The notes beneath the pieces are model-generated. The model did not search any database and had not been told where the DNA came from. It worked only from the letters and a program-made list of their open reading frames with translations. Shown in pieces: positions 1-54,846 of a stretch of DNA of 54,846 nt (positions are counted from its first letter, which is position 1; every line of letters begins with the position of its first letter). Position numbers and translations under genes: made by a program. This DNA is from Geobacteraceae bacterium (GTDB lineage Bacteria > Desulfobacterota > Desulfuromonadia > Geobacterales > Geobacteraceae). The stretch is taken from positions 1-54,846 of the forward strand of contig JAMXLF010000064.1 of the NCBI GenBank assembly GCA_024281055.1, in the 5' to 3' direction.

Positions 1-966
1 AGCCATCATCTTGAAGCGCTCGGGGCATGCCGGCATGTTGTAGCGGCAGACGTCGACCAGGGCGATGGCGTTGCACAGGCCGTGGGGAGCGTCGTAGAGA
101 CCGCCCATGGCGTGGGCCATACTGTGGACAATGCCGAGGCCGGCGCTGTTGAAGCTGTACGCTGCGGCCATTTCGGCCCAGACCATCTGCTCGACGGCGC
201 GGTCGTTGTTGCGGTTGGCTGCCGACTGGCGCAGGTTCTGGAAGATTTCGCTGATCGCCCAGAGGCCGGGGCCGTAGGCGGACTGTACGCAGAGACGGGA
301 AGCGATGGCTTCAACGGCGTGGGTAAGGGCGTCCATACCGGTGTAGGCGGCCAGGTTCTGCGGCATGCACTGGTGGATCAACGGATCGTCGACCGACTTG
401 TTCGGGGTGCAGTTCGGATCGAAGAGCGCCATTTTGTACATCTTCTCGGTGTGGTTGATGATGGAGAAGCAGGAGACCTCGGACCCGGTACCGGAGGTGG
501 TGTTGATGGCGAGGTGCGGGATCTTGTTCTTCTTGGTGCACTTGAAGGCGCCTTCGAAGGTCCGGACGTCCTGGCCGTCATGGCTGTAGACGAGCTTGAT
601 GGCCTTGCCGCAGTCCTGGGAGCTGCCGCCGCCCAGGGTGATGATGCCGTCGAACTTGCCGGCGGCGAGGGCTTTCGCCCCTTCCATGACTTCGAAATCC
701 TTCGGGTTCGGAGTAGCCTTGTCGAAGACTTCCGAAGCGACGCCGGCGTGCTTCAGAACGCCCTGGACCGCCTCGACGATGCCGGTGCCGCGGAGGCCGG
801 TGGTGACGATGAGGGCATTGGTCATCCCCAGGGCCTTGGCGTCGTTGCCGACCATGGTGTGGGCGCCCCAGCCGATGTTGACAGAAGGATAGGCGTGCTG
901 CATCTTGATCGGGTATTCACGTCTTTCGAGGCTGAGGGTCCGTTTTACGTCTCTAAAATGTGGCAT
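1..966 (-). CDS. Iron-dependent alcohol dehydrogenase, 3' end cut by window
   Basis: Group III (iron-containing) alcohol dehydrogenase: NAD(P)-linked interconversion of an alcohol and its aldehyde in the cytoplasm. The reading frame is open for 322 codons from ATG at 966 and runs off base 1, so about 60 C-terminal residues are missing compared with the usual 385. The GGGSSQDCGKAI dinucleotide-binding segment is at residues 112-123. The four metal ligands are visible as D212, H216, H281 and H295, with the family's spacing. The start is fixed by AGGAGG 8-10 nt upstream. It is a single gene with its own sigma-54 promoter and is a paralogue of the genes at 6941-8104 and 12714-13877. The exact alcohol cannot be told from sequence. 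Confidence 0.95.
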   Translation of the reverse strand, partial: MPHFRDVKRTLSLERREYPIKMQHAYPSVNIGWGAHTMVGNDAKALGMTNALIVTTGLRGTGIVEAVQGVLKHAGVASEVFDKATPNPKDFEVMEGAKALAAGKFDGIITLGGGSSQDCGKAIKLVYSHDGQDVRTFEGAFKCTKKNKIPHLAINTTSGTGSEVSCFSIINHTEKMYKMALFDPNCTPNKSVDDPLIHQCMPQNLAAYTGMDALTHAVEAIASRLCVQSAYGPGLWAISEIFQNLRQSAANRNNDRAVEQMVWAEMAAAYSFNSAGLGIVHSMAHAMGGLYDAPHGLCNAIALVDVCRYNMPACPERFKMMA

Positions 967-990
967 GGGTACTTCCTCCTTTGTGTGGTG

Positions 991-1009
991 TGAACTCCCT
1001 GAGAGTTCA
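991..1009. promoter_or_regulatory. Hairpin in the 5' leader of the first alcohol dehydrogenase
   Basis: TGAACTC and GAGTTCA form a perfect 7-bp inverted repeat with a 5-nt loop, just upstream of the ribosome binding site of the minus-strand gene. It lies in the predicted leader, so it could affect translation or mRNA stability. Protein binding is equally possible and there is no direct evidence for either. Confidence 0.35.
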
Positions 1010-1166
1010 TGCTTGTTTTTTTCTGTGATTAGGTACAGCAACCGGCATCGATATCAATTTCTTTTGGTCACCTCCTATAACTTCGTTCTACCTAAAAAAT
1101 GCGGCATAAAAAAAGAACCGGTTAAAACAGCTGCCAGGCTCAGTGTGACCATTTGTCAGTGTATAT

Positions 1167-1182
1167 AGCAACTAGGATGCCA
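1167..1182 (-). promoter_or_regulatory. Sigma-54 promoter (-24/-12) for the first alcohol dehydrogenase
   Basis: The minus strand reads TGGCATCCTAGTTGCT. It matches the -24/-12 consensus (TGGCACG, N4, TTGCW) with the required GG-to-GC spacing. Transcription would start near 1156, giving a leader of about 190 nt before the ATG at 966. A bacterial enhancer-binding protein must activate such a promoter. The response regulator at 4369-5730 is the obvious candidate. Confidence 0.85.
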
Positions 1183-1313
1183 AGCTGAAACAATGGTTTA
1201 AAAACAGAGGTTTTCGGGGTTTGGTCGGATTATGGGGATAAAGTGCAGGGGTGAGTGGCGAGGAATTGTGAAACACTATTTGAGGGAAAAGCGCTCTTTA
1301 CGGCCTGACAGGG

Positions 1314-2426
1314 CTATGGATTTTGTCCACAGTGGGGAATTTCCCCACGCCTGTAGATGGTCTGTCTCAGTTCGCATCGGTCGTCCGCTGCCGTGAGCTC
1401 GCCGCAACTCCCCCACGCGCGACCCATGCAGCCGCCGGCGCAGGTAAGCCGGCCCGGGCATTTCCCGCACTTTCCGATCGTGTCGACGCGACCTTGACTG
1501 ATCTGTTTTAGAGAAGACCAGAGGGCGGCTCCATCGACGAAGGCCTCGGCAAGATTTTTTTCGAATACGTCGGAAACGGCGAAATCATCCGTATGGCAGA
1601 GTACGCAGGGGTAAAGCCTCCCCTCCGGGGTGAGGTAGGGGTTTTCGACAAAGGTGCAGCATTCCGAACGCCGGACCGCGGGTTTCCGCCATTCCAGCGC
1701 TGCCATGTTTCCGATTTTTCCGTAGAGAGCCCGGAAATTCGCATCGGTGTCGAAGCGGTCCAGCAACCGCAGATACTGGTCCGTACCGGGAGGCGCAAGC
1801 GATGACCCTTCAGCTGCCCGGCCGCCATGGACGAGGGTGCCGGTAACGACGGAGTCGATGCCGAAACCGTCGGCGAGTTCGAGAAGTGCCGGGATATCTG
1901 CCAGGTTGTGGCGCATCTCCGTGCAGAAGACGGTGATGCGTCGCGCCAGCCCTCCCTCTGCGAGCCGGTTTATTCCGGCCATCACCCCGTTGAAGGCTTC
2001 TTTCCCCCGAACCATGTCATGGGTTGCGGCCGTTGCGCCGTCCAGGCTGATCTGGATCGAGAGCCCCGGAAAGTCCAGCGCGCACAGGGCGGCAACCTCC
2101 TCGGCAGTGAAGAGCATGCCGTTTGTTTGCAGCGATACCGTGGCGAACCCCTGTGAACAGGCGAGCTGAACGACCTCCAGCCAGTCCGGGTGGCAGAGTG
2201 GCTCGCCGCCGGTAAGCCTGATTCCCTGCCCGCCAAGGGCGGCGAAGTCTTCGACGAGTCGGAGGAGGGTTCTCTTCGGCACGTGGGGGGCTGAGGATGA
2301 CACGCCTGCGTCAACCAGGCAGTGACCACAGGTGAGATTGCAGGCGCCGGTGATGGCGAGGGTCAGCGTCTTGGGGACATGAAGCCCATGCTGCTTGAGG
2401 GTTTCCAGTGGAGCGAAGGTTGTCAT
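1314..2426 (-). CDS. Radical SAM/SPASM-type protein
   Basis: This is a cytoplasmic radical SAM enzyme of 370 aa. The CxxxCxxC cluster motif is C29, C33, C36 (ACNLTCGHC), followed by a TGGEP motif. The last 120 residues are Cys-rich (CxxCPGRLTCAGGC and others), as in SPASM domains that bind extra Fe-S clusters. ATG 2426 is chosen because GAGGAAA lies just upstream; an in-frame longer start at 2474 lacks this. It follows MOSC and MoaA on the same strand. Radical SAM proteins are known next to tungsten aldehyde oxidoreductase genes (the Pyrococcus cofactor-modifying protein Cmo). A role in pterin cofactor or enzyme maturation is therefore plausible but unproven; modification of a peptide is the alternative. 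Confidence 0.85.
   Translation of the reverse strand: MTTFAPLETLKQHGLHVPKTLTLAITGACNLTCGHCLVDAGVSSSAPHVPKRTLLRLVEDFAALGGQGIRLTGGEPLCHPDWLEVVQLACSQGFATVSLQTNGMLFTAEEVAALCALDFPGLSIQISLDGATAATHDMVRGKEAFNGVMAGINRLAEGGLARRITVFCTEMRHNLADIPALLELADGFGIDSVVTGTLVHGGRAAEGSSLAPPGTDQYLRLLDRFDTDANFRALYGKIGNMAALEWRKPAVRRSECCTFVENPYLTPEGRLYPCVLCHTDDFAVSDVFEKNLAEAFVDGAALWSSLKQISQGRVDTIGKCGKCPGRLTCAGGCMGRAWGSCGELTAADDRCELRQTIYRRGEIPHCGQNP
1332..1348. promoter_or_regulatory. Candidate enhancer site (palindrome) for the sigma-54 activator
   Basis: GTGGGGAATTTCCCCAC is a perfect 8+8 palindrome around one base. It lies about 150 bp upstream of the -24 element at 1182, a normal distance for NtrC-type enhancers, and falls inside the last codons of the radical SAM gene. 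A near copy at 8314-8331 sits between the two other sigma-54 promoters. Binding by the response regulator is inferred. Confidence 0.6.
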
Positions 2427-2455
2427 GATACGTTTTCCTCTAAACATTATCGACG

Positions 2456-2474
2456 GTGTGGAATATGTCCACAC
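2456..2474. promoter_or_regulatory. Palindromic operator-like site upstream of the radical SAM gene
   Basis: GTGTGGA and TCCACAC are perfect 7-bp arms around ATATG, 30 bp upstream of the radical SAM start codon. The 250-bp gap to the MOSC gene suggests a separate promoter here, and this may be its operator. It loosely resembles the GTGGGGAA/TTCCCCAC palindrome at 1332. Confidence 0.4.
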
Positions 2475-2676
2475 TGTAGAAATATTACCCTATTGCGCTG
2501 CGCCGGGAACTCGGTGTAAAGGGGGGAAGGTTTGCGCGTGGCGCTCGAAGCTGCGAATAAATCGAGGCATTGCGGGCTGTTGTGCGGGGGGAGCTTTTTT
2601 CTCGCAGACTCGGACTGTGGTCAAAGCGTGGGGAGAAATTCAACACTATCTCTCGCTCAGCGACGTGCGGTGCGTG

Positions 2677-3114
2677 TTACGGGTCGAGCCGCCGGATCCG
2701 GTCGCCGGGTGAAACGGTTCCTCCGGTGATGACCCGGGCGAAGATACCTTCCTTCGGCATGACGCAGTCTCCCGCCTGGTAGTAGATGGCGCAGCGGGTA
2801 TGGCACTCCTTGCCGATCTGGGTGACTTCCAGGAGCGTCGGGCCGATGGCGAGCCTGGTGCCGATGGGGAGCGAGGGAAGGTCGATCCCCTCGGTGGTGA
2901 TGTTTTCGGCAAAATCGCCGGCATCTACCGCCAGCCCCATCTGCTGCATCTTGGCGATGCTTTCCCGGGCCAGCAGGCTTACCTGCCGATGCCAATCCCC
3001 GGCGTGGGCGTCCCCGGCGATGCCGTGGTTCTCCACGAGTTCCACTGATGCCACGGGGGTTTTGCGCTCTCCCTTGTTCTTGCTTATGCAGACGGCGACT
3101 ACTTTGGCTTGCAT
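2677..3114 (-). CDS. MOSC-domain protein
   Basis: A 145-aa single-domain MOSC protein (the domain of the molybdenum-cofactor sulfurase C-terminus). Visible features are the GIAGDAHAG segment near residues 31-39, the QVSLLA strand, the FAENITTEG segment near 68-76 and the conserved Cys of CHTRC near 105. MOSC domains bind or transfer sulfur to molybdo- or tungstopterin. The start at 3114 is preceded by AGAGGAA. It lies between MoaA and the radical SAM gene, supporting a role in pterin cofactor assembly for an oxidoreductase not in this window. Confidence 0.9.
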   Translation of the reverse strand: MQAKVVAVCISKNKGERKTPVASVELVENHGIAGDAHAGDWHRQVSLLARESIAKMQQMGLAVDAGDFAENITTEGIDLPSLPIGTRLAIGPTLLEVTQIGKECHTRCAIYYQAGDCVMPKEGIFARVITGGTVSPGDRIRRLDP

Positions 3115-3162
3115 CAGAACTATTCCTCTTATTCCAACAGTTTTCGAGTTAACGGCCTTTTC

Positions 3163-3250
3163 CCCCTCACCCCTGCCCCTCTCCCTCAGGGCGAGGGGAA
3201 ATCAAACCCTCTCCCTCTGGGAGAGGGTGGCCAAAGGCCGGGTGAGGGGA
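3163..3250. repeat. GC-rich palindromic repeat (CCCTCACCC ... GGGTGAGGG type)
   Basis: Nested complementary blocks (CCCTCACC with GGTGAGGG; CCCTCTCCC with GGGAGAGGG) fill the gap between MoaA and the MOSC gene. This is the interspersed extragenic palindrome type seen in many proteobacteria. A related block is at 54022-54096. It can fold in RNA and may attenuate readthrough or protect the upstream message. Confidence 0.65.
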
Positions 3251-3256
3251 ATAGAA

Positions 3257-4234
3257 TTATCCCCCGACGCAATTCATGGCAAAGGGGTCGTGATCCGCCT
3301 GACGGTCCGACAGTTCGTGCATACCCGGCTTGAATGTAACGAGCCGGCGCACGGCGTCATGGAGCGCGGCGGGGTCGGACGTTCGGAGGTGCGGTTTCAG
3401 GTCCAGTGTCGTTGCGGCAAAAAGGCACCCCTTGGCCATCCCTGTGGCGGTCACCCGTATTCGGTTGCAGTCGCCGCAGAAATGTCCGGAAATGGGGGTG
3501 ATCACGCCGATGGTGCCGGCCCCGCCGTGGACACGGTACTCCCGGGCCGGCCCGGCCAGGTCTTTCCTGGCCACCGGGCTCAGCGCGAACCTCTCGCCGA
3601 CGCGCTCGATGATCTCCCGGCCGGGGACCAGCAGGGACTGCCAGTTCTTCTCCTTGATGGCCGGCATGTACTCGATGAACCGGACCGTGTATGGCTTGTG
3701 AAGGGCAAGGGAAGCGACCTCGACGACTTCCTCATCGTTAACCCCGCGCATTACGACCATGTTGATCTTGATCGGGAACCCGGCGCGCTCGGCGGCGGCG
3801 ATTCCCGCCTTCACCCGTGCCAGGTCGCCGCCGCGGGTGATGCAGGCGAACGTTTCCGGTTTCAGGGAATCGAGGCTGATGTTCAGGCGCTGAACCCCCG
3901 CGGCACGGAGCTCTCCGGCCATATCCCCGAGCATGAGCCCGTTGGTGGTCAGGACCAGTTGTTTGAGTCCGGGTATGGCGGCCAGCCGTGCAAGAAAGGT
4001 GGTTATCCCCTTGCGCACCAGCGGCTCGCCGCCGGTAATCCGGATCTTTTCTATGCCGAGATCCACCGCCGTGCTGGCGATCCGAAAAAGGTCCTCATAG
4101 CTGAGAATGTCCTCGTGGCGGAGTTTGCCGACCCCGCCCGCCGGCATGCAGTAGCGGCAGCGCATGTTGCAGCGGTCGGTCACCGAGAGGCGCAGGTAGT
4201 TTATTTTTCGTCCAAAGGAATCGATCAGTTCCAT
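3257..4234 (-). CDS. moaA: GTP 3',8-cyclase MoaA
   Basis: First enzyme of molybdopterin synthesis: radical SAM conversion of GTP to 3',8-cyclo-GTP, the precursor of cyclic pyranopterin monophosphate. The protein is 325 aa, the normal length. The N-terminal cluster motif is C22, C26, C29 (DRCNMRCRYC). The C-terminal second-cluster motif is CGDCN...C near residues 255-272, and the protein ends in the diagnostic Gly-Gly. The start at 4234 has GAGG 6 nt upstream; a longer in-frame start at 4321 would run into an AT-rich repeat. It sits downstream of a two-component system and an alcohol dehydrogenase, suggesting induced pterin supply for an aldehyde-oxidizing enzyme. Confidence 0.96.
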   Translation of the reverse strand: MELIDSFGRKINYLRLSVTDRCNMRCRYCMPAGGVGKLRHEDILSYEDLFRIASTAVDLGIEKIRITGGEPLVRKGITTFLARLAAIPGLKQLVLTTNGLMLGDMAGELRAAGVQRLNISLDSLKPETFACITRGGDLARVKAGIAAAERAGFPIKINMVVMRGVNDEEVVEVASLALHKPYTVRFIEYMPAIKEKNWQSLLVPGREIIERVGERFALSPVARKDLAGPAREYRVHGGAGTIGVITPISGHFCGDCNRIRVTATGMAKGCLFAATTLDLKPHLRTSDPAALHDAVRRLVTFKPGMHELSDRQADHDPFAMNCVGG

Positions 4235-4251
4235 TGCTACCTCAAGAGGGC

Positions 4252-4371
4252 TAAAAATTCCAAATCGCAAATCACAAATTCCAAACAATTTCTTAAAAGA
4301 AAAAAGCAAAAGGCTTGCCACGTCTTAAAATTTGTTTGTCATTTGGTGCTTGTGATTTGGTATTTTGTTTA
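4252..4371. repeat. AT-rich imperfect inverted repeat inside the operon
   Basis: The left arm (4256-4289) is built from CAAATCACAAATTCCAAAC-like units. The right arm (4330-4367) has the complementary TTTGTTTG..TTGTGATTTGG units. The whole stretch is far richer in A+T than its neighbours and fills the gap between the response-regulator stop and the MoaA start. It looks like a small non-coding interspersed element. It overlaps the last codons of the regulator. Confidence 0.55.
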
Positions 4372-5730
4372 TCCTCCCAAGCCGTACCTCTCCAGTTTAG
4401 TGTAAAGGGTCTTGCGATCGATTTCCAGGATTTTCGCTGCCTTACTCTTGTTTCCTTCAACCAGTTCGAGAACTTTTTCGATGTGCGCCCGCTCGATGAC
4501 CCAGAGGGGAAGCGGCTGGACCTCCTTGGCGCCACCGCTCGACGGCAGGGGAGGAAGGACCTTGGGCGGCGAGAAGGGGAGGAGGTCCGAGGAGATTACC
4601 GGCTCGCTGGCCAGAATGCAGGCGCGGCGAATGGTGTTACGCAGCTCGCGGATATTGCCGGGCCAGCTGTAGGCGCAGAGGGCCGCCATGGCCTCTTCGG
4701 AGATCTCCCAGTTTTCGTTGCCCCGTTCGCAGGCGGTCTTGATGAAATACCAGGCGAGGGGGAGGATGTCGTCCGGCCTCTCCCGCAGCGGCGGCAGGTT
4801 GATGGGGAGGAGGTTGATCCGGTGGAAGAGGTCCTCGCGGAATTCGCCCCGGTTGACGCACTCCTGCAGGTTCTTGTTGGAGGCGAACACCATTCGCACG
4901 TCGACGCTGATGTCGTGGTTCCCCCCCATGCGGCGGAAGGTGCTGGTTTCCAGGACCCGCAGGAGCTTCACCTGGACGTCCAGGGGCGTTTCCGATACCT
5001 CGTCCATGAAGAGCGTGCCGGTGTGGGCAAGCTCGAAGAGGCCGGCGCGTCCCTTCGTTGCCCCGGTGAACGCCCCCTGCATGTGGCCGAAGAGCTCGCT
5101 TTCGGCGGTGTTGATGTTGAGCCGACCGCAGTTCACTGTGACAAAGGGTTTCTGGGCACGGCGGCTGGCGTCGTGGACTGCCCGGGCGATCAGCTCCTTG
5201 CCGGTGCCGCTCTCGCCGTGGATGATCACGTGCTCGTCGGTCGGCCCCCAGCGCTTGACGGTCTCCAGGACCTTCTGGATCCCCTGGCTCTTGCCGACGA
5301 TGTGGTGGTCCTCGAACTTGTTGACTTCCAGTTTCAGGTTGATGTTCTCCAGCCTGAGGCGGTTTTTCTCATAGGCCTTGTCGATCACGATCTCCAGCTC
5401 ATCGAGCTTGACCGGCTTGGTGAGGTAGTCGTAGGCCCCGTGCTTGATGCACTCGACGGCCGTCTCGATGGTGCCGTGCCCGGTGAACATGATGATTTCC
5501 GGGATGTTCGACTCCGCCCGCATCTGCTGGAGGATCTCGACGCCGTCGGCTCCCGGCATCCGCACATCGAGGAGGACGATGTTGAATATCTGCTCCTTGT
5601 ACATTGCGAGGCCTTCTTCGCCCTGGGCAGCGACCTGCACCTTGTAGCCGCTGCGGGAGAGCTCCATCTGGAGTAGTTCCCGGAGAGGCTGTTCATCCTC
5701 GACGATGAGGACCTTGACGTCTTTGCGCAT
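4369..5730 (-). CDS. Sigma-54-dependent response regulator (NtrC type)
   Basis: A 453-aa transcriptional activator. The receiver domain has phospho-acceptor D55 and K105. The AAA+ domain has Walker A GESGTGKE at 172-179, GAFTGA at 219-224 (the sigma-54 contact loop) and the Walker B FMDE near 241. A Fis-type helix-turn-helix (KAAKILEIDRKTLYTKL) closes the protein. ATG 5730 is preceded by AGGAG, which lies in the kinase stop region; the two genes are 2 bp apart. The neighbour kinase is the expected phosphodonor. The palindromes at 1332 and 8314 and the promoters at 1167, 8194 and 8474 are its likely targets. Confidence 0.96.
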   Translation of the reverse strand: MRKDVKVLIVEDEQPLRELLQMELSRSGYKVQVAAQGEEGLAMYKEQIFNIVLLDVRMPGADGVEILQQMRAESNIPEIIMFTGHGTIETAVECIKHGAYDYLTKPVKLDELEIVIDKAYEKNRLRLENINLKLEVNKFEDHHIVGKSQGIQKVLETVKRWGPTDEHVIIHGESGTGKELIARAVHDASRRAQKPFVTVNCGRLNINTAESELFGHMQGAFTGATKGRAGLFELAHTGTLFMDEVSETPLDVQVKLLRVLETSTFRRMGGNHDISVDVRMVFASNKNLQECVNRGEFREDLFHRINLLPINLPPLRERPDDILPLAWYFIKTACERGNENWEISEEAMAALCAYSWPGNIRELRNTIRRACILASEPVISSDLLPFSPPKVLPPLPSSGGAKEVQPLPLWVIERAHIEKVLELVEGNKSKAAKILEIDRKTLYTKLERYGLGG

Positions 5731-5732
5731 AC

Positions 5733-6941
5733 CTACTCCTGGCATATTGGTAAACTTACGGTAAATACGGTTCCTTCTCCCTTCAGGCTCTCCACCTTGA
5801 TCTCGCCGCCGTGCCGCTTGACGATGTTGAAGGTGACGGCCAACCCGAGTCCGAGGCCCTGGCCCACGGATTTGGTCGTGAAGAACGGTTCCCAGATGTG
5901 TTCCAGGTGGTCGGGATGGATGCCGCACCCGGTGTCTTTCACCTGGATGAGGACGACGGGACCGTCGCCCCGGGTGGATATCTCCACTGTACCGGTGCCC
6001 TTGATGGCCTGATGGGCGTTGATGAGGAGGTTCATGAACACCTGGCGCAGGCCGGCGGCATCGCCCCGGACCAGGGGGAGGTCGGGCTGCAGTTCCTCCC
6101 GGATCTCGACCTTTTCGTAACGGGACTTGTGCCGCACCAGCTCCAGGACCTCGCGCAGGATGAGGTTCATATCGACGTTTTCCATGGTGCCGTCGGATTT
6201 CCGACTGAAGGAGAGGAGGCAGTCGATGATCCCCTTGCAGCGGTAGGACTCACGGATGATGACGTCCAGGTACTTGGGGAAAACATCGAGCCGTGGATCG
6301 TCGCGCAATGCAGCTTCGTCACGAAAGCGCCGCAGCAGGGCCTCGGCATAGCCGGCCACCGATGTCAGGGGATTGTTGATCTCGTGGGCCACGCCGGCGG
6401 CCAGCAGGCCGATGCTCGACATCTTCTCCGCCTGGAGGAGTTGCAGCTCCTGGAGCCGCTTTTCCGTCACGTCGCGGAGGAAGATGAGCGCCCGGTTCCC
6501 GCCGCCTGAGTCTTCGATGGGGGTTGCCGTGACATCGAAATAGCGCTGCCCCGTGCTCTCCTTGGTGGTCGTGAACGACATCTCCACGCTTTCGCCCGCA
6601 AGGGCGCGTTCGACGGGGCAATGTGCCGGGGAGAGCGGGTGCTCGGGATGGAAGAGTCTTCCGCAGGAAGAGCCCACGATGGTTTCCCGGGGGAAGAGGC
6701 GCGGGCAGATGTGGTTACGGTGCTGGACGTGGCCGGTGCTGTCATAGATGGCGACGCCGTCGCCGATGGAGTCGAAAACCGCCTGAAGCTCGCTCGACTT
6801 GGCCCGCAGCCCCTGGTTGGCAGCCTCAAGCTCCTGAATCTTCTGCTTCACCTCGGCGTAAAACCCCATCTTGGAGCTTCCCAGGCCGAGGAGACGATCG
6901 AGGCTCTCCTCGTCGATATGGGTGCGTTTGACTTCGACCAT
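5733..6941 (-). CDS. PAS-domain histidine kinase, partner of the NtrC-type regulator
   Basis: A soluble sensor kinase of 402 aa with no membrane segment. An N-terminal coiled-coil (about 20-55) precedes a PAS domain (about 55-160). The HisKA domain has phospho-acceptor H186 (GVAHEINNPL), and the HATPase domain has the N box (NLLINAHQAI) and glycine boxes DTGCGI and GQGLGLGL. The PAS domain carries three Cys (79, 93, 108), possibly for metal or redox sensing. ATG overlaps the TGA of the upstream alcohol dehydrogenase by one base, showing translational coupling. The residues 18-40 motif (LGLGSSKMGFY) resembles the N-terminus of the PAS-phosphatase at 13861. The signal is probably an alcohol or redox state, which is inference. 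Confidence 0.95.
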   Translation of the reverse strand: MVEVKRTHIDEESLDRLLGLGSSKMGFYAEVKQKIQELEAANQGLRAKSSELQAVFDSIGDGVAIYDSTGHVQHRNHICPRLFPRETIVGSSCGRLFHPEHPLSPAHCPVERALAGESVEMSFTTTKESTGQRYFDVTATPIEDSGGGNRALIFLRDVTEKRLQELQLLQAEKMSSIGLLAAGVAHEINNPLTSVAGYAEALLRRFRDEAALRDDPRLDVFPKYLDVIIRESYRCKGIIDCLLSFSRKSDGTMENVDMNLILREVLELVRHKSRYEKVEIREELQPDLPLVRGDAAGLRQVFMNLLINAHQAIKGTGTVEISTRGDGPVVLIQVKDTGCGIHPDHLEHIWEPFFTTKSVGQGLGLGLAVTFNIVKRHGGEIKVESLKGEGTVFTVSLPICQE

Positions 6942-8104
6942 CAGTATGCCTTCTCCAGAATCCTCAGCAGGTCCTTTTTATCCGCCTCCCGCGGGGAGGT
7001 GACGATGCAGACGTCCTTGAGCGCCTTTTCCGCAAGGTCGGGGAGGTCTTCCCGGTTCACGCCGAGGCTTCTGAGACTGCGCGGTGCGCCGCAGGCATCG
7101 AGCAGCGATTCGACGGTTTCCTGTACCATCTCCACCGCGCCGCCGGTATCCCCGTTGGTCATGTGGCCGAGCCCCCAGGCGAGCTCGGGCAGTTTCTCGG
7201 TGACGACGGGGAGGTCGTAGCGCAGGACTTCCGGGAGGAGCACGGCGTTGACGCTGCCGTGGTTTGCATCGTAAAACCCGCCGATGGGGTGGGCCAGGGC
7301 GTGGACGATGCCGAGCAGGGAGTTGGAAAACGCCATTCCCGCGTGGAGGCTTGCCCGCGAGAGGTTTTCCAGGTCGTCGGGCCTGCGCTCCTGCACGGCC
7401 TTCACCAGGCTCCGGGAGAGGAGGCGCACCGCTTTGATGGCATGGACGTCGGTCAGCGAGGTGGATGCCACGGAAAAGAAGGCCTCCAAGGCATGGCTGA
7501 GGGCGTCGGTGGCGGTAGTGCACACGTATTCGTCGGGCAGTGTCTCGAGGGTATCCGGATCCGTGAGGCTGATGTCGGGGGCGACGCAGCGGCTCATGAT
7601 GGTCATCTTGCAGCGCCGCTCGGTATCGTTGATGATGGCGAACTGGGAGACGTCGGAGCCGGTGCCGCAGGTGGTGGGACAGAGGACCAGGGGGGGGAGT
7701 GGGCGGATGATCTTGTCTGGTCCCTCGAAGTCCCTGATCCGGCCGCCGTTGGAGACCAGGATCGCGATCCCCTTGGCGGCGTCCATGGCGCTGCCGCCTC
7801 CCAGGCCGACGATCACGTCGGCGCCCTGGCGGATGTATTCGGCTGCCCCTGTCTCGATCTCCACATCCTTGGGGTTGGGGGTTATCTGGTCGTAATAGAC
7901 GAAGGAAAGCCCCGCATCAAGCAGGCTGTGCATGGCCTGATCGACCCATCCTGCATTGAAGAGCCCCTGGTCGCTCACCAGGAATACCTTGCGGCCACCG
8001 AGACGGCGTGCGCAGGCGCCTACCTGGCTGAGCAGTCCCCTGCCGAAAACGATCTCCGGCACCTCGAACTTGCAGTGCTGAAGTATCTGATCATGTCCTT
8101 CCAT
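6941..8104 (-). CDS. Iron-dependent alcohol dehydrogenase
   Basis: A full-length 387-aa group III alcohol dehydrogenase. The GGGSAMDAAK nucleotide-binding motif is at 102-111. Metal ligands are D200, H204, H268 and H282, with family spacing. It is the first gene of the operon that continues into the kinase (1-bp overlap) and regulator. A sigma-54 promoter lies about 90 bp upstream. The arrangement suggests that a dehydrogenase and its own sensor system are made together. It is a paralogue, not a duplicate, of the gene at 1-966: the two differ throughout. Confidence 0.96.
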   Translation of the reverse strand: MEGHDQILQHCKFEVPEIVFGRGLLSQVGACARRLGGRKVFLVSDQGLFNAGWVDQAMHSLLDAGLSFVYYDQITPNPKDVEIETGAAEYIRQGADVIVGLGGGSAMDAAKGIAILVSNGGRIRDFEGPDKIIRPLPPLVLCPTTCGTGSDVSQFAIINDTERRCKMTIMSRCVAPDISLTDPDTLETLPDEYVCTTATDALSHALEAFFSVASTSLTDVHAIKAVRLLSRSLVKAVQERRPDDLENLSRASLHAGMAFSNSLLGIVHALAHPIGGFYDANHGSVNAVLLPEVLRYDLPVVTEKLPELAWGLGHMTNGDTGGAVEMVQETVESLLDACGAPRSLRSLGVNREDLPDLAEKALKDVCIVTSPREADKKDLLRILEKAY

Positions 8105-8193
8105 GCCTTATATCCTCACCATAAACACTTTTTTGTTTGCGGCTGGGCGGTCTGGCTCCGTGTAATGAGGTTGTCTGCCCATGAATCAATTGT

Positions 8194-8209
8194 AGCAATA
8201 CCTGTACCA
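8194..8209 (-). promoter_or_regulatory. Sigma-54 promoter for the dehydrogenase/kinase/regulator operon
   Basis: The minus strand reads TGGTACAGGTATTGCT: GG and GC are at the required distance, with TTGCT at -12 and one deviation (T for C) in the -24 element. The start would be near 8182, about 80 bp before the ATG at 8104. It is divergent from the promoter at 8474 and shares the palindrome at 8314. Confidence 0.75.
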
Positions 8210-8313
8210 AAAGGTCAAACAAAGTTTGATTTCGTTGTTTTAATGTTTAATGAAAGTAAAAAGCCTGAAAGTCGGATTTTTGATTAAATTTTATTATTAA
8301 ATCCGGTGGGCAG

Positions 8314-8331
8314 GTGGGAAAATATTCCCCG
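8314..8331. promoter_or_regulatory. Candidate shared enhancer between divergent sigma-54 promoters
   Basis: GTGGGAAAATATTCCCCG resembles the perfect palindrome at 1332. It lies 105 bp from the -24 element of the leftward promoter and 143 bp from that of the rightward one. A half-like copy (TTCCCCAATATTCC) follows at 8343-8356. Tandem sites at this distance are typical for NtrC-family activators. Confidence 0.5.
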
Positions 8332-8473
8332 TTGTGGTGCTCTTCCCCAATATTCCTGAAGCTTCTGTCCAAGGGGCTTGAGCGACTGTTGTCCCATAAA
8401 TCTACAAATTCGGTCACACCTCCCTTTGGGCATGAAAACGTAATTTGATCTGTAAAAACGATGTTTTATGTAT

Positions 8474-8489
8474 TGGCACTCCGGTTGCA
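8474..8489 (+). promoter_or_regulatory. Sigma-54 promoter for the porin operon
   Basis: TGGCACTCCGGTTGCA is an almost exact -24/-12 element with correct spacing. Transcription would begin near 8499, leaving an unusually long leader of about 295 nt before the porin start at 8795. Confidence 0.85.
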
Positions 8490-8498
8490 CAAGGGAAA

Positions 8499-8651
8499 AC
8501 GCAAACCTTACGGAAAACGCAATGGCCCTCAAGGATCGATTCATAATCGGCCAAGGACCAGTGGAACGGGCTGCAATCCGTTCAACACAGGTGGCATTTC
8601 AAGCTTGGGGCGGAGGGAAGGTGCCTCCTTCAACCACCGCCCATTTTTTTT
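8499..8651 (+). promoter_or_regulatory. Leader RNA ending in an intrinsic terminator (possible attenuator)
   Basis: The leader contains a hairpin GAACGG/CCGTTC (about 8564-8583). It ends in a clear terminator at 8607-8651: GGGCGG (8608-8613) pairs with CCGCCC (8637-8642), GAAGG with CCTTC inside, then eight T. As the terminator lies between promoter and porin, either readthrough is controlled (riboswitch or attenuator) or the ~150-nt RNA is a separate product. I could not assign it to a known riboswitch class. Confidence 0.65.
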
Positions 8652-8708
8652 ATCCGAAAATAACCATAGAACATCGTTTCGACAATGGTGTTGAAAGGAG
8701 GTGTCCAG

Positions 8709-8723
8709 ATGCGGGACTTGTAA
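8709..8723 (+). other. Very short leader ORF with a strong ribosome binding site
   Basis: ATG CGG GAC TTG TAA (Met-Arg-Asp-Leu) follows GAAAGGAGG at a spacing of about 8 nt, after the leader terminator and 70 bp before the porin. The strong Shine-Dalgarno is otherwise unexplained; it could equally serve a GTG at 8701 in another frame. Evidence is limited to the spacing. Confidence 0.3.
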
Positions 8724-8794
8724 CGAAGGTGAAGTAAGGTACCTTTTAATGTGGAAAATAGTTAACGAAAATTTCATGAAGGAGGTTACACGTG

Positions 8795-10030
8795 ATGAAA
8801 AAGGTAAGTATAGGAGGAGTGCTCCTGGCCGTGACGCTTGCCGGGGTCAGCCCCGCCCGGGCAGCATTCGTGATCGGCGGTGAGAATGGATGGTCGCTCA
8901 GTACGGACGGCATTGTGAACGTCTTCGGTGACTACCGGACCACCAGCCAGCTTCCTTCCGGGAACCGCTTTACGAGCTTTCTCGGCAACAATGACCAGAA
9001 TTTCGGTGTTGAAACCGGTCTTCTGCCGTCGGTGTTCGGCTTCACCGTCAAGGCGCCCACGGTCAACGGCATCGACTCGAGCGTGAGGATCGGTATTTAT
9101 CCGAGCATCCAGAACAGCAACCAGGACCACCGGTTCGATACCAACCCCAACATCGACTTCCGCGAGATTTACTACACCGCCAAGGGAAAATACGGCGAGC
9201 TCCTCGCGGGCCGCGCCCTGAATCTCTACCAGGGGAAGAACATCCTGACCGACATGACGCTCCTCACCGTAGGTGTCGTTCCCGGCCCGAACACAACCAC
9301 GACCCTGGGTCATATCGGCTACGGCTATCTCTACACCAACTTCGGTCCCCAGATCCGCTACACCACCCCCGATCTTAACGGGTTCAAGCTCGCCGTGAGC
9401 GTTGGCGAGCCGTACCATGTCAGCGGCGCTACGGCCAAGACCCCCACGCCGCGCGTGGAAACCGAAATCTCCTATGCCACGGTCTTCAGCGGCGGCTCCA
9501 CCTTCCAGGCCTGGGGATCCACTCTTTACCAGACCGCCACCCGCAGCAGCGCGCCCGGCGTGTCCCGCCCCGGCGACCAGAATACATCCGTTGGCGGCGC
9601 GGCCGGTGTCGAAGCCGGCTTCAAAGGGGTCGATCTCCTGGCGTCCGGCTATTACGGCAGTGGACTCGGGATGATCAGCGCCCAGGATGGCGACGAGTTC
9701 GGCTCCTCATCGACCGATGCCGCCGGCAATGAGCGGACCCAGTTCGGCTTCCTCCTCCAGGCGACCTATATGTTGACGCCCGATATCAAGATCGGCGCGA
9801 ACTACGGCCAGAGCCGCCAGCTCGAGAGCGATTACGACAAGAGCCAGCGCGGAGTGGCCGGCGCGTTCAGTCCCATGAAGAAGCAGGAAGCGGCGGTCGG
9901 CATGATCACCTACAACCTGAACAAGTTCATCCAGTTCGTCGGCGAGTACACCTATGCCCAGAATACCTGGCAGGACGGCGCCACGCAGCACTCCAACAGC
10001 ATTTCACTGGGTACGTTGTTCTACTGGTAG
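8795..10030 (+). CDS. Outer-membrane porin
   Basis: An exported beta-barrel protein of about 411 aa. A signal peptide ends near ARA-AFV (residues 20-24). The mature chain has alternating hydrophobic strands and Gly/Asn/Thr turns, and it ends in the aromatic C-terminus (LFYW) used for outer-membrane insertion. The ATG at 8795 (after GTG 8792) follows AAGGAGG. Porins of this general kind let small solutes across the outer membrane. Co-expression with AmiS/UreI and the sigma-54 alcohol regulon suggests uptake of a small organic substrate; the solute is not identifiable. Confidence 0.85.
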   Translation: MKKVSIGGVLLAVTLAGVSPARAAFVIGGENGWSLSTDGIVNVFGDYRTTSQLPSGNRFTSFLGNNDQNFGVETGLLPSVFGFTVKAPTVNGIDSSVRIGIYPSIQNSNQDHRFDTNPNIDFREIYYTAKGKYGELLAGRALNLYQGKNILTDMTLLTVGVVPGPNTTTTLGHIGYGYLYTNFGPQIRYTTPDLNGFKLAVSVGEPYHVSGATAKTPTPRVETEISYATVFSGGSTFQAWGSTLYQTATRSSAPGVSRPGDQNTSVGGAAGVEAGFKGVDLLASGYYGSGLGMISAQDGDEFGSSSTDAAGNERTQFGFLLQATYMLTPDIKIGANYGQSRQLESDYDKSQRGVAGAFSPMKKQEAAVGMITYNLNKFIQFVGEYTYAQNTWQDGATQHSNSISLGTLFYW

Positions 10031-10071
10031 CCAGCTGTCAGCCAACAAATTGATCACCAAGGAGGTGCGTC

Positions 10072-10344
10072 ATGCCAAAATATGTCATCGAGCGGGAACT
10101 TCAGGGTGCGGGGCAGCTGTCCGCCGAGACGCTGCAGGCGATATCGCAGAAGTCGTGCGGCGTCCTGAGCGGGTTGGGTCCCCAAATCCAGTGGGTGCAG
10201 AGCTATGTCACCGATGACAAGATCTACTGCATCTACATTGCGCCTAACAAAGAGATGGTTCTGGAGCATGCCCGGCAGGGGGGCTTCCCCGCCAACAGCG
10301 TTGCCGAGGTTAAAGGGATTATCGATCCTACCACCGCTGAATAG
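10072..10344 (+). CDS. DUF4242 family protein
   Basis: A 90-aa protein resembling DUF4242 (SCO4226-like nickel-binding ferredoxin-fold proteins): MPKYVIEREL start, central QKSCGVL with a Cys, and a VTDDKIYCIYIAP strand. It has a strong AAGGAGGTG ribosome binding site and lies 41 bp after the porin. The family tends to sit beside membrane transport or enzyme genes, and its function is not established. There is no signal peptide, so it is probably cytoplasmic. Confidence 0.8.
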   Translation: MPKYVIERELQGAGQLSAETLQAISQKSCGVLSGLGPQIQWVQSYVTDDKIYCIYIAPNKEMVLEHARQGGFPANSVAEVKGIIDPTTAE

Positions 10345-10419
10345 TACGCTACCCCACCACCTCCCGGGTCCGCCCCGAAGTCGGCCCGGGAGGGGAATTA
10401 AATCATAAGGAGAAAGATC

Positions 10420-10950
10420 ATGACGTTAGCATTGCTTGTTTTGATCAGCATCATGTGGGTTCCGGTCGGTATGTTTTTCCTCGGCTACGGCGAGGCCAAA
10501 AGTACCGGGTTCGTCAGCGCTGTCGTGGGCATACTCGTTGTCATCGGCGCAATCATTCAGGCAGCGGTTTTCAAAGATCCCTTCACCGCCGGGCTCCTTT
10601 TCGTATTCGGCGTCCTTTACCTGCAGACCGGTCATGCCCTTATGACGGGTGTGACGGATCTGCGCACCGTAGGAAACGGTGCTTTGCTCGTCGGCATCGT
10701 ATGTGCCGTGTATGCGTATTTCTTTGCCACCGGCGGCGGCGTGAAGCCCGATGGGAAGACCGTAATCGACGTTGCCCCCTATCTGGCATTCATGAACATT
10801 ACGTTCGTCGTCATTTGCTTTACCGTTACCGGGGTGACCTATGGCAAGCTCAACGCGAAGATTGCCGCGTGGATGTTCATCGTCCTGACCTTCACCTGCC
10901 TTCTCACTCCGGCGTTCGACCTCATGGGATATGGCAAGCTGCCGTTCTAG
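10420..10950 (+). CDS. AmiS/UreI family channel
   Basis: A 176-aa integral membrane protein with about six hydrophobic segments spread over the chain and no soluble domain. Length and the LYLQTGHALM and LAFMNITF segments fit the AmiS/UreI family of proton-gated urea or amide channels. The start follows AAGGAGAAAG. It is part of the porin operon. No amidase or urease gene is in this window, so the physiological solute may be another small neutral molecule. Confidence 0.8.
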   Translation: MTLALLVLISIMWVPVGMFFLGYGEAKSTGFVSAVVGILVVIGAIIQAAVFKDPFTAGLLFVFGVLYLQTGHALMTGVTDLRTVGNGALLVGIVCAVYAYFFATGGGVKPDGKTVIDVAPYLAFMNITFVVICFTVTGVTYGKLNAKIAAWMFIVLTFTCLLTPAFDLMGYGKLPF

Positions 10951-10986
10951 GGTTCTCAGTGTATAATTCATTTACGGAGGAGAGAT

Positions 10987-11268
10987 ATGAGAAATAGAGC
11001 AATTTTGGTGCTGGCAGCAGTAATGATGTCGGCCACAGTTCCGGTCCTTGCCCAGCAGACCAATGAAGAGAAAGTCATCTGCGAGCTCGCGGCCAAGAAT
11101 TGCCTGAACAAGGCGGAAATTCTGCAGAAGAGGGTCAAGAAGCTGAAAGCCGAGATAAAGAAAGGGAACACGAAATACTCGGCGGAAGACATGAAGAAAC
11201 TCGAGCAGAAGCTGAACGAAACCCAGGAGCTGCTCGACAAAATGGAAGGGAAAGCCCCTGCCAAGTGA
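10987..11268 (+). CDS. Small exported coiled-coil protein
   Basis: 93 aa. A signal peptide (cleaved near VLAQ, residue 22) is followed by a charged Lys/Glu-rich helical region, likely a coiled coil. Two Cys eight residues apart (CELAAKNC) lie near the mature N-terminus and could form a disulfide or bind metal. The ribosome binding site is GGAGGAG. It closes the porin operon, with a strong hairpin 49 bp after its stop. I do not recognise a named family. Confidence 0.7.
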   Translation: MRNRAILVLAAVMMSATVPVLAQQTNEEKVICELAAKNCLNKAEILQKRVKKLKAEIKKGNTKYSAEDMKKLEQKLNETQELLDKMEGKAPAK

Positions 11269-11316
11269 GAAGAATAAGTTGCAGTGAAAACTTTCATTGG
11301 GTAGAATTTGCATGAG

Positions 11317-11341
11317 AAGAGGGGCGCGCTGCGCCCCTCTT
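11317..11341 (+). terminator. Hairpin terminator after the porin operon
   Basis: AAGAGGGGCGC and GCGCCCCTCTT form a perfect 11-bp stem with a 3-nt loop. There is no long T tract, only the T pair in the stem, so termination may be partial or the structure may stabilise the mRNA 3' end. Confidence 0.65.
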
Positions 11342-11414
11342 CCGTCATTGACACGAGCGTTCGACAGCCGGCACCAGAGGGGCTGAACCTGCACAGGGGA
11401 CGGAAAGGGAGAAC

Positions 11415-12251
11415 ATGATGCGAGAAAACGGCAAACGGGCTTTGTGGTGGTTCCTGATGATGCTGGTGACGGTCGGGGGGGGAGCGGGTTGCGCCACCGC
11501 GGGCGCCGGCCCCGCAGCCAGAACCTTATGGGAGTCCCGCGAACAGTTCGTGAAGATCGAAAAGCAGGACAAGCCGGCGCAGGGAATTGCGCCTGCCAAC
11601 GCTCACCCGGCGGATGTTCCCGTCGAGCGGCTGCGTGAAATGCTCGCATCGATCGAGGTGCGAGTCGCCGATAAGGACAAGACCGTTCCCCTCTTCTACG
11701 ATGAAGAACTCGATATCCTGAGTGACAAGCTCCATGCCGGGCTTGCCGCGGCCGGCCCCGACGAGGATGTCGCCTTCGCCATCATCGGCCATTATCCCGT
11801 CCTTCTCGGGTTGAAGGAGCGGATGGTGACGACCGGCAGGGTCTTCTGCCGGGACGGACGGCTTGACATCATTTTCGGGGATGTCCACAGGCCGGTGAAG
11901 GACAACGAAGACCGTCGTCTGTATCCGTTTCTGCAAGGCTCGCGGGCGGTGGCCCGACAAGGCGCGTGGGCGCTGACCGCGCGAGCGGGGGGCGAGAGTT
12001 TTGCCATGGAGCGCCCCGACTGGATCACGTTCCCCATCGTGGGTTCCGCGGCTCCCGCGGTTGCTCCGGCAGTCCGCGAAGAAACGGGCAGACCGGCCGT
12101 CCCCTCCGCCGTTTCTCCGGCAAAGCCGGCCGCTACAGCCAGGAAGAGCATCGAAGAGCGGCTCAGGACCCTGAATGACCTGCACGACAAGAAGCTCATC
12201 ACCGACGAGGAGTACCGGACGAAGCGTCAGGAGATACTGAACGAACTTTGA
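11415..12251 (+). CDS. Lipoprotein with C-terminal SHOCT domain
   Basis: 278 aa. The N-terminal hydrophobic segment ends in a lipobox-like GGGAGC (Cys near 26), so it is probably lipid-anchored. The middle (about 60-200) is an unrecognised domain. An Ala/Pro-rich linker leads to a C-terminal SHOCT motif (about 245-278: IEERLRTL..L..KKLITDEEY...), a short two-helix oligomerization element. The start follows AAAGGGAG. It is separated from the porin operon by a hairpin and precedes a monooxygenase-fold gene by 17 bp. The function is unknown. Confidence 0.8.
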   Translation: MMRENGKRALWWFLMMLVTVGGGAGCATAGAGPAARTLWESREQFVKIEKQDKPAQGIAPANAHPADVPVERLREMLASIEVRVADKDKTVPLFYDEELDILSDKLHAGLAAAGPDEDVAFAIIGHYPVLLGLKERMVTTGRVFCRDGRLDIIFGDVHRPVKDNEDRRLYPFLQGSRAVARQGAWALTARAGGESFAMERPDWITFPIVGSAAPAVAPAVREETGRPAVPSAVSPAKPAATARKSIEERLRTLNDLHDKKLITDEEYRTKRQEILNEL

Positions 12252-12268
12252 ATGAAAGGGAGGATTCC

Positions 12269-12568
12269 ATGGCGAACGGCAAAGTGACGGTGGTGGCCAG
12301 GTTCAGGGCAAGGCCGGGGATGGAGGAGGCTGTCAGGAAGGAGCTTCTGGCACTTGTCGCCCCGACCACCCGGGAACGAGGGTGCATCAATTACGATCTG
12401 CACCGGGCGGCCGAGGACAGATCTCTCTTCATGTTCTACGAAAACTGGCGCAGCAGGGATGACTTGGACGAGCACCTGGGGAAACCCCATTTGCAGGCCT
12501 TCCTGGGAAAGGTTGACGAGCTTTTAGCCGAGCCGGTCGATATCTCGTTGTGGGAAATGATCGAGTGA
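12269..12568 (+). CDS. Antibiotic-biosynthesis-monooxygenase (ABM) fold protein
   Basis: A 99-aa ABM/YgiN-like dimeric ferredoxin-fold protein: KVTVVARFRARPGMEEAVR start, an ERGCINYDLHRA strand with Cys near 34, FYENWRSRDDLDEHL, then a HLQAFL helix. Members include quinol monooxygenases and heme-degrading enzymes, and many are uncharacterised. ATG 12269 is chosen for its AGGGAGGA site, and an upstream in-frame ATG at 12248 overlaps the previous gene. A distant relative is at 46990-47328. Confidence 0.85.
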   Translation: MANGKVTVVARFRARPGMEEAVRKELLALVAPTTRERGCINYDLHRAAEDRSLFMFYENWRSRDDLDEHLGKPHLQAFLGKVDELLAEPVDISLWEMIE

Positions 12569-12642
12569 ATCGATTGAAAGTTGGCAGTGCGTTTCTCACG
12601 GTCATGTCACTTCAGTTCAAGGAATGAGAAAGGGTAGAATTC

Positions 12643-12651
12643 TGCTATAAT
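12643..12651 (+). promoter_or_regulatory. Extended -10 promoter for the third alcohol dehydrogenase
   Basis: TGCTATAAT is an extended -10 element (TGnTATAAT) with no good -35. Transcription would start near 12658, about 55 nt before ATG 12714. Unlike the other two dehydrogenases, no sigma-54 element is visible here. Confidence 0.5.
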
Positions 12652-12713
12652 TCAATCCTGCAGATATGGCCAATTGATGCGCAGTCTTGTCCACACGGGA
12701 TGGGGATGGCGCG

Positions 12714-13877
12714 ATGGAAACGAACGAGTTCGCCCTGCGGAAATTCGTTGCCCCCGAGTTCGTCTTCGGTGTCGATGCCCGCAAACTGGCGGGAAGGTAC
12801 GGCAGGAACTTCGGTGCCCGCAAGGTGCTGGTGGTCACTGATCCCGGCGTGATGGCCGCCGGCTGGACCGGTGATGTCCTCGCGAGCCTCCGGGAGGCGG
12901 GCCTGGAGTGCGCCGTCTTCTCCTCGGTCACCAGCAATCCCAAGGCGGACGAAGTCAGGGCCGGGACCAAATTCTACCGGAGGGAGAACTGCAACGCCAT
13001 TGTCGCGGTCGGCGGAGGCAGTCCCATAGACTGCGCCAAGGGTATCGGCATCGGCAGCTCCAGCGGGGCGGACATCCTCTACTGCCAGGGAGTCGACAGG
13101 GTGGACGTGCCTATTCCGCCCCTCATCTGCATCCCCACCACCGCCGGCTCTTCCGCGGACGTTTCCCAGTTCGCCATCATCACCGATCTCCAGCGCAGGG
13201 TGAAGGTTGCCATCATCAGCAAGATGATCGTTCCCGATGTCGCCCTGATCGATCCCCTTACCACGACGACGATGCCGCCCGATCTGACGGCGAACACGGC
13301 CATCGACGCCCTGTGTCATGCCATCGAGGCATTCGTTTCCACGGCCCACTCGCCGATCACCGACCTCTTTGCCCAGAAAGCGATCAGCCTGATCGACTCC
13401 AATCTTCTGCCGACCCTTGAGGCGCCGGACAACAGCAACTTCCGCGGCCGGATGATGCTCGCCAGCCTGGAGGCGGGGCTGGCGTTTTCCAATGCCAGCC
13501 TGGGGATGACCCATGCCATGGCCCACAGCCTGGGGGGAATGCTCGACTCCCCCCACGGCGAGTGCAACGCCCTGCTGCTTCCCCTCGTGATCGACTTCAA
13601 TTTCGACACGGTCCCCGAGCGCTACCGGCTCATCGGCGAGGCGATGGGGCTGGCAACAACGGGGATGTCCCCCGATGAGCTGCGATCGGCCCTGCATTCC
13701 AGGATTGCCAGCCTGCGGGAGATGGCGGGCATCACCCATACCCTGAGCCAGTTGGGGGTTACCGGCAGGGACATTCCCCTGCTCGCCGAAAAGGCGCTTC
13801 TTGATCCGTGCATCTTCACCAATCCGCGTCAGCCCCAAAAGCGGGATATCGAGGCGATCTATGAAAAAGCCCTCTGA
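12714..13877 (+). CDS. Iron-dependent alcohol dehydrogenase
   Basis: The third group III alcohol dehydrogenase of the window, 387 aa and full length. GGGSPIDCAK is at 100-109. Metal ligands D198, H202, H267 and H281 are all present. The ATG at 12714 was chosen over an upstream TTG because the family N-terminus starts with the short hydrophilic lead before FVFG. Its 3' end overlaps the start of a PAS-PP2C phosphatase by 17 bp, so, as with the gene at 6941, a dehydrogenase is coupled to a PAS signalling protein. Confidence 0.95.
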   Translation: METNEFALRKFVAPEFVFGVDARKLAGRYGRNFGARKVLVVTDPGVMAAGWTGDVLASLREAGLECAVFSSVTSNPKADEVRAGTKFYRRENCNAIVAVGGGSPIDCAKGIGIGSSSGADILYCQGVDRVDVPIPPLICIPTTAGSSADVSQFAIITDLQRRVKVAIISKMIVPDVALIDPLTTTTMPPDLTANTAIDALCHAIEAFVSTAHSPITDLFAQKAISLIDSNLLPTLEAPDNSNFRGRMMLASLEAGLAFSNASLGMTHAMAHSLGGMLDSPHGECNALLLPLVIDFNFDTVPERYRLIGEAMGLATTGMSPDELRSALHSRIASLREMAGITHTLSQLGVTGRDIPLLAEKALLDPCIFTNPRQPQKRDIEAIYEKAL

Positions 13878-15093
13878 GCCCCCGAAAACATGGGACGAGG
13901 AGCGGGAGAAGATCATCGGCCTCGGCGAGCGCTCCATGCGCAAGACCTATTATCCCGAGCTCCAGCGGAAACTCGATGAGCTGGAGCGCTTCCGGGCACT
14001 CCTCGACCAGAGCAACGACTGCATATTCCTCCTGAAGATTCCCTCCCTCGCCTTTATCGATGTCAATGAGTCGGCCTGCCGCCAGCTGGGATGCGCCCGG
14101 CAGGGGTTTCTTTCCTTTTCCCTCGAAGATGTCTTTCCTGAAGATGCGGCGACCAGGGTGAGGGAGCTCGTCGCCTTCGGACATGTGGAAGGGAAGGACC
14201 AGGACACGATCACCACCAGCTTGCGCACATGTGCCGGCGGCTGGCTTCCGGTCGAGATGACCATCCGCCTGGTTATCTTCAACAAGGAGATGTACGGCGT
14301 GGCGGTGGCCCGCGACATCACGGAACGAAAACGGGCGGAAAAGGTTCTCCTGGAAAACTCTCTGATACTGCGGGACATGCAGCTGGCCAGGCATATCCAG
14401 CTGTCGCTCCTTCCGGCAGCTCCGCCGGAGCTCCCGGGCGCCGAGCTCACCGGGCTCTGCATTCCTGCCGCCCATGTGGGAGGTGACTATTTCGACTACT
14501 TCCGGCGTGAAGACGGGGCGGTCAACATGGTCATCGCCGATGTCTCGGGACATAGCATCGGCGCGGCCCTGATGATGGTGGAGGCGCGGTCGGTCCTTCG
14601 CGCGCGGGTTCACTTCGTCACGGCCCCCGGGGACATCCTGGCATCGCTGAACGATCTGCTGAACGCGGACCTCAGCCAGTCGGGACTCTTCATCACTCTC
14701 TTCTACGTGCGCTATGACCCTGCTACCCGCATCGTCACCTATGCAAACGGCGGCCATGTCCCGCCGTTGCTCTTTCGGCCATCCGAGGGAGGGTGCCGGC
14801 AACTGGACGCCGAGGGACTCGTCCTCGGGATCAGGGAAGGGATAGTCTTCGAGGAAAAGCAGCTGCGAATGGGGGAGGGGGACGTGCTCCTTCTCTACAC
14901 CGACGGCATCACGGAAACGGAGAGCAGTGCCGGCGAGCTGTTCGGTGTAGAGCGGCTGTGTGCCGTTGTTGCGGCACATGCGGCCGGTTCCCCCCAGGGG
15001 GTGATCGACGCCGTGCTCCGGGAGGTGGCGTCATTCCGGGGGGACACCCCCCAGGCAGACGACGTGGCGATGATCGCCATGAAGGTGGGGTGA
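13861..15093 (+). CDS. PAS-domain PP2C (SpoIIE/RsbU-type) serine phosphatase
   Basis: 410 aa and soluble. An N-terminal helix carries the motif IIGLGERSMRKTYYPELQ (18-35). It is followed by a PAS domain (about 48-160), a linker helix ending near 185, and a SpoIIE/RsbU-type PP2C domain with metal-site motifs GGDYFDY, DVSGHSIGA, TDGITE and DDVAMI. Such proteins dephosphorylate anti-sigma-factor antagonists. No antagonist or anti-sigma kinase gene is adjacent. GAGG lies 6 nt before ATG 13861, inside the dehydrogenase gene. The N-terminal motif is shared with the kinase at 5733-6941, suggesting a common input module. Confidence 0.92.
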   Translation: MKKPSEPPKTWDEEREKIIGLGERSMRKTYYPELQRKLDELERFRALLDQSNDCIFLLKIPSLAFIDVNESACRQLGCARQGFLSFSLEDVFPEDAATRVRELVAFGHVEGKDQDTITTSLRTCAGGWLPVEMTIRLVIFNKEMYGVAVARDITERKRAEKVLLENSLILRDMQLARHIQLSLLPAAPPELPGAELTGLCIPAAHVGGDYFDYFRREDGAVNMVIADVSGHSIGAALMMVEARSVLRARVHFVTAPGDILASLNDLLNADLSQSGLFITLFYVRYDPATRIVTYANGGHVPPLLFRPSEGGCRQLDAEGLVLGIREGIVFEEKQLRMGEGDVLLLYTDGITETESSAGELFGVERLCAVVAAHAAGSPQGVIDAVLREVASFRGDTPQADDVAMIAMKVG

Positions 15094-15103
15094 TGGCGGT
15101 CTT

Positions 15104-15508
15104 TCAGAGGCGGTCGAGGATCTCCGCCAGTTCCTTCGGGAGTTGCGGCCGTCCCTTGGCATTCAGCGCCGTTCCGGTAACCAGGCCCTTCACAACCGGC
15201 TTTCTGTCCGGCAGTCGGTAGATATCCTGGCGGAAACCGATCCGAACTGGCGATATCCGCTCCGGCCGCACCTCGACGACGAAACGGTCGCCGCTGGTGA
15301 GCGAGGTCTTGTAGTCGATCTCCACCCGCGTCACCACCAGGTTGATCCTCTGCGCCGCCAGCGCGGCGAAGTCGATGCCGATCGCCTTCAGGTACTCGTG
15401 GCGCGCGTGCTCCAGATAATTCTGGTAAACGGCGTTGTTCACCACCCCCTGCAGGTCGCACTCGTAGTCACGCACCGCCATTTCCAGCGTAAAACACTCC
15501 TTGTCCAT
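15104..15508 (-). CDS. Acyl-CoA thioesterase (YbgC/4-hydroxybenzoyl-CoA thioesterase type)
   Basis: A 134-aa hotdog-fold protein. The active-site region VRDYECDLQGVVNNAVYQNY (residues 12-31) has the Asp/Asn pattern of YbgC-FadM thioesterases and is followed by EHARHEYL. ATG 15508 sits 9 nt after AGGGGG. It faces the PAS-phosphatase gene convergently with a 10-bp gap. The likely role is hydrolysis of short or aromatic acyl-CoA in the cytoplasm; the substrate is not determined. Confidence 0.88.
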   Translation of the reverse strand: MDKECFTLEMAVRDYECDLQGVVNNAVYQNYLEHARHEYLKAIGIDFAALAAQRINLVVTRVEIDYKTSLTSGDRFVVEVRPERISPVRIGFRQDIYRLPDRKPVVKGLVTGTALNAKGRPQLPKELAEILDRL

Positions 15509-15681
15509 GCTCAAAGCCCCCTTCATATTGCGAACTGAAAGGCCAGTTTAAGTGATTGTTTCCTCGAAAGCAAACGGCAATTACCTCCATGTTCCGGATA
15601 GCAACCGGTTGATCCGCCAGAATTCAATATTTACCAGCAGAAAATGTTTGCTGTGATGTTAGCAATATGTTAACTTAAACT

Positions 15682-15939
15682 ATGTTCTCGATCGAATATT
15701 CGAAAGCCGCCCGAAAAGCACTGAAAGCCATGCCACGCAATACGGCCCGACTCATCATGGAAAAGGTCGAGACGCTGGCAATCGATCCGATGGCACCCAA
15801 CAACAACGTCAGAAAACTTACCAATCATCCGGGTTATCGGCTGCGGATCGGGGATTGGCGTGTCGTTTACCTTGTTCACGAACAGGCCCTCTTGATTGCA
15901 GTGGTCCGAATCGCCGCCAGAGGAGATGTATACCAATGA
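15682..15939 (+). CDS. RelE/ParE-type toxin
   Basis: An 85-aa toxin of the RelE superfamily: FSIEYSKAARKALKAMP, NVRKLTNHPGYRLRIGDWRVVYLV, ending in IAARGDVY, which matches the RelE fold core including the R..GDWRV segment. RelE members cleave mRNA on the ribosome. The stop overlaps the following antitoxin by 4 bp (ATGA). The toxin-first order is typical when the partner has an HTH domain. No clear Shine-Dalgarno is present; GTTA-N9-TAAC upstream may be an operator. Confidence 0.88.
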   Translation: MFSIEYSKAARKALKAMPRNTARLIMEKVETLAIDPMAPNNNVRKLTNHPGYRLRIGDWRVVYLVHEQALLIAVVRIAARGDVYQ

Positions 15940-16310
15940 AAGCACAGATTATCGAAAAAAATGGTCGTCCTGAATTCGCGGTAATTACCTATGCAGACTA
16001 CCGGCATTTCCTGGAACTGCTTGAGGACGAAGCCGATGCGCATACTATCGCTGAATTTCATGAAGCCTATGCCGCCGGTTGTGAGTTTCTTGTGCCGGAT
16101 GACATTATGCGCCGCGAGCTTGCGGGAGAATCATCGATAAAGCTATGGCGTGAACATCGTGGCTTGACGCAACAGGAACTCGCAAAAAGGGCGGGAATCA
16201 GCAAGCCTTATTTGTCGCAAATCGAAACCGGCAAGCGCCAGGGTACAGTCGAGACGCTTTCTGCACTCGCTCGCTCGCTTGATGTTCCACTTGACGTTTT
16301 AACTGATTGA
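15936..16310 (+). CDS. Antitoxin with HTH-Xre domain
   Basis: A 124-aa protein. The N-terminal part (1-60; KNGRPEFAVITYADY) resembles a Phd/YefM-like prevent-host-death segment. The C-terminal half (about 68-124) is an Xre/Cro helix-turn-helix (LTQQELAKRAGISKPYLSQIE). It should neutralise the RelE-type toxin encoded directly upstream and repress the operon. The ATG overlaps the toxin stop by 4 bp. Confidence 0.88.
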   Translation: MKAQIIEKNGRPEFAVITYADYRHFLELLEDEADAHTIAEFHEAYAAGCEFLVPDDIMRRELAGESSIKLWREHRGLTQQELAKRAGISKPYLSQIETGKRQGTVETLSALARSLDVPLDVLTD

Positions 16311-16436
16311 GAACTGAAAAGGATGGTGGCAGCCGCGCCGGCGGGGAATGATGCCTGATTTGGGGGATTGTAATTACTCATCGATTTTAGTATACGTAAC
16401 AAGCGCTGAAGAAAATTCAATGAATCAGGAGGAAAC

Positions 16437-16772
16437 ATGTTCAAAAAGGTCTCGGTATTACTTGCTGCTCTTGCTCTTATTTCAGGGTGTGGCCATATCT
16501 CTGGCGGTGTTGCTCCGTCAAACGTTCCTCTTGCGCCTGACTCATATAAAATACTTGGTTCTGTGCGAGGGGATACGTGTGTTTATAATTTACTGGGGCT
16601 GATTCCAGTTACTCCGGGCAACGAAACAAAAAATGCTCTCGCAGATGCCTTGAATCAGAAACCTGGAACAATCGCCTTGATAAACGTGACAGCTGATACC
16701 TACAGCCAATATTTCATTATTTTCTCGAGGATGTGCACACAAGTGGACGGCATAGCTGTCGGTCCGAAATAA
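16437..16772 (+). CDS. Small lipoprotein, possibly TRL-like
   Basis: A 111-aa protein with a lipobox ISGC (Cys18) after a hydrophobic signal. The mature part has GSVRGDTCVYNLLGLIPV and ALADALNQKPG, reminiscent of the TRL-like family of small lipoproteins. The match is by eye only. It has a good AGGAGG site before ATG 16437. It stands alone between a toxin-antitoxin pair and the MucR-like gene. Function unknown. Confidence 0.7.
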   Translation: MFKKVSVLLAALALISGCGHISGGVAPSNVPLAPDSYKILGSVRGDTCVYNLLGLIPVTPGNETKNALADALNQKPGTIALINVTADTYSQYFIIFSRMCTQVDGIAVGPK

Positions 16773-16803
16773 GAGCATTGCGCCATACGGACCGGGAGAG
16801 GCT

Positions 16804-17016
16804 ATGCCAACCTTGTGTGAACTCACAGCGAAAATCGTAAAGGCACATGCATCAACAACCCCGATGGCAGCTGGTGAACTCATTCATGAGATCCAGAGGG
16901 TGTATGCCGTACTTGAAGCCCTCGAAGCCGATACAGGCGCAGCAGGTGGGTTGGCGGAGAAGAACGCCGCGCCTGGTAACCCTGCCGGGGCAAAAGCAGC
17001 TGCCAAGGATACGTAG
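16804..17016 (+). CDS. MucR/Ros-like protein lacking the zinc finger
   Basis: 70 aa. The first 45 residues (MPTLCELTAKIVKAHAS..., EIQRVYAVLEALEA) resemble the N-terminal oligomerization region of MucR/Ros regulators. The C-terminal Cys2His2 zinc finger that binds DNA is absent; the chain ends in an Ala/Lys-rich tail instead. The stop is genuine in the sequence, and an intrinsic terminator follows 26 bp later, so it is not an obvious fresh truncation. It may form mixed oligomers with full-length MucR-type proteins. The start follows GGGAGAGG. Confidence 0.7.
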   Translation: MPTLCELTAKIVKAHASTTPMAAGELIHEIQRVYAVLEALEADTGAAGGLAEKNAAPGNPAGAKAAAKDT

Positions 17017-17041
17017 GGCAACAATGAACAAATTATGTGGC

Positions 17042-17071
17042 AAAAAAGCGGCTCATTCGGGCCGCTTTTTT
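17042..17071 (+). terminator. Intrinsic terminator after the MucR-like gene
   Basis: AAAAAAGCGGC, loop TCATTCG, GCCGC with a T6 run: a classic rho-independent terminator whose A and T tracts also pair, so it could work in both directions. Confidence 0.85.
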
Positions 17072-17109
17072 GTTGAGTGGCTACCTGCTCGTAATTTGCA
17101 TAACCGGAA

Positions 17110-17143
17110 ATTTTGATTAGAGTATAATTTTGATTAGAGTATA
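17110..17143 (+). repeat. Two tandem 17-bp repeats upstream of the ParB-like gene
   Basis: The unit ATTTTGATTAGAGTATA occurs twice head to tail, 70 bp before the ATG at 17212. The junction creates a TATAAT -10-like hexamer (17123-17128). It may be a promoter with duplicated regulator sites or a polymorphic repeat. Confidence 0.6.
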
Positions 17144-17211
17144 CAGAAAAGTGCATCGACTTGTGTGCGAGGGGAGCACACCGGCCGCGTTTAAACCGAA
17201 CGGAGGGAACC

Positions 17212-17937
17212 ATGGATTTCGATCTCGAAGAGTGCACTCTCAAGACGCCGGGGGGAGCCTTCGCCCAATTGAAGGTCAAAGATCTCAGCCCCACCCAGAA
17301 CGCGGTCGGCTTCGACGAGGTGAACGACAAGGTTGACAGGTTCAGTGCCAGGAGCAGCAGCGCCCTCAAGGATTATCTCCTGGTCCATTCGATCCCGGTC
17401 GTCATCGGCAACGGCAGCAAGTTCTACGTGATCGACCATCACCACCTGGCCAATGCGCTGTGGAAGGCCGCAAAGGGGAAGAACAAGGCGGGTCTCGACA
17501 CCGCGAATGTCACCGTCGTCGTTCAGGTGATGCGGAACTGGCGGCATCTGCAGGGGTATCACTTCTGGCAGTCGATGTTCAAGGCGCGGTGGGTCCATCT
17601 CTTCGACGCCAACGGCGGCGGGCCCATATCTCCCGGGAATCTCGTCTCCCATGTCAAGGACCTGCGGAACGACCCGTACCGAAGCCTTTCATGGCATGTC
17701 CGAAAACGGTATGGCTACATGAAAAACCCTGAGCCGTTCGCCGAATTCCTCTGGGCCGAGTTCTTCCGTCACCGGATGCTGCTCGATCCCCGGCTCCTCA
17801 AGGGCGATATCCGGGAAGAGGATTTTCTGATCGGCGGCTTGCCGGAGGATGCCCGGACCGCCCTGATCGACAAGGCCTGGAACTACACCCGGTCACCAGA
17901 GGCCGCCGGCTTGCCGGGATTCCTCGGGGCGCGGTGA
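17212..17937 (+). CDS. ParB-like nuclease-domain protein (ParBc_2 type)
   Basis: A 241-aa protein. The motif YVIDHHHLANAL (about 70-81) and the VIGNGSKF strand before it match the putative ParB-like nuclease family (ParBc_2), a ParB/sulfiredoxin-like fold without the partition HTH. No signal peptide is apparent. The start at 17212 has GGAGGG. Its last 45 bp overlap the convergent DUF4105-like gene. The biochemical function of the family is unknown. Confidence 0.75.
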   Translation: MDFDLEECTLKTPGGAFAQLKVKDLSPTQNAVGFDEVNDKVDRFSARSSSALKDYLLVHSIPVVIGNGSKFYVIDHHHLANALWKAAKGKNKAGLDTANVTVVVQVMRNWRHLQGYHFWQSMFKARWVHLFDANGGGPISPGNLVSHVKDLRNDPYRSLSWHVRKRYGYMKNPEPFAEFLWAEFFRHRMLLDPRLLKGDIREEDFLIGGLPEDARTALIDKAWNYTRSPEAAGLPGFLGAR

Positions 17938-19926
17938 GCGTTGGGCTCGGGGGGCCGTCTCCGCATCGGAAGGCGCTTCCCGTTGCTCAACGTATGCCGT
18001 TGAACCTTTTCTGAGATTCACGAAGACCAGCTCGGGGAGACTGAACAACACCCCTTTTGCGCCGGCATAAAGGCGATCCGTCCCTGCCGCCGGCATGGTC
18101 GCGATGCCGGCCAGGCTTTCGCCTACCCCGACGAGGAGATTGAAGGCCCCGAACAGGGGGCGGAGCAGCGGCGTGTCATTGGTGAAGAAGAGGAACTTCG
18201 AGTCGTTGGGGCCGGGACGGTAGATCGTCGAGGTGAGGGTGTTCGATTCACGGAGGAACACCGCGAACGGCGATTCGCGACGGCTCATCTCCGTGAGCTG
18301 AAGCGTGCGATAGGAAGGCAATTCGCGGGTGGCGACCACCCCATAGGAGGTAGCCACCTCCCGTGCCGAGACAGACGGGATGAAGGTCAGGCCGCGTGAA
18401 GCATCGATGAACCCCCCGAGCCGCTGCTCCGATTCCTGCCCGATTGCAGCCGGGTCCGCGGCTTGCTCGGCGATGGCGCGGTTGATGACGGCGAATATCT
18501 CGGTCACGCAGTTGCGGCGGACCAGATCGTACGAGTAGAGGCGGTCGAGGGCCTCGGTATAATCATGTTCGGCCTTCCGTGCTGCGGCCAGTTCCCGTGT
18601 CAGATACGCCACGTCCGGATTGCCGGGTACCGGTACGGTGAGGCGCGCTTCGCGGGAAGGGAAGGGGGGCGCCGAGTCCTTTCTCAGTGCCCGGCCGGAG
18701 ACGGTTGCACTGACGACTTCGAGAAGCAGATTGCCTGCCCTTTCGAGGAGAGCGTAATCCGCCTCGCGCATCGTGCCGTGCGCGGAAAGTACTCCGCGTC
18801 TCCGGAGAAAGACCTCCTGCCTTTCCCGCGCCATGGCCGGCAGGTACGGACGGAGGGCGGCATCGACACGGGGCGGCATCCGGTCTTCAGGTAGGATATC
18901 CAGGAAAACGAAGCGCCCCGATGTAAGCGATGCCTCGATGGCGGCAAGGCGGGCCAGCCCCACGATGAAAGGGAGGCCCCAGTCGGCCCGGGAAGAGGTG
19001 ACGAGGTCGACCAGATCCCCCTCCAGCTGCTCCGCGAAGGCTTTCAAGGCAAGCGCGTCCGGCGGTTCAAGCCCGAATGCGGCGGCGTCCGATGTCCGGA
19101 AGGTTCCCGGCCGGAGGGGCGGCGCGGCCTGCAGCACCTCCAGCGCATACAGGCCGTGGAGGGCATCCTCATAGCGGACTGAAGCAGGGGTGGCAAAGGA
19201 GGGGTAGCTTTCGGGGGAAATGGCGATAGCGGAAGGTTCCGCTGCCCGCAGCTCCATCTCCCGGAGCGTGGCGCGGGCCCGGGCGAGGCGCTGCGCCAGG
19301 AACTGCTCGCCGTGGGCGCTTTGAATGCGGCTGCGCAGCGAAAGAAGCGCCGGTGACGTGACGGTATGGCGATGCGAGCCGCCATTGGCCATGATGGCGG
19401 CCTCTGCCTTCGGAGGGGTGTCGGGAAGAAAATACCCGAGCCCCTTGAGGGGCAATGAAATTTCTTTGGTTTCGCCCGGCCGTGCGGAGGCTTGCCGCAG
19501 CAGCAGTTCGAAAAGCGATACGTCGCGGCGCAGGGCCTCGCGATACTCCAGTTGCGCGTCCTGGATCAGGAACCGCCGCATGAAGGCATCCCGCAGCAGG
19601 TCGTAGGTATCTTCCGAAACGGCGATCCTGCTTTCCCGGATCGTCCGGTTGCCGAGCATTGCGTAGGTGTGGTCGAACGCAGCCGACGCAAAACGCCGGA
19701 CACGGAGAATGCCGGGTGTTTCGTGCTGAAAGTGGAAGGTCTCGTCACCGAAGCGGATTGCCGCATGGCCGCCGCTCGAATCCCCTTCGTTGGCCTCGAC
19801 GGAGAGATAGTCGATAAGGCGCGTTGCCCGGGCCGCCTCGCTCGTCCCGCACCAGAGGGAAAAAGCGGCCAGGCCGCAGACTATCCCCCTTCCCACCCGG
19901 CGGTATCCGGATATCCCCCATTTCAT
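17893..19926 (-). CDS. Exported DUF4105/Lnb-like protein (permuted papain-type fold)
   Basis: A 677-aa exported protein with a signal peptide (cleaved near SEA, about 30). The N-terminal motif SGGHAAIRFGDETFHFQH (about 53-70) and the later YDLVRRNCVTEIF (about 470) resemble the His and Cys boxes of DUF4105, the domain of the Lnb-type lipoprotein N-acyltransferase and permuted NlpC/P60-like proteins. The middle is helical and unrecognised. Assignment rests on these boxes only. ATG 19926 (or GTG 19929) overlaps the stop of the upstream lipoprotein gene, so the two are translationally coupled. The 3' end overlaps the ParB-like gene. Confidence 0.7.
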   Translation of the reverse strand: MKWGISGYRRVGRGIVCGLAAFSLWCGTSEAARATRLIDYLSVEANEGDSSGGHAAIRFGDETFHFQHETPGILRVRRFASAAFDHTYAMLGNRTIRESRIAVSEDTYDLLRDAFMRRFLIQDAQLEYREALRRDVSLFELLLRQASARPGETKEISLPLKGLGYFLPDTPPKAEAAIMANGGSHRHTVTSPALLSLRSRIQSAHGEQFLAQRLARARATLREMELRAAEPSAIAISPESYPSFATPASVRYEDALHGLYALEVLQAAPPLRPGTFRTSDAAAFGLEPPDALALKAFAEQLEGDLVDLVTSSRADWGLPFIVGLARLAAIEASLTSGRFVFLDILPEDRMPPRVDAALRPYLPAMARERQEVFLRRRGVLSAHGTMREADYALLERAGNLLLEVVSATVSGRALRKDSAPPFPSREARLTVPVPGNPDVAYLTRELAAARKAEHDYTEALDRLYSYDLVRRNCVTEIFAVINRAIAEQAADPAAIGQESEQRLGGFIDASRGLTFIPSVSAREVATSYGVVATRELPSYRTLQLTEMSRRESPFAVFLRESNTLTSTIYRPGPNDSKFLFFTNDTPLLRPLFGAFNLLVGVGESLAGIATMPAAGTDRLYAGAKGVLFSLPELVFVNLRKGSTAYVEQREAPSDAETAPRAQRSPRPEESRQAGGLW

Positions 19927-20387
19927 CACGCAACCAATCGGTATTTCTCGTAACCTTTCTGGATGTCGGAGGCCTTCACCCCGTCGCCCCCCGAGAAACC
20001 GGCCTTGTAGACTTCGAGCTGGCCAGCGGTGACTCTTGCCTTGCCCAGCCCCTCGCCGATGCCCAGATACGTGCCCTGATCGGCCTCCCAGTTCGTGATG
20101 CCGTGTTTGGCCGCGAGAGACGCCAGCCCCCTCCGGAACGCCTCGATGTCGCTGGAGGAGCGGACGTAAGCTGCCGTGTAATCCCGGATGTCGCCCTGGT
20201 ATGCCTCCTTGTCCCCTTCTGATGACTTACTGGACGAATCCGAGCTCCATTTGAAGGGACTCGACACACTATCGGAAAGACTGGATGACATCGACGAGCA
20301 TCCGGTCATCGAGAAGAGGAGCGTCACTGCTCCCGCAGCAAGCAACGCCCTGCTGCACCAAACCGGCGTAGCGAATTTCGCGGCCAT
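19926..20387 (-). CDS. Putative lipoprotein
   Basis: A 153-aa protein with lipobox MTGC (Cys30) followed by a Ser-rich tether of about 25 residues. The C-terminal domain (about 65-153) contains IRDYTAAYVRSSSDIEAFRRGL and YKAGFSGGDGVKASDI. It is translationally coupled to the DUF4105-like gene. If that protein acts on lipoproteins, this could be a partner or substrate, which is speculation. No named family recognised. Confidence 0.75.
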   Translation of the reverse strand: MAAKFATPVWCSRALLAAGAVTLLFSMTGCSSMSSSLSDSVSSPFKWSSDSSSKSSEGDKEAYQGDIRDYTAAYVRSSSDIEAFRRGLASLAAKHGITNWEADQGTYLGIGEGLGKARVTAGQLEVYKAGFSGGDGVKASDIQKGYEKYRLVA

Positions 20388-20497
20388 GACCGCTACCTCC
20401 TGTAATGAGAGAAATCAGCGAAAGTTTTAATATATGCAAATGCTCGCCAAGGGCAAGGAAAAATTAAAATTGCTGGAGAAATTCACAGGCTCACCCG

Positions 20498-20536
20498 GGG
20501 ACGGAATTTCATCCCGAAGGCCGGTATTTCGTCCCG
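20498..20536. promoter_or_regulatory. Recurrent inverted motif, copy 1
   Basis: Half-sites GGGACGGAATTTCATCCC and GGTATTTCGTCCC form an imperfect inverted repeat of about 39 bp in the divergent intergenic region between the lipoprotein (20387, minus) and lipase-like (20730, plus) genes. Related copies are at 33621, 45086 and 46836. It is probably a binding site for a shared regulator. Confidence 0.55.
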
Positions 20537-20729
20537 CCCCCTCTAACGCACCTCGCAGGTCTCCCGCTTTTTCGCCTTGTTTCAGCTACTTGCACCGTCA
20601 CAACCATTAATAACCGGTTGGCACAAATCTGGATAGGCAGGCTAGGGGGAGTATGCTCCGCGCCAAGGAAACAAAGTCCGGGCAACGGCTATGCTGACGT
20701 CGAGAAGTACCGGACAGGTTGAGGTGCCC

Positions 20730-22055
20730 ATGTTCAGGTGGCGCAACAGGTTTGTCATACCGGCATCTGTGACGCTCGTGATTCTGGGGCTGTTCGTCAC
20801 GACCCTGACCGGGTGCGGACACGTCGTCCAGTATCTCGGTTTCTGGGACAGACAGCACAACCTGAAGGAAGAGTTTCACGAGAATCCCCGCGCGGAATTG
20901 CTGGGGGAAATCGATCCGGACAACTGCTATTTCCTCGTTGGGCTGATTTCCGTGCCTGTTGAGTATAAAGGGCCTGTCATGCTAGTTGTCGTGAGCGACA
21001 CGTTCCAGAAGCGGGAGATCGTGGCGGAGACCATCCTGCATGCCCCCGTCCATTATTACCACGCTTACCTGCCGGAAGGCCGGTATGACCTTTACTTCTT
21101 CGCCGACCTGGACGGCAACGGCTATTTCGATGCCGACGAAATGATCGGTCGGACATCGGGCTCGCCGATAACGATAAGCAAACCGGGGGGCGATGGCGGC
21201 CCGACGGTCTATGGTCCCCCGTTCGTCCTCGATCCCGGCAGGCCTGCGGTGTCGGACCTTGCCGTGAAGGTTCGCGTCAGGGACCGGAGCGATACATATA
21301 TTCCACTCGAAGACGAATTCTTCGCTCCCAGGTACGGCATGATGGGGCTTTACAATCCCAAGGCCCTGCTGTCCCACACGCAGAGCTACTTTTTCTCCCT
21401 GGAGAAATTTGATCCCACGAAAACGATCGTCCTGTTCGTGCACGGTGTAGCGGGGACCCCGCGCGACTTCAAGTATCTCGTCGATGGTCTTGACAAGACC
21501 CGTTACCAGCCATGGTTCTATTTCTATCCATCGGGCATGCCGCTGGAAAAGCTGGGATCCCTCCTCGCCAGTTTCCTCAGTCTGCTGGAATCAACCGAGG
21601 GATTTCAGATTACCCGGGTTGTCGTCGTTGCCCACAGCATGGGAGGCCTGGTCGCGTTGTCGGCCCTCAACCAGCTGTCCAGGGACGGGATGCCGCCCTA
21701 TCTTAAAGGATTTGTTTCTTTTGATTCACCATACGGCGGAGTGAAAGAACTGACGAGGGCAGTGGAGAAAGCGCCGGTCGTGGTCCCGTCGTGGCGTGAT
21801 GTGGCTGCGGGCAGCCCCTTTCTCAATGGGCTTTACCAGGGCCACGCCTGCCAGGAGATCCCGTTCTACCTTTTTTTCGGCTATCAGCACGGCAAAAGCA
21901 GCGACGGGATCGTTACGCTGCAAAGCCAGCTGGAGCCGAGGGTTTATTTCGCTGCTTCCAGGAGCTACGGCTTTAACGTGACCCACGTGGGCATACTGAA
22001 TGACAACGCTGTTCGACAGACCTTCTATCACGTCCTGGCGGGGCTCAACGAATGA
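20730..22055 (+). CDS. Alpha/beta-hydrolase (lipase/esterase-like) lipoprotein
   Basis: A 441-aa protein with lipobox LTGC (Cys near 29). The first half (about 40-215) includes a GRYDLYFFADLDGNGYFDADE segment, a carbohydrate-module-like or calcium-loop-like strand region. The C-terminal half is an alpha/beta-hydrolase: oxyanion region LFVHGVAGTP, nucleophile elbow AHSMGG, then candidate Asp and a His in NVTHVG. It is probably a periplasmic or outer-membrane acyl hydrolase. ATG 20730 is preceded by GAGG; an alternative in-frame ATG is at 20691. TTGGCACA at 20618 lies upstream. Confidence 0.82.
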   Translation: MFRWRNRFVIPASVTLVILGLFVTTLTGCGHVVQYLGFWDRQHNLKEEFHENPRAELLGEIDPDNCYFLVGLISVPVEYKGPVMLVVVSDTFQKREIVAETILHAPVHYYHAYLPEGRYDLYFFADLDGNGYFDADEMIGRTSGSPITISKPGGDGGPTVYGPPFVLDPGRPAVSDLAVKVRVRDRSDTYIPLEDEFFAPRYGMMGLYNPKALLSHTQSYFFSLEKFDPTKTIVLFVHGVAGTPRDFKYLVDGLDKTRYQPWFYFYPSGMPLEKLGSLLASFLSLLESTEGFQITRVVVVAHSMGGLVALSALNQLSRDGMPPYLKGFVSFDSPYGGVKELTRAVEKAPVVVPSWRDVAAGSPFLNGLYQGHACQEIPFYLFFGYQHGKSSDGIVTLQSQLEPRVYFAASRSYGFNVTHVGILNDNAVRQTFYHVLAGLNE

Positions 22056-22110
22056 TGTGCGGCGCAACGGCCAGGATGTGCCGGAAAGGCGGATTCGGGA
22101 GGAATCGATC

Positions 22111-22662
22111 ATGGGAAAACACGTTCGCTTGATAGTCATTGCCCTCTTGCTGACCATCGCGGCACCACCGTCTTTGTCGTACGCTGCGAGCAAGGCCGAG
22201 ATCAATCGTGATGTTGACGCGGCCCTGCAGAAGCTTTACGACAGCACCCCCGAGGCAAAGATGCTCGCCGAGAAGGCGAAGGGGGTTCTCGTCTTTCCGT
22301 CCATGGTCAAGGGAGGGTTCATCGTCGGGGCCCAGTACGGCGATGGCGCCCTCCGCAAAGGGGGCAAGACAACAGGGTACTACCGGAGCGTCGCGGCCTC
22401 GTATGGCCTGCAGGCAGGTGTTCAGGCGTTCGGCTACGCGCTGTTTTTTATGAACGACAAGGCGCTGGCGTACCTGAAGAAGTCCAAGGGGTGGGAGATC
22501 GGTGTCGGCCCGAGCATCGTCGTCGTTGACAAGGGCCTCGCCAAGACGCTCACGACGACGACCGCCAAGGACGACATCTATGCATTCATCTTCGACCAGA
22601 AGGGGCTGATGGCGGGGCTTGGCCTGCAGGGGACGAAGGTCACCAGGATCAATCCGAAGTGA
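22111..22662 (+). CDS. YSC84-type lipid-binding exported protein
   Basis: A 183-aa protein with a signal peptide (cleavage near SYA-ASK). The chain has KAKGVLVFPSMVKGGFIVGAQYG and YGLQAGVQAFGYALFFM, the core of the YSC84/SH3YL1 family, which binds lipids. In bacteria these are small periplasmic proteins of unclear role. ATG 22111 follows GGGAGGA; longer in-frame ATGs overlap the lipase gene. A terminator follows 31 bp later, so it ends the lipase transcription unit. Confidence 0.85.
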   Translation: MGKHVRLIVIALLLTIAAPPSLSYAASKAEINRDVDAALQKLYDSTPEAKMLAEKAKGVLVFPSMVKGGFIVGAQYGDGALRKGGKTTGYYRSVAASYGLQAGVQAFGYALFFMNDKALAYLKKSKGWEIGVGPSIVVVDKGLAKTLTTTTAKDDIYAFIFDQKGLMAGLGLQGTKVTRINPK

Positions 22663-22683
22663 CGCCCCGAGGTTCAGGGCTGG

Positions 22684-22816
22684 GGAATCCCAACGGGGCA
22701 GGCTGATGATAGCCCGCCCCGTTTTTATTTGCAGAAGTTGACAGGCTGCCGGTGCTGGGAGTATAAAAAAGCATGGCACGCATCCTTCTTCAGGTGATCG
22801 ACCGAGAACCGGAAGT
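22684..22816. repeat. Interspersed repeat, copy A
   Basis: A 133-bp stretch that begins with GGAATCCCA and the terminator hairpin, continues with TTTGCAGAAGTTGACAGGC and ends in GGTGATCGACCG...CCGGAAG. Copy B (23834-23918) has the first and last parts fused with the middle deleted. Copy C (23944-23990) has only the middle. The copies flank the toxin-antitoxin genes. Confidence 0.75.
22694..22726 (+). terminator. Intrinsic terminator after the YSC84 gene
   Basis: CGGGGC and GCCCCG with inner GGCT/AGCC pairing form a strong hairpin followed by T5. It is part of repeat copy A, so the terminator has been duplicated with the repeat. Confidence 0.85.
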
Positions 22817-22908
22817 GGTTATGCGGGCATTAAGGTAAGAGTTAAGTAAGAGGTCCCCGAAATTTCACGTGGGGTGATTGTATCATTAGTGCGGAAGGAG
22901 AGGTCGGT

Positions 22909-23127
22909 ATGGGAGTGGCGATTCCTCTTGAAAAGATGAGCCGGAAGGAAAAGATCCAGGCAATGGAGTCCCTCTGGGACGATCTGTGCCGGCATGCCGA
23001 AAAAGTGCAATCGCCGGCATGGCATGGCGCAGTGCTTGAGCAACGTGAAGAGAGTCTTCGGGTGGGCGAAGCGCAATTCAGCGAGTGGGATGCAGCCAAG
23101 AAACGCATCAGGAAAGAGTGCGAGTGA
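22909..23127 (+). CDS. Addiction-module component (antitoxin)
   Basis: A 72-aa protein of the small addiction-module component family that pairs with RelE/ParE toxins: IPLEKMSRKEKIQAMESLWDD start and a C-terminal VGEAQFSEWDAAKKRI box. It has an AAGGAGAGG site. Its stop overlaps the GTG of a toxin gene that is broken after 31 codons, so this antitoxin has lost its local partner. Confidence 0.85.
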   Translation: MGVAIPLEKMSRKEKIQAMESLWDDLCRHAEKVQSPAWHGAVLEQREESLRVGEAQFSEWDAAKKRIRKECE

Positions 23128-23219
23128 AGATCAGGATTCTCGACGCTGCCGCGCAAGACCTGATAGACGGCTTCCGCTTTTACGAAATACAGGAAGGTGA
23201 CATCGGCGAAAGTGATTGA
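23124..23219 (+). pseudogene. Truncated RelE/ParE toxin remnant
   Basis: GTG 23124 overlaps the antitoxin stop (GTGA). It encodes VKIRILDAAAQDLIDGF and a few further residues, the typical toxin N-terminus, then stops at 23217 after 31 residues, whereas the family has about 95. Homology ends where the BrnT promoter begins, pointing to insertion or deletion by recombination and not to a point mutation. Confidence 0.8.
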
Positions 23220-23243
23220 CATTTACAAAAATGTATTTACAAT
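23216..23243 (+). promoter_or_regulatory. Promoter and operator of the brnTA module
   Basis: TTGACA (23216-23221), a 16-bp spacer and TACAAT (23238-23243) make a good sigma-70 promoter. The spacer holds the palindrome TACA-AAAA-TGTA (23224-23235), a natural site for BrnA autorepression. The -35 hexamer overlaps the stop codon of the truncated toxin. Confidence 0.7.
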
Positions 23244-23267
23244 TATGTCTATACAAGAGGCAGTTTG

Positions 23268-23552
23268 GTGCGGATTACGTGGGATGAAAACAAGAATCGG
23301 ATCAACAAGCAAAAACATAAGGTCAGCTTCGAGGTTGCCGGCCTTGTTTTCGCAGACCCTTTCCATCTCAGCATCATGGAGCGGATCGAAAACGGTGAAG
23401 AGCGCTGGCAGACGATGGGGATGGTCGGAAGTGTAGTGGTGTTGCTGGTGGCGCACACCGCTGCCGAACAAGAAGGCGAGGAAATCGTCCGCATCATCTC
23501 GGCGCGAAAGGCAACGCGGAAAGAGAGGCAAATATATGAAGACCGCCGCTAA
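23268..23552 (+). CDS. brnT: BrnT toxin
   Basis: A 94-aa type II toxin (DUF497/BrnT, RelE-like fold ribonuclease). Signature segments are ITWDENKNRINKQKHKVSF, VFADP, the MGMVGSVVVLLVAHT strands and RIISARKATRKERQIYE at the C-terminus. GTG 23268 is preferred, 8 nt after AGAGG; a TTG at 23265 is possible. It overlaps brnA by 17 bp. It is followed by its antitoxin, so the module looks intact and has its own promoter. Confidence 0.9.
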   Translation: MRITWDENKNRINKQKHKVSFEVAGLVFADPFHLSIMERIENGEERWQTMGMVGSVVVLLVAHTAAEQEGEEIVRIISARKATRKERQIYEDRR

Positions 23553-23805
23553 GAAATTGGAAGAAGAGTTGGAGTCACTGGCCAAGATGCCGGATGAGGA
23601 GATCGACTTTTCCGATATTCCGGCTGTTACCGACTGGAGCAAAGCTGTGGTCGGGCGTTTTTACCGCCCCGTCAAGGAGACGGTGACCATCCGCCTGGAT
23701 GCGGATGTGCTTGATTGGCTGAAGCAGGGGGGGAAAGGGTACCAGACCAGAGTGAACAAGATACTCCGGGCGGTCATGGAGCAGCAGAGGAAGAAGGCGG
23801 CGTGA
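23536..23805 (+). CDS. brnA: BrnA antitoxin
   Basis: An 89-aa antitoxin of the BrnA family. The N-terminal acidic region (EEIDFSDIPAVTDWSKAV) contacts the toxin. The C-terminal ribbon-helix-helix (ETVTIRLDADVLDWLK..GKGYQTRVNKILR) binds DNA. It overlaps brnT by 17 bp and probably represses via the TACA-N4-TGTA palindrome in the promoter. Confidence 0.92.
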   Translation: MKTAAKKLEEELESLAKMPDEEIDFSDIPAVTDWSKAVVGRFYRPVKETVTIRLDADVLDWLKQGGKGYQTRVNKILRAVMEQQRKKAA

Positions 23806-23833
23806 AAAAATAAATCTGTCCCCGTTTTTCCGA

Positions 23834-23990
23834 GGAATCCCATATGGGGCAGGCTGATGACAGCCCGCCCCGTTTTCATTTGCAGAAGTTGACGGTGATC
23901 GACCGTGAACCGGAAGCACGTGTTGTCCCCCGAATTTCCGCCATTCGCAGAAGTTGACAGGCCGCCGGTATCGGGAGTATAAGAAAGCAT
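23834..23990. repeat. Interspersed repeat, copies B and C
   Basis: Copy B (23834-23918) repeats the GGAATCCCA plus terminator hairpin and the GGTGATCGACCG end of copy A. Copy C (23944-23990) repeats the CGCAGAAGTTGACAGGC...GGGAGTATAA middle. Identity to copy A is high but not complete. Confidence 0.75.
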
Positions 23991-24062
23991 TACTGAAATG
24001 TAATAATGGATTTCCGGAGGGACGGATGATTTCGCCGGGGGAAACAAATCGGGATTTTTGAG

Positions 24063-24106
24063 AGCCGCTTTGGTCAGCGTTGGGTGCTGATCAGGCGGTT
24101 TTTTTT
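24063..24106 (+). terminator. Intrinsic terminator
   Basis: CCGC...TGGTCAGC pairs with GCTGATCA...GCGG and is followed by T8. No gene lies directly upstream after brnA (23805), so it may end the brnTA message or an unrecognised short RNA. Confidence 0.7.
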
Positions 24107-24270
24107 ATGTTTGAGATTGGGAGTTAAGTAAGGTGTCCCCAGAACTCCCCAAGAACTCCCCAAGGTGTCCCCAGAACTCCCCAGAACTCCTGTCCCTGCG
24201 ACAGAATATTGATCATGGGTACACAATTGAGGGAGGAGTTGGAAAACAAATCCAGACCTTCAAGAGATAG

Positions 24271-24324
24271 CTCTAACCAGACGGGTGCAGCCGTAAGACC
24301 GGCTAACCCGCTACGACGTTAGAA
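24271..24324 (+). other. attC-like recombination site (divergent)
   Basis: Outer boxes CTCTAAC (24271-24277) and GTTAGAA (24318-24324) are complementary over TCTAAC/GTTAGA and enclose an imperfect hairpin (GGGT..AGCCG, loop, CGGCT.ACCC) with unpaired bases, the layout of an integron attC site. The 54-nt length is slightly short and GTTAGAA departs from GTTRRRY in the last base. It directly precedes the TIR gene, as expected for a cassette boundary. Confidence 0.55.
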
Positions 24325-24354
24325 AAAGAAGATTCAAATAAGGAGGTAAGGGAC

Positions 24355-25059
24355 ATGGCTAGATGTACAGCACCAGTAAGGGGCCATCGCTCAGCGAGCG
24401 CAGCAGCCAACTGCCCTGCATGCGGTGGGCGCTATGGCCGCTATGGGGGTTACAGCGGCTACGGGTCGTACTCACCCTCGTCTTACTCCCCGTCGCAGAG
24501 CAGTGGGGGCGGTCGGAGCAGTGGCGGCGGGTCCGGCCGCAGCGCAAAGCCGCGCTGGTCGCGAGCCGGTTCGTCTGTGTGGTACACGCCTGAAGAAGTG
24601 CGGGCACTCACACCAGTCCGCAACAGCGTCGAGAACCTGGCGAAGCAGCCTGACCTTCGGGACGTCTTCCTCTGCCACGCGTGGGACGACCGGCAGGGGG
24701 CCGCCAAGGAGCTGCACGATCTGCTTGAGTCACGTGGTGTCTCGGTCTGGTTCAGCGAGAAGGACGTTGGCCTCGGTGTGCCCTTGCTCCGCGCGATCGA
24801 CAAGGGGTTGGCGAACTCGCGAATCGGGATCGTGCTGGTGACCCCCGCGCTGCTGCGCCGCCTCCCAGCAGAGGGCATCGCCGACAAAGAACTTTCGGCA
24901 CTCCTCGCGCGTGAGCGGCTCGTTCCCATTGTGCACGAGACAACGTATGAAGCTCTCCGCGAAGTCAGTCCTTTGCTCGGCTCGCGAAGCGGCCTGAGCA
25001 CTGCAGAAGAGCCAATGGCAGAAGTCGCGGCCAAGCTCGCCGAGCTGGTCGCCCTCTAG
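24355..25059 (+). CDS. TIR-domain protein with Cys/His N-terminus
   Basis: 234 aa. Residues 4-23 have C4, H11, C20 and C23 (CPAC), a possible small zinc site. A Gly/Tyr/Ser-rich linker (24-64) leads to a TIR domain (about 101-230): DVFLCHAWDD, VWFSEKDVGLGVPLLRAI, IGIVLVTP and ADKEL, with E179 as candidate catalytic Glu of an NAD-cleaving TIR. Many bacterial TIR proteins act in phage defence through NAD depletion or signalling; that role is inferred here. The strong AAGGAGG site and the flanking attC-like sites mark it as a promoter-less integron cassette gene. Confidence 0.85.
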   Translation: MARCTAPVRGHRSASAAANCPACGGRYGRYGGYSGYGSYSPSSYSPSQSSGGGRSSGGGSGRSAKPRWSRAGSSVWYTPEEVRALTPVRNSVENLAKQPDLRDVFLCHAWDDRQGAAKELHDLLESRGVSVWFSEKDVGLGVPLLRAIDKGLANSRIGIVLVTPALLRRLPAEGIADKELSALLARERLVPIVHETTYEALREVSPLLGSRSGLSTAEEPMAEVAAKLAELVAL

Positions 25060-25172
25060 CTCTGTTGCCCACACGAGTTTGCCATTCAGATGTTGCTGCT
25101 TGGACGCCCTGCCGTTTGTGGGATACTTAGCAACCGTGCTTGTGCCAAGGTCAGTGAGTAGGTGGTCTTCCG

Positions 25173-25229
25173 TTCTAACAAGGCCATAATCAGGACAATC
25201 AGAGCTTGCCTGTTATGGCGGCGTTGGGC
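25173..25229 (+). other. attC integron recombination site
   Basis: TTCTAAC (25173-25179) and GTTGGGC (25223-25229, fitting GTTRRRY) bound a 57-nt element, a typical attC length. Inside, GCCATAA/TTATGGC, CAGG/CCTG and CAA/TTG pair, with single unpaired T and A bases on one arm. Extrahelical bases of this kind direct the integrase to the bottom strand. It separates the TIR gene from the abortive-infection-like gene. Confidence 0.85.
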
Positions 25230-25243
25230 GGCATGAGGTGAAC

Positions 25244-26035
25244 ATGGCCGATCTGAAGAGATCCCAGATCCGAGTTATTGAGGAAGCAATGGCCTTCCCG
25301 AGAGGGTATGGCTACGTGCTAGACTTCTCCGACAGAACGATTCAGGAGTTCTTTGAAGATGAGTTCGGCATTGATATTTTCGCGCCGGAAAACAAAGCTA
25401 ACGGCAGCTCCAAGCGAAACTGTCTGACCATGCTTCTGCTAAGAGTAGACCAACAAACGGCGTTGCGTGTGCTACGTGCCCTCTGGGAGCGCAGAGAAGG
25501 ACTTTTAGAGTCCCTTCCAAGCTCGGACGAAGCCGAGACTGCGAAGGCCAAATCCAGGGCCTTCCAGCAGGTGATAAACCAGGTACAGGCCGAGCCGGCC
25601 CCGCTTACAACCGCAGGTGTCGAGGCGTTCGTTCGAGACAGGACTCTCGAAGAGCTTGTTGCGGACATTGAGCGATCGCTTGCGGCTAACAAACCTGAAG
25701 TTGCCATAGATCATCTACACACATACTGCATGAAGAAGTTTTCGCATCTTCTCGAAGTGCGCGGACAGACCTGTGACAAAGACGAGCCGCTACATTCCAG
25801 ATTCGGCCGTTACCGAAAATGCTTGGAGGCGGAGCAGAGCCTGCACGAGTTCACGTCCCGGGCACTGAAGTCCTTCATTAGCCTGTTTGAGTGTTTCAAT
25901 GATCTGAGAAACAACCACTCACTAGCACATGACAATCAGCTGCTTGCCCCTATGGAGGCCCGATTCATTTTCAGCAGTATCAGCGCCATCTTGGTCATGT
26001 TGCGCGCACTTGAATCTGCGCGTTACGGGGAGTAG
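25244..26035 (+). CDS. Abortive-infection-like protein (Abi C-terminal type)
   Basis: A 263-aa soluble protein. Residues 1-110 are an unrecognised domain. The C-terminal third contains FNDLRNNHSLAHDNQLL followed by EARFIFSSISAILVMLRAL, matching by eye the Abi_C (abortive infection C-terminus) pattern, a HEPN-like helical module with an RN..xxxH motif. It lies directly after the attC site, 14 bp downstream, and has GAGG 5 nt before ATG 25244 (GTG 25238 also possible). Defence by growth arrest on infection is plausible but untested. Confidence 0.7.
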   Translation: MADLKRSQIRVIEEAMAFPRGYGYVLDFSDRTIQEFFEDEFGIDIFAPENKANGSSKRNCLTMLLLRVDQQTALRVLRALWERREGLLESLPSSDEAETAKAKSRAFQQVINQVQAEPAPLTTAGVEAFVRDRTLEELVADIERSLAANKPEVAIDHLHTYCMKKFSHLLEVRGQTCDKDEPLHSRFGRYRKCLEAEQSLHEFTSRALKSFISLFECFNDLRNNHSLAHDNQLLAPMEARFIFSSISAILVMLRALESARYGE

Positions 26036-26105
26036 CGCCACCGCGTAGGTCACGCCACGTCGCGTTGTGTTACACAGAGGTCTATAGCTGTTCGAAGGGG
26101 ATCAA

Positions 26106-26345
26106 ATGGTGGGAGAAATTGATGTTACAGAACAGATCTTGGCGAAGTACGATGAAGTACCGGGTAACGCACTGAGTCGCTCTCCCTCGGAGTCGCCGCT
26201 GAATCTCCATCCGCAAGCCGCAGAAATGTTCATCTGGATGGCCCAACACGCGGTGCATCAGATCGGGAGAGGTACGGAAGCTTATTTGGACTACACGGTG
26301 CCTGTAACTGGGGAAAGGCGAGGGGACGCTGGTAAGAAGTGCTAA
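26106..26345 (+). CDS. Small hypothetical protein, possible third cassette gene
   Basis: 79 aa with AAGGGG before the ATG. Sequence is acidic and Pro/Ser-rich in the middle (NALSRSPSESPLNLHPQ) with MFIWMAQHAVHQIGR. No recognised family. The tail after GERRGDAG looks non-conserved, so the reading frame may have lost its original end. It follows the abortive-infection-like gene without a recognisable attC between them. A hairpin GCTA-a-CTTA/TAAG-TAGC straddles the end at 26341-26362. Confidence 0.45.
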   Translation: MVGEIDVTEQILAKYDEVPGNALSRSPSESPLNLHPQAAEMFIWMAQHAVHQIGRGTEAYLDYTVPVTGERRGDAGKKC

Positions 26346-26553
26346 CTTAGGCGTGATAAGTAGCTAAATATTGGTCATTGCCCACGGGAGTCGCGGCCAT
26401 CCACCAGAGGTCGCGGATGAATGAGAAATAAATGGGGTCGTGCTTTGCATTTGGTGATTTGTAGTGGAGTGAGGTTGAAAGACGGGGACGGCTTGCTGGG
26501 GAGGGGAGGAATACAGGGACATTCTATTTGTTCCCTAACAGATGGCTAGCCGA

Positions 26554-26883
26554 CTACTCCTTCCACCTGAACCGATTCTGCCCACCAATCCTGATGTTCA
26601 GCAGAAGCACCGGCTCCGATGATTCCGGCGGCACCCAGTAGAGAACCAGGAAATCCCGTGCGCCTGCATCCAGCAGGTATTCCCTTACCGTGACCGATTT
26701 CCCCCCGACCGTCCGCCTGCGAACCGGCGCGATTTGATCGAAGCCGCCGATATTCTCCAGCATGGCCCGGTAGCTCGCCTCAAGCCGCTCTATGAACCGG
26801 ACCGCACCCAAGTCCGCATACTCCAGCAGGAATTCATTGAGCCTGCGGGCGAAAAGCGGGGTGGCAACAACCGCTCTCCTCAC
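26554..26883 (-). CDS. RelE/ParE-type toxin
   Basis: A 109-aa putative toxin: VVATPLFARRLNEFLLEYADLGAVRFIERLEASY, then GFDQIAPVRRRTVGGKSVTVREYLL and LVLYWVPPES, in RelE/ParE-like order. The GTG at 26883 overlaps the antitoxin stop (GTGA). The track to its left is followed by non-coding DNA. It forms a type II pair with the gene at 26880-27158. Confidence 0.8.
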   Translation of the reverse strand: MRRAVVATPLFARRLNEFLLEYADLGAVRFIERLEASYRAMLENIGGFDQIAPVRRRTVGGKSVTVREYLLDAGARDFLVLYWVPPESSEPVLLLNIRIGGQNRFRWKE

Positions 26884-27158
26884 TTGCCCTGCCTCTTCTG
26901 GGAGGCCTTCGCATGCTTCGTCGCATCGGCGAACATCTTGTCGATCTTGTCTGCCGGCACGGTGATGCCGGTAAGCTGATACTCTTCCCAAGCCGCCAAT
27001 GCCTCTGCCTCAAAAGCCTGATCAGCCTCGGCAGCCTCAAGTGCGGGGGTCCCTACCGATTCGAGGACAGCCGCCATCGGCCGCCCAACCTTACGGGCAT
27101 ATCTCTCAAGACGATCGGCAAACTCGTCGCTCACACGCAGGTTTAGCTGTCGACTCAT
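26880..27158 (-). CDS. Ribbon-helix-helix-type antitoxin
   Basis: A 92-aa protein. The N-terminal SRQLNLRVSDEFADRLERYARKVGRP resembles a ribbon-helix-helix DNA-binding unit; the rest is acidic and helical. ATG 27158 is preferred because GGAGG lies just upstream; an in-frame ATG at 27179 would include it. It overlaps the toxin start by 4 bp. A direct repeat TGCTAGCA(TC) at 27180-27199 just upstream may be the operator. Confidence 0.8.
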   Translation of the reverse strand: MSRQLNLRVSDEFADRLERYARKVGRPMAAVLESVGTPALEAAEADQAFEAEALAAWEEYQLTGITVPADKIDKMFADATKHAKASQKRQGK

Positions 27159-27179
27159 TTTGCTTCCTCCCAGTTTCAA

Positions 27180-27199
27180 ATGCTAGCATCTGCTAGCAT
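27180..27199. promoter_or_regulatory. Direct repeat, probable antitoxin operator
   Basis: TGCTAGCATC occurs twice in tandem (27180-27189 and 27190-27199). Each unit holds the palindrome TGCTAGCA. Tandem short palindromes ahead of a ribbon-helix-helix antitoxin gene are typical autoregulation sites. Confidence 0.6.
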
Positions 27200-27250
27200 C
27201 CCAGTCAAGATAAAAGGGGCGCGGGGGCAGGCCGGGAAAAATGGGGTCGG

Positions 27251-30200
27251 TCAATGCCCCATGATAACCTTGCCCGGCTCGGTGACCAGCGTCTCCGGGA
27301 GCTTGAAGGCCCTCTTGAAGATGTTGTACACGCCGCGGGGTAATGCAGTCATCTGAAGGGTCGAGACCTTTGGATCGTCCCACGGCCCCTTTGCCTCGAA
27401 ATACACGACCAGCAGGCGTTTCTTTTCACCGGTCAGTATCCAGCCGATGACCGGAATCCGACTTATGAACTTGCCGACGGTCTGCAGCGGCTGTACGCCG
27501 ACTTTGAGATCGACCTCTTTCCGGACGAGGTCCGATGTCCCCACAGCCGTCATATCTATGGACGGACTGTCGATGGTCAGGTCGTTGGTCGAAGCAATCC
27601 CGTCACGCAGGGAAAAATTCACGTCGATGCGGTTGTAGGGCATGCCGGTGCTCACCATGTCCGGAAGCCGGAAATCCAGCAGTTGCGATACGTTGAGGAT
27701 GGAAAAGATCTTGGAGATGATGCGATATTTGTTGATGACCCCTTTCTCCATGTGCATTCCGACCGACCCCTGAAGGGTCTTTTCCAGCGCAGCCTTGGTG
27801 TCGCCCCTGGCTGTCAGTTCCGCCTGCAGCGTCAGGCGCCCGGAAAGCTCCTTCGTCACTCTGAAAACGTTGAAAAATTCTTTCGCGTCGATGGCTTCCA
27901 TGCGGCAGCTGACCCGGTAGCCGGGCCCGTCCGGAATGCTGACGTCTGCTTCGCCCTCCCCGGTGATAACCCCGCCGAACGCGTCAATCCGGACCGACTG
28001 GATTTCGAGCGCATTCCTTGAAATGGTGAGATGCGTGTGAATCGATTTGAAAGGAACCCGGTCTGTCACTCCACCTGCCGGAAGGCGGATCATGCCATTC
28101 GACAGCTCGATTTCCGCAAGTCCACGGCCTGTGCTCTTCATCTGTTCCCAATCGGTCCCCCTTACGGCTAGATCTCCTTGGGCGGCCAGCGTCCCGGTGC
28201 AATACTCCTGCGTGCCCGCGGCACGCAGAAGCTGTGCTGCGTCCACATGGTCAAGGCTGTAGTGTGCCTGGTACACCGGCCCGCCAGTGGCCGCGAAATC
28301 CATCCGCCCGTTGCCGGAAACGGTCCCGCCGAACATGCCGGCTTTGAGATCCCGGACGGTCAGGACGTCTTCCCCCAGTGACAGGTTCGCATCGAGCACG
28401 GTATAGGGTATGCGTTTTCCATCTTCCCTCCCGGAGGAAGGTGAAGGGATAAGTTCTCCTCCCTGCAGGTGCAGCCTGGCGGTGCCATGGGCCGTTTTTT
28501 CAAGCTCTGCGCGGGTTTTTCCCTGGGCGGCCAGCTCCCCTTCCGCGGTGAGAAGTCCGGTGAGGCGCGGCTTCGCGCCCGCCGCACGCAGGAGATGGTC
28601 CGCGTCCAGATGGTCCAGGCTGTAGCGCACCCGGTACAGGGGCCCGCCGTCTGCGGTGAAATCGGCCTCCACGCTGCCGGAAACGGTCCCGCCGAATACG
28701 CCGACACGAAGGGCCTGAACAACCAGTCGGTCATTTTCAAGGGATAGTTCCGTGTCGAGCTGCTTGAACGGGATATCCCGGGCGCTCCCCGCTGCCGACG
28801 TTACCCGCGCCTTCAGGGTAATGGCACGGGGGTGTTCTTCGGCTCTTCCGGTGCGTTTCAGCCGGGTAAACGGCGCCAGGTCTTCCACGACGAGATGGGG
28901 GAAATCGACGCGAAGGGTGATCTTCGGCGCCCCGACATCGAGAACTTCACCCCCCATGGTGAATGTGGAGCGCTTGACCTGCCCCGACAGGGACGCGACC
29001 AGCAGGTTCCTGTCCTTCAATGAAACGCTGCCGGAAAGATTTGTCACCTTTGGTACCTGCCCGGGGGCATGGAAACCGAAGTCCTCCGGATGCAGTTCGG
29101 GGAAGGAAAAGACCATATCTGCCGCGGGGTTGGAGAGCCCTGTCACGCGCCCCTTGACGGCGAAGGGGGAATGTCCCACCCTGCCGGTCAGCTGCTCCGT
29201 TTCCAGTGTAGCTTCCCTCAGGTGGATGGTCCCGGTAATGTCGCTCAACGGTTTGATCTCTTCGAACGGCCGTGCGGAAAATCCCGCAAGGACCACGTCC
29301 CCCTTGAGCCTCATGCCATCGGGCTTGGCAAGATTACCTTCCCCGCTGATGCGGGCCTGCAACCTGCCCGACGGGTGAAATTTGTGCAGCCCCGGCACGA
29401 TGGGGATAAGGGGGTCGATCATGAACTGGTTGGTTGTCGCCGTGAACGACAGGGGTTCCCGGTCGCGGTACCGGTACGTTGCGTCGGCCGTGACGTCGAG
29501 GGGTGGGAGATCAAAGCGGAAATCCTCAAGCCGGGCTTCTCCGCTCCCCAGCCGGGCAGTGAACCGGAGTTGGTTTGCGGTGCCGGCCGGTTTGTGCAGC
29601 AGCTGCCGGTACCGGTAGTCCGCGCCGGAAAGGTCCCATGACCCGGTGAGCCGGTAATCCGCAGCCTGTCCGGCTCCGGACAGCTGAAGGAGCGACGTGC
29701 CGCTGAAGGCCATTGCGGCGCCCTTTTCCTGCCGGAAAAGCCATGCGACTTCGGCCGCTCCCGGGGTAATTGCCATGGTGAAGGGGAACAGGCACGGAGT
29801 ACCGAGGGGGTAATCGGCGATCTTTCCCTCCAGGGTGAACGGCGAGGCGCCGAAATTTCCCGTCATGCGGCGCAGGAGGAAGTCCTTGCCGCGCATCTCC
29901 AGGTAGCCCTTTATGTCGTTGAAGGTGGGAACGTGCGGGCCCAAGGCCACCAGTCCCTTCTCGACACGGCCGCGGATGAGAAGGACGTTGTAGTTGTCGC
30001 CGCGCTCCATGTGGAGGATCTGGCTGACCCTGCCGTCGAGCCTCCCCTCATCGAGCCGGTAGACTCCTCCCCGGATGTGCCGCTCGATGAAGTCGGCAGT
30101 ACCCTTGGGAATAATGCCGTAGGGGATATACTGGTGGAACTCTTCGAGGCGGAAGGAAGTGGTGACGGCCCGGGCCGTGATGCGCGGGTCCTCGGAATGG

Positions 30201-31189
30201 ATGTCGCCGAGGGTACAGCTCCCCGTGACCCGGAGGCCATCGACGGTGAGGTTGAGGGATTTCACCGCGAGGTCCCGTGGGGTGAGCTCCACTTCGCAGG
30301 CGAGACGAACATCCCGGGGGGTGAGGACTGAGTGGAAGACCCGGGGGTAGTTGAAGCGGAGGTCCCTGATGTGGAGGTTCCCTTTGGTCGCGAACTCGCC
30401 CGGCTTCCCCTTGAAGACCCCTTCGAGGTCCAGGCGCCCGCGCAATCGCTCGCAGGGGAGCCAGCGGCCGTAATAGGGCCAGTAGCGGCCTGCGTCGAGG
30501 TTCTTTACCGCCAGCGTTACGTCAAGTTTCGCATCCTTCATGGACTCTTGCTGCGCGGGGATCCGTGCGGTGCCGGAGGCGGATACCGCGGTGTTTCCGT
30601 TCTCATCGGTGATCGTGGCGGAAAGCCTGAACGCGGACGTTTCTCCCCTGGCAAGCCCGTTTACGTCCAGGTCCAGGTTCTCCACTGAAGCGGCGAACCC
30701 GTGGGGATCGATCGAGCGGTCGGTAAAACGGACCTGGCCATTCTTTATGCGGACTGAATTGAGGTGGATCTTGTACTCGGAAGGCTTTCCCGTGAGTAAG
30801 TCATCTATAGTGAAGGTCCCCGCGCGGTCTCTGCTGAGCATGAGGATCGGCCGGTCGACGACAACTTCCCGCAGGCGCACCTCCTTATGGAGCAGGGGAA
30901 GCAAGGCGAGCTTGAAGGTAAGCTCGCCGACCTCCAGGAAGGGGACATCCCCCGATTTCTCCATGATGGTGATACCCCGGAAAACGACGGTAGGGACCAG
31001 ATGCCAGGAGAAGGAGGCGGTTTCATAGGAGACCCGGCGGTTCAGGGCTTTTTCTGCTGTGGACAGGATCCTGGTCCTGTAGGTTTCAAGGTCCACCAGG
31101 GGCGGAACGAGGATAACCGCTGTTGCCGCGGCAAAGGCTGCGGCGAGAAGAATGCCCGCGACAACTTTAAGGTACGTTTTGACGGCCAT
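27251..31189 (-). CDS. Giant AsmA-like protein (lipid-transport type)
   Basis: A 1312-aa protein with one N-terminal transmembrane helix (about 7-27) and a very long periplasmic chain rich in beta strands. The N-terminal block (LVDLETYRTRILSTAEKALNRRV...FSWHL) is typical of AsmA/DUF748 proteins. They are thought to form lipid-carrying bridges across the periplasm. Residues about 800-1200 contain three related blocks of about 150 aa, each with FGGTVSG/FGGVITG, a Y..DHLDADHLLRAAG-like segment and an ELEKT/ALEKT helix. Start 31189 is a judgement; no strong ribosome binding site is seen and 31234 is possible. It is the largest gene of the window. Confidence 0.88.
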   Translation of the reverse strand: MAVKTYLKVVAGILLAAAFAAATAVILVPPLVDLETYRTRILSTAEKALNRRVSYETASFSWHLVPTVVFRGITIMEKSGDVPFLEVGELTFKLALLPLLHKEVRLREVVVDRPILMLSRDRAGTFTIDDLLTGKPSEYKIHLNSVRIKNGQVRFTDRSIDPHGFAASVENLDLDVNGLARGETSAFRLSATITDENGNTAVSASGTARIPAQQESMKDAKLDVTLAVKNLDAGRYWPYYGRWLPCERLRGRLDLEGVFKGKPGEFATKGNLHIRDLRFNYPRVFHSVLTPRDVRLACEVELTPRDLAVKSLNLTVDGLRVTGSCTLGDIHSEDPRITARAVTTSFRLEEFHQYIPYGIIPKGTADFIERHIRGGVYRLDEGRLDGRVSQILHMERGDNYNVLLIRGRVEKGLVALGPHVPTFNDIKGYLEMRGKDFLLRRMTGNFGASPFTLEGKIADYPLGTPCLFPFTMAITPGAAEVAWLFRQEKGAAMAFSGTSLLQLSGAGQAADYRLTGSWDLSGADYRYRQLLHKPAGTANQLRFTARLGSGEARLEDFRFDLPPLDVTADATYRYRDREPLSFTATTNQFMIDPLIPIVPGLHKFHPSGRLQARISGEGNLAKPDGMRLKGDVVLAGFSARPFEEIKPLSDITGTIHLREATLETEQLTGRVGHSPFAVKGRVTGLSNPAADMVFSFPELHPEDFGFHAPGQVPKVTNLSGSVSLKDRNLLVASLSGQVKRSTFTMGGEVLDVGAPKITLRVDFPHLVVEDLAPFTRLKRTGRAEEHPRAITLKARVTSAAGSARDIPFKQLDTELSLENDRLVVQALRVGVFGGTVSGSVEADFTADGGPLYRVRYSLDHLDADHLLRAAGAKPRLTGLLTAEGELAAQGKTRAELEKTAHGTARLHLQGGELIPSPSSGREDGKRIPYTVLDANLSLGEDVLTVRDLKAGMFGGTVSGNGRMDFAATGGPVYQAHYSLDHVDAAQLLRAAGTQEYCTGTLAAQGDLAVRGTDWEQMKSTGRGLAEIELSNGMIRLPAGGVTDRVPFKSIHTHLTISRNALEIQSVRIDAFGGVITGEGEADVSIPDGPGYRVSCRMEAIDAKEFFNVFRVTKELSGRLTLQAELTARGDTKAALEKTLQGSVGMHMEKGVINKYRIISKIFSILNVSQLLDFRLPDMVSTGMPYNRIDVNFSLRDGIASTNDLTIDSPSIDMTAVGTSDLVRKEVDLKVGVQPLQTVGKFISRIPVIGWILTGEKKRLLVVYFEAKGPWDDPKVSTLQMTALPRGVYNIFKRAFKLPETLVTEPGKVIMGH

Positions 31190-31277
31190 GCGCACATTTC
31201 GCTGGAACGGATGGTTAATCCTCAACAACAGCACGTGAGGGTATGATCTCGAATTTTAATGCATAACCGCGTGACTG

Positions 31278-31676
31278 CTACTTCTTCGTCGAAGCTTCTT
31301 GACGGCTCCCGGACATGGCGCGCTTGCACACTTGGGAAAGATGGGCCTCATTGGCTTCAAGGCAGCGTGCGATACGTCCTTCGCCCGGTTCGACGCCCGT
31401 GCAGAACAGGGCAATGTCGTCTTCGCATGCCTGATGCACTCCTTTAAGCTGTGCCTGCAGCTTCTCGAGCCGTTGCCTGCATGCGGAGGAGAGTGCCACC
31501 GCATCCGTCTTCAGGCAAGCGACTATCCGCCCCCCGCCGGCCGGGACATTGGGGCACAGCGCCGCAATGTCCCTTGCGCAGGGGTTGGCGAGGGCGGTCG
31601 CCGTGCATGACAGCGTCAGGCAAAGGGAAACGAGAAACGAATTTACCGGATGCTTCACGCTTCTTCGAGCTTCCAT
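31278..31676 (-). CDS. Exported Cys-rich GLG1-repeat protein
   Basis: A 132-aa protein with a signal peptide (cleavage near ALA-NPC, about 31). It carries two Cys-rich GLG1-type repeats: C..DIAALCPNV..GGGRIVACL...LSSACR and C..DIALFCTGV..GEGRIARCL...LSQVCK. Each has four Cys, likely disulfides. The site AAGGAGAG precedes the ATG. It starts 12 bp after the phospholipase D gene, so they are co-transcribed. A paralogue is at 44496-44918. Confidence 0.85.
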   Translation of the reverse strand: MEARRSVKHPVNSFLVSLCLTLSCTATALANPCARDIAALCPNVPAGGGRIVACLKTDAVALSSACRQRLEKLQAQLKGVHQACEDDIALFCTGVEPGEGRIARCLEANEAHLSQVCKRAMSGSRQEASTKK

Positions 31677-31688
31677 GTGACTCTCCTT

Positions 31689-33257
31689 TCAGAGCTGGCT
31701 TTCGAGCGGCAGGAACGACAGAAACCATACCCCGAAGCGTCGCCATACCCCTGCGTGAGGTTCACTCCCGTAGCTGACGTCCTGTCCGGCTTCCCGCCCG
31801 GTCCAGGTGAGGTTGCCATCGTCATCAATGCTGAGGCGGTAGCAGTCCTCCCGCATCGTCTCTTCGATGCGTTCGGCCACCAGGCGTCCCAGCTCCGGAT
31901 TGTCGAAAAGTATACCGATTTCGGTGTTGATGTCCACCGATCGGGGATCGAGATTGAGCGAACCCACAAAGACCTTCCGCCGGTCCAGCACGAAGACCTT
32001 GGCGTGGAGACTCGCCCGGGAGGAGCCGGCAACGCCGCCCGTCTGCTTCTTTCCCGCCGCCCGCTTTCCACGGGGTTCAGTCCCGGCGTTGACCTCGTAA
32101 AGTCCGACACCGGCCTGGAGCAGAGGTTTGCGATACTTCGCATAGCCCGCATGCACGGCCGATACGTCGGATGAGGCGAGCGAGTTAGTCAGTATGCTCA
32201 CCCGCACTCCCCGGTCGCGAAGCGCGCGGAAGAACGAGACGCCTGCCTTCCCCGGTACGAAGTAGGGCGAGACCACGAGGAGTTCCTGTTCGACCTCATC
32301 GAAAACGGGCCTGAGCTTCGGGAGCAGCCGGAGCTTCATCTTAGCAGTTGCAGGGTCCGCCTTGGCCGGGCTGTCGTATACGAGCTTGGCCGTGCCCCAG
32401 AAAAACGGGAGCTCGCCCCGGGCAAGGTAGTCGGCGACCTTCGACTGTCGGATCTCTTCGGCATAGGCCGAAGCCTGCCGAGATTCGGCAAAGGCCCGCA
32501 GTTCGTCATGCCAGCGGAAGATATCGTCGCCTGTGGGATCTGCCCCCCCCAGTGCCGCGATCGGAAAGGCCGCCGGGCTGTTCCAGTAAAGATCGAAGGA
32601 GGAAGAGACCTCATCGACCACCGGCCCAACCGCCATCACATCCAGATCGCTGAAATCGAGGTCGGAGCGCGCCTCGAAGTATTCATCGCCGATGTTCCGC
32701 CCTCCCAGGATCGTGATCTGGTTGTCGGCGGTGAACGACTTGTTGTGCATCCGCCGGTTGACACGGCCGAAGTCGGCGAGTATGCCGAGCCCACGGGCCG
32801 AACGGAGCGCGACCGGGTTGAACAGGCGCACCTCGACGTTGCGGTGCGCAGCGATGGCGAGGAGCGTTTCATCCTTTGCGGCCGTTCCCAGGTCATCCAG
32901 CAGCAGCCTGACCCGGACGCCCCGGTCGGCGGCCCGCAGGATGTGATCGAGGAGAAGGCGGCCCGTGGTATCGCCATGCAAGATGTAATACTGTATGTCG
33001 AGGCTCCGGTCCGCGGTGTCGGCGAGGGCGAGTCGCGCCAGAAAGGCGTCGAGCCCGCGGCCGAGAGGATGGAGTCCCGATTTGCCGGGATGGCTCTCCG
33101 CGAGCGGGGCCACGGAGCGGCCAAGCCGCGTGTCGGCTGTTTCCCTCAGCGCACGGGAATCCACCCGCGGGTAGTCCGTTGGCAGTGTCGCGCATCCCGA
33201 TGCCAGCAGCACGAGCGCAAGAAGATAACGGATGACCGAATGCAGGGAATCTCTCAT
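31689..33257 (-). CDS. Phospholipase D/cardiolipin synthase-like lipoprotein
   Basis: A 522-aa protein with lipobox LASGC (Cys near 19). It has two HKD active sites: MHNKSFTADN near residue 205 and LHAKVFVLDR near 440, both complete (HxKxxxxD). Each is followed by a Gly/Asn motif (GGRN, GSLN). It fits periplasmic phosphatidyltransferases or phospholipases of the D family. The start is the ATG directly before RDSLHSVIRYLLALV; the Shine-Dalgarno is weak. It leads a two-gene unit with the GLG1-repeat protein. Confidence 0.9.
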   Translation of the reverse strand: MRDSLHSVIRYLLALVLLASGCATLPTDYPRVDSRALRETADTRLGRSVAPLAESHPGKSGLHPLGRGLDAFLARLALADTADRSLDIQYYILHGDTTGRLLLDHILRAADRGVRVRLLLDDLGTAAKDETLLAIAAHRNVEVRLFNPVALRSARGLGILADFGRVNRRMHNKSFTADNQITILGGRNIGDEYFEARSDLDFSDLDVMAVGPVVDEVSSSFDLYWNSPAAFPIAALGGADPTGDDIFRWHDELRAFAESRQASAYAEEIRQSKVADYLARGELPFFWGTAKLVYDSPAKADPATAKMKLRLLPKLRPVFDEVEQELLVVSPYFVPGKAGVSFFRALRDRGVRVSILTNSLASSDVSAVHAGYAKYRKPLLQAGVGLYEVNAGTEPRGKRAAGKKQTGGVAGSSRASLHAKVFVLDRRKVFVGSLNLDPRSVDINTEIGILFDNPELGRLVAERIEETMREDCYRLSIDDDGNLTWTGREAGQDVSYGSEPHAGVWRRFGVWFLSFLPLESQL

Positions 33258-33620
33258 CCGCACGGGGCTCCTCCCGCAGGTTGCCCGCCGGTGCTTCCCT
33301 CTGCCCGGCGATCCAGACAAATCTACCACCGGCTCAACGCAGCGTCTGCAAGGTGCTGCGTGCGCAGCTTCTCCCTCCATCTCGTCGACGAGAACCAGCT
33401 CATCCCCCCTGCATAGTGTTCCCTCCTCCCAAATCTGTGCCAACACCTGGCAGCAAAAGTAGAAAAAAGACAACTTGGCGAAATTAAAGATGATAATTGC
33501 ATGCTGACGAACCGGGAACGAATCGGGTTCACGGGAACGGGACGGCGCCAGTGTTCATATTCCGGCCCGATTCGGGGAACGCGGCGGCGATCGGTTGCGA
33601 AGAGCCCGATTTTGCCCGCA
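33258..33620. other. Intergenic region without recognised gene
   Basis: About 360 bp between the divergent phospholipase D gene and the large exported protein. Short ORFs on both strands show no convincing ribosome sites or protein features. The part nearest 33621 leads into the recurrent inverted motif. The region around 33430-33490 is AT-rich and may hold the phospholipase D promoter. Confidence 0.5.
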
Positions 33621-33656
33621 AAGACGGGATACCATCCCGGAGTCGATATTTCGTCT
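33621..33656. promoter_or_regulatory. Recurrent inverted motif, copy 2
   Basis: GACGGGATACCATCCCG followed by CGATATTTCGTCT matches copy 1 in layout and spacing. It lies 167 bp upstream of the gene at 33823; TTGGCATA at 33742 lies between motif and gene, as at the copy 1 locus. Confidence 0.55.
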
Positions 33657-33822
33657 CACGGTTTGTGTGCCCGCTCAAGACGGCGGAAGGTTTGATTAAT
33701 GATTGCAGTCAGTTAAGGGGTTACGTTTACGCGCTGGTCGATTGGCATACATCTAGAACATACCGCATGACATGCAGGAGTTCCCCGGTGCAACAGCCTC
33801 GAACGAAAGGAGCACAGTGACA

Positions 33823-36330
33823 ATGAAGCGGACGCCATTCGTTGTGGTTTTCATGCTGTTCCTCGCAGTGCTGCCGCCGCTCGCTCTCCATGCACAGGAG
33901 CCTCCACCGTCGGCCGAAGAGGTGACTCCTGACCCGTGGCCCAAGACTGCCAGCATTGGAGGGGTGACGTACACCCTCTATCAGCCCCAGTTGGACAGCT
34001 GGGACGGCTACCTTCTCTCCGCGCACGCCGCAGTCTCGGTGCAGCCGGCGGGGGCTGCGGAGCCCGTCTTCGGCATGCTCGCGTTCACGGCCTATACCCT
34101 GGTTGATCGTGTGGGCCGCACCGTCCATCTGCAGGATTTCGCCGTGCAGAAGCTCCTTTTCCCCTCGGCACCGGAATACACCGGCCAGTACCAGGCGGGG
34201 TTCCTGGCCATGGCCCCGCCGCAGGGGCGCACCATCGCCCTCGACCGGCTCGAAGCCATGCTTGCCGCCGAGGGCGCGCAGAAGAAGGCGCGGGCGGTAC
34301 AGGTCAGGAACGATCCCCCGAAGTTCGTTTTCACCCAGGCCCCGGCAATCCTGATACCCATCGACGGCGACCCGGTCTGGCGCCCGGTCCAGGGGACTTC
34401 CCTGTCGCGGGTCATCAACAGCCGCGCGCTCGTGCTGACGGACAGCAAGACCGGCTCGTACTACATCCACCTCTTCGACGGGTTCGTGACGGCCACGTCG
34501 CCCGCCGGGCCATGGACCGTGGCCAGAAGCGTACCGTCAGCGGCGACGAAAGTCGCCGAACAGCTTGCCCGGCAGAAGATCGTCGATCTCATGGAAGGGC
34601 AACCCGACGAGAATACGAAGGAAGTGCCGTCCCTCAAAAAGGGTGCACCCCAGGTCATCGTGACGACGGCTCCCACGGAGCTGATCGTAACCCGGGGCGC
34701 GCCGGACTGGGTGCCCATCCAGGGGACGATGCTCCTCTACGCCAGCAACACCACCGGCAACCTCTTCAGGAATCTGAACGACCAGATGACCTATGTACTG
34801 GTTACCGGCCGCTGGTTTCGGGCGTCCGACCCTGCCGGGCCGTGGCAGTACGTGGCGGGCAGGGACCTGCCGCCGGACTTCGCCAACATCCCGGATGACA
34901 GCCCCAAGGAGAACGTGAAAGCATCGGTGCCGGGGACGCCGCAGGCGCAGGAGGCGGTCATCGCCGCCGAGACCCCCCAGACGGCAACGGTCTACCGCGA
35001 CAAGGTCACGTTCACGCCGCAGTACAACGGTGCTCCGGAGCTGAAGCCCGTCCCGGACACCCCGCTCATGTACGTGGTCAACTCGCCGTTCCCGGTCATC
35101 ATGGTGTCGGCAAACTCATGGTACGCCGCCCAGAACGGAGTCTGGTTCACCGCGCAGGCTGCCGGGGGCCCATGGACCGTAGCGACGTCGGTCCCGGCGG
35201 TCATTTACTCCATACCGCCGTCGTCACCCATCTACTACGTCACCTATGTCAAGGTCTACGCCGCGACGCCCAAGTACGTGGTGGTCAGCTACACGCCGGG
35301 CTATATGGGAACGGTCGTCACCAGCGACGGGGTGGTGGTGTACGGGACCGGTTACGTCTACCAGCCCTATATCGCCGCTACGGTCTGGTATCCGCCTCCC
35401 GTGACATACGGATACGCCGCGAACGTCACTTTTACCCCCTGGACCGGCTGGGCCGTCGGCTTCGGCATGGGGTGGGCCATGGGAGCCTCATACGCCTGTG
35501 CCCCTGCGCCCTACTGGGGGGCGATGCCCTATGCCTACGGGTACCACGGCGCCGCGGCTGCCTGGGGGCCGGGCGGCTGGGCCGCAACCTCCGGCAACGT
35601 CTACCAGCACTGGGGGACGACCAGCGCGGTCAGTCGCTCGTCCGCGGGGTACAACGCCTGGACCGGCAATGCCTGGAGCAGCAAGGTGGGGACCTCGTAC
35701 AACTCCAACACCGGCCGGATTTCGGCGGGCCAGCAGGCGTCGGTCTCCAACGTCTACACCGGCAACTACGCCTCCGGCCAGCGCGGCGCCACCTACAACC
35801 CGACCACCGGCACCTCCGCTAGGGGAGGCTCGGCCACCTACGGCAACGCTTACACCGGCGCCCAGGGGAGCGCAAAGTGGGGGCAGGTCACCGGCCCCGG
35901 CGGCCAGACCCATGGCGCCGCGGAGGTGAACAACTCCTACTACGCCGACCACAACGGCAATGTCTACAAGTACAACCCCCAGACCCAGTCGGCCCAGAAG
36001 TACGAAAACGGCAGCTGGAACAACGTGTCGAAGGAGCAGACGCCCCAGTCGGTCCATTCCCAGCAGGCGGCCAAGAGCGCCGGCGATTCCCGTTCCGCCG
36101 GAGCTTCGTGGGGATCGTCAAAATGGGGAGGGGGATTCAGCAGGAGCTCCGGCGCTGCCGGCGGTGAGTCTGCTGCCAGGAGCTCCGGTGGCTTGGGCCA
36201 TGAAGGTGGCGGCGGCCGCGAAGGCGGTGGCTGGGGCCATGAAGGTGGCGGCCGCGAAGGTGGTGGCGGTCGAAGCTGGGGTGGTGGCAGCTTCGGCGGA
36301 TCCCACGGTGGCGGGCGGGGTCGCCGCTGA
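33823..36330 (+). CDS. Large exported protein with GPW repeats and Gly-rich tail
   Basis: An 835-aa exported protein. The signal peptide is cleaved near LHA-QEP (about 23). The first 480 residues hold three repeats of about 100-150 aa, each with a W(V/F)..A..AGPW motif (TATSPAGPWTVA, RASDPAGPWQYV, TAQAAGGPWTVA). A Tyr/Trp/Gly-rich region with hydrophobic stretches follows, then Ser/Asn/Gly-rich low-complexity sequence and a Gly/Arg/His tail ending GGGRGRR. The tail resembles that of the DUF3300 protein at 48799. Related proteins have been called carbohydrate-binding family V/XII, without proof. ATG 33823 (or GTG 33817) follows GAAAGGAG. It is probably a surface protein. Confidence 0.75.
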   Translation: MKRTPFVVVFMLFLAVLPPLALHAQEPPPSAEEVTPDPWPKTASIGGVTYTLYQPQLDSWDGYLLSAHAAVSVQPAGAAEPVFGMLAFTAYTLVDRVGRTVHLQDFAVQKLLFPSAPEYTGQYQAGFLAMAPPQGRTIALDRLEAMLAAEGAQKKARAVQVRNDPPKFVFTQAPAILIPIDGDPVWRPVQGTSLSRVINSRALVLTDSKTGSYYIHLFDGFVTATSPAGPWTVARSVPSAATKVAEQLARQKIVDLMEGQPDENTKEVPSLKKGAPQVIVTTAPTELIVTRGAPDWVPIQGTMLLYASNTTGNLFRNLNDQMTYVLVTGRWFRASDPAGPWQYVAGRDLPPDFANIPDDSPKENVKASVPGTPQAQEAVIAAETPQTATVYRDKVTFTPQYNGAPELKPVPDTPLMYVVNSPFPVIMVSANSWYAAQNGVWFTAQAAGGPWTVATSVPAVIYSIPPSSPIYYVTYVKVYAATPKYVVVSYTPGYMGTVVTSDGVVVYGTGYVYQPYIAATVWYPPPVTYGYAANVTFTPWTGWAVGFGMGWAMGASYACAPAPYWGAMPYAYGYHGAAAAWGPGGWAATSGNVYQHWGTTSAVSRSSAGYNAWTGNAWSSKVGTSYNSNTGRISAGQQASVSNVYTGNYASGQRGATYNPTTGTSARGGSATYGNAYTGAQGSAKWGQVTGPGGQTHGAAEVNNSYYADHNGNVYKYNPQTQSAQKYENGSWNNVSKEQTPQSVHSQQAAKSAGDSRSAGASWGSSKWGGGFSRSSGAAGGESAARSSGGLGHEGGGGREGGGWGHEGGGREGGGGRSWGGGSFGGSHGGGRGRR

Positions 36331-36412
36331 GATCGGGACAGGAAGCTTACACCGGTGCGCTCTTTAATAGCGGAACCACCAGTGAATATATGACATAAGG
36401 AGGATTTTCCGT

Positions 36413-37885
36413 ATGCGAAATTTTATTGCCTGTATGCTTGTGATGCTGTTTGTAGTGACGGCAGGGACGGTCTATGCCGGAGAGAGGGAAGGGGCGTTCA
36501 CGGTTTCCCCCTTCATGGGCGGGTACACGTTCGACGGCGTGGAAAGGCTGGAAACCCGGCCAGTGCTCGGTCTGCGGCTGGGCTACGACTTCACGAAGAA
36601 CTTCGCCCTTGAGGCGACCTTCAACTACGTCAATACCCACTTTAACTCGATCGTTTCCGATTCCGTCGATGTTTACAACTATCGGCTGGAGGGAATCTAT
36701 AACTTCATGCCCGAAAGTAAACTGGTTCCCTACCTGGCCATCGGCGGCGGCGGGCAGACGATCAATCTGCCGACGGAAAACATAAGCTTCAGAAAGATCC
36801 ACAATACCCAGCCCACGGCGAACGCCGGCGCCGGCATCAAGTGGTTCCTCACCGAGGATATAGCCGTCCGTGCCGACTACCACCAGAACTTCGTCTTCAA
36901 TACCAATGACGTGAACAACAAGAGACAGGATTACCTGGCGAATTACGAGTACACCCTCGGCCTGCAGTTCCTCTTCGGCGGCAGGAAACCGCTTCCCCCG
37001 ACAAGCAGCCTGTCGGTCATGCCCGGATCGATAACAAAGGGGCAGTCGACAACGCTCAACTGGACGTCGCAGAACGTCACGAGCTGCGATATGGCGCCAG
37101 ACGTCGGCTCGGTCCAGCAGCAGGGGAGCATGAGCGTTTCGCCGATTGCGGATACCGTGTATACCCTTACCTGCAGCGGTGCGGCCGGCACGACGACCAG
37201 TGAGGTGAACGTGGCTGTCAGCGCTCCTCCTTCTCCGCCACCACCGCCTCCGCCAGCGATGCCGACGAGTTCCCTGTCCGCTGTTCCAGCCTCCGTAACT
37301 CAGGGGGACGCGGTCACTCTCAGCTGGAGTTCGCAGAACGCCGACAATTGTGACCTGCAGCCGGCCATCGGCCAGGTCAAGCCGCAGGGAAGCATGAGCG
37401 TCAAACCGTCGGCGAGTGCCCTCTACACCTTGACCTGCAACGGCCCGGGCGGCTCGACCACCAGTACGGCAAACGTAGCTGTCACGGCACCGCCCCCGTC
37501 ATGTCCGGTAGTACTCACACCGGAACAGGAAGAAACGGTCAACCTGCTCATCGAGTTCGACTTCAACAAGGCGGTGATAAAGCCCCAATTCTATCCGAAC
37601 GTCAATGCGCTGGGCGACTTCCTGAAGAAATATCCGTGCGAAGTCACGGTCGAAGGGCACACCGATAACATCGGGAGCGCCAAGTACAACATGAAACTGT
37701 CCCAGCGGCGTGCCGATGCCGTGAAGCAGTATCTCGTGGACAAGTTCGGCATCGATCCCTCCATGATCAAGACGGTCGGCTACGGCGAAGCCAGGCCGGT
37801 CGACACCAACAAGACTCCGGAAGGGCGGTACCACAACCGCCGGGTCCAGGTACACCACGGTGTCGTCAAGAAGGCAGGAAAGTAG
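36413..37885 (+). CDS. OmpA-family outer-membrane protein with two Ig-like repeats
   Basis: 490 aa. The signal peptide ends near VYA-GER (23). Residues 24-190 form an eight-strand-type beta barrel (VSPFMGGYTFDG ... LGLQFLFGG). Two related Ig-like repeats follow (about 195-275 and 285-365), each with LSV.PGSIT.G or ..ASVTQGD, LNWTSQN/LSWSSQN, two Cys and YTLTC, joined by a Pro-rich linker. The C-terminal OmpA domain (about 375-485) has IEFDFNKAVI, VEGHTDNIGSAKYN and LSQRRADAVKQYL for peptidoglycan binding. The Ig-like insert is not in classical OmpA. AAGGAGGA precedes the ATG. Confidence 0.93.
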   Translation: MRNFIACMLVMLFVVTAGTVYAGEREGAFTVSPFMGGYTFDGVERLETRPVLGLRLGYDFTKNFALEATFNYVNTHFNSIVSDSVDVYNYRLEGIYNFMPESKLVPYLAIGGGGQTINLPTENISFRKIHNTQPTANAGAGIKWFLTEDIAVRADYHQNFVFNTNDVNNKRQDYLANYEYTLGLQFLFGGRKPLPPTSSLSVMPGSITKGQSTTLNWTSQNVTSCDMAPDVGSVQQQGSMSVSPIADTVYTLTCSGAAGTTTSEVNVAVSAPPSPPPPPPPAMPTSSLSAVPASVTQGDAVTLSWSSQNADNCDLQPAIGQVKPQGSMSVKPSASALYTLTCNGPGGSTTSTANVAVTAPPPSCPVVLTPEQEETVNLLIEFDFNKAVIKPQFYPNVNALGDFLKKYPCEVTVEGHTDNIGSAKYNMKLSQRRADAVKQYLVDKFGIDPSMIKTVGYGEARPVDTNKTPEGRYHNRRVQVHHGVVKKAGK

Positions 37886-37916
37886 TAGGGTTGGGCTTCT
37901 GCAGGCTGCGGGAAGA

Positions 37917-37965
37917 AAGGGCATGGTCCCCAGAGTATGGCAAATATGCCGGGGACCATGCCCTT
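37917..37965. terminator. Bidirectional intrinsic terminator
   Basis: AAGGGCATGGTCCCC and its exact complement form a 15-bp perfect stem around a 19-nt loop, between the convergent OmpA-type gene and the small gene at 37981. Pyrimidine-rich runs on both sides (TTATCTTCTTGTTT to the right) support termination for both. Confidence 0.8.
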
Positions 37966-37980
37966 ATCTTCTTGTTTCAT

Positions 37981-38184
37981 CTATACAGGATAGCAATACT
38001 CAGATGGATCACACGGAGTAAGCTCTATGTGTAAGCCTGCAAGCTCCTCACGCATTTGCGTCACCATGGCAAGCGCCGCTAAGATCAACCCGTTTGTGTG
38101 GTAATCCGGATTCTCTTCAAAGGCGAGCTTTAAAGATTCTATGGTTAAGTTCGCCATTTCGTTAATTTTGTTGGCTTTTCTCAT
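37981..38184 (-). CDS. Small hypothetical protein
   Basis: 67 aa, mostly helical (NLTIESLKLAFEENPDYHTNGLILAALAMVTQMREELAG is the helical span by position 12-50, hydrophobic heptads visible). No signal peptide. The start has an excellent AGGAGG site 7 nt upstream, the main reason to accept the gene. No family recognised. It is bounded by the bidirectional terminator. Confidence 0.6.
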   Translation of the reverse strand: MRKANKINEMANLTIESLKLAFEENPDYHTNGLILAALAMVTQMREELAGLHIELTPCDPSEYCYPV

Positions 38185-38513
38185 ATTTTCCTCCTGTCTC
38201 GTATTCTGATCCTTTAAGCGTGTTATTGGAAGCTTACCAGACCGATGTTGCAGACAAGTGTACGCAATGTAGCAATTTTGATAATTTTGGTGGTTTCATT
38301 TGAGTGTGTTAGTGAGACTAACCGGGCAGTCTCTTTCCTCCGCATCCATCGTGTTATCCAATGCGCTCTTTGACGTTATCATCAAGTTCATGAATGCAAT
38401 TCGCGCTCTTCCGGCTTTCCTCCAGATCCGCAAATGGGTCGTAGCGTTCAACCACAAGATAAGATATAATTAATTTGAAGATCGTAATTCCCATTTCCCG
38501 TAGGAAAAGCTAC
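38185..38513. other. Intergenic region without recognised gene
   Basis: 329 bp with lower GC than the neighbours. TATAAT at about 38464-38469, 45 bp before the histidine kinase start, may be its -10 element. No repeat or conserved structure was recognised. Confidence 0.45.
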
Positions 38514-39968
38514 ATGCCAAAGCATAATGACCACAAGCAATTTATCCAGACCGGCTCAGAGGCTATTCTTGAAGCTATTGGAGATGCCATATCTATCCAG
38601 GACAAGAATCTTAAGATTATCTACCAGAACAAGGCCCATGTCAGCATGATGGGAAATCATCTTGGCGAATATTGCTATACCGCCTACCAAAGCAAGCATG
38701 AACCATGTCATGGCTGTCACCTGCTGGAATCTTTCAAGGACGGCAAGGCTCATAGACGGCAGACTAGTGGGGAAATTACAGGGTGTGGGAAAATTCATGT
38801 CGAGATCGTCTCTACCCCGCTAAGAGATGCTCAAGGGGAAATAATCGGCGGCATTGAATCGGTCCGGGATGTGACCGAGCGGGTTATGATGGAAGAAAAG
38901 CTGACTAAGCAATTAGCCGCTATCGAGACATCCATGGACGGGATAGCCATACTGAACAGCGAAGGAGAGTATGTTTATCTGAATCAGGCCCATGCTGCAG
39001 TTTATGGCTATAATGCGCCTGAGGAGTTGATCGGCAGGATGTGGCATTGTCTTTACGACTCCGAAGAATTGGAGCGATTCCAAAAGGAGATCATGCCCCT
39101 TTTAATGGAAAAGGGATCCTGGCGGGGGGAGGCGACCGGCATGAGGAATGACGGCACCTTTTTCCCCCAGGAGCTTTCATTGACTGTTACGGAAGATAAC
39201 GGGATTGTCTGTGTGGTGCGCGATGTTTCCGACAGGAAGGAATCGGAGAGCAGGCTGAAAATACTTAATCTTGACCTGGAAAAGAGGGCCAGGGATCTCA
39301 TGATTGTCAACCAAGAGTTGGAATCCTTTAGCTACACTGTTTCACACGACCTGCGGAAGCCGCTAACGGTTATAAAAGGGTACTGCAACATGATACAGGA
39401 GTTATGCGGACACGACATAAAGAACCAGTGTCGTGAATTTCTGCAGGCAATTTGCGACGGGGCGGACAGCATGAACCGACTCATCGACACCTTGCTCACA
39501 TTCTCCCGTCTCTCGCGCACTGAAATTAGCAGAAAAACTATCGACCTCAGCACGATTGCTAATACTGTGGCTGCAGAACTGGCTTTGACCGACACCGGAC
39601 GCCGGGTCACGTTCCGGATCGCCGAATCGATAACTGCCAATGCAGATACGAATCTGCTGCGCGTGGTTCTGGAAAACCTCCTCGGAAACGCTTGGAAATA
39701 CACCAGCAACACGAAGGAGGCGGTTATTGAATTTGGAGCCATGGAAGCAGAAGGAAGACAGACATATTTTGTCCGGGACAACGGAGTCGGCTTCGACATG
39801 ACTCAAGCGGATAAACTGTTCACGCCTTTCCAGCGCCTCCACGGAACGGATGCTGAAGGGCACGGCATTGGCCTGGCCACAGTGGAGCGGATCGTCAAGC
39901 GCCATGGCGGGAATGTGTGGGCAGAGGGGGAACCGGGGAAAGGAGCAACTTTCTACTTCACTCTCTGA
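38514..39968 (+). CDS. Soluble PAS-PAS histidine kinase
   Basis: 484 aa with no membrane segment. PAS 1 (about 15-130) carries CYTAYQSKHEPCHGCH, a Cys pattern that includes a CxxCH, possibly a metal or heme site but in a cytoplasmic protein. PAS 2 (about 135-255) precedes a HisKA domain with SYTVSHDLRKPL and a HATPase domain with NLLGNAWKYT, DNGVGFD and GHGIGLAT. The family resembles phytochrome-type kinases (SHDLRKPL box). ATG 38514 follows AGGA; a TTG at 38475 is less likely. No response regulator is adjacent, so it is an orphan. Confidence 0.92.
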   Translation: MPKHNDHKQFIQTGSEAILEAIGDAISIQDKNLKIIYQNKAHVSMMGNHLGEYCYTAYQSKHEPCHGCHLLESFKDGKAHRRQTSGEITGCGKIHVEIVSTPLRDAQGEIIGGIESVRDVTERVMMEEKLTKQLAAIETSMDGIAILNSEGEYVYLNQAHAAVYGYNAPEELIGRMWHCLYDSEELERFQKEIMPLLMEKGSWRGEATGMRNDGTFFPQELSLTVTEDNGIVCVVRDVSDRKESESRLKILNLDLEKRARDLMIVNQELESFSYTVSHDLRKPLTVIKGYCNMIQELCGHDIKNQCREFLQAICDGADSMNRLIDTLLTFSRLSRTEISRKTIDLSTIANTVAAELALTDTGRRVTFRIAESITANADTNLLRVVLENLLGNAWKYTSNTKEAVIEFGAMEAEGRQTYFVRDNGVGFDMTQADKLFTPFQRLHGTDAEGHGIGLATVERIVKRHGGNVWAEGEPGKGATFYFTL

Positions 39969-40010
39969 TTACTCCGAATCGTGTATTGACGATGACACGA
40001 GGAGGATGCT

Positions 40011-40059
40011 AAAAAAAAAATTTTTAAGCATTTGACAAACCTAATCCTGGCGATAGAAT
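40011..40059 (+). promoter_or_regulatory. Strong sigma-70 promoter with UP-element-like A/T tract
   Basis: TTGACA (40032-40037), a 16-bp spacer and TAGAAT (40054-40059). A run of ten A then five T (40011-40025) lies just before the -35, like an UP element. No ORF with a ribosome binding site follows, yet a terminator lies 470 bp downstream. Confidence 0.75.
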
Positions 40060-40065
40060 GAACTC

Positions 40066-40530
40066 AAAAGCAGAACCGCTCTTTGATATTTGCTCTGGGA
40101 TATGCGTAAGAACGAACTTGAGGAACCTGTCGATACCCACTTTAGTGCAGCCTGGATAAAGACGTGGTGTGCAAGCCCTCTACCGAGAAGGACGCCTTAA
40201 ACGTTTTGTCGGGACATGCTGAAAAAGGACGGATGCTCGAATAGTCTACGGTATCCTGGAGCAGATATAATTGGCGCTGGTGAGAAAACGCGAAAGCGTA
40301 TTAGACCATCCGTCAGGCGCGTACCAACCGCTTGAAAAAGGGGAAACCGAAAGGTCAACCCGGATGTTGCGGCCGGAAATCCGAGCGTAACATCCGACAC
40401 CGACTAGGTAGCTACCGACGGATCGGGATAAAGCATCTCATCCAGCGCCAATTGCTTTTTGATGGGAAAAGATACCATGTGGGATATCAGATAAGAAGGG
40501 TTCGGCCAATCAGGCCGGGCCTTTTTTTGC
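40066..40530 (+). ncRNA. Candidate large structured non-coding RNA (~465 nt)
   Basis: No credible ORF exists here on either strand. Visible helices: GACGGATG (40228-40235) with CATCCGTC (40307-40314), stacked on GTCTA (40244-40248) with TAGAC (40302-40306); ACGC-GAAA-GCGT (40288-40299); ACC-GAAA-GGT (40346-40355); CGGATGTT (40361-40368) with AACATCCG (40389-40396) around a CGG/CCG inner stem; CCAC/GTGG near 40136-40167. A 12-bp exact complement AATTGGCGCTGG (40269-40280) and CCAGCGCCAATT (40442-40453) would form a pseudoknot with the first helix. Two GNRA tetraloops are a ribozyme or large-RNA hallmark. Alternatives are a decayed group II intron, or an omega-RNA or retron RNA without its protein. 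Bounded by the promoter at 40032 and the terminator at 40500. Confidence 0.6.
40500..40528 (+). terminator. Intrinsic terminator of the candidate RNA
   Basis: GGTTCGGCC and GGCCGGGCC pair over 9 bp (two G-U) around AATCA and are followed by T7. It is the clear 3' end for the unit starting at 40032. Confidence 0.85.
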
Positions 40531-40588
40531 GCAGGGGGCATAATCGAAAACTGGGTATTCGTATTAGATAATGAGGTTATATTGCCGG

Positions 40589-41059
40589 CTATTTTTTCCT
40601 GACGAACTCCACTTGGTAGGTCTGCTTCCGGGCGGCGTGAAAGTAGGTGCCGGTGAAACTGTCGGTCTTCGGGTTGTAGAGCAGGTCATAGGTCGAACCG
40701 GAGTGGTTGGTGTCGCGCAACTCGACGAACAGCCTGATAGTTCCGTTGCTGCGAACCCGCAGGTCGGCGTGGGCGATGTTGATGCGGCGGGGATTGAAAT
40801 AGGACGCCCACACCCTGCCGTCTCCGCTGATATGCCTGAGATCGAGGATATAGCCACCGTCAGGCCGGACCCACCGCCCTTCGAGATGGTGGAAATCCGT
40901 CTGCCCTGAGGATGGCTCTGCCTTTGCCGTCTCCGCCATCGGCGGCGTGGTGCCGGCAATGAAGCAAAGGGCAAGCGCCAGCACGGGGATGAGAAAGCGC
41001 ATTTTCTTGCTGAGGAAGAAGGGGATTCTGGCAGCACTATTGCCGATGTCATTGGTCAT
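40589..41059 (-). CDS. Small exported hypothetical protein
   Basis: 156 aa. Residues 20-43 (MRFLIPVLALALCFIAG...) form a signal sequence, with an unusually long lead before it if the start is 41059. That start has GGAGG 8 nt upstream; a start at 41002 would give a standard signal peptide. The mature domain (about 55-156; GRWVRPDGGYILDLRHI, DLLYNPKTDSFTGTYFHA) is beta-rich, like a small lipocalin-like sandwich. No named family recognised. It lies 100 bp downstream of the antiporter gene. Confidence 0.7.
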   Translation of the reverse strand: MTNDIGNSAARIPFFLSKKMRFLIPVLALALCFIAGTTPPMAETAKAEPSSGQTDFHHLEGRWVRPDGGYILDLRHISGDGRVWASYFNPRRINIAHADLRVRSNGTIRLFVELRDTNHSGSTYDLLYNPKTDSFTGTYFHAARKQTYQVEFVRKK

Positions 41060-41159
41060 GGCTGATACCTCCGGTGCTCGTTATTGGGGGCCGTTAGCCG
41101 GACCTGCCGGGTTTCCAAGTTCCGCACAAAGTGGTTTTCTGTTTCTTCAGGGTTCCCGC

Positions 41160-42380
41160 TCAGGCCTGATTCTCGGGGGCAGCGGTATCGAGCGCCGCGA
41201 CTTTCCGGGCATAACGGTCGATACCCGGCAGGGCGCTGATGCCGTGGGCGAAAATGCTGAGAAGCACCGTCACCATGACCGCCAGCTTGATGGTCTCTTC
41301 GCCGGGCAGTTGGGCCTCCTCCTCCAGGAAGACCAGCCCCAGCACGATGGAGGCCAGACCCCGCGGGCCAAACCATCCCATGAACAGGATAGTGGCACTG
41401 CTCAGGCGCGTTCCCGCCAGGGAGGCCGCCACGGGGAGCATCCGCACAACCGTCAGGCTGATGACGGCGTACAGCAGGTGAATCGGGGCAAGCTGCCCGA
41501 AATGGCGGGCCACGATGAGGCCGAACAGGAGAAAGACGAAGAAATCGAACAGCTGTCCCCACCCCTCGGCGAATTCGGCGCTGTGGCTGCCGGCCTCCTC
41601 GAAGCCCCACTGCACGGCAAGACCGGCAACGTAGGCGGCGATGAACATGCTCCCTCCCACCGGTTCGCAGGCAATGATGCAGAGAATCGGCAGCGACACC
41701 ACCCCCAGTTGCTGCATCGGCCCTGCCATCCATTCCCGGCGGTGGGCCAGCCCCAGGAGCCATCCTCCTCCAAGACCGATGGCCAGCCCAACCAGGGCCC
41801 CCATGCCGAGCTGCTCCACGATATACTTGAGCAGCACCTGGCCGCCTCCTTCCGTCCCTGCGAGGGAGACGGCGATGAAACACATCATGAAGGGGACGGA
41901 GAGGCCGTCGTTGAGCCCCGCCTCCACATTGAGTGTCTGGCGGATCCGAAGGGGCACCCGCGGGCTCTGCACGATGACCTGTCCCAGACCGGCATCGGTG
42001 GGGGCCAGGATGGCGGCCAGGATCCCCGCTTCCCACAGGGACAGGTCCGGGAAAACCAGGCGGGCGGCAACCGCTCCCAGGAGGATGGTCAGAAGCATCC
42101 CGACGCTCAACAGCCGGACCGGCAGATTTTCCTTCCCCTTCAGCGACGCGAGACCGATATGGCTGGCGTCGGTGAACAGGAGCATCACCAGCCCCAGTTC
42201 GGCCAGCTTGAGAAGATGTTCCCTCTCCAGGCCCATAAGGTCAATGCCGGGCATGGTCACGACCAGCAGCATCCCCGCGGCGGTAAAGATGATCGGCGCG
42301 GTGATCACCGTCTGCTCCAGCCGACGGGATGCCAGGCTGTAAACGAATACCAGCACTATGAATATGACGATTAAGACCAT
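41160..42380 (-). CDS. Na+/H+ antiporter (CPA1 family)
   Basis: A 406-aa membrane protein with about 12 hydrophobic segments. Transport motifs are visible: ILAPTDAGLGQ (about 120-130) and NVEAGLNDGLS (about 150-160) with the ND ion-binding pair, and FMGWFGPRGLASI near 325-337. These match sodium/proton exchangers of the NhaP/CPA1 group. It starts 17 bp after the DUF4239 gene, suggesting an operon for ion or pH homeostasis. Confidence 0.92.
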   Translation of the reverse strand: MVLIVIFIVLVFVYSLASRRLEQTVITAPIIFTAAGMLLVVTMPGIDLMGLEREHLLKLAELGLVMLLFTDASHIGLASLKGKENLPVRLLSVGMLLTILLGAVAARLVFPDLSLWEAGILAAILAPTDAGLGQVIVQSPRVPLRIRQTLNVEAGLNDGLSVPFMMCFIAVSLAGTEGGGQVLLKYIVEQLGMGALVGLAIGLGGGWLLGLAHRREWMAGPMQQLGVVSLPILCIIACEPVGGSMFIAAYVAGLAVQWGFEEAGSHSAEFAEGWGQLFDFFVFLLFGLIVARHFGQLAPIHLLYAVISLTVVRMLPVAASLAGTRLSSATILFMGWFGPRGLASIVLGLVFLEEEAQLPGEETIKLAVMVTVLLSIFAHGISALPGIDRYARKVAALDTAAPENQA

Positions 42381-42397
42381 GGCTCACCTGTGGAACG

Positions 42398-43159
42398 CTA
42401 CCTGCCGAGATTGGCAAGTGCTTTAAGCAGCGGCGCACTCGATACCTTTATTATGCCCGTGAGCGGGGTGCTCATTTCAAGTATGAGAAAGACAGCCCCT
42501 GAAACCGACAACGCGCAGACGAGCAGAACGGCAATGATCGTCGCATTGCCGGGGGCCAGCAGGCCAACGCAGGCAAAGAGCACGGTAAGCCAGAACAGCA
42601 GCACGACGAGAAAAACTGGCGGAAGTGCCTGCTGCGTCTGTTCTATGAGGATCCAGCGTGTTTGTGCCATATCGGCGGCCAGCTGCAGCGCTTGCGACTG
42701 AAGCTGGCGCTGGGCGTCGCTGTGCGGCGACAGTCCACGCAGTCTGTCCTGAATTCTCTCTATGCTGCTTGTCGCTTCAATGGCTTTCAAGTTGGCTTGT
42801 CTTTTCCTGTCTTTGGGCCAGATCATATCAATTGCGTTGACAACGTCTTTGCGCACCTCCTCACGGACCTCCTTCGTTTCCGGCCCGTAGCTGGCCAGGA
42901 CGCGGTCGAGCATGATGATCTTCGCGCCTTCCTGCGTCAACCCGGCGTTCATCGCATCCAGCGTACCTTTTGCCGAGCTGACCAGCAGGCCGAGCACCAG
43001 TGCGGCCAGAGTCGCTATCAACCCTGCTCCCATCTTTACGATTTCCAACGCACTACCATTCAGATGATGATCCGGGAGATGCGAGCGTACGTACGGGCCG
43101 AGCAGTGCGCCGCCAGAGATGCACGCAAATGCAATCGCTGCGATTGCAATCGAGCTCAT
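42398..43159 (-). CDS. DUF4239 (bestrophin-like) membrane protein
   Basis: A 253-aa protein with two hydrophobic segments at the N-terminus (about 5-25, 42-62) and two near the C-terminus (about 183-230). The loop between is a charged helical region. MGAGLIATLAALVLGLLVSSAKG matches DUF4239, distantly related to bestrophin-like channels. The start follows GAGGTGAAGC. It is the first gene of the unit with the Na+/H+ antiporter. Its role is unknown; ion conduction is possible. Confidence 0.85.
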   Translation of the reverse strand: MSSIAIAAIAFACISGGALLGPYVRSHLPDHHLNGSALEIVKMGAGLIATLAALVLGLLVSSAKGTLDAMNAGLTQEGAKIIMLDRVLASYGPETKEVREEVRKDVVNAIDMIWPKDRKRQANLKAIEATSSIERIQDRLRGLSPHSDAQRQLQSQALQLAADMAQTRWILIEQTQQALPPVFLVVLLFWLTVLFACVGLLAPGNATIIAVLLVCALSVSGAVFLILEMSTPLTGIIKVSSAPLLKALANLGR

Positions 43160-43241
43160 GCTTCACCTCCCGACCCGCATGCCGGACAGGTGCGTGCCGT
43201 CACGGGATTCCAGGAAGGCTCTTTTCCCCGGCACCATCGGC

Positions 43242-43553
43242 TCACCGCAGGAATTCCCTCCCAGCGCTGTCGTAACAGACATCCCCACCGAGGTCGAAGT
43301 CGGAAAAACAGCCGTAGCACTTCCCCTTGCAGGCGTAATAGAGCGCATTGCACTGTTGTGCGGCTCCTGCCGGAGAAAACACCATGACGTTGCCGAGGTA
43401 GGCTTCGTCATCCTTGTCACCCGTGTAGCAGGAAACGTTGATGTTCTCGTCGGGATGCGCAGGTCGTACAGAGGCGGCCGCCGCAACGAGAACAGCCGCG
43501 CCGAGGAATGCCGCCCTGAGCGCTATGCCGCGCTTGCGAGTCATGCTCTTCAT
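43242..43553 (-). CDS. Small exported Cys-rich protein, paralogue 1
   Basis: 103 aa. A signal peptide (about 1-33) is followed by a compact domain with a fixed Cys pattern: NVSCYTG, QQCNALYYACKGKCYGCFSD, VCYD. It matches the protein at 44126-44428 at most of these positions. Six Cys suggest three disulfides or metal binding in the periplasm. GGGAGGT precedes ATG 43553. No family name known to me; I have the impression that this type is common in Geobacter-like genomes. Confidence 0.75.
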   Translation of the reverse strand: MKSMTRKRGIALRAAFLGAAVLVAAAASVRPAHPDENINVSCYTGDKDDEAYLGNVMVFSPAGAAQQCNALYYACKGKCYGCFSDFDLGGDVCYDSAGREFLR

Positions 43554-43566
43554 GTGGGGTACCTCC

Positions 43567-44082
43567 CTATCTTCCCAGCTCCTGTCGTATCCGTTCCCTG
43601 CGCTCGATTCTTTCCGCCGGGGTTTCTGCAGGTGGCGGCGCAGAGGGCGGGGTGAGCTCAGGGCTCGGGACTGCACCGGCAGGTGGCGGAGCCACAACAG
43701 TGGGAGCGACGACAGTGGGAGCGACGACATTAGGAGCCACAACCGCCGGCTTTGGTGCGGCCAGCCCCTTGGCAGCCTGCTCCCTGACAGCTTGCTCTCT
43801 TATGGCCTGCTCTCTTATGGCCTGCTCTCTGGCGGCCTGTTCCCGCGCGGCCTGCTCCTTCGCGGCTTGTTCCTTGCTGGCTTGGCCTTTGGTTGCCTGG
43901 CTTTTTCCGGTCTGACCCTTGGCAGCCCGTCCTTTAGCTGCTTGGCCCCTGGCGGCCTGACCCTTGCTTGGTGTGGCCTTTCCCCTGGCCGGTTTTTCCG
44001 TCTTCTCCCTCGGCTCGGCGGCGAAGGAAAAGGGAACAGCGAACAACAATACCGCCATCAATGCTACTGCCGCTTTTCTCAT
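43567..44082 (-). CDS. Exported repetitive Ala/Lys/Gln-rich protein
   Basis: 171 aa. The signal peptide ends near FSFA-AEP (22). A Lys/Arg-rich repeat region (about 25-110) is made of 4-5 residue units such as KGQAA, REQAA and REQAI. A short VVAPTVVAP repeat and a Pro/Ala-rich part follow, with a charged helical end (ERIERRERIRQELG). ATG 44082 is preferred for its GGAGGT site. It is highly basic, so it may interact with cell-wall or nucleic acid polyanions. It sits between the two Cys-rich paralogues, 13 bp from one. Confidence 0.72.
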   Translation of the reverse strand: MRKAAVALMAVLLFAVPFSFAAEPREKTEKPARGKATPSKGQAARGQAAKGRAAKGQTGKSQATKGQASKEQAAKEQAAREQAAREQAIREQAIREQAVREQAAKGLAAPKPAVVAPNVVAPTVVAPTVVAPPPAGAVPSPELTPPSAPPPAETPAERIERRERIRQELGR

Positions 44083-44125
44083 GTGCTTACCTCCGTACAT
44101 TATCCCGCGGGCAACGCGCCTGGCC

Positions 44126-44428
44126 TCACTTCTGAATTTTTCGCCCGTCATTGTCATAGCAGACCTGGAAGCCGTTGGGGTCGGTAAAACATCCCAGGCA
44201 TGCTCCCTGGCAGTCGTAGTAGAGCGAATTGCATCTCATGCCGGCATTCTGGGGAGACGTTACCGTAAGGCTGCCGATATAATTCCCCGGATCGAGATTT
44301 CCTTTGAAGCAGGAGACATTGACCCTCTCCCCCTGGACATCTTCCGGTTTTTCGCCCAGGGCGCAAGCCTGTCCCACGAAGCCGGCCGTGGCAGCGAGGA
44401 CAAAGAGGATGATGCCCCGGACTCCCAT
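44126..44428 (-). CDS. Small exported Cys-rich protein, paralogue 2
   Basis: 100 aa. A signal peptide (about 1-23) precedes NVSCFKG, MRCNSLYYDCQGACLGCFTD and VCYDNDGR, the same Cys order as the protein at 43242. The duplicated genes flank the repetitive protein on the same strand, so the three form one cluster. Ribosome binding is weak at the chosen ATG. Confidence 0.75.
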   Translation of the reverse strand: MGVRGIILFVLAATAGFVGQACALGEKPEDVQGERVNVSCFKGNLDPGNYIGSLTVTSPQNAGMRCNSLYYDCQGACLGCFTDPNGFQVCYDNDGRKIQK

Positions 44429-44495
44429 GCAACGGCTACAGGTTGAACCGTTCGTTTTTATGACGTCCTCCCTTCGGTATGCGAAGCCCCTGGCG

Positions 44496-44918
44496 TCATT
44501 GGGCTGATTTTGCCCCGGCTTCGTAGCGGGCCCTGATCGGCCCGAACTTTTCCCTGCACGCCGGGGCGAGCTCGGTGAAATGCGGACTCAGGCACTTGAC
44601 CAGGCGCCCGCCTCCCGGCTTCACGTCCGGACAAAATTTCGCGATATCCTGACCGCAGGCCTGCTTTGCCTCGTCCACCCGCTTCAGGATGCTTAGGACC
44701 TTGTCCAGGCAGACGGTGGAAAGCTCGCGGTCATGCTCCTGCAGGCATTTTATGATGCGTCCCTCGCCCGGTTGCACCTCCTTGCAGAATTTTTCGAGCT
44801 CATCCATGCACGGTCGCTGCTCGGCCGGTTCAGCAGGGGAGGCTGCTGCAGGAAACGCGAGCAGCACTGCCAGCGCAAGGGCCGGGACGCACTGCTTGTA
44901 CGATGGTGGCAGGATCAT
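44496..44918 (-). CDS. Exported Cys-rich GLG1-repeat protein
   Basis: A 140-aa exported protein. A signal peptide (about 1-27) is followed by two GLG1-type repeats: C.DELEKFCKEVQPGEGRIIKCL...LSTVC and C..DIAKFCPDVKPGGGRLVKCL...LAPAC. It is a paralogue of the protein at 31278-31676, 13 kb away. AAAGGAGGG precedes ATG 44918. Confidence 0.85.
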   Translation of the reverse strand: MILPPSYKQCVPALALAVLLAFPAAASPAEPAEQRPCMDELEKFCKEVQPGEGRIIKCLQEHDRELSTVCLDKVLSILKRVDEAKQACGQDIAKFCPDVKPGGGRLVKCLSPHFTELAPACREKFGPIRARYEAGAKSAQ

Positions 44919-45085
44919 ACTCCCTCCTTTGCTTCGAACGGCGGCGTGTATTTTGATCTCCACGCTGCAAACGATATCAATTTATGTGCCACGGGAAATT
45001 CCTTCGCCAACAAAACGCGCAGCCCTTTGGCGACGTGTGTTTACAGAGGTTGCCCGGTGTACGAAAAAAAGCAAGGACAGGATTT

Positions 45086-45121
45086 GGGACGGGATTTCGT
45101 CTTCGGGTCGAGTTATCGACT
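45086..45121. promoter_or_regulatory. Recurrent inverted motif, copy 3
   Basis: GGGACGGGATTTCGTCTTC with a weaker second half (TCGAGTTATCGAC) lies 66 bp before the GAF-NtrC gene. Its strong half is nearly identical to that of copy 4 just after the same gene, pointing to autoregulation by that protein. Confidence 0.5.
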
Positions 45122-45186
45122 TGTAATCAACAAATTCTATGATATCTCAATTAGTGAGTTAAATTTCTCCAAGTAATGGAGACGTG

Positions 45187-46854
45187 ATGGCGCAGACAGC
45201 GTCGAACAAAAGTCCCGAGAGGAAACTGAGACTCGCGGAGTTCAAGCTGCAGCCCCATGCCGGCCAGCCGGTGTCCGCCGACATTGTCGACCCGGCCAGG
45301 GTCCTGCAGTTCGAGGGGCTTATCTCAGATCTTTCGGTCAGATTCATCAACGTACCTGCCAAGGATGTCGGTCGGGAAATCACCGCAGCCCTGGGCCTGG
45401 TCCGGGAGATGTTCCAGTTTGACCGTTTCGGCCTGATTACCCTTTCTGCGGACAAGCGAGAGGCGGCTGTCACGTACTCTTCCTGTGGCGAGGGGACAGC
45501 CCCGTTCCCGGAAAAAATCGATGTCAGCCTGCTGTTTCCCTGGGCGCTGCAGCATCTGCTGCGCGGGGAGGCAATCTTCTTCTCGTCCCTGGAAAATTTG
45601 CCCGAGGAAGCGGCCGTTGACCGGCAAACCTGGCAGGCATTGGGGATCAAGACAAACATTACCCTTCCCATCCAGGTCATGGGCGCCGTTGAGTATCTCA
45701 TCGTCGCCTCTCGCGTCCATGTCTCGCACAAAGTGGACCCGGCGCTCTTTCCCCGGTTGCGCCTGCTGGGGGAGATTTTTGTCAATGCGCTGGTTCGCGG
45801 CAAAGCGGAAGCCGAATGCCTCAAAACGTACGCCGAGATCCAATGCCTGAAAGAGCAGTTGCAGCAGGAAGCAGAGTATCTTCGCTCGGAAATCAGGTGT
45901 TTCCAGAATCACGAGGAAATAATCGGCCAGAGCGCGTCCCTTGACAAGGTGCTGAGGCTGGTGGAACAGGTCGCGCCGACCAATTCCATGGTGCTCATCT
46001 GCGGCGAAACGGGGTCTGGCAAGGAGCTCATCGCGCGGTCCATCCACGACCACAGCCCGCGCCGGGACAAACCCATGGTGAAGGTGAACTGTGCCTCGCT
46101 GCCGGCCTCTCTGGTGGAAAGCGAGCTGTTCGGGCGGGAGAAGGGGGCGTATACCGGGGCCTTGACCCGGCAGGCCGGGCGTTTCGAGGTGGCCGACGGC
46201 TCGACCATTTTCCTCGACGAGATTTCGGAAATGTCCCTGGAACTCCAGGCAAAGCTCCTGCGGGTGCTGCAGGAAGGGCAGTTCGAACGGCTCGGCAGCA
46301 CGAAAACCATCCAGGTCAATGTCCGGGTCATTGCCGCCACCAACCGCAATCTTGGCGACGCGGTCAAGAAGGGTTCTTTCCGGGAAGATCTCTACTACCG
46401 GCTGAACGTCGTTCCCATTGTCGTTCCGCCGTTGCGCGAGCGGGCAGAGGACATCCCCCTCCTGGCCTGGGCCTTCGTCAACGAGTTCAACGAAAAGATG
46501 GGGAAGAAGATCAACAGGATCGCCAAGTCGGATATGGTCGCGCTGCAGAACTATCACTGGCCGGGAAACGTGCGCGAATTGCGCAATGTCGTCGAGTACG
46601 GTGTCATCATCGCTGCCGATAACAGGCTGCATGTTCGCCTGCCCGAATGCAGCGTGGAAGAAACCGGCCGGCCCCTGCTGATGGATGAGGTCGAGCGGCA
46701 GCATATCATGGCAATCCTCCAGCGCACCGGCTGGCGTATCAAGGGGGAGAACGGTGCTGCCCGGCTGCTGGGAATGAACCCCTCCACCCTCTATTCACGG
46801 ATGCAGAAATTGGGGATAGCCGTTCGTAATGGTCAGGACGAGATATCGCCCTGA
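45187..46854 (+). CDS. GAF-domain sigma-54 activator (NtrC family)
   Basis: A 555-aa activator without a receiver domain. Residues about 45-215 form a GAF-type sensory domain. The AAA+ domain (about 240-475) has Walker [15 protein letters not shown] (the sigma-54 loop variant) and Walker B IFLDEI. The C-terminal Fis-type helix-turn-helix contains [17 protein letters not shown]. Activation is thus by a small ligand or redox signal and not by phosphorylation. ATG 45187 follows GGAG. Copies of the recurrent inverted motif flank it on both sides, the likely binding sites. Confidence 0.93.
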
Positions 46855-46870
46855 AGACGAAATCCCGCCC
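46836..46870. promoter_or_regulatory. Recurrent inverted motif, copy 4
   Basis: AGGACGAGATATCGCC then GAAGACGAAATCCCGCCC. It starts in the last codons of the GAF-NtrC gene and ends upstream of the ABM-fold gene at 46990. Its second half is almost identical to that of copy 3 in reverse. Confidence 0.5.
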
Positions 46871-46989
46871 TTTCCGGAAACATCACACACCGAAAGTCAT
46901 CCCGCCTTCATTTTATAACTCCTCTTATTTACACGATTTTTTGAGCAAGTCATGCACGGCCCGCCATTGGCATGAATCTGGGATTAGGT

Positions 46990-47328
46990 ATGCCCATGAT
47001 GCTGGCCATGATGAAAATAGTGCCTTCTCCCGGCAAGCGACAGGAAACCCTCGACATTCTCCTTTCTGTCAAGGGGCCTGCCCTGGCGACCCCGGGGTGC
47101 CGTGCCTGTTCGATTTTCGAGGAACAGGGCGACGAGCAGACCATCGCCTACATCGAGCTGTGGCAGTCACCGGCGGAAATGTATCGCCACATACGCTCTT
47201 CGCTCTATTCCAGGATCCTCGAAGCGATGGAGCTCTCCACCAGTAAGCCTGAAATCTGTTTTCACACGGTTTTGAGGACGGAGGGCATGGAATTGATCGA
47301 AAGCTTGCGGAGCACGTCCACCATGTGA
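46990..47328 (+). CDS. ABM-like ferredoxin-fold protein
   Basis: A 112-aa protein resembling antibiotic-biosynthesis-monooxygenase proteins: MMKIVPSPGKRQETLDILLSV, PGCRACSIFEE with two Cys and IAYIELWQSPAEMYRHI. It is a distant relative of the gene at 12269. The start is uncertain: 46990 or ATG 46972 in frame. It follows the regulator gene and motif copy 4, so it may be a direct target. Confidence 0.75.
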   Translation: MPMMLAMMKIVPSPGKRQETLDILLSVKGPALATPGCRACSIFEEQGDEQTIAYIELWQSPAEMYRHIRSSLYSRILEAMELSTSKPEICFHTVLRTEGMELIESLRSTSTM

Positions 47329-47397
47329 TCAGGAGCGTGTAACGCCCCTAAGTCGTAACGCCTTGGCACAACAATTCATAGGAAAGGGAGGAGCATC

Positions 47398-48099
47398 ATG
47401 AAAAAGATGACAACAGCAGGGATGTTCGTAATGCTCGTCGCGGCCGCGTTTCAGTTCGGCGGCTGCGCGACGGGAAGCTACCAGGCGCGCAGCGTCGATA
47501 TCAAGAATTCACCCCTGGTCAACCCGGATATCCTGACGAAAGGGACCGATGACCAGGCCCTCTACCGTTATGTAAGCCCGAGAGCCGACTTCAAGAAGTA
47601 CGACAAGATCATGATCGACCCAGTCCTGGTTTTGAAGGACGGGGAACTTGACAAGGACGAACTGGCAGACTACCAGAAGCTCGCCAACAACGCCTATGTC
47701 TACCTGACCAGGGAACTGGAGAAGAATTACAAGGTCGTCGCGACACCCGAACCGGGCACATTGAGGCTCCAGACGGCCATCATCGATGCCGATCCCACGA
47801 AACCGGTCCGCAACACACTCTCGACTCTCATGCCCATCGGCATAGGCATCTCCATCGTCAAATATGCCGCCACCGGCAAGCAGTCCGGGGTGGGTGAAAT
47901 AACCGCGGAAATGAAACTGTCCGATGCCGATACCGGGGAACTTCTTGCCGCTGCGCTCGACCGGCGGGTCGGCGGTAAGGAACTTTCAGAGATGTGGAGC
48001 AAATGGCGCAATGCCGACGACGCCCTGCAGTACTGGGCGAAGAGGGTGAGCTATGCCCTGTGCGAGGCGCGTGGCGGCATGAACTGCGTGAAGCCCTGA
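47398..48099 (+). CDS. DUF3313 lipoprotein
   Basis: A 233-aa protein with lipobox GGC (Cys near 22). The chain has YRYVSPRADFKKYDKIMIDPV and LQTAIIDADPTKPVRNTLSTLMPIG, matching DUF3313, a family of outer-membrane-associated lipoproteins of unknown function. GGGAGGAG precedes the ATG. TTGGCACA at 47363 lies upstream, similar to the upstream regions at 20618 and 33742. Confidence 0.85.
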   Translation: MKKMTTAGMFVMLVAAAFQFGGCATGSYQARSVDIKNSPLVNPDILTKGTDDQALYRYVSPRADFKKYDKIMIDPVLVLKDGELDKDELADYQKLANNAYVYLTRELEKNYKVVATPEPGTLRLQTAIIDADPTKPVRNTLSTLMPIGIGISIVKYAATGKQSGVGEITAEMKLSDADTGELLAAALDRRVGGKELSEMWSKWRNADDALQYWAKRVSYALCEARGGMNCVKP

Positions 48100-48130
48100 T
48101 AGGCCTCTGGCCGAGAATTCCTCTAAAACA

Positions 48131-48157
48131 ATGCCGCCGACTGAATGTCGGCGGCAT
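48131..48157 (+). terminator. Perfect hairpin after the DUF3313 gene
   Basis: ATGCCGCCGAC and GTCGGCGGCAT make an 11-bp perfect stem around TGAAT. The trailing T run is short (TTTC), so it may only reduce readthrough into the next gene 20 bp later. Confidence 0.65.
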
Positions 48158-48176
48158 TTCACAAAGGAGGCACTCT

Positions 48177-48788
48177 ATGAAACAATTCGCGGTAATCTTC
48201 TGCGCCGCAGCTATCCTCACCTTGCCGGTGTTCGCCGGGGCAGAGGAGGGGCAGCAGGCCCCGGCCCCGCAGAAAAAGAAGGGACGGGTCGTCGCCGAAA
48301 CCATGGTGGCGGAACACGCCGTCGTCAAGGCGGTAAACATGGACAAGCGCACCCTCACCCTCACCATGCCGGACGGCACGGAGCGCACCTTCGTCATCGA
48401 CAAGAGGGTCAAGAGGCTTGGCGAGGTAAAGCCCGGGGATGTGGTGACGGCCCGCTATCGAGAAGCGGTGTCGGTGAAGCTCAACAAGACCAAAGTCCCC
48501 GAGGGGGTAAAGGTCGAGGGAACGGTCGCGCGCGACGAGAAGTCGGTGAAACCGGCGGGCTATGCCCACATGCAGGTAACGACGACGGCCACCATAGAAA
48601 AGATCTTCGATGACGGCAAGATGGTGACCCTCCGGATGCCGGACGGCACTACCACCGACGTCAAGGTGCGCGACAAGACAAATCTGGAGAAGATCAAGAA
48701 GGGTGAGGTGAAAGTGGGGGACCAGATCGAGATAACCTATACCCAGGCACTGGCCATTTCGGTCGAAAAGGTTGCGGAGGAGAAATAA
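48177..48788 (+). CDS. Exported beta-rich repeat protein
   Basis: 203 aa with a signal peptide (cleaved near AGA-EEG, 22). Two similar halves carry TVKAVNMDKRTLTLTMPDGT and TIEKIFDDGKMVTLRMPDGT, each followed by VKPGD or VKVGD: two tandem OB- or SH3-like small beta domains. This pattern is common in small periplasmic proteins annotated as hypothetical. AAAGGAGG precedes ATG 48177. It is 10 bp from the DUF3300 gene, so it is probably co-transcribed. Confidence 0.75.
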   Translation: MKQFAVIFCAAAILTLPVFAGAEEGQQAPAPQKKKGRVVAETMVAEHAVVKAVNMDKRTLTLTMPDGTERTFVIDKRVKRLGEVKPGDVVTARYREAVSVKLNKTKVPEGVKVEGTVARDEKSVKPAGYAHMQVTTTATIEKIFDDGKMVTLRMPDGTTTDVKVRDKTNLEKIKKGEVKVGDQIEITYTQALAISVEKVAEEK

Positions 48789-48798
48789 AGGAGCACGT

Positions 48799-50091
48799 AT
48801 GAGACCAACGTCGTTCTGGATGCGCGCGATGAGCCTGTTCGTCGCCATCCTGCTGGCGCTGCCCATGCACGTCGTGGGCCAGGAGGGCGGTAACGGCTCG
48901 CAGCAAAATAAGCTGCCGAAGGAAGAAATAGCGCAACTGGTGGCGCCGATCGCACTGTACCCTGACGAACTGGTCGCGCAGATCCTGATGGCCTCGACCT
49001 ATCCCCTGGAGATCGTCCAGGCCGACCGGTGGGTGAACCAGCACAAGGATCTCAAGGGGGACGCCCTGACAAAGGCCCTGGAAAAGGAGAACTGGGACCC
49101 GAGCGTCAAGTCGCTGGTGAACTTCCCCTCGGTGCTTTCGGCCATGAGCCAGAAGCTCGACCTGACGACAAAGCTGGGCGATGCGTTCCTCGCCCAGCAG
49201 AAGGACGTGCTGGACACCATCCAGGAGTTGCGGAGGAAAGCATATGACGCAGGGAACCTGAAGACCACCAAGGAGCAGACGGTGGTGGTCGAGAAGGAAA
49301 CGGTCGTCATCCAGCCCGCCAATCCCCAGGTCGTCTATGTCCCCACTTACAGTCCGACGGTGGTATACGGTGCATGGCCCTATCCCGCCTATCCTCCCTA
49401 CTACTATTATCCGCCGCCACCTCCCTACTACCCGGCATTAACCCTGGCTGCGGGCATTGCCATCGGCGCGGCCTGGGGCTACGCCTGGGGTAACTGCAAC
49501 TGGAATGGGGGTCACGTGAATTACAACGTGAACCAGAACATCAACGTCAACAACAGCATCAACCGCGAAAAGTACAAGGGGGATTTCGAGCGACGCCAAC
49601 CGAAGGGGGAGAGAGGCCAAGGGGGGGATAGAAACAGCTGGAGACATGACCCGAGCCACCGCAGAGGAGTAGGTTATAAGGACAAGGCGACCGCCAAGCA
49701 ATTCGGTCAGTCGCCGGCACGCTCGACCGAGGGAAGGCGCGAAGCACGCGGTTTCGGGGAAGGGCGCGGAGGTGGCGGTGGTGCCCGCCCGACGGCCGGG
49801 ACCATGGAGCGGGGCGGCAGGGCCGGTGGCGGTCCAAGTGCTGCGACAAGGCCCAGTACCGGTGGTGGTCCGAGTGCTGCGACACGGCCCAGTACAACCG
49901 GTGCCGGCGCCAGGGGAGGCCGTGACAGTGCCTTCGGCGGCGGGTACGGCAGCGGCAGCGCGGAACGCAGTGCGAGCCAGCGTGGCAGCACCAGCCGTTC
50001 CAGCAGCGGCTTCGGCGGTGCGCGATCCGGCGGAGGATTCGGTGGCGCACGGGGCGGTGGAGGCTTCCGCGGTGGCGGCGGGCGCAGGTAG
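48799..50091 (+). CDS. DUF3300 exported protein with Gly-rich tail
   Basis: 430 aa. A signal peptide (about 1-27) precedes the DUF3300 region (about 40-200): LVAPIALYPDELVAQILMAS, PLEIVQADRWV, VVYVPTYSPTVVYG. A Pro/Tyr-rich and a hydrophobic segment lead to an Asn-rich then Gly/Arg/Ser-rich low-complexity tail ending GGGGRR. The function is unknown. It is followed by DUF2950, a frequent neighbour. AAAGGAGC precedes ATG 48799. The tail contains PSAATRPST repeats. Confidence 0.9.
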   Translation: MRPTSFWMRAMSLFVAILLALPMHVVGQEGGNGSQQNKLPKEEIAQLVAPIALYPDELVAQILMASTYPLEIVQADRWVNQHKDLKGDALTKALEKENWDPSVKSLVNFPSVLSAMSQKLDLTTKLGDAFLAQQKDVLDTIQELRRKAYDAGNLKTTKEQTVVVEKETVVIQPANPQVVYVPTYSPTVVYGAWPYPAYPPYYYYPPPPPYYPALTLAAGIAIGAAWGYAWGNCNWNGGHVNYNVNQNINVNNSINREKYKGDFERRQPKGERGQGGDRNSWRHDPSHRRGVGYKDKATAKQFGQSPARSTEGRREARGFGEGRGGGGGARPTAGTMERGGRAGGGPSAATRPSTGGGPSAATRPSTTGAGARGGRDSAFGGGYGSGSAERSASQRGSTSRSSSGFGGARSGGGFGGARGGGGFRGGGGRR

Positions 50092-50148
50092 CTGTGTAGT
50101 GGAAGGTTGAAGGCGAGTTTCAGCCGTAGCCAAAGATGGGGGAACACC

Positions 50149-51105
50149 ATGACGGTCTTGACTTACTGCAAGGGTAATCTTTCACGCTGCCTGCGCATCC
50201 TGCCGGCCGTGCTGTTGATCCTGGCCCTGGGAGCGCCTGCCCTGGCCGCATCTGCCGGGAGCAAGCAGAAGTCCTTCGCTTCGCCGGAGGATGCGGTGCA
50301 AGGTCTCATCGCTGCCTTGAAGGATAACGATGACAAAAAACTGGCCGCCATCCTCGGTCCCGGTTCCAAGTCCCTTATCTCGTCGGGCGACAAGGTGGCG
50401 GACAAGAACGGCAGGGCCGAGTTCGTCAGGCTCTATGAAGAGAAAAACCGGATTGAGCTTGAGAAGCCGGACAAGGCAGTGCTCATCGTCGGCAGCCAGG
50501 ATTATCCGGCGCCGATACCTGTCGTGAAGCGTGGCAAGGCATGGGTGTTCGACACTAAAGCTGGGAAAGAAGAGTTGCTCAACCGGCGGATCGGTCGGAA
50601 CGAACTGGAGGCGATCGACGTTGCCCATGCGTATGTGGATGCTCAACGCGAATACGCTTCCGAGAATCGGGGCGGCCGCGAAGCGCTGGAATTCACACAG
50701 AAATTTCTCAGCGCCCCGGAGAAACAGGACGGACTCTACTGGCCGGCGAAAGAAGGGGAAGAAGAGAGCCCTTTCGGCCCGCTCGTCGCGCGGGCGGCCA
50801 GTGAGGGATACAGACACGGGAAAAACAGCCAGTCCACTCCATTCCATGGCTATTACTTCCGGATACTGAAGGCGCAGGGGAAGCACGCCGATGGCGGCGC
50901 CTTCAATTACGTGGTTAACGGCCACATGATCCTCGGCTTCGCCCTCGTAGCTTACCCGGCACAGTACGGGGCATCCGGCATCATGACCTTCATCGTGAAC
51001 CAGGATGGCGTCGTTTACCAGAAGAACCTCGGCAAGGACACCGCCACGGTCGCGGCGGCGATGAAGCTCTACGACCCCGACAAGAGCTGGCGGAAAGTAG
51101 AGTAG
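50149..51105 (+). CDS. DUF2950 exported protein
   Basis: A 318-aa protein with a signal peptide (about 1-36) and the DUF2950 chain: FASPEDAVQGLIAALKDND, YFRILKAQGKHADGGAFNYV and GIMTFIVNQDGVVYQKNLG. It is usually found beside DUF3300, as here (58 bp apart). It is probably periplasmic, function unknown. ATG 50149 is used; a longer in-frame TTG at 50107 lacks a ribosome site. Confidence 0.9.
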   Translation: MTVLTYCKGNLSRCLRILPAVLLILALGAPALAASAGSKQKSFASPEDAVQGLIAALKDNDDKKLAAILGPGSKSLISSGDKVADKNGRAEFVRLYEEKNRIELEKPDKAVLIVGSQDYPAPIPVVKRGKAWVFDTKAGKEELLNRRIGRNELEAIDVAHAYVDAQREYASENRGGREALEFTQKFLSAPEKQDGLYWPAKEGEEESPFGPLVARAASEGYRHGKNSQSTPFHGYYFRILKAQGKHADGGAFNYVVNGHMILGFALVAYPAQYGASGIMTFIVNQDGVVYQKNLGKDTATVAAAMKLYDPDKSWRKVE

Positions 51106-51127
51106 TCTGGTGTCAGGAGAGGTTGCC

Positions 51128-51499
51128 ATGGCGGAAAAAATCGAAATCAGGTGGCTGGAGAAGCCCGAGAAGCATGACTATCCGGCGGCCGGCTCGTACT
51201 TGTCCCTGCTGTACAGGAAGCGTCAGGTTGCATCCCTTCTGGGCAAGCTGAAGCGCGCCCCGATGGTCCGGTTCAAGGCAAAGGACGTTTTCAGGGCTTC
51301 CGGGCTTTCTCTGCTCGGGGTCAGCAATTCCCACGTGGAAAAGGATCGCCGGAAGATTCTCGCGGGCGAGGAGCTTTCTCCGATCATCCTGGTGAGAGAC
51401 GACCTCGGCAGAAGGGTCATCATCGCAGACGGCTATCACCGGATGTGCGCGGTGTATTCGTTTGACGAGGATGCGGAGATTCCGTGCAAGATAGTCTAG
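51128..51499 (+). CDS. Small protein with ParB/sulfiredoxin-like motif
   Basis: A 123-aa cytoplasmic protein. The C-terminal third has LSPIILVRDDLGRRVIIADGYHRMCAVY, similar to the ParB/sulfiredoxin nucleotide-binding fold (DGxHR). No partition HTH. Unlike typical ParB proteins it is stand-alone. ATG 51128 follows GGAGAGG, 22 bp after DUF2950. Function unknown. Confidence 0.7.
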   Translation: MAEKIEIRWLEKPEKHDYPAAGSYLSLLYRKRQVASLLGKLKRAPMVRFKAKDVFRASGLSLLGVSNSHVEKDRRKILAGEELSPIILVRDDLGRRVIIADGYHRMCAVYSFDEDAEIPCKIV

Positions 51500-51568
51500 T
51501 TTCTGAAACTGGTCCAGCCGCTTTACGCCGGCTGCCCGCAGGTGCGATTGTGCACGCCGGAGAAACGG

Positions 51569-52285
51569 ATGCGTTTATTCCCAGGCGACGATCTGAAACG
51601 TTTCACTGACTTCTGGTGGGGGGATCGCGGGCTCTCTTCGCTTCTCCTGCTCCTTTTCCTGATGTTTTTCTTCGCCCCATTCATCCGGTCCGACCTGGTT
51701 GATATCCTCATCTCAATCTTCCTTGCCCTGTTGCTGGTTTCCGGAATCGCCAACATGAGGGGCAGAAGGATCTTCCGCGCCTGCGCCGTGCTCGTGGCAG
51801 GAACCGCGATGATCTTCAGCATCTTGCTGCAGTTCATCCCCGCTCCGGCCGTGATCAGCTTGTCGCGTCTCTCCGCGATCGCCTATTTCTTCTTTCTGAT
51901 CGACGTTGTCCTGAGGCAGGTTTTTCGGTCCGGCCCGGTAACCGCCCACCGTATCCGGGGGGCGGTCGCGGTCTACCTCCTCATCGGCATCACGTGGTCG
52001 TTCATCTACCAGTTGATCGCTCAGTTCTTGCCCGGAGCGTTTTCCTTCCCGCAATCCATGACGGCGAAGCCGGGAGAGGAGGGGTACCAGGCGTCGCTGA
52101 CCTATTTCAGCTACGTCACCATGACGACCCTCGGTTATGGCGACATCGTTCCGGTGCATCCGGTGGCCCGGATGTTCGTCATTGTCGAGGCGCTCATCGG
52201 CCAGCTCTACCCGGCCACGCTCCTGGCACGGCTCGTCTCCCTGGAAATCGTGAGCCGCCAGGAACGGGACAACGCAAATCCATAG
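51569..52285 (+). CDS. Potassium-channel-like protein
   Basis: A 238-aa membrane protein with about six hydrophobic segments. The K+ channel pore sits in the last third: FSYVTMTTLGYGDIVPV includes the TLGYGD selectivity filter between two membrane helices. No RCK or cyclic-nucleotide domain is attached. GGAGAAA precedes ATG 51569; the longer in-frame GTG at 51542 is less likely. It is 15 bp from the SulP transporter, suggesting an ion-transport operon. Confidence 0.88.
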   Translation: MRLFPGDDLKRFTDFWWGDRGLSSLLLLLFLMFFFAPFIRSDLVDILISIFLALLLVSGIANMRGRRIFRACAVLVAGTAMIFSILLQFIPAPAVISLSRLSAIAYFFFLIDVVLRQVFRSGPVTAHRIRGAVAVYLLIGITWSFIYQLIAQFLPGAFSFPQSMTAKPGEEGYQASLTYFSYVTMTTLGYGDIVPVHPVARMFVIVEALIGQLYPATLLARLVSLEIVSRQERDNANP

Positions 52286-52300
52286 GGCAGGGAGGAAGTC

Positions 52301-54001
52301 GTGGCCAAAGCGGCTGTAAAGCAGGACAGCTTGCGGTTTTCCCTGCTCCAGGGGCTTCTCCCCATCGACCGCTCCCGGGTGCCGGCCGACATCATAGCCG
52401 GCATCACGCTGGCGGCCCTCGCCATCCCCGAAGTAATGGGCTACACGAAGATATCGGGCACTCCGGTGATCACCGGCCTCTACACCATCCTCATTCCGAT
52501 GATTCTCTACGGGCTCTTCGGGTCGTCACGGCACCTCGTGGTCGGCGCCGATTCCGCAACCGCGGCCATTCTCGCCTCCAGCATCGCTTCGATTGCGGCG
52601 CCGCGCTCTGACCAATGGCTTGCCCTGGCAGGGCTGCTCGCGATCATGGCCGCGGGGTTCCTCTTCCTGGCCCGGATCGCCCGGCTCGGGTTTCTGGCCG
52701 ATTTCCTGTCGCGTACCGTCCTTATCGGATTCCTCTCCGGGGTGGGCATCCAGGTCGCGGTCGGTGAGATATCCGGGATGCTGGGGCTGCCGGGTGGGGG
52801 GCACGGCACGATAAATAAAGTCATCGCAGCGGCACGGCAGATCGGGCAGACAAACGGTATAGCCCTGGCGATATCGGCGGCCGTGCTCGTCATCATCGTC
52901 GGCTCAAGACTGATCTCGAAGAAGATCCCGGGTGCTTTGATCGCGGTTGTCGGCGCCATTGTCGCCAGTTGGGCTCTCAACCTGGAAAGCTTCGGGATCC
53001 GCATACTCGGCGCGGTCCCGAGCGGCCTCCCGAAAATAGCTTTTCCCGAAGGGGTCTGGAACTGGGAACTGATCCAGCAACTGCTTCCCACTGCCTTTGC
53101 CATGTTCGTGGTCATCCTGGCCCAGAGCGCCGCCACCTCGCGTGCCTATGCCGCCCGTTACGACGAGAGCTTCAGCGAGAACGTGGACCTGGTCGGGCTG
53201 GGACTGGCCAACATCGGCGCCGGCCTGTCCGGTACCTTTGTCGTGAACGGCAGCCCGACCAAGACCCAGATGGTCGACAGCGCGGGAGGTCACAGCCAGT
53301 TCGCCCAGCTCACCACCAGCGCCATTGTCCTCATGGTGCTCCTTTTCCTCACCGGCCCGCTGGCCTACATGCCGGAGGCCGTCCTTTCGACGGTGGTCTT
53401 CCTGATCGGCGTGGAGTTGATCGATGGCGAGGGGATGAAGAGAATCTACCGCGAGAGGCCCTATGAATTCTGGGTGGCAATGATCACGGCCGCAGCGGTG
53501 GTTTTCGTGGGGGTCGAGCAGAGCATCCTGCTGGCCATTGTCCTGTCGCTGGTTGTCCATACCCGGCACGGCTACCTGATGAGCAACATGCTTCTCGTTC
53601 CCGATGATGCCCGCGGCTGGCGGCAGCAGAAGGTCGGCAACCCGGCACAGGCCGCCCCCGGGCTCATGATCTACCGGTTCATGCACAGTATGTACTATGC
53701 CAACACGCAGGTGCTTAACAGGGAGGTCCTTGCTCTCGTCACGGGAGCGCAGCCCCCCTTGTCATGGCTGTGCATCGATATGGCCGCGGTTGACGATGTG
53801 GATTTCTCGGCGGCCGAAGCACTCCGCGCCCTTCACGGCATCATCGAGAAGCAGGGGATCAGGCTCGTGTTCTGCGAAGTGGTTGATAACGTGAACGGGG
53901 AATTCGTGCGGTCCGGGCTTATCGACCTGTTCGGCGAAGACGCCTTCTATCCCACACCCGTTGCAGTCCTGGGCGCCTACGGCCGTAAAGGGGAGGGATG
54001 A
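52301..54001 (+). CDS. SulP-family anion transporter with STAS domain
   Basis: A 566-aa protein with GTG start after GGGAGGAAG. An N-terminal SulP/SLC26 membrane domain (about 25-420; ADIIAGITLAALAIPEVMGY, NIGAGLSGTFVVNGSPTKTQM) is followed by a cytoplasmic STAS domain (about 440-560; CIDMAAVDDVDFSAAEALRALH). SulP proteins move sulfate, bicarbonate or other anions; the substrate cannot be told. It follows the K+ channel gene by 15 bp. Confidence 0.95.
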   Translation: MAKAAVKQDSLRFSLLQGLLPIDRSRVPADIIAGITLAALAIPEVMGYTKISGTPVITGLYTILIPMILYGLFGSSRHLVVGADSATAAILASSIASIAAPRSDQWLALAGLLAIMAAGFLFLARIARLGFLADFLSRTVLIGFLSGVGIQVAVGEISGMLGLPGGGHGTINKVIAAARQIGQTNGIALAISAAVLVIIVGSRLISKKIPGALIAVVGAIVASWALNLESFGIRILGAVPSGLPKIAFPEGVWNWELIQQLLPTAFAMFVVILAQSAATSRAYAARYDESFSENVDLVGLGLANIGAGLSGTFVVNGSPTKTQMVDSAGGHSQFAQLTTSAIVLMVLLFLTGPLAYMPEAVLSTVVFLIGVELIDGEGMKRIYRERPYEFWVAMITAAAVVFVGVEQSILLAIVLSLVVHTRHGYLMSNMLLVPDDARGWRQQKVGNPAQAAPGLMIYRFMHSMYYANTQVLNREVLALVTGAQPPLSWLCIDMAAVDDVDFSAAEALRALHGIIEKQGIRLVFCEVVDNVNGEFVRSGLIDLFGEDAFYPTPVAVLGAYGRKGEG

Positions 54002-54021
54002 ACTAATCTGACAACTCGACA

Positions 54022-54096
54022 TTCCCCCCTCCTTCCTCCCCCCTCCGGGGGGAGAACTCATTGCCCTCCCCTAGCGGGGGAGGGTTGGGTGGGGGC
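54022..54096. repeat. GC-rich palindromic repeat
   Basis: CCCTCC..GGGGGG and CCCTCCCC-TAGC-GGGGGAGGG palindromes between the SulP and polyphosphate kinase genes. They are related to the repeat at 3163. It can form a terminator-like hairpin after the SulP gene. Confidence 0.6.
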
Positions 54097-54133
54097 AGAT
54101 GGCTAAGGATGTTGCGGAGTTCGGAGGGGCCAG

Positions 54134-54846
54134 ATGCACTACCGCGATAAGTTCATCGTCGAGCCGGGGAGCAAGGTCAAGCTCGACAGGATAGATGCCG
54201 CCTACAAGGACAAGCACGAGGACCAATCGTTCGCCCAGGCGGAGATCGAGACGAATACACAGAAGCTCCGTGAGCTGCAATACCTGATGTACGCCGAGGA
54301 CAAGCGCTCGCTCCTCGTCATTCTGCAGGCCATGGATGCAGGCGGCAAGGACGGCACCATCAACCACGTCCTCGGCAACATGAATCCCCAGGGAGCCAGG
54401 GTTTACGGGTTCAAGGTTCCAACTGTCGAAGAGGCTGCCCACGACTTCCTCTGGCGCATCCACCAGGCCGTGCCGCGCAGGGGGCAGGTGGCGATCTTCA
54501 ACCGTTCGCACTACGAGGATGTACTGATCAGCCGCGTCCACAACCTAGTTCCGAAGGAGGTATGGTCGAAGCGCTTCGACCTCATCAACGACTTCGAGAA
54601 GAACCTCGTCGACAACGGCACGCACATCCTCAAGTTCTACCTGCACATCAGCGCGGAAGAGCAGCTCCGCCGTTTCAAGCAGCGCCTGGACGACCCGGCG
54701 CGTCATTGGAAGATCAGCGAGTCGGACTACAAGGAACGCGAGTACTGGAATGATTACACGAAGGCTTTCGAGGATGCGATCAGCAAATGCAGCACGAAGC
54801 ATGCTCCCTGGTTCATCATTCCGGCCAACCACAAGTGGTTCCGCAA
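54134..54846 (+). CDS. ppk2: Polyphosphate kinase 2 (PPK2), 3' end cut by window
   Basis: Open to the window end, 237 codons seen of about 260-300. It transfers phosphate between polyphosphate and nucleoside mono- or diphosphates. Walker A MDAGGKDGT (about 67-75), the FNRSHYEDVL segment (about 122-131) and HWKISESDYKER near the lid match PPK2. CGGAGGGG precedes ATG 54134. The substrate class (class I, II or III) cannot be assigned without the end. It is separated from SulP by the palindromic repeat and so is probably its own unit. Confidence 0.95.
   Translation, partial: MHYRDKFIVEPGSKVKLDRIDAAYKDKHEDQSFAQAEIETNTQKLRELQYLMYAEDKRSLLVILQAMDAGGKDGTINHVLGNMNPQGARVYGFKVPTVEEAAHDFLWRIHQAVPRRGQVAIFNRSHYEDVLISRVHNLVPKEVWSKRFDLINDFEKNLVDNGTHILKFYLHISAEEQLRRFKQRLDDPARHWKISESDYKEREYWNDYTKAFEDAISKCSTKHAPWFIIPANHKWFR

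Follow-up and report, generated by a model that had tools for sequence, protein, structure and literature searches.

The closest described systems for the RNA gene considered here are the 6S (SsrS) RNA (Rfam RF00013), the CoRP RNA of Corynebacterium glutamicum, the ModT or raiA-motif RNA (RF03072) and the boxA-bearing leaders of rRNA transcripts. CoRP is described as a polymerase-associated RNA of about 500 nt, longer than the known 6S or Ms1 RNAs, which binds both the core enzyme and the holoenzyme (PMC11077062). Our RNA is likened to CoRP by its size and supposed role only, and it differs from CoRP in being a 6S RNA plus another module. ModT is described as a structured RNA of unclear molecular role that has its own promoter and occurs in more than 2,500 species, and its model contains two pseudoknots (PMC11706538), whereas the domain described below as X showed no clear one; unlike X, ModT comes from the Bacillota and Actinomycetota. 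The boxA element is stated to be both necessary and sufficient for recruiting the rRNA antitermination complex, and in 98% of cases the boxC of Enterobacteriaceae rRNA follows boxA by 18 or 19 nt (PMC10250234); the consensus given for boxA in the gamma-proteobacteria is GYTCTTTAANA (PMC5725501). As in such rRNA leaders, our locus has a boxA-like element near the start of the transcript, whose spacing to the 5' strand of a long-range helix is steady, but here it precedes a 6S RNA and not rRNA.

Organization of the locus and its 6S half

The locus lies in a stretch of 54,846 nt from a Geobacteraceae bacterium (assembly GCA_024281055.1, contig JAMXLF010000064.1), which is referred to as the window. 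The RNA gene stands between the gene for a PAS histidine kinase, ending at 39968, and an opposite-strand ORF (40589-41059) without a Pfam match, and it comprises the following features.

40010-40027, + strand: A/T tract seen in the sequence, putative UP element
40032-40059, + strand: promoter of the sigma-70 type, TTGACA-16-TAGAAT, 11 of 12 consensus positions
40077-40088, + strand: boxA-like element CGCTCTTTGATA, 11 of 12 matches to TGYTCTTTRANA, putatively for antitermination
40089-40266, + strand: 6S-2 RNA, a diverged second 6S paralogue (RF00013, model R2, covariation)
40270-40452, + strand: X RNA, a new structured domain with P1, P1b, P2, P3, P4, P5 and P6 (model R1, covariation, fold z)
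about 40495-40528, + strand: intrinsic terminator, hairpin and run of 7 T (predicted fold)

A preliminary description of this region had proposed an undescribed large structured RNA with its own promoter and terminator. The near-consensus promoter and the A/T tract in front of it are present as listed above. The 1.5 kb scanned contains three promoter-like sites, compared to 1.2 ± 1.3 in shuffled sequences, and a site scoring at least 9 was found in 41 of the 46 fused loci, usually 20-30 nt before 6S-2 (8.8% of shuffles). The terminator ending in seven T is seen as a hairpin in the predicted fold, but it was missed by a consensus terminator scan and also by our own rule, which found a terminator 3' of 23 of the 46 fused copies (1.0% of shuffles) and none behind the fused copy of the window. 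The strong folding that was claimed is borne out by a z score of -6.85 for the whole transcript (100 shuffles), the 3' half (X) alone giving -8.05, with none of 200 shuffles as good, and the 5' half alone -2.93, with one of 200 as good. The gene also lacks a believable ORF, as had been stated. Across 48 sequences of the 3' half no reading frame was free of stops in more than five rows, and of the 158 gaps relative to the window, 144 have lengths that break the reading frame; the 79-aa ORF of the window has a register that stays open for 35 codons in 19 of the 48 rows. The possibility of a hidden protein gene is ruled out by these stops and gap lengths.

The statement that the RNA fits none of the recognized classes (tmRNA, RNase P, 6S, SRP) did not hold for the 5' half, which is a 6S RNA, matching the whole RF00013 model (positions 1-187) at 50.9 bits, above the cut-off of 46.4. 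A wholly unknown RNA of 470 nt is thereby rejected. What stands of the original proposal concerns the 3' half, for which the Rfam search gave no known family; this half measures about 185 nt instead of 470 and is attached to a 6S RNA.

The model R2 was made from 28 X-linked 6S halves and gives the 6S-2 of the window, a training sequence, 139.7 bits. The scores of R1, R2 and the wider model R3 for the window and for many other rows are likewise not independent, because these are training sequences. In the 28 copies the covariation was 0.420, compared to 0.230 in shuffles, and 91.7% of cells were paired, as counted over 42 of the window's 46 model pairs after four seldom-paired ones had been dropped. 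The closing stem, central bulge and apical stem are kept by compensatory change; 6S-2 has the closing and internal stems, the central bulge and the apical stem of 6S RNA, which covary, but it forms a separate subfamily which has a boxA-like leader and usually X behind it.

A canonical 6S RNA is present elsewhere in the genome of the window (contig C6, 60.3 bits), and an RF00013 match was found in 46 of 48 genomes of the family. Scored with R2, the 31 canonical 6S copies gave 32.5-52.3 bits, whereas among the 48 copies no more than 10 nt away from X, 47 gave 73-161 bits, training copies included; the other copy (L152), which is cut at a contig end, gave 50.7 bits. Five 6S-2 copies without X (L013, L014, L018, L020 and L036) scored 129.6-144.6 bits. 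In a tree of 54 rows, which took 19 of the 31 canonical copies, these 19 were separated from 35 X-type rows by a branch supported at 100/100; as most of the other branches were weak, the tree is relied upon for this split alone. Judged from their sequences, the X-linked 6S-2 RNAs are thus a subfamily apart from the canonical 6S of the same genome, and the 6S half adds a new branch to a known kind of RNA. It also shows that two diverged 6S lineages can coexist in one genome. One published data set names the 6S gene GSUR0059 of G. sulfurreducens among the changed genes, and this gene may belong to either lineage (PMC10599522).

Structure and covariation of the domain X

The fold of X begins with the closing helices P1 and P1b, followed by P2, P3, the P4 hairpin, P5 and then P6. 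Its elements in the window are as follows.

40270-40280, + strand: helix P1, 5' strand, pairs with 40442-40452 (11 bp), closing helix
40282-40285, + strand: helix P1b, 5' strand, pairs with 40436-40439, closing
40288-40299, + strand: hairpin P2, ACGC-GAAA-GCGT with a GNRA loop
40306-40314, + strand: helix P3, 5' strand, pairs with 40417-40426, C40424 bulged
40316-40332, + strand: hairpin P4 with a conserved loop; the pair 40318/40330 stands first of all in the covariation ranking
40335-40339, + strand: A-rich joint before P5, conserved and unpaired in the alignment
40340-40346, + strand: helix P5, 5' strand, pairs with 40409-40416; absent from model R1 and tested apart
40361-40396, + strand: hairpin P6, variable; some copies have it reduced or lack it

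X was aligned in 48 sequences, including that of the window. RNAalifold, given the MAFFT alignment alone, predicted 17 pairs; the fold was therefore extended manually, after which its pairs were counted. On this alignment 84.2% of 2050 cells were paired, compared to 74.1% in shuffles, and 33 of 44 pairs were changed on both sides. The covariation was 0.319, compared to 0.150 in 500 shuffles, none of which was as high, and it reached at most 0.098 when the partner strand was slid. Helix P5, counted apart on the same alignment, had a covariation of 0.406 compared to 0.164 (none of 500 shuffles). Fitting 52 sequences from two classes to model R1 gave a broader alignment, in which changes at both positions were seen for 48 of 51 pairs; in it P5 was weak past its first two pairs, with 70.5% of cells paired over the helix. 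The compensatory change over both alignments is strong and agrees with the covarying base pairs that were expected for a structured RNA. Additionally, in a covariation ranking that was blind to structure and based upon 81 sequences (alignment fitted to R1), the first 14 places were all taken by model pairs.

The preliminary description had also read an exact 12-bp long-range complement as a pseudoknot. This complement is the 11-bp closing helix P1 of X (40270 with 40452), which is nested, and as no clear pseudoknot was found among the top 60 of the structure-blind ranking, this part of the proposal is abandoned.

The most conserved parts of X are largely unpaired, viz. the loop of P4, the A-rich joint after P4 and an A-rich stretch after P3 that ends in AAAG. 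Since P5 and P6 are reduced or missing in some copies, we regard P1 to P4 and their joints as the core of X. The X of the window, which is a training sequence of R1, is given 158.2 bits by this model. Weak copies with reduced P5 and P6 were seen at L160, L161 and L169, and that at L169, which keeps 25 of 35 pairs, stands behind a well-kept 6S-2 (161.4 bits by R2, as a training sequence). At three loci of another class (L141, L143 and L144) a run of T closely follows the 3' strand of P1, for which reason P1 may itself serve as a terminator stem in these copies.

No family of Rfam 15 covers X at the gathering level. In the window, a search with E-values up to 5 gave two matches that reach into the ends of X, both far short of threshold, the best with 21.7 of the required 56.3 bits, and in two distant homologues, searched at E-values up to 10, only weak matches were seen, the best with 13.8 of 38.2 and 13.7 of 38.3 bits. 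RF03072 (ModT) gave no match in these same searches. A relic of a group II intron, an omega-RNA or a retron had been named as the main competing explanation. None of the families group II intron, HEARO, OLE, GOLLD, ROOL or retron RNA, as far as Rfam 15 includes them, is among the matches, X has no match in phage or plasmid records, and the flanking genes, as grouped by sequence, are varied; a relic of this kind was accordingly rejected. The same holds in essence for a degenerate piece of such an element that was captured behind a 6S gene, a reading which we consider very improbable. The occurrence of several copies in some genomes of the family (up to four matches, one of them weak and partial) and of an insertion between 6S-2 and X at L046 would agree with it, but the single copy per genome in the other class and the strong selection upon the base pairs of X, along with the missing Rfam, phage and plasmid matches, argue against it. 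The open-licence literature, including those parts of PMC2864571, PMC8632094 and PMC11124144 that are available, yielded no description of X or of a 6S RNA joined to another RNA. Probably, therefore, X is an RNA class that has no known relatives by these tools, and an earlier description in other papers is conceivable.

Distribution of X and its linkage to 6S-2 and tRNA-Sec

Model R1 detected X in 47 of the 48 genomes of the family, in 74 of 141 genomes of the order and in 91 of 277 genomes of the window's class, where 36 of 82 genera have it. As X was undetected in the other 186 of these 277 genomes by the same model, it is not essential to the whole class. In a sample of the phylum (Desulfobacterota) it was found in 16 of 395 genomes by R1, and R3 found it in 19 of 395 in a sample drawn likewise. 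Another class (around G467) has X in 39 of 63 genomes, with one copy in each. Stricter filters were applied whenever more than 40 genomes were searched in one run, which makes these counts lower bounds. G392 has X by R3 at 91.0 bits, although it is not a training sequence and was missed by R1. A minimal X without P5 and P6 (52.4 bits) is present in G370, one of the 19 genomes found by R3, from a family outside both classes. The weak phylum matches in G435 and G587, which were unseen with R3, and in G508 (partial, 22.7 bits) were not counted as X.

A scan of named genomes for the X motif found 16 contigs, nine of them from Geomonas species and one from Citrifermentans bremense; the others come from Geobacter sp., Geobacteraceae and a deltaproteobacterium. 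All 16, having been chosen by the X motif, are given an X by R1, and R2 finds 6S-2 directly before it in 15, the remaining one (L128) being cut at the contig end. The window's genome itself has three copies of X, viz. the one described here and those on contigs C23 and C33. The C23 copy, which is 74% identical over 386 bases of the query, is also placed behind a 6S-type RNA. The C33 copy (L140:2543-2732, - strand) is weaker and solitary, has no 6S match, has lost P2 as aligned and keeps 35 of 49 pairs; perhaps it is decaying.

With R2 at E-values up to 0.1, a 6S-2 match, in some cases partial, was found upstream of X on the same strand within 300 nt at 61 of the 81 X loci. The distance was at most 10 nt in 48 of the 81, 11-100 nt in 3 and 101-300 nt in 10, and 20 had no match. 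By RF00013 alone, a 6S RNA lies directly upstream of 31 of 81 family X matches (the two weakest of 83 rows were omitted). The gap between the two models is -6 to 9 nt in the 48 closely linked loci, and the closing stems of 6S-2 and X therefore stand nearly end to end. As this linker is short and steady, the main rival to the interpretation proposed below is a permanently fused molecule, in which X would be an extra domain of a 6S-type RNA: the 465-nt molecule would stay whole, 6S-2 holding the polymerase while X brings in a second factor or touches another surface of the polymerase, much like CoRP, whose reported length and binding of core and holoenzyme (PMC11077062) would be in keeping with such a role. 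The absence of X from all 31 canonical 6S loci is also consistent with it. We nevertheless regard a permanent domain as rather unlikely, since X occurs without a detectable adjoining 6S-2 and 6S-2 without X, both kinds being present in the genus g8 besides fused copies, and since, in the other class, the 6S-like matches seen (at 9 of 22 loci) are 82-350 nt upstream and X often adjoins tRNA-Sec.

The separation of the two RNAs was seen in several sets of loci. By R2 no 6S-2 adjoins X in 9 of 47 family loci, although one of these, L052, where the leader motif is found 194 nt upstream, perhaps conceals a diverged 6S-2, and no X was found at the five X-less 6S-2 loci named above. In G030, G031 and G033 the sole X found and the 6S-2 found sit at different places. 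The 6S-2 matches in the 9 further loci of the other class are weak or partial, and R2 finds none by X in the other 13 of these 22. The solitary copies of X at L041 and L054 still have the leader, whose boxA-like element stands 15-16 nt in front of X. As 6S-2 and X are separable and solitary copies keep the leader, X is considered to be a unit of its own.

Of the 39 X-bearing genomes of the other class, 26 have a tRNA-Sec downstream of X and on its strand, the distance being within 20 nt in 5 and within 150 nt in 21; two of these 26 tRNA-Sec matches score under 50 bits. Rfam's lower cut-off for tRNA-Sec was avoided, because weak matches were obtained in all 14 control genomes. Ten of the 39 X-bearing genomes have no tRNA-Sec of at least 55 bits, and a dependence of X upon selenocysteine is rejected for this reason. 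Ten genomes of this class with tRNA-Sec have no R1 match; these include G392, in which tRNA-Sec lies downstream of X and a 6S-2-like match of 30.4 bits upstream. In the window's class, no tRNA-Sec was found near any of 57 scanned loci, one of which (L036) has 6S-2 only.

These neighbours bear upon a further reading, according to which X would be a ligand-sensing aptamer or an attenuator for the adjoining RNA gene (tRNA-Sec in one class), with P1 and its U-run acting as a terminator. The conserved unpaired joints around a junction are riboswitch-like, a U-run is found behind P1 in some copies, and in 5 of the 39 genomes the X match ends no more than 13 nt before tRNA-Sec. Against this, the X of the window is followed only by a terminator, the flanking genes differ between genomes, and tRNA-Sec is missing both from the scanned loci of the window's class and, at 55 bits or more, from the ten X-bearing genomes; we consider this reading improbable, more so than a permanent fusion. 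When the 159 flanking ORFs of the 81 loci were grouped by sequence, 91 remained single and the largest group had 12 members, all downstream and on the opposite strand. With flanking genes so varied and no constant set of genes downstream, X is also not a leader (riboswitch or cis-regulatory element) of flanking protein genes.

Two unusual arrangements were noted before X. At L046 about 190 bp (2810-2999) between 6S-2 and X have ACTAATTGG at both ends and resemble a small insertion element. At L150, L151, L153-L156 and L158 a module of about 130-190 nt, which R2 does not report as 6S, precedes X; by eye its end strands resemble the closing stem of 6S-2, and in five of these seven loci (not L154 and L156) a 6S-2 match is found further upstream.

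The boxA-like leader and a proposed joint production of two RNAs

In a motif scan of the 240 nt before X, 45 of the 81 loci contained NTCTYTGA, compared to 1.5 expected. Leaders were also scored against TGYTCTTTRANA over 59 nt around the 5' end at 49 of the 62 loci with an R2 match, and the other 13 were looked at apart. All 49 leaders contain a match of at least 9 of 12 (19.6% of shuffles). In five of them the best match is inside the 6S RNA itself and boxA is absent from the leader; in the remaining 44 a match of 9-12 precedes 6S-2, with 43 scoring 10-12 and 41 standing 11-13 nt before 6S-2. The first base of the window's element is 12 nt before the start of 6S-2, as in 29 of the 49 loci. 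Its GCTCTTTGATA is one base off the published GYTCTTTAANA, which is a gamma-proteobacterial consensus and may not be that of the host.

Among the 13 further loci, five have a good boxA 8-12 nt before the 6S-2 match, and L158 and L162 have one whose position agrees with their partial 6S-2 match. Five loci of the other class have none at the usual place, L145-L147 and L149 scoring at most 8 and L148 scoring 10 at a distance of 29 nt, and L152, at a contig edge, offers no leader for this test. At L150, L151, L153 and L155, where 6S-2 is 213-288 nt before X, the leader of 6S-2 has a boxA of 11 of 12. By comparison, none of the 31 canonical 6S leaders reaches 10, and 7 of 31 reach 9, which is about the shuffle rate (0.213). 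A score of at least 9 was found for 8 of 19 solitary X copies and for 3 of 5 copies of 6S-2 without X. The leader of L177 carries TGCTCTTTAACA, which we take to be the boxA of E. coli rRNA.

The two conserved and structured RNA halves, the distinct 6S subfamily, the separate occurrence of its members and of X, and the steady boxA-like sequence are the observations from which our interpretation starts. It holds that a gene consisting of promoter, boxA, 6S-2, X and terminator makes two RNAs together, a 6S-type regulator of polymerase and an independent structured RNA X, probably cleaved off; we give this reading about an even chance of being correct. In such a scheme a single promoter would produce an untranslated transcript of about 465 nt, with a short boxA-like leader, 6S-2, X and an intrinsic terminator. 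The boxA would recruit NusB/NusE and other Nus factors, and, by analogy with rRNA, the polymerase assisted by them may cross the long untranslated stretch without termination by Rho, allowing the long-range stem of 6S-2 to close. As a second 6S RNA, 6S-2 would mimic an open promoter and occupy the sigma-70 polymerase. X would be a separate functional RNA, probably freed from 6S-2 by cleavage in the short linker and acting in trans with a protein or ligand partner of its own, and its production along with 6S-2 would tie the amount of X to this brake upon the polymerase. The gap of -6 to 9 nt in 48 of the 81 loci counts against the joint production of two RNAs in so far as it also fits a lasting covalent fusion.

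Of the character of X itself we are more confident. It seems likely that X represents a new class of structured, probably trans-acting RNA, whose own function is older than its fusion to 6S-2 and which is made, along with a polymerase-binding RNA, by a gene assisted by boxA and Nus factors; its place between a 6S-2-like RNA and tRNA-Sec in the second class would then reflect an ancient cluster of stable-RNA genes. Being folded and conserved, with copies in 47 of 48 genomes of one family and in 39 of 63 of another class, X is a candidate for a basic RNA device of a new kind. The distinct 6S subfamily and its boxA-like leader raise the question of whether a 6S-type RNA may carry, or be accompanied by, a second working RNA, and the leader also that of whether these bacteria use Nus factors for RNAs besides rRNA.

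Two minor observations were made elsewhere in the window. A second boxA-like site, CGCTCTTTAATA, is present at 36358-36369 (+ strand), about 45 bases before a gene of the OmpA family, and may be due to chance. Lastly, two small cysteine-bearing proteins without a Pfam match, which appear alike by eye, are encoded at 43242-43742 and 44126-44428, both on the - strand.
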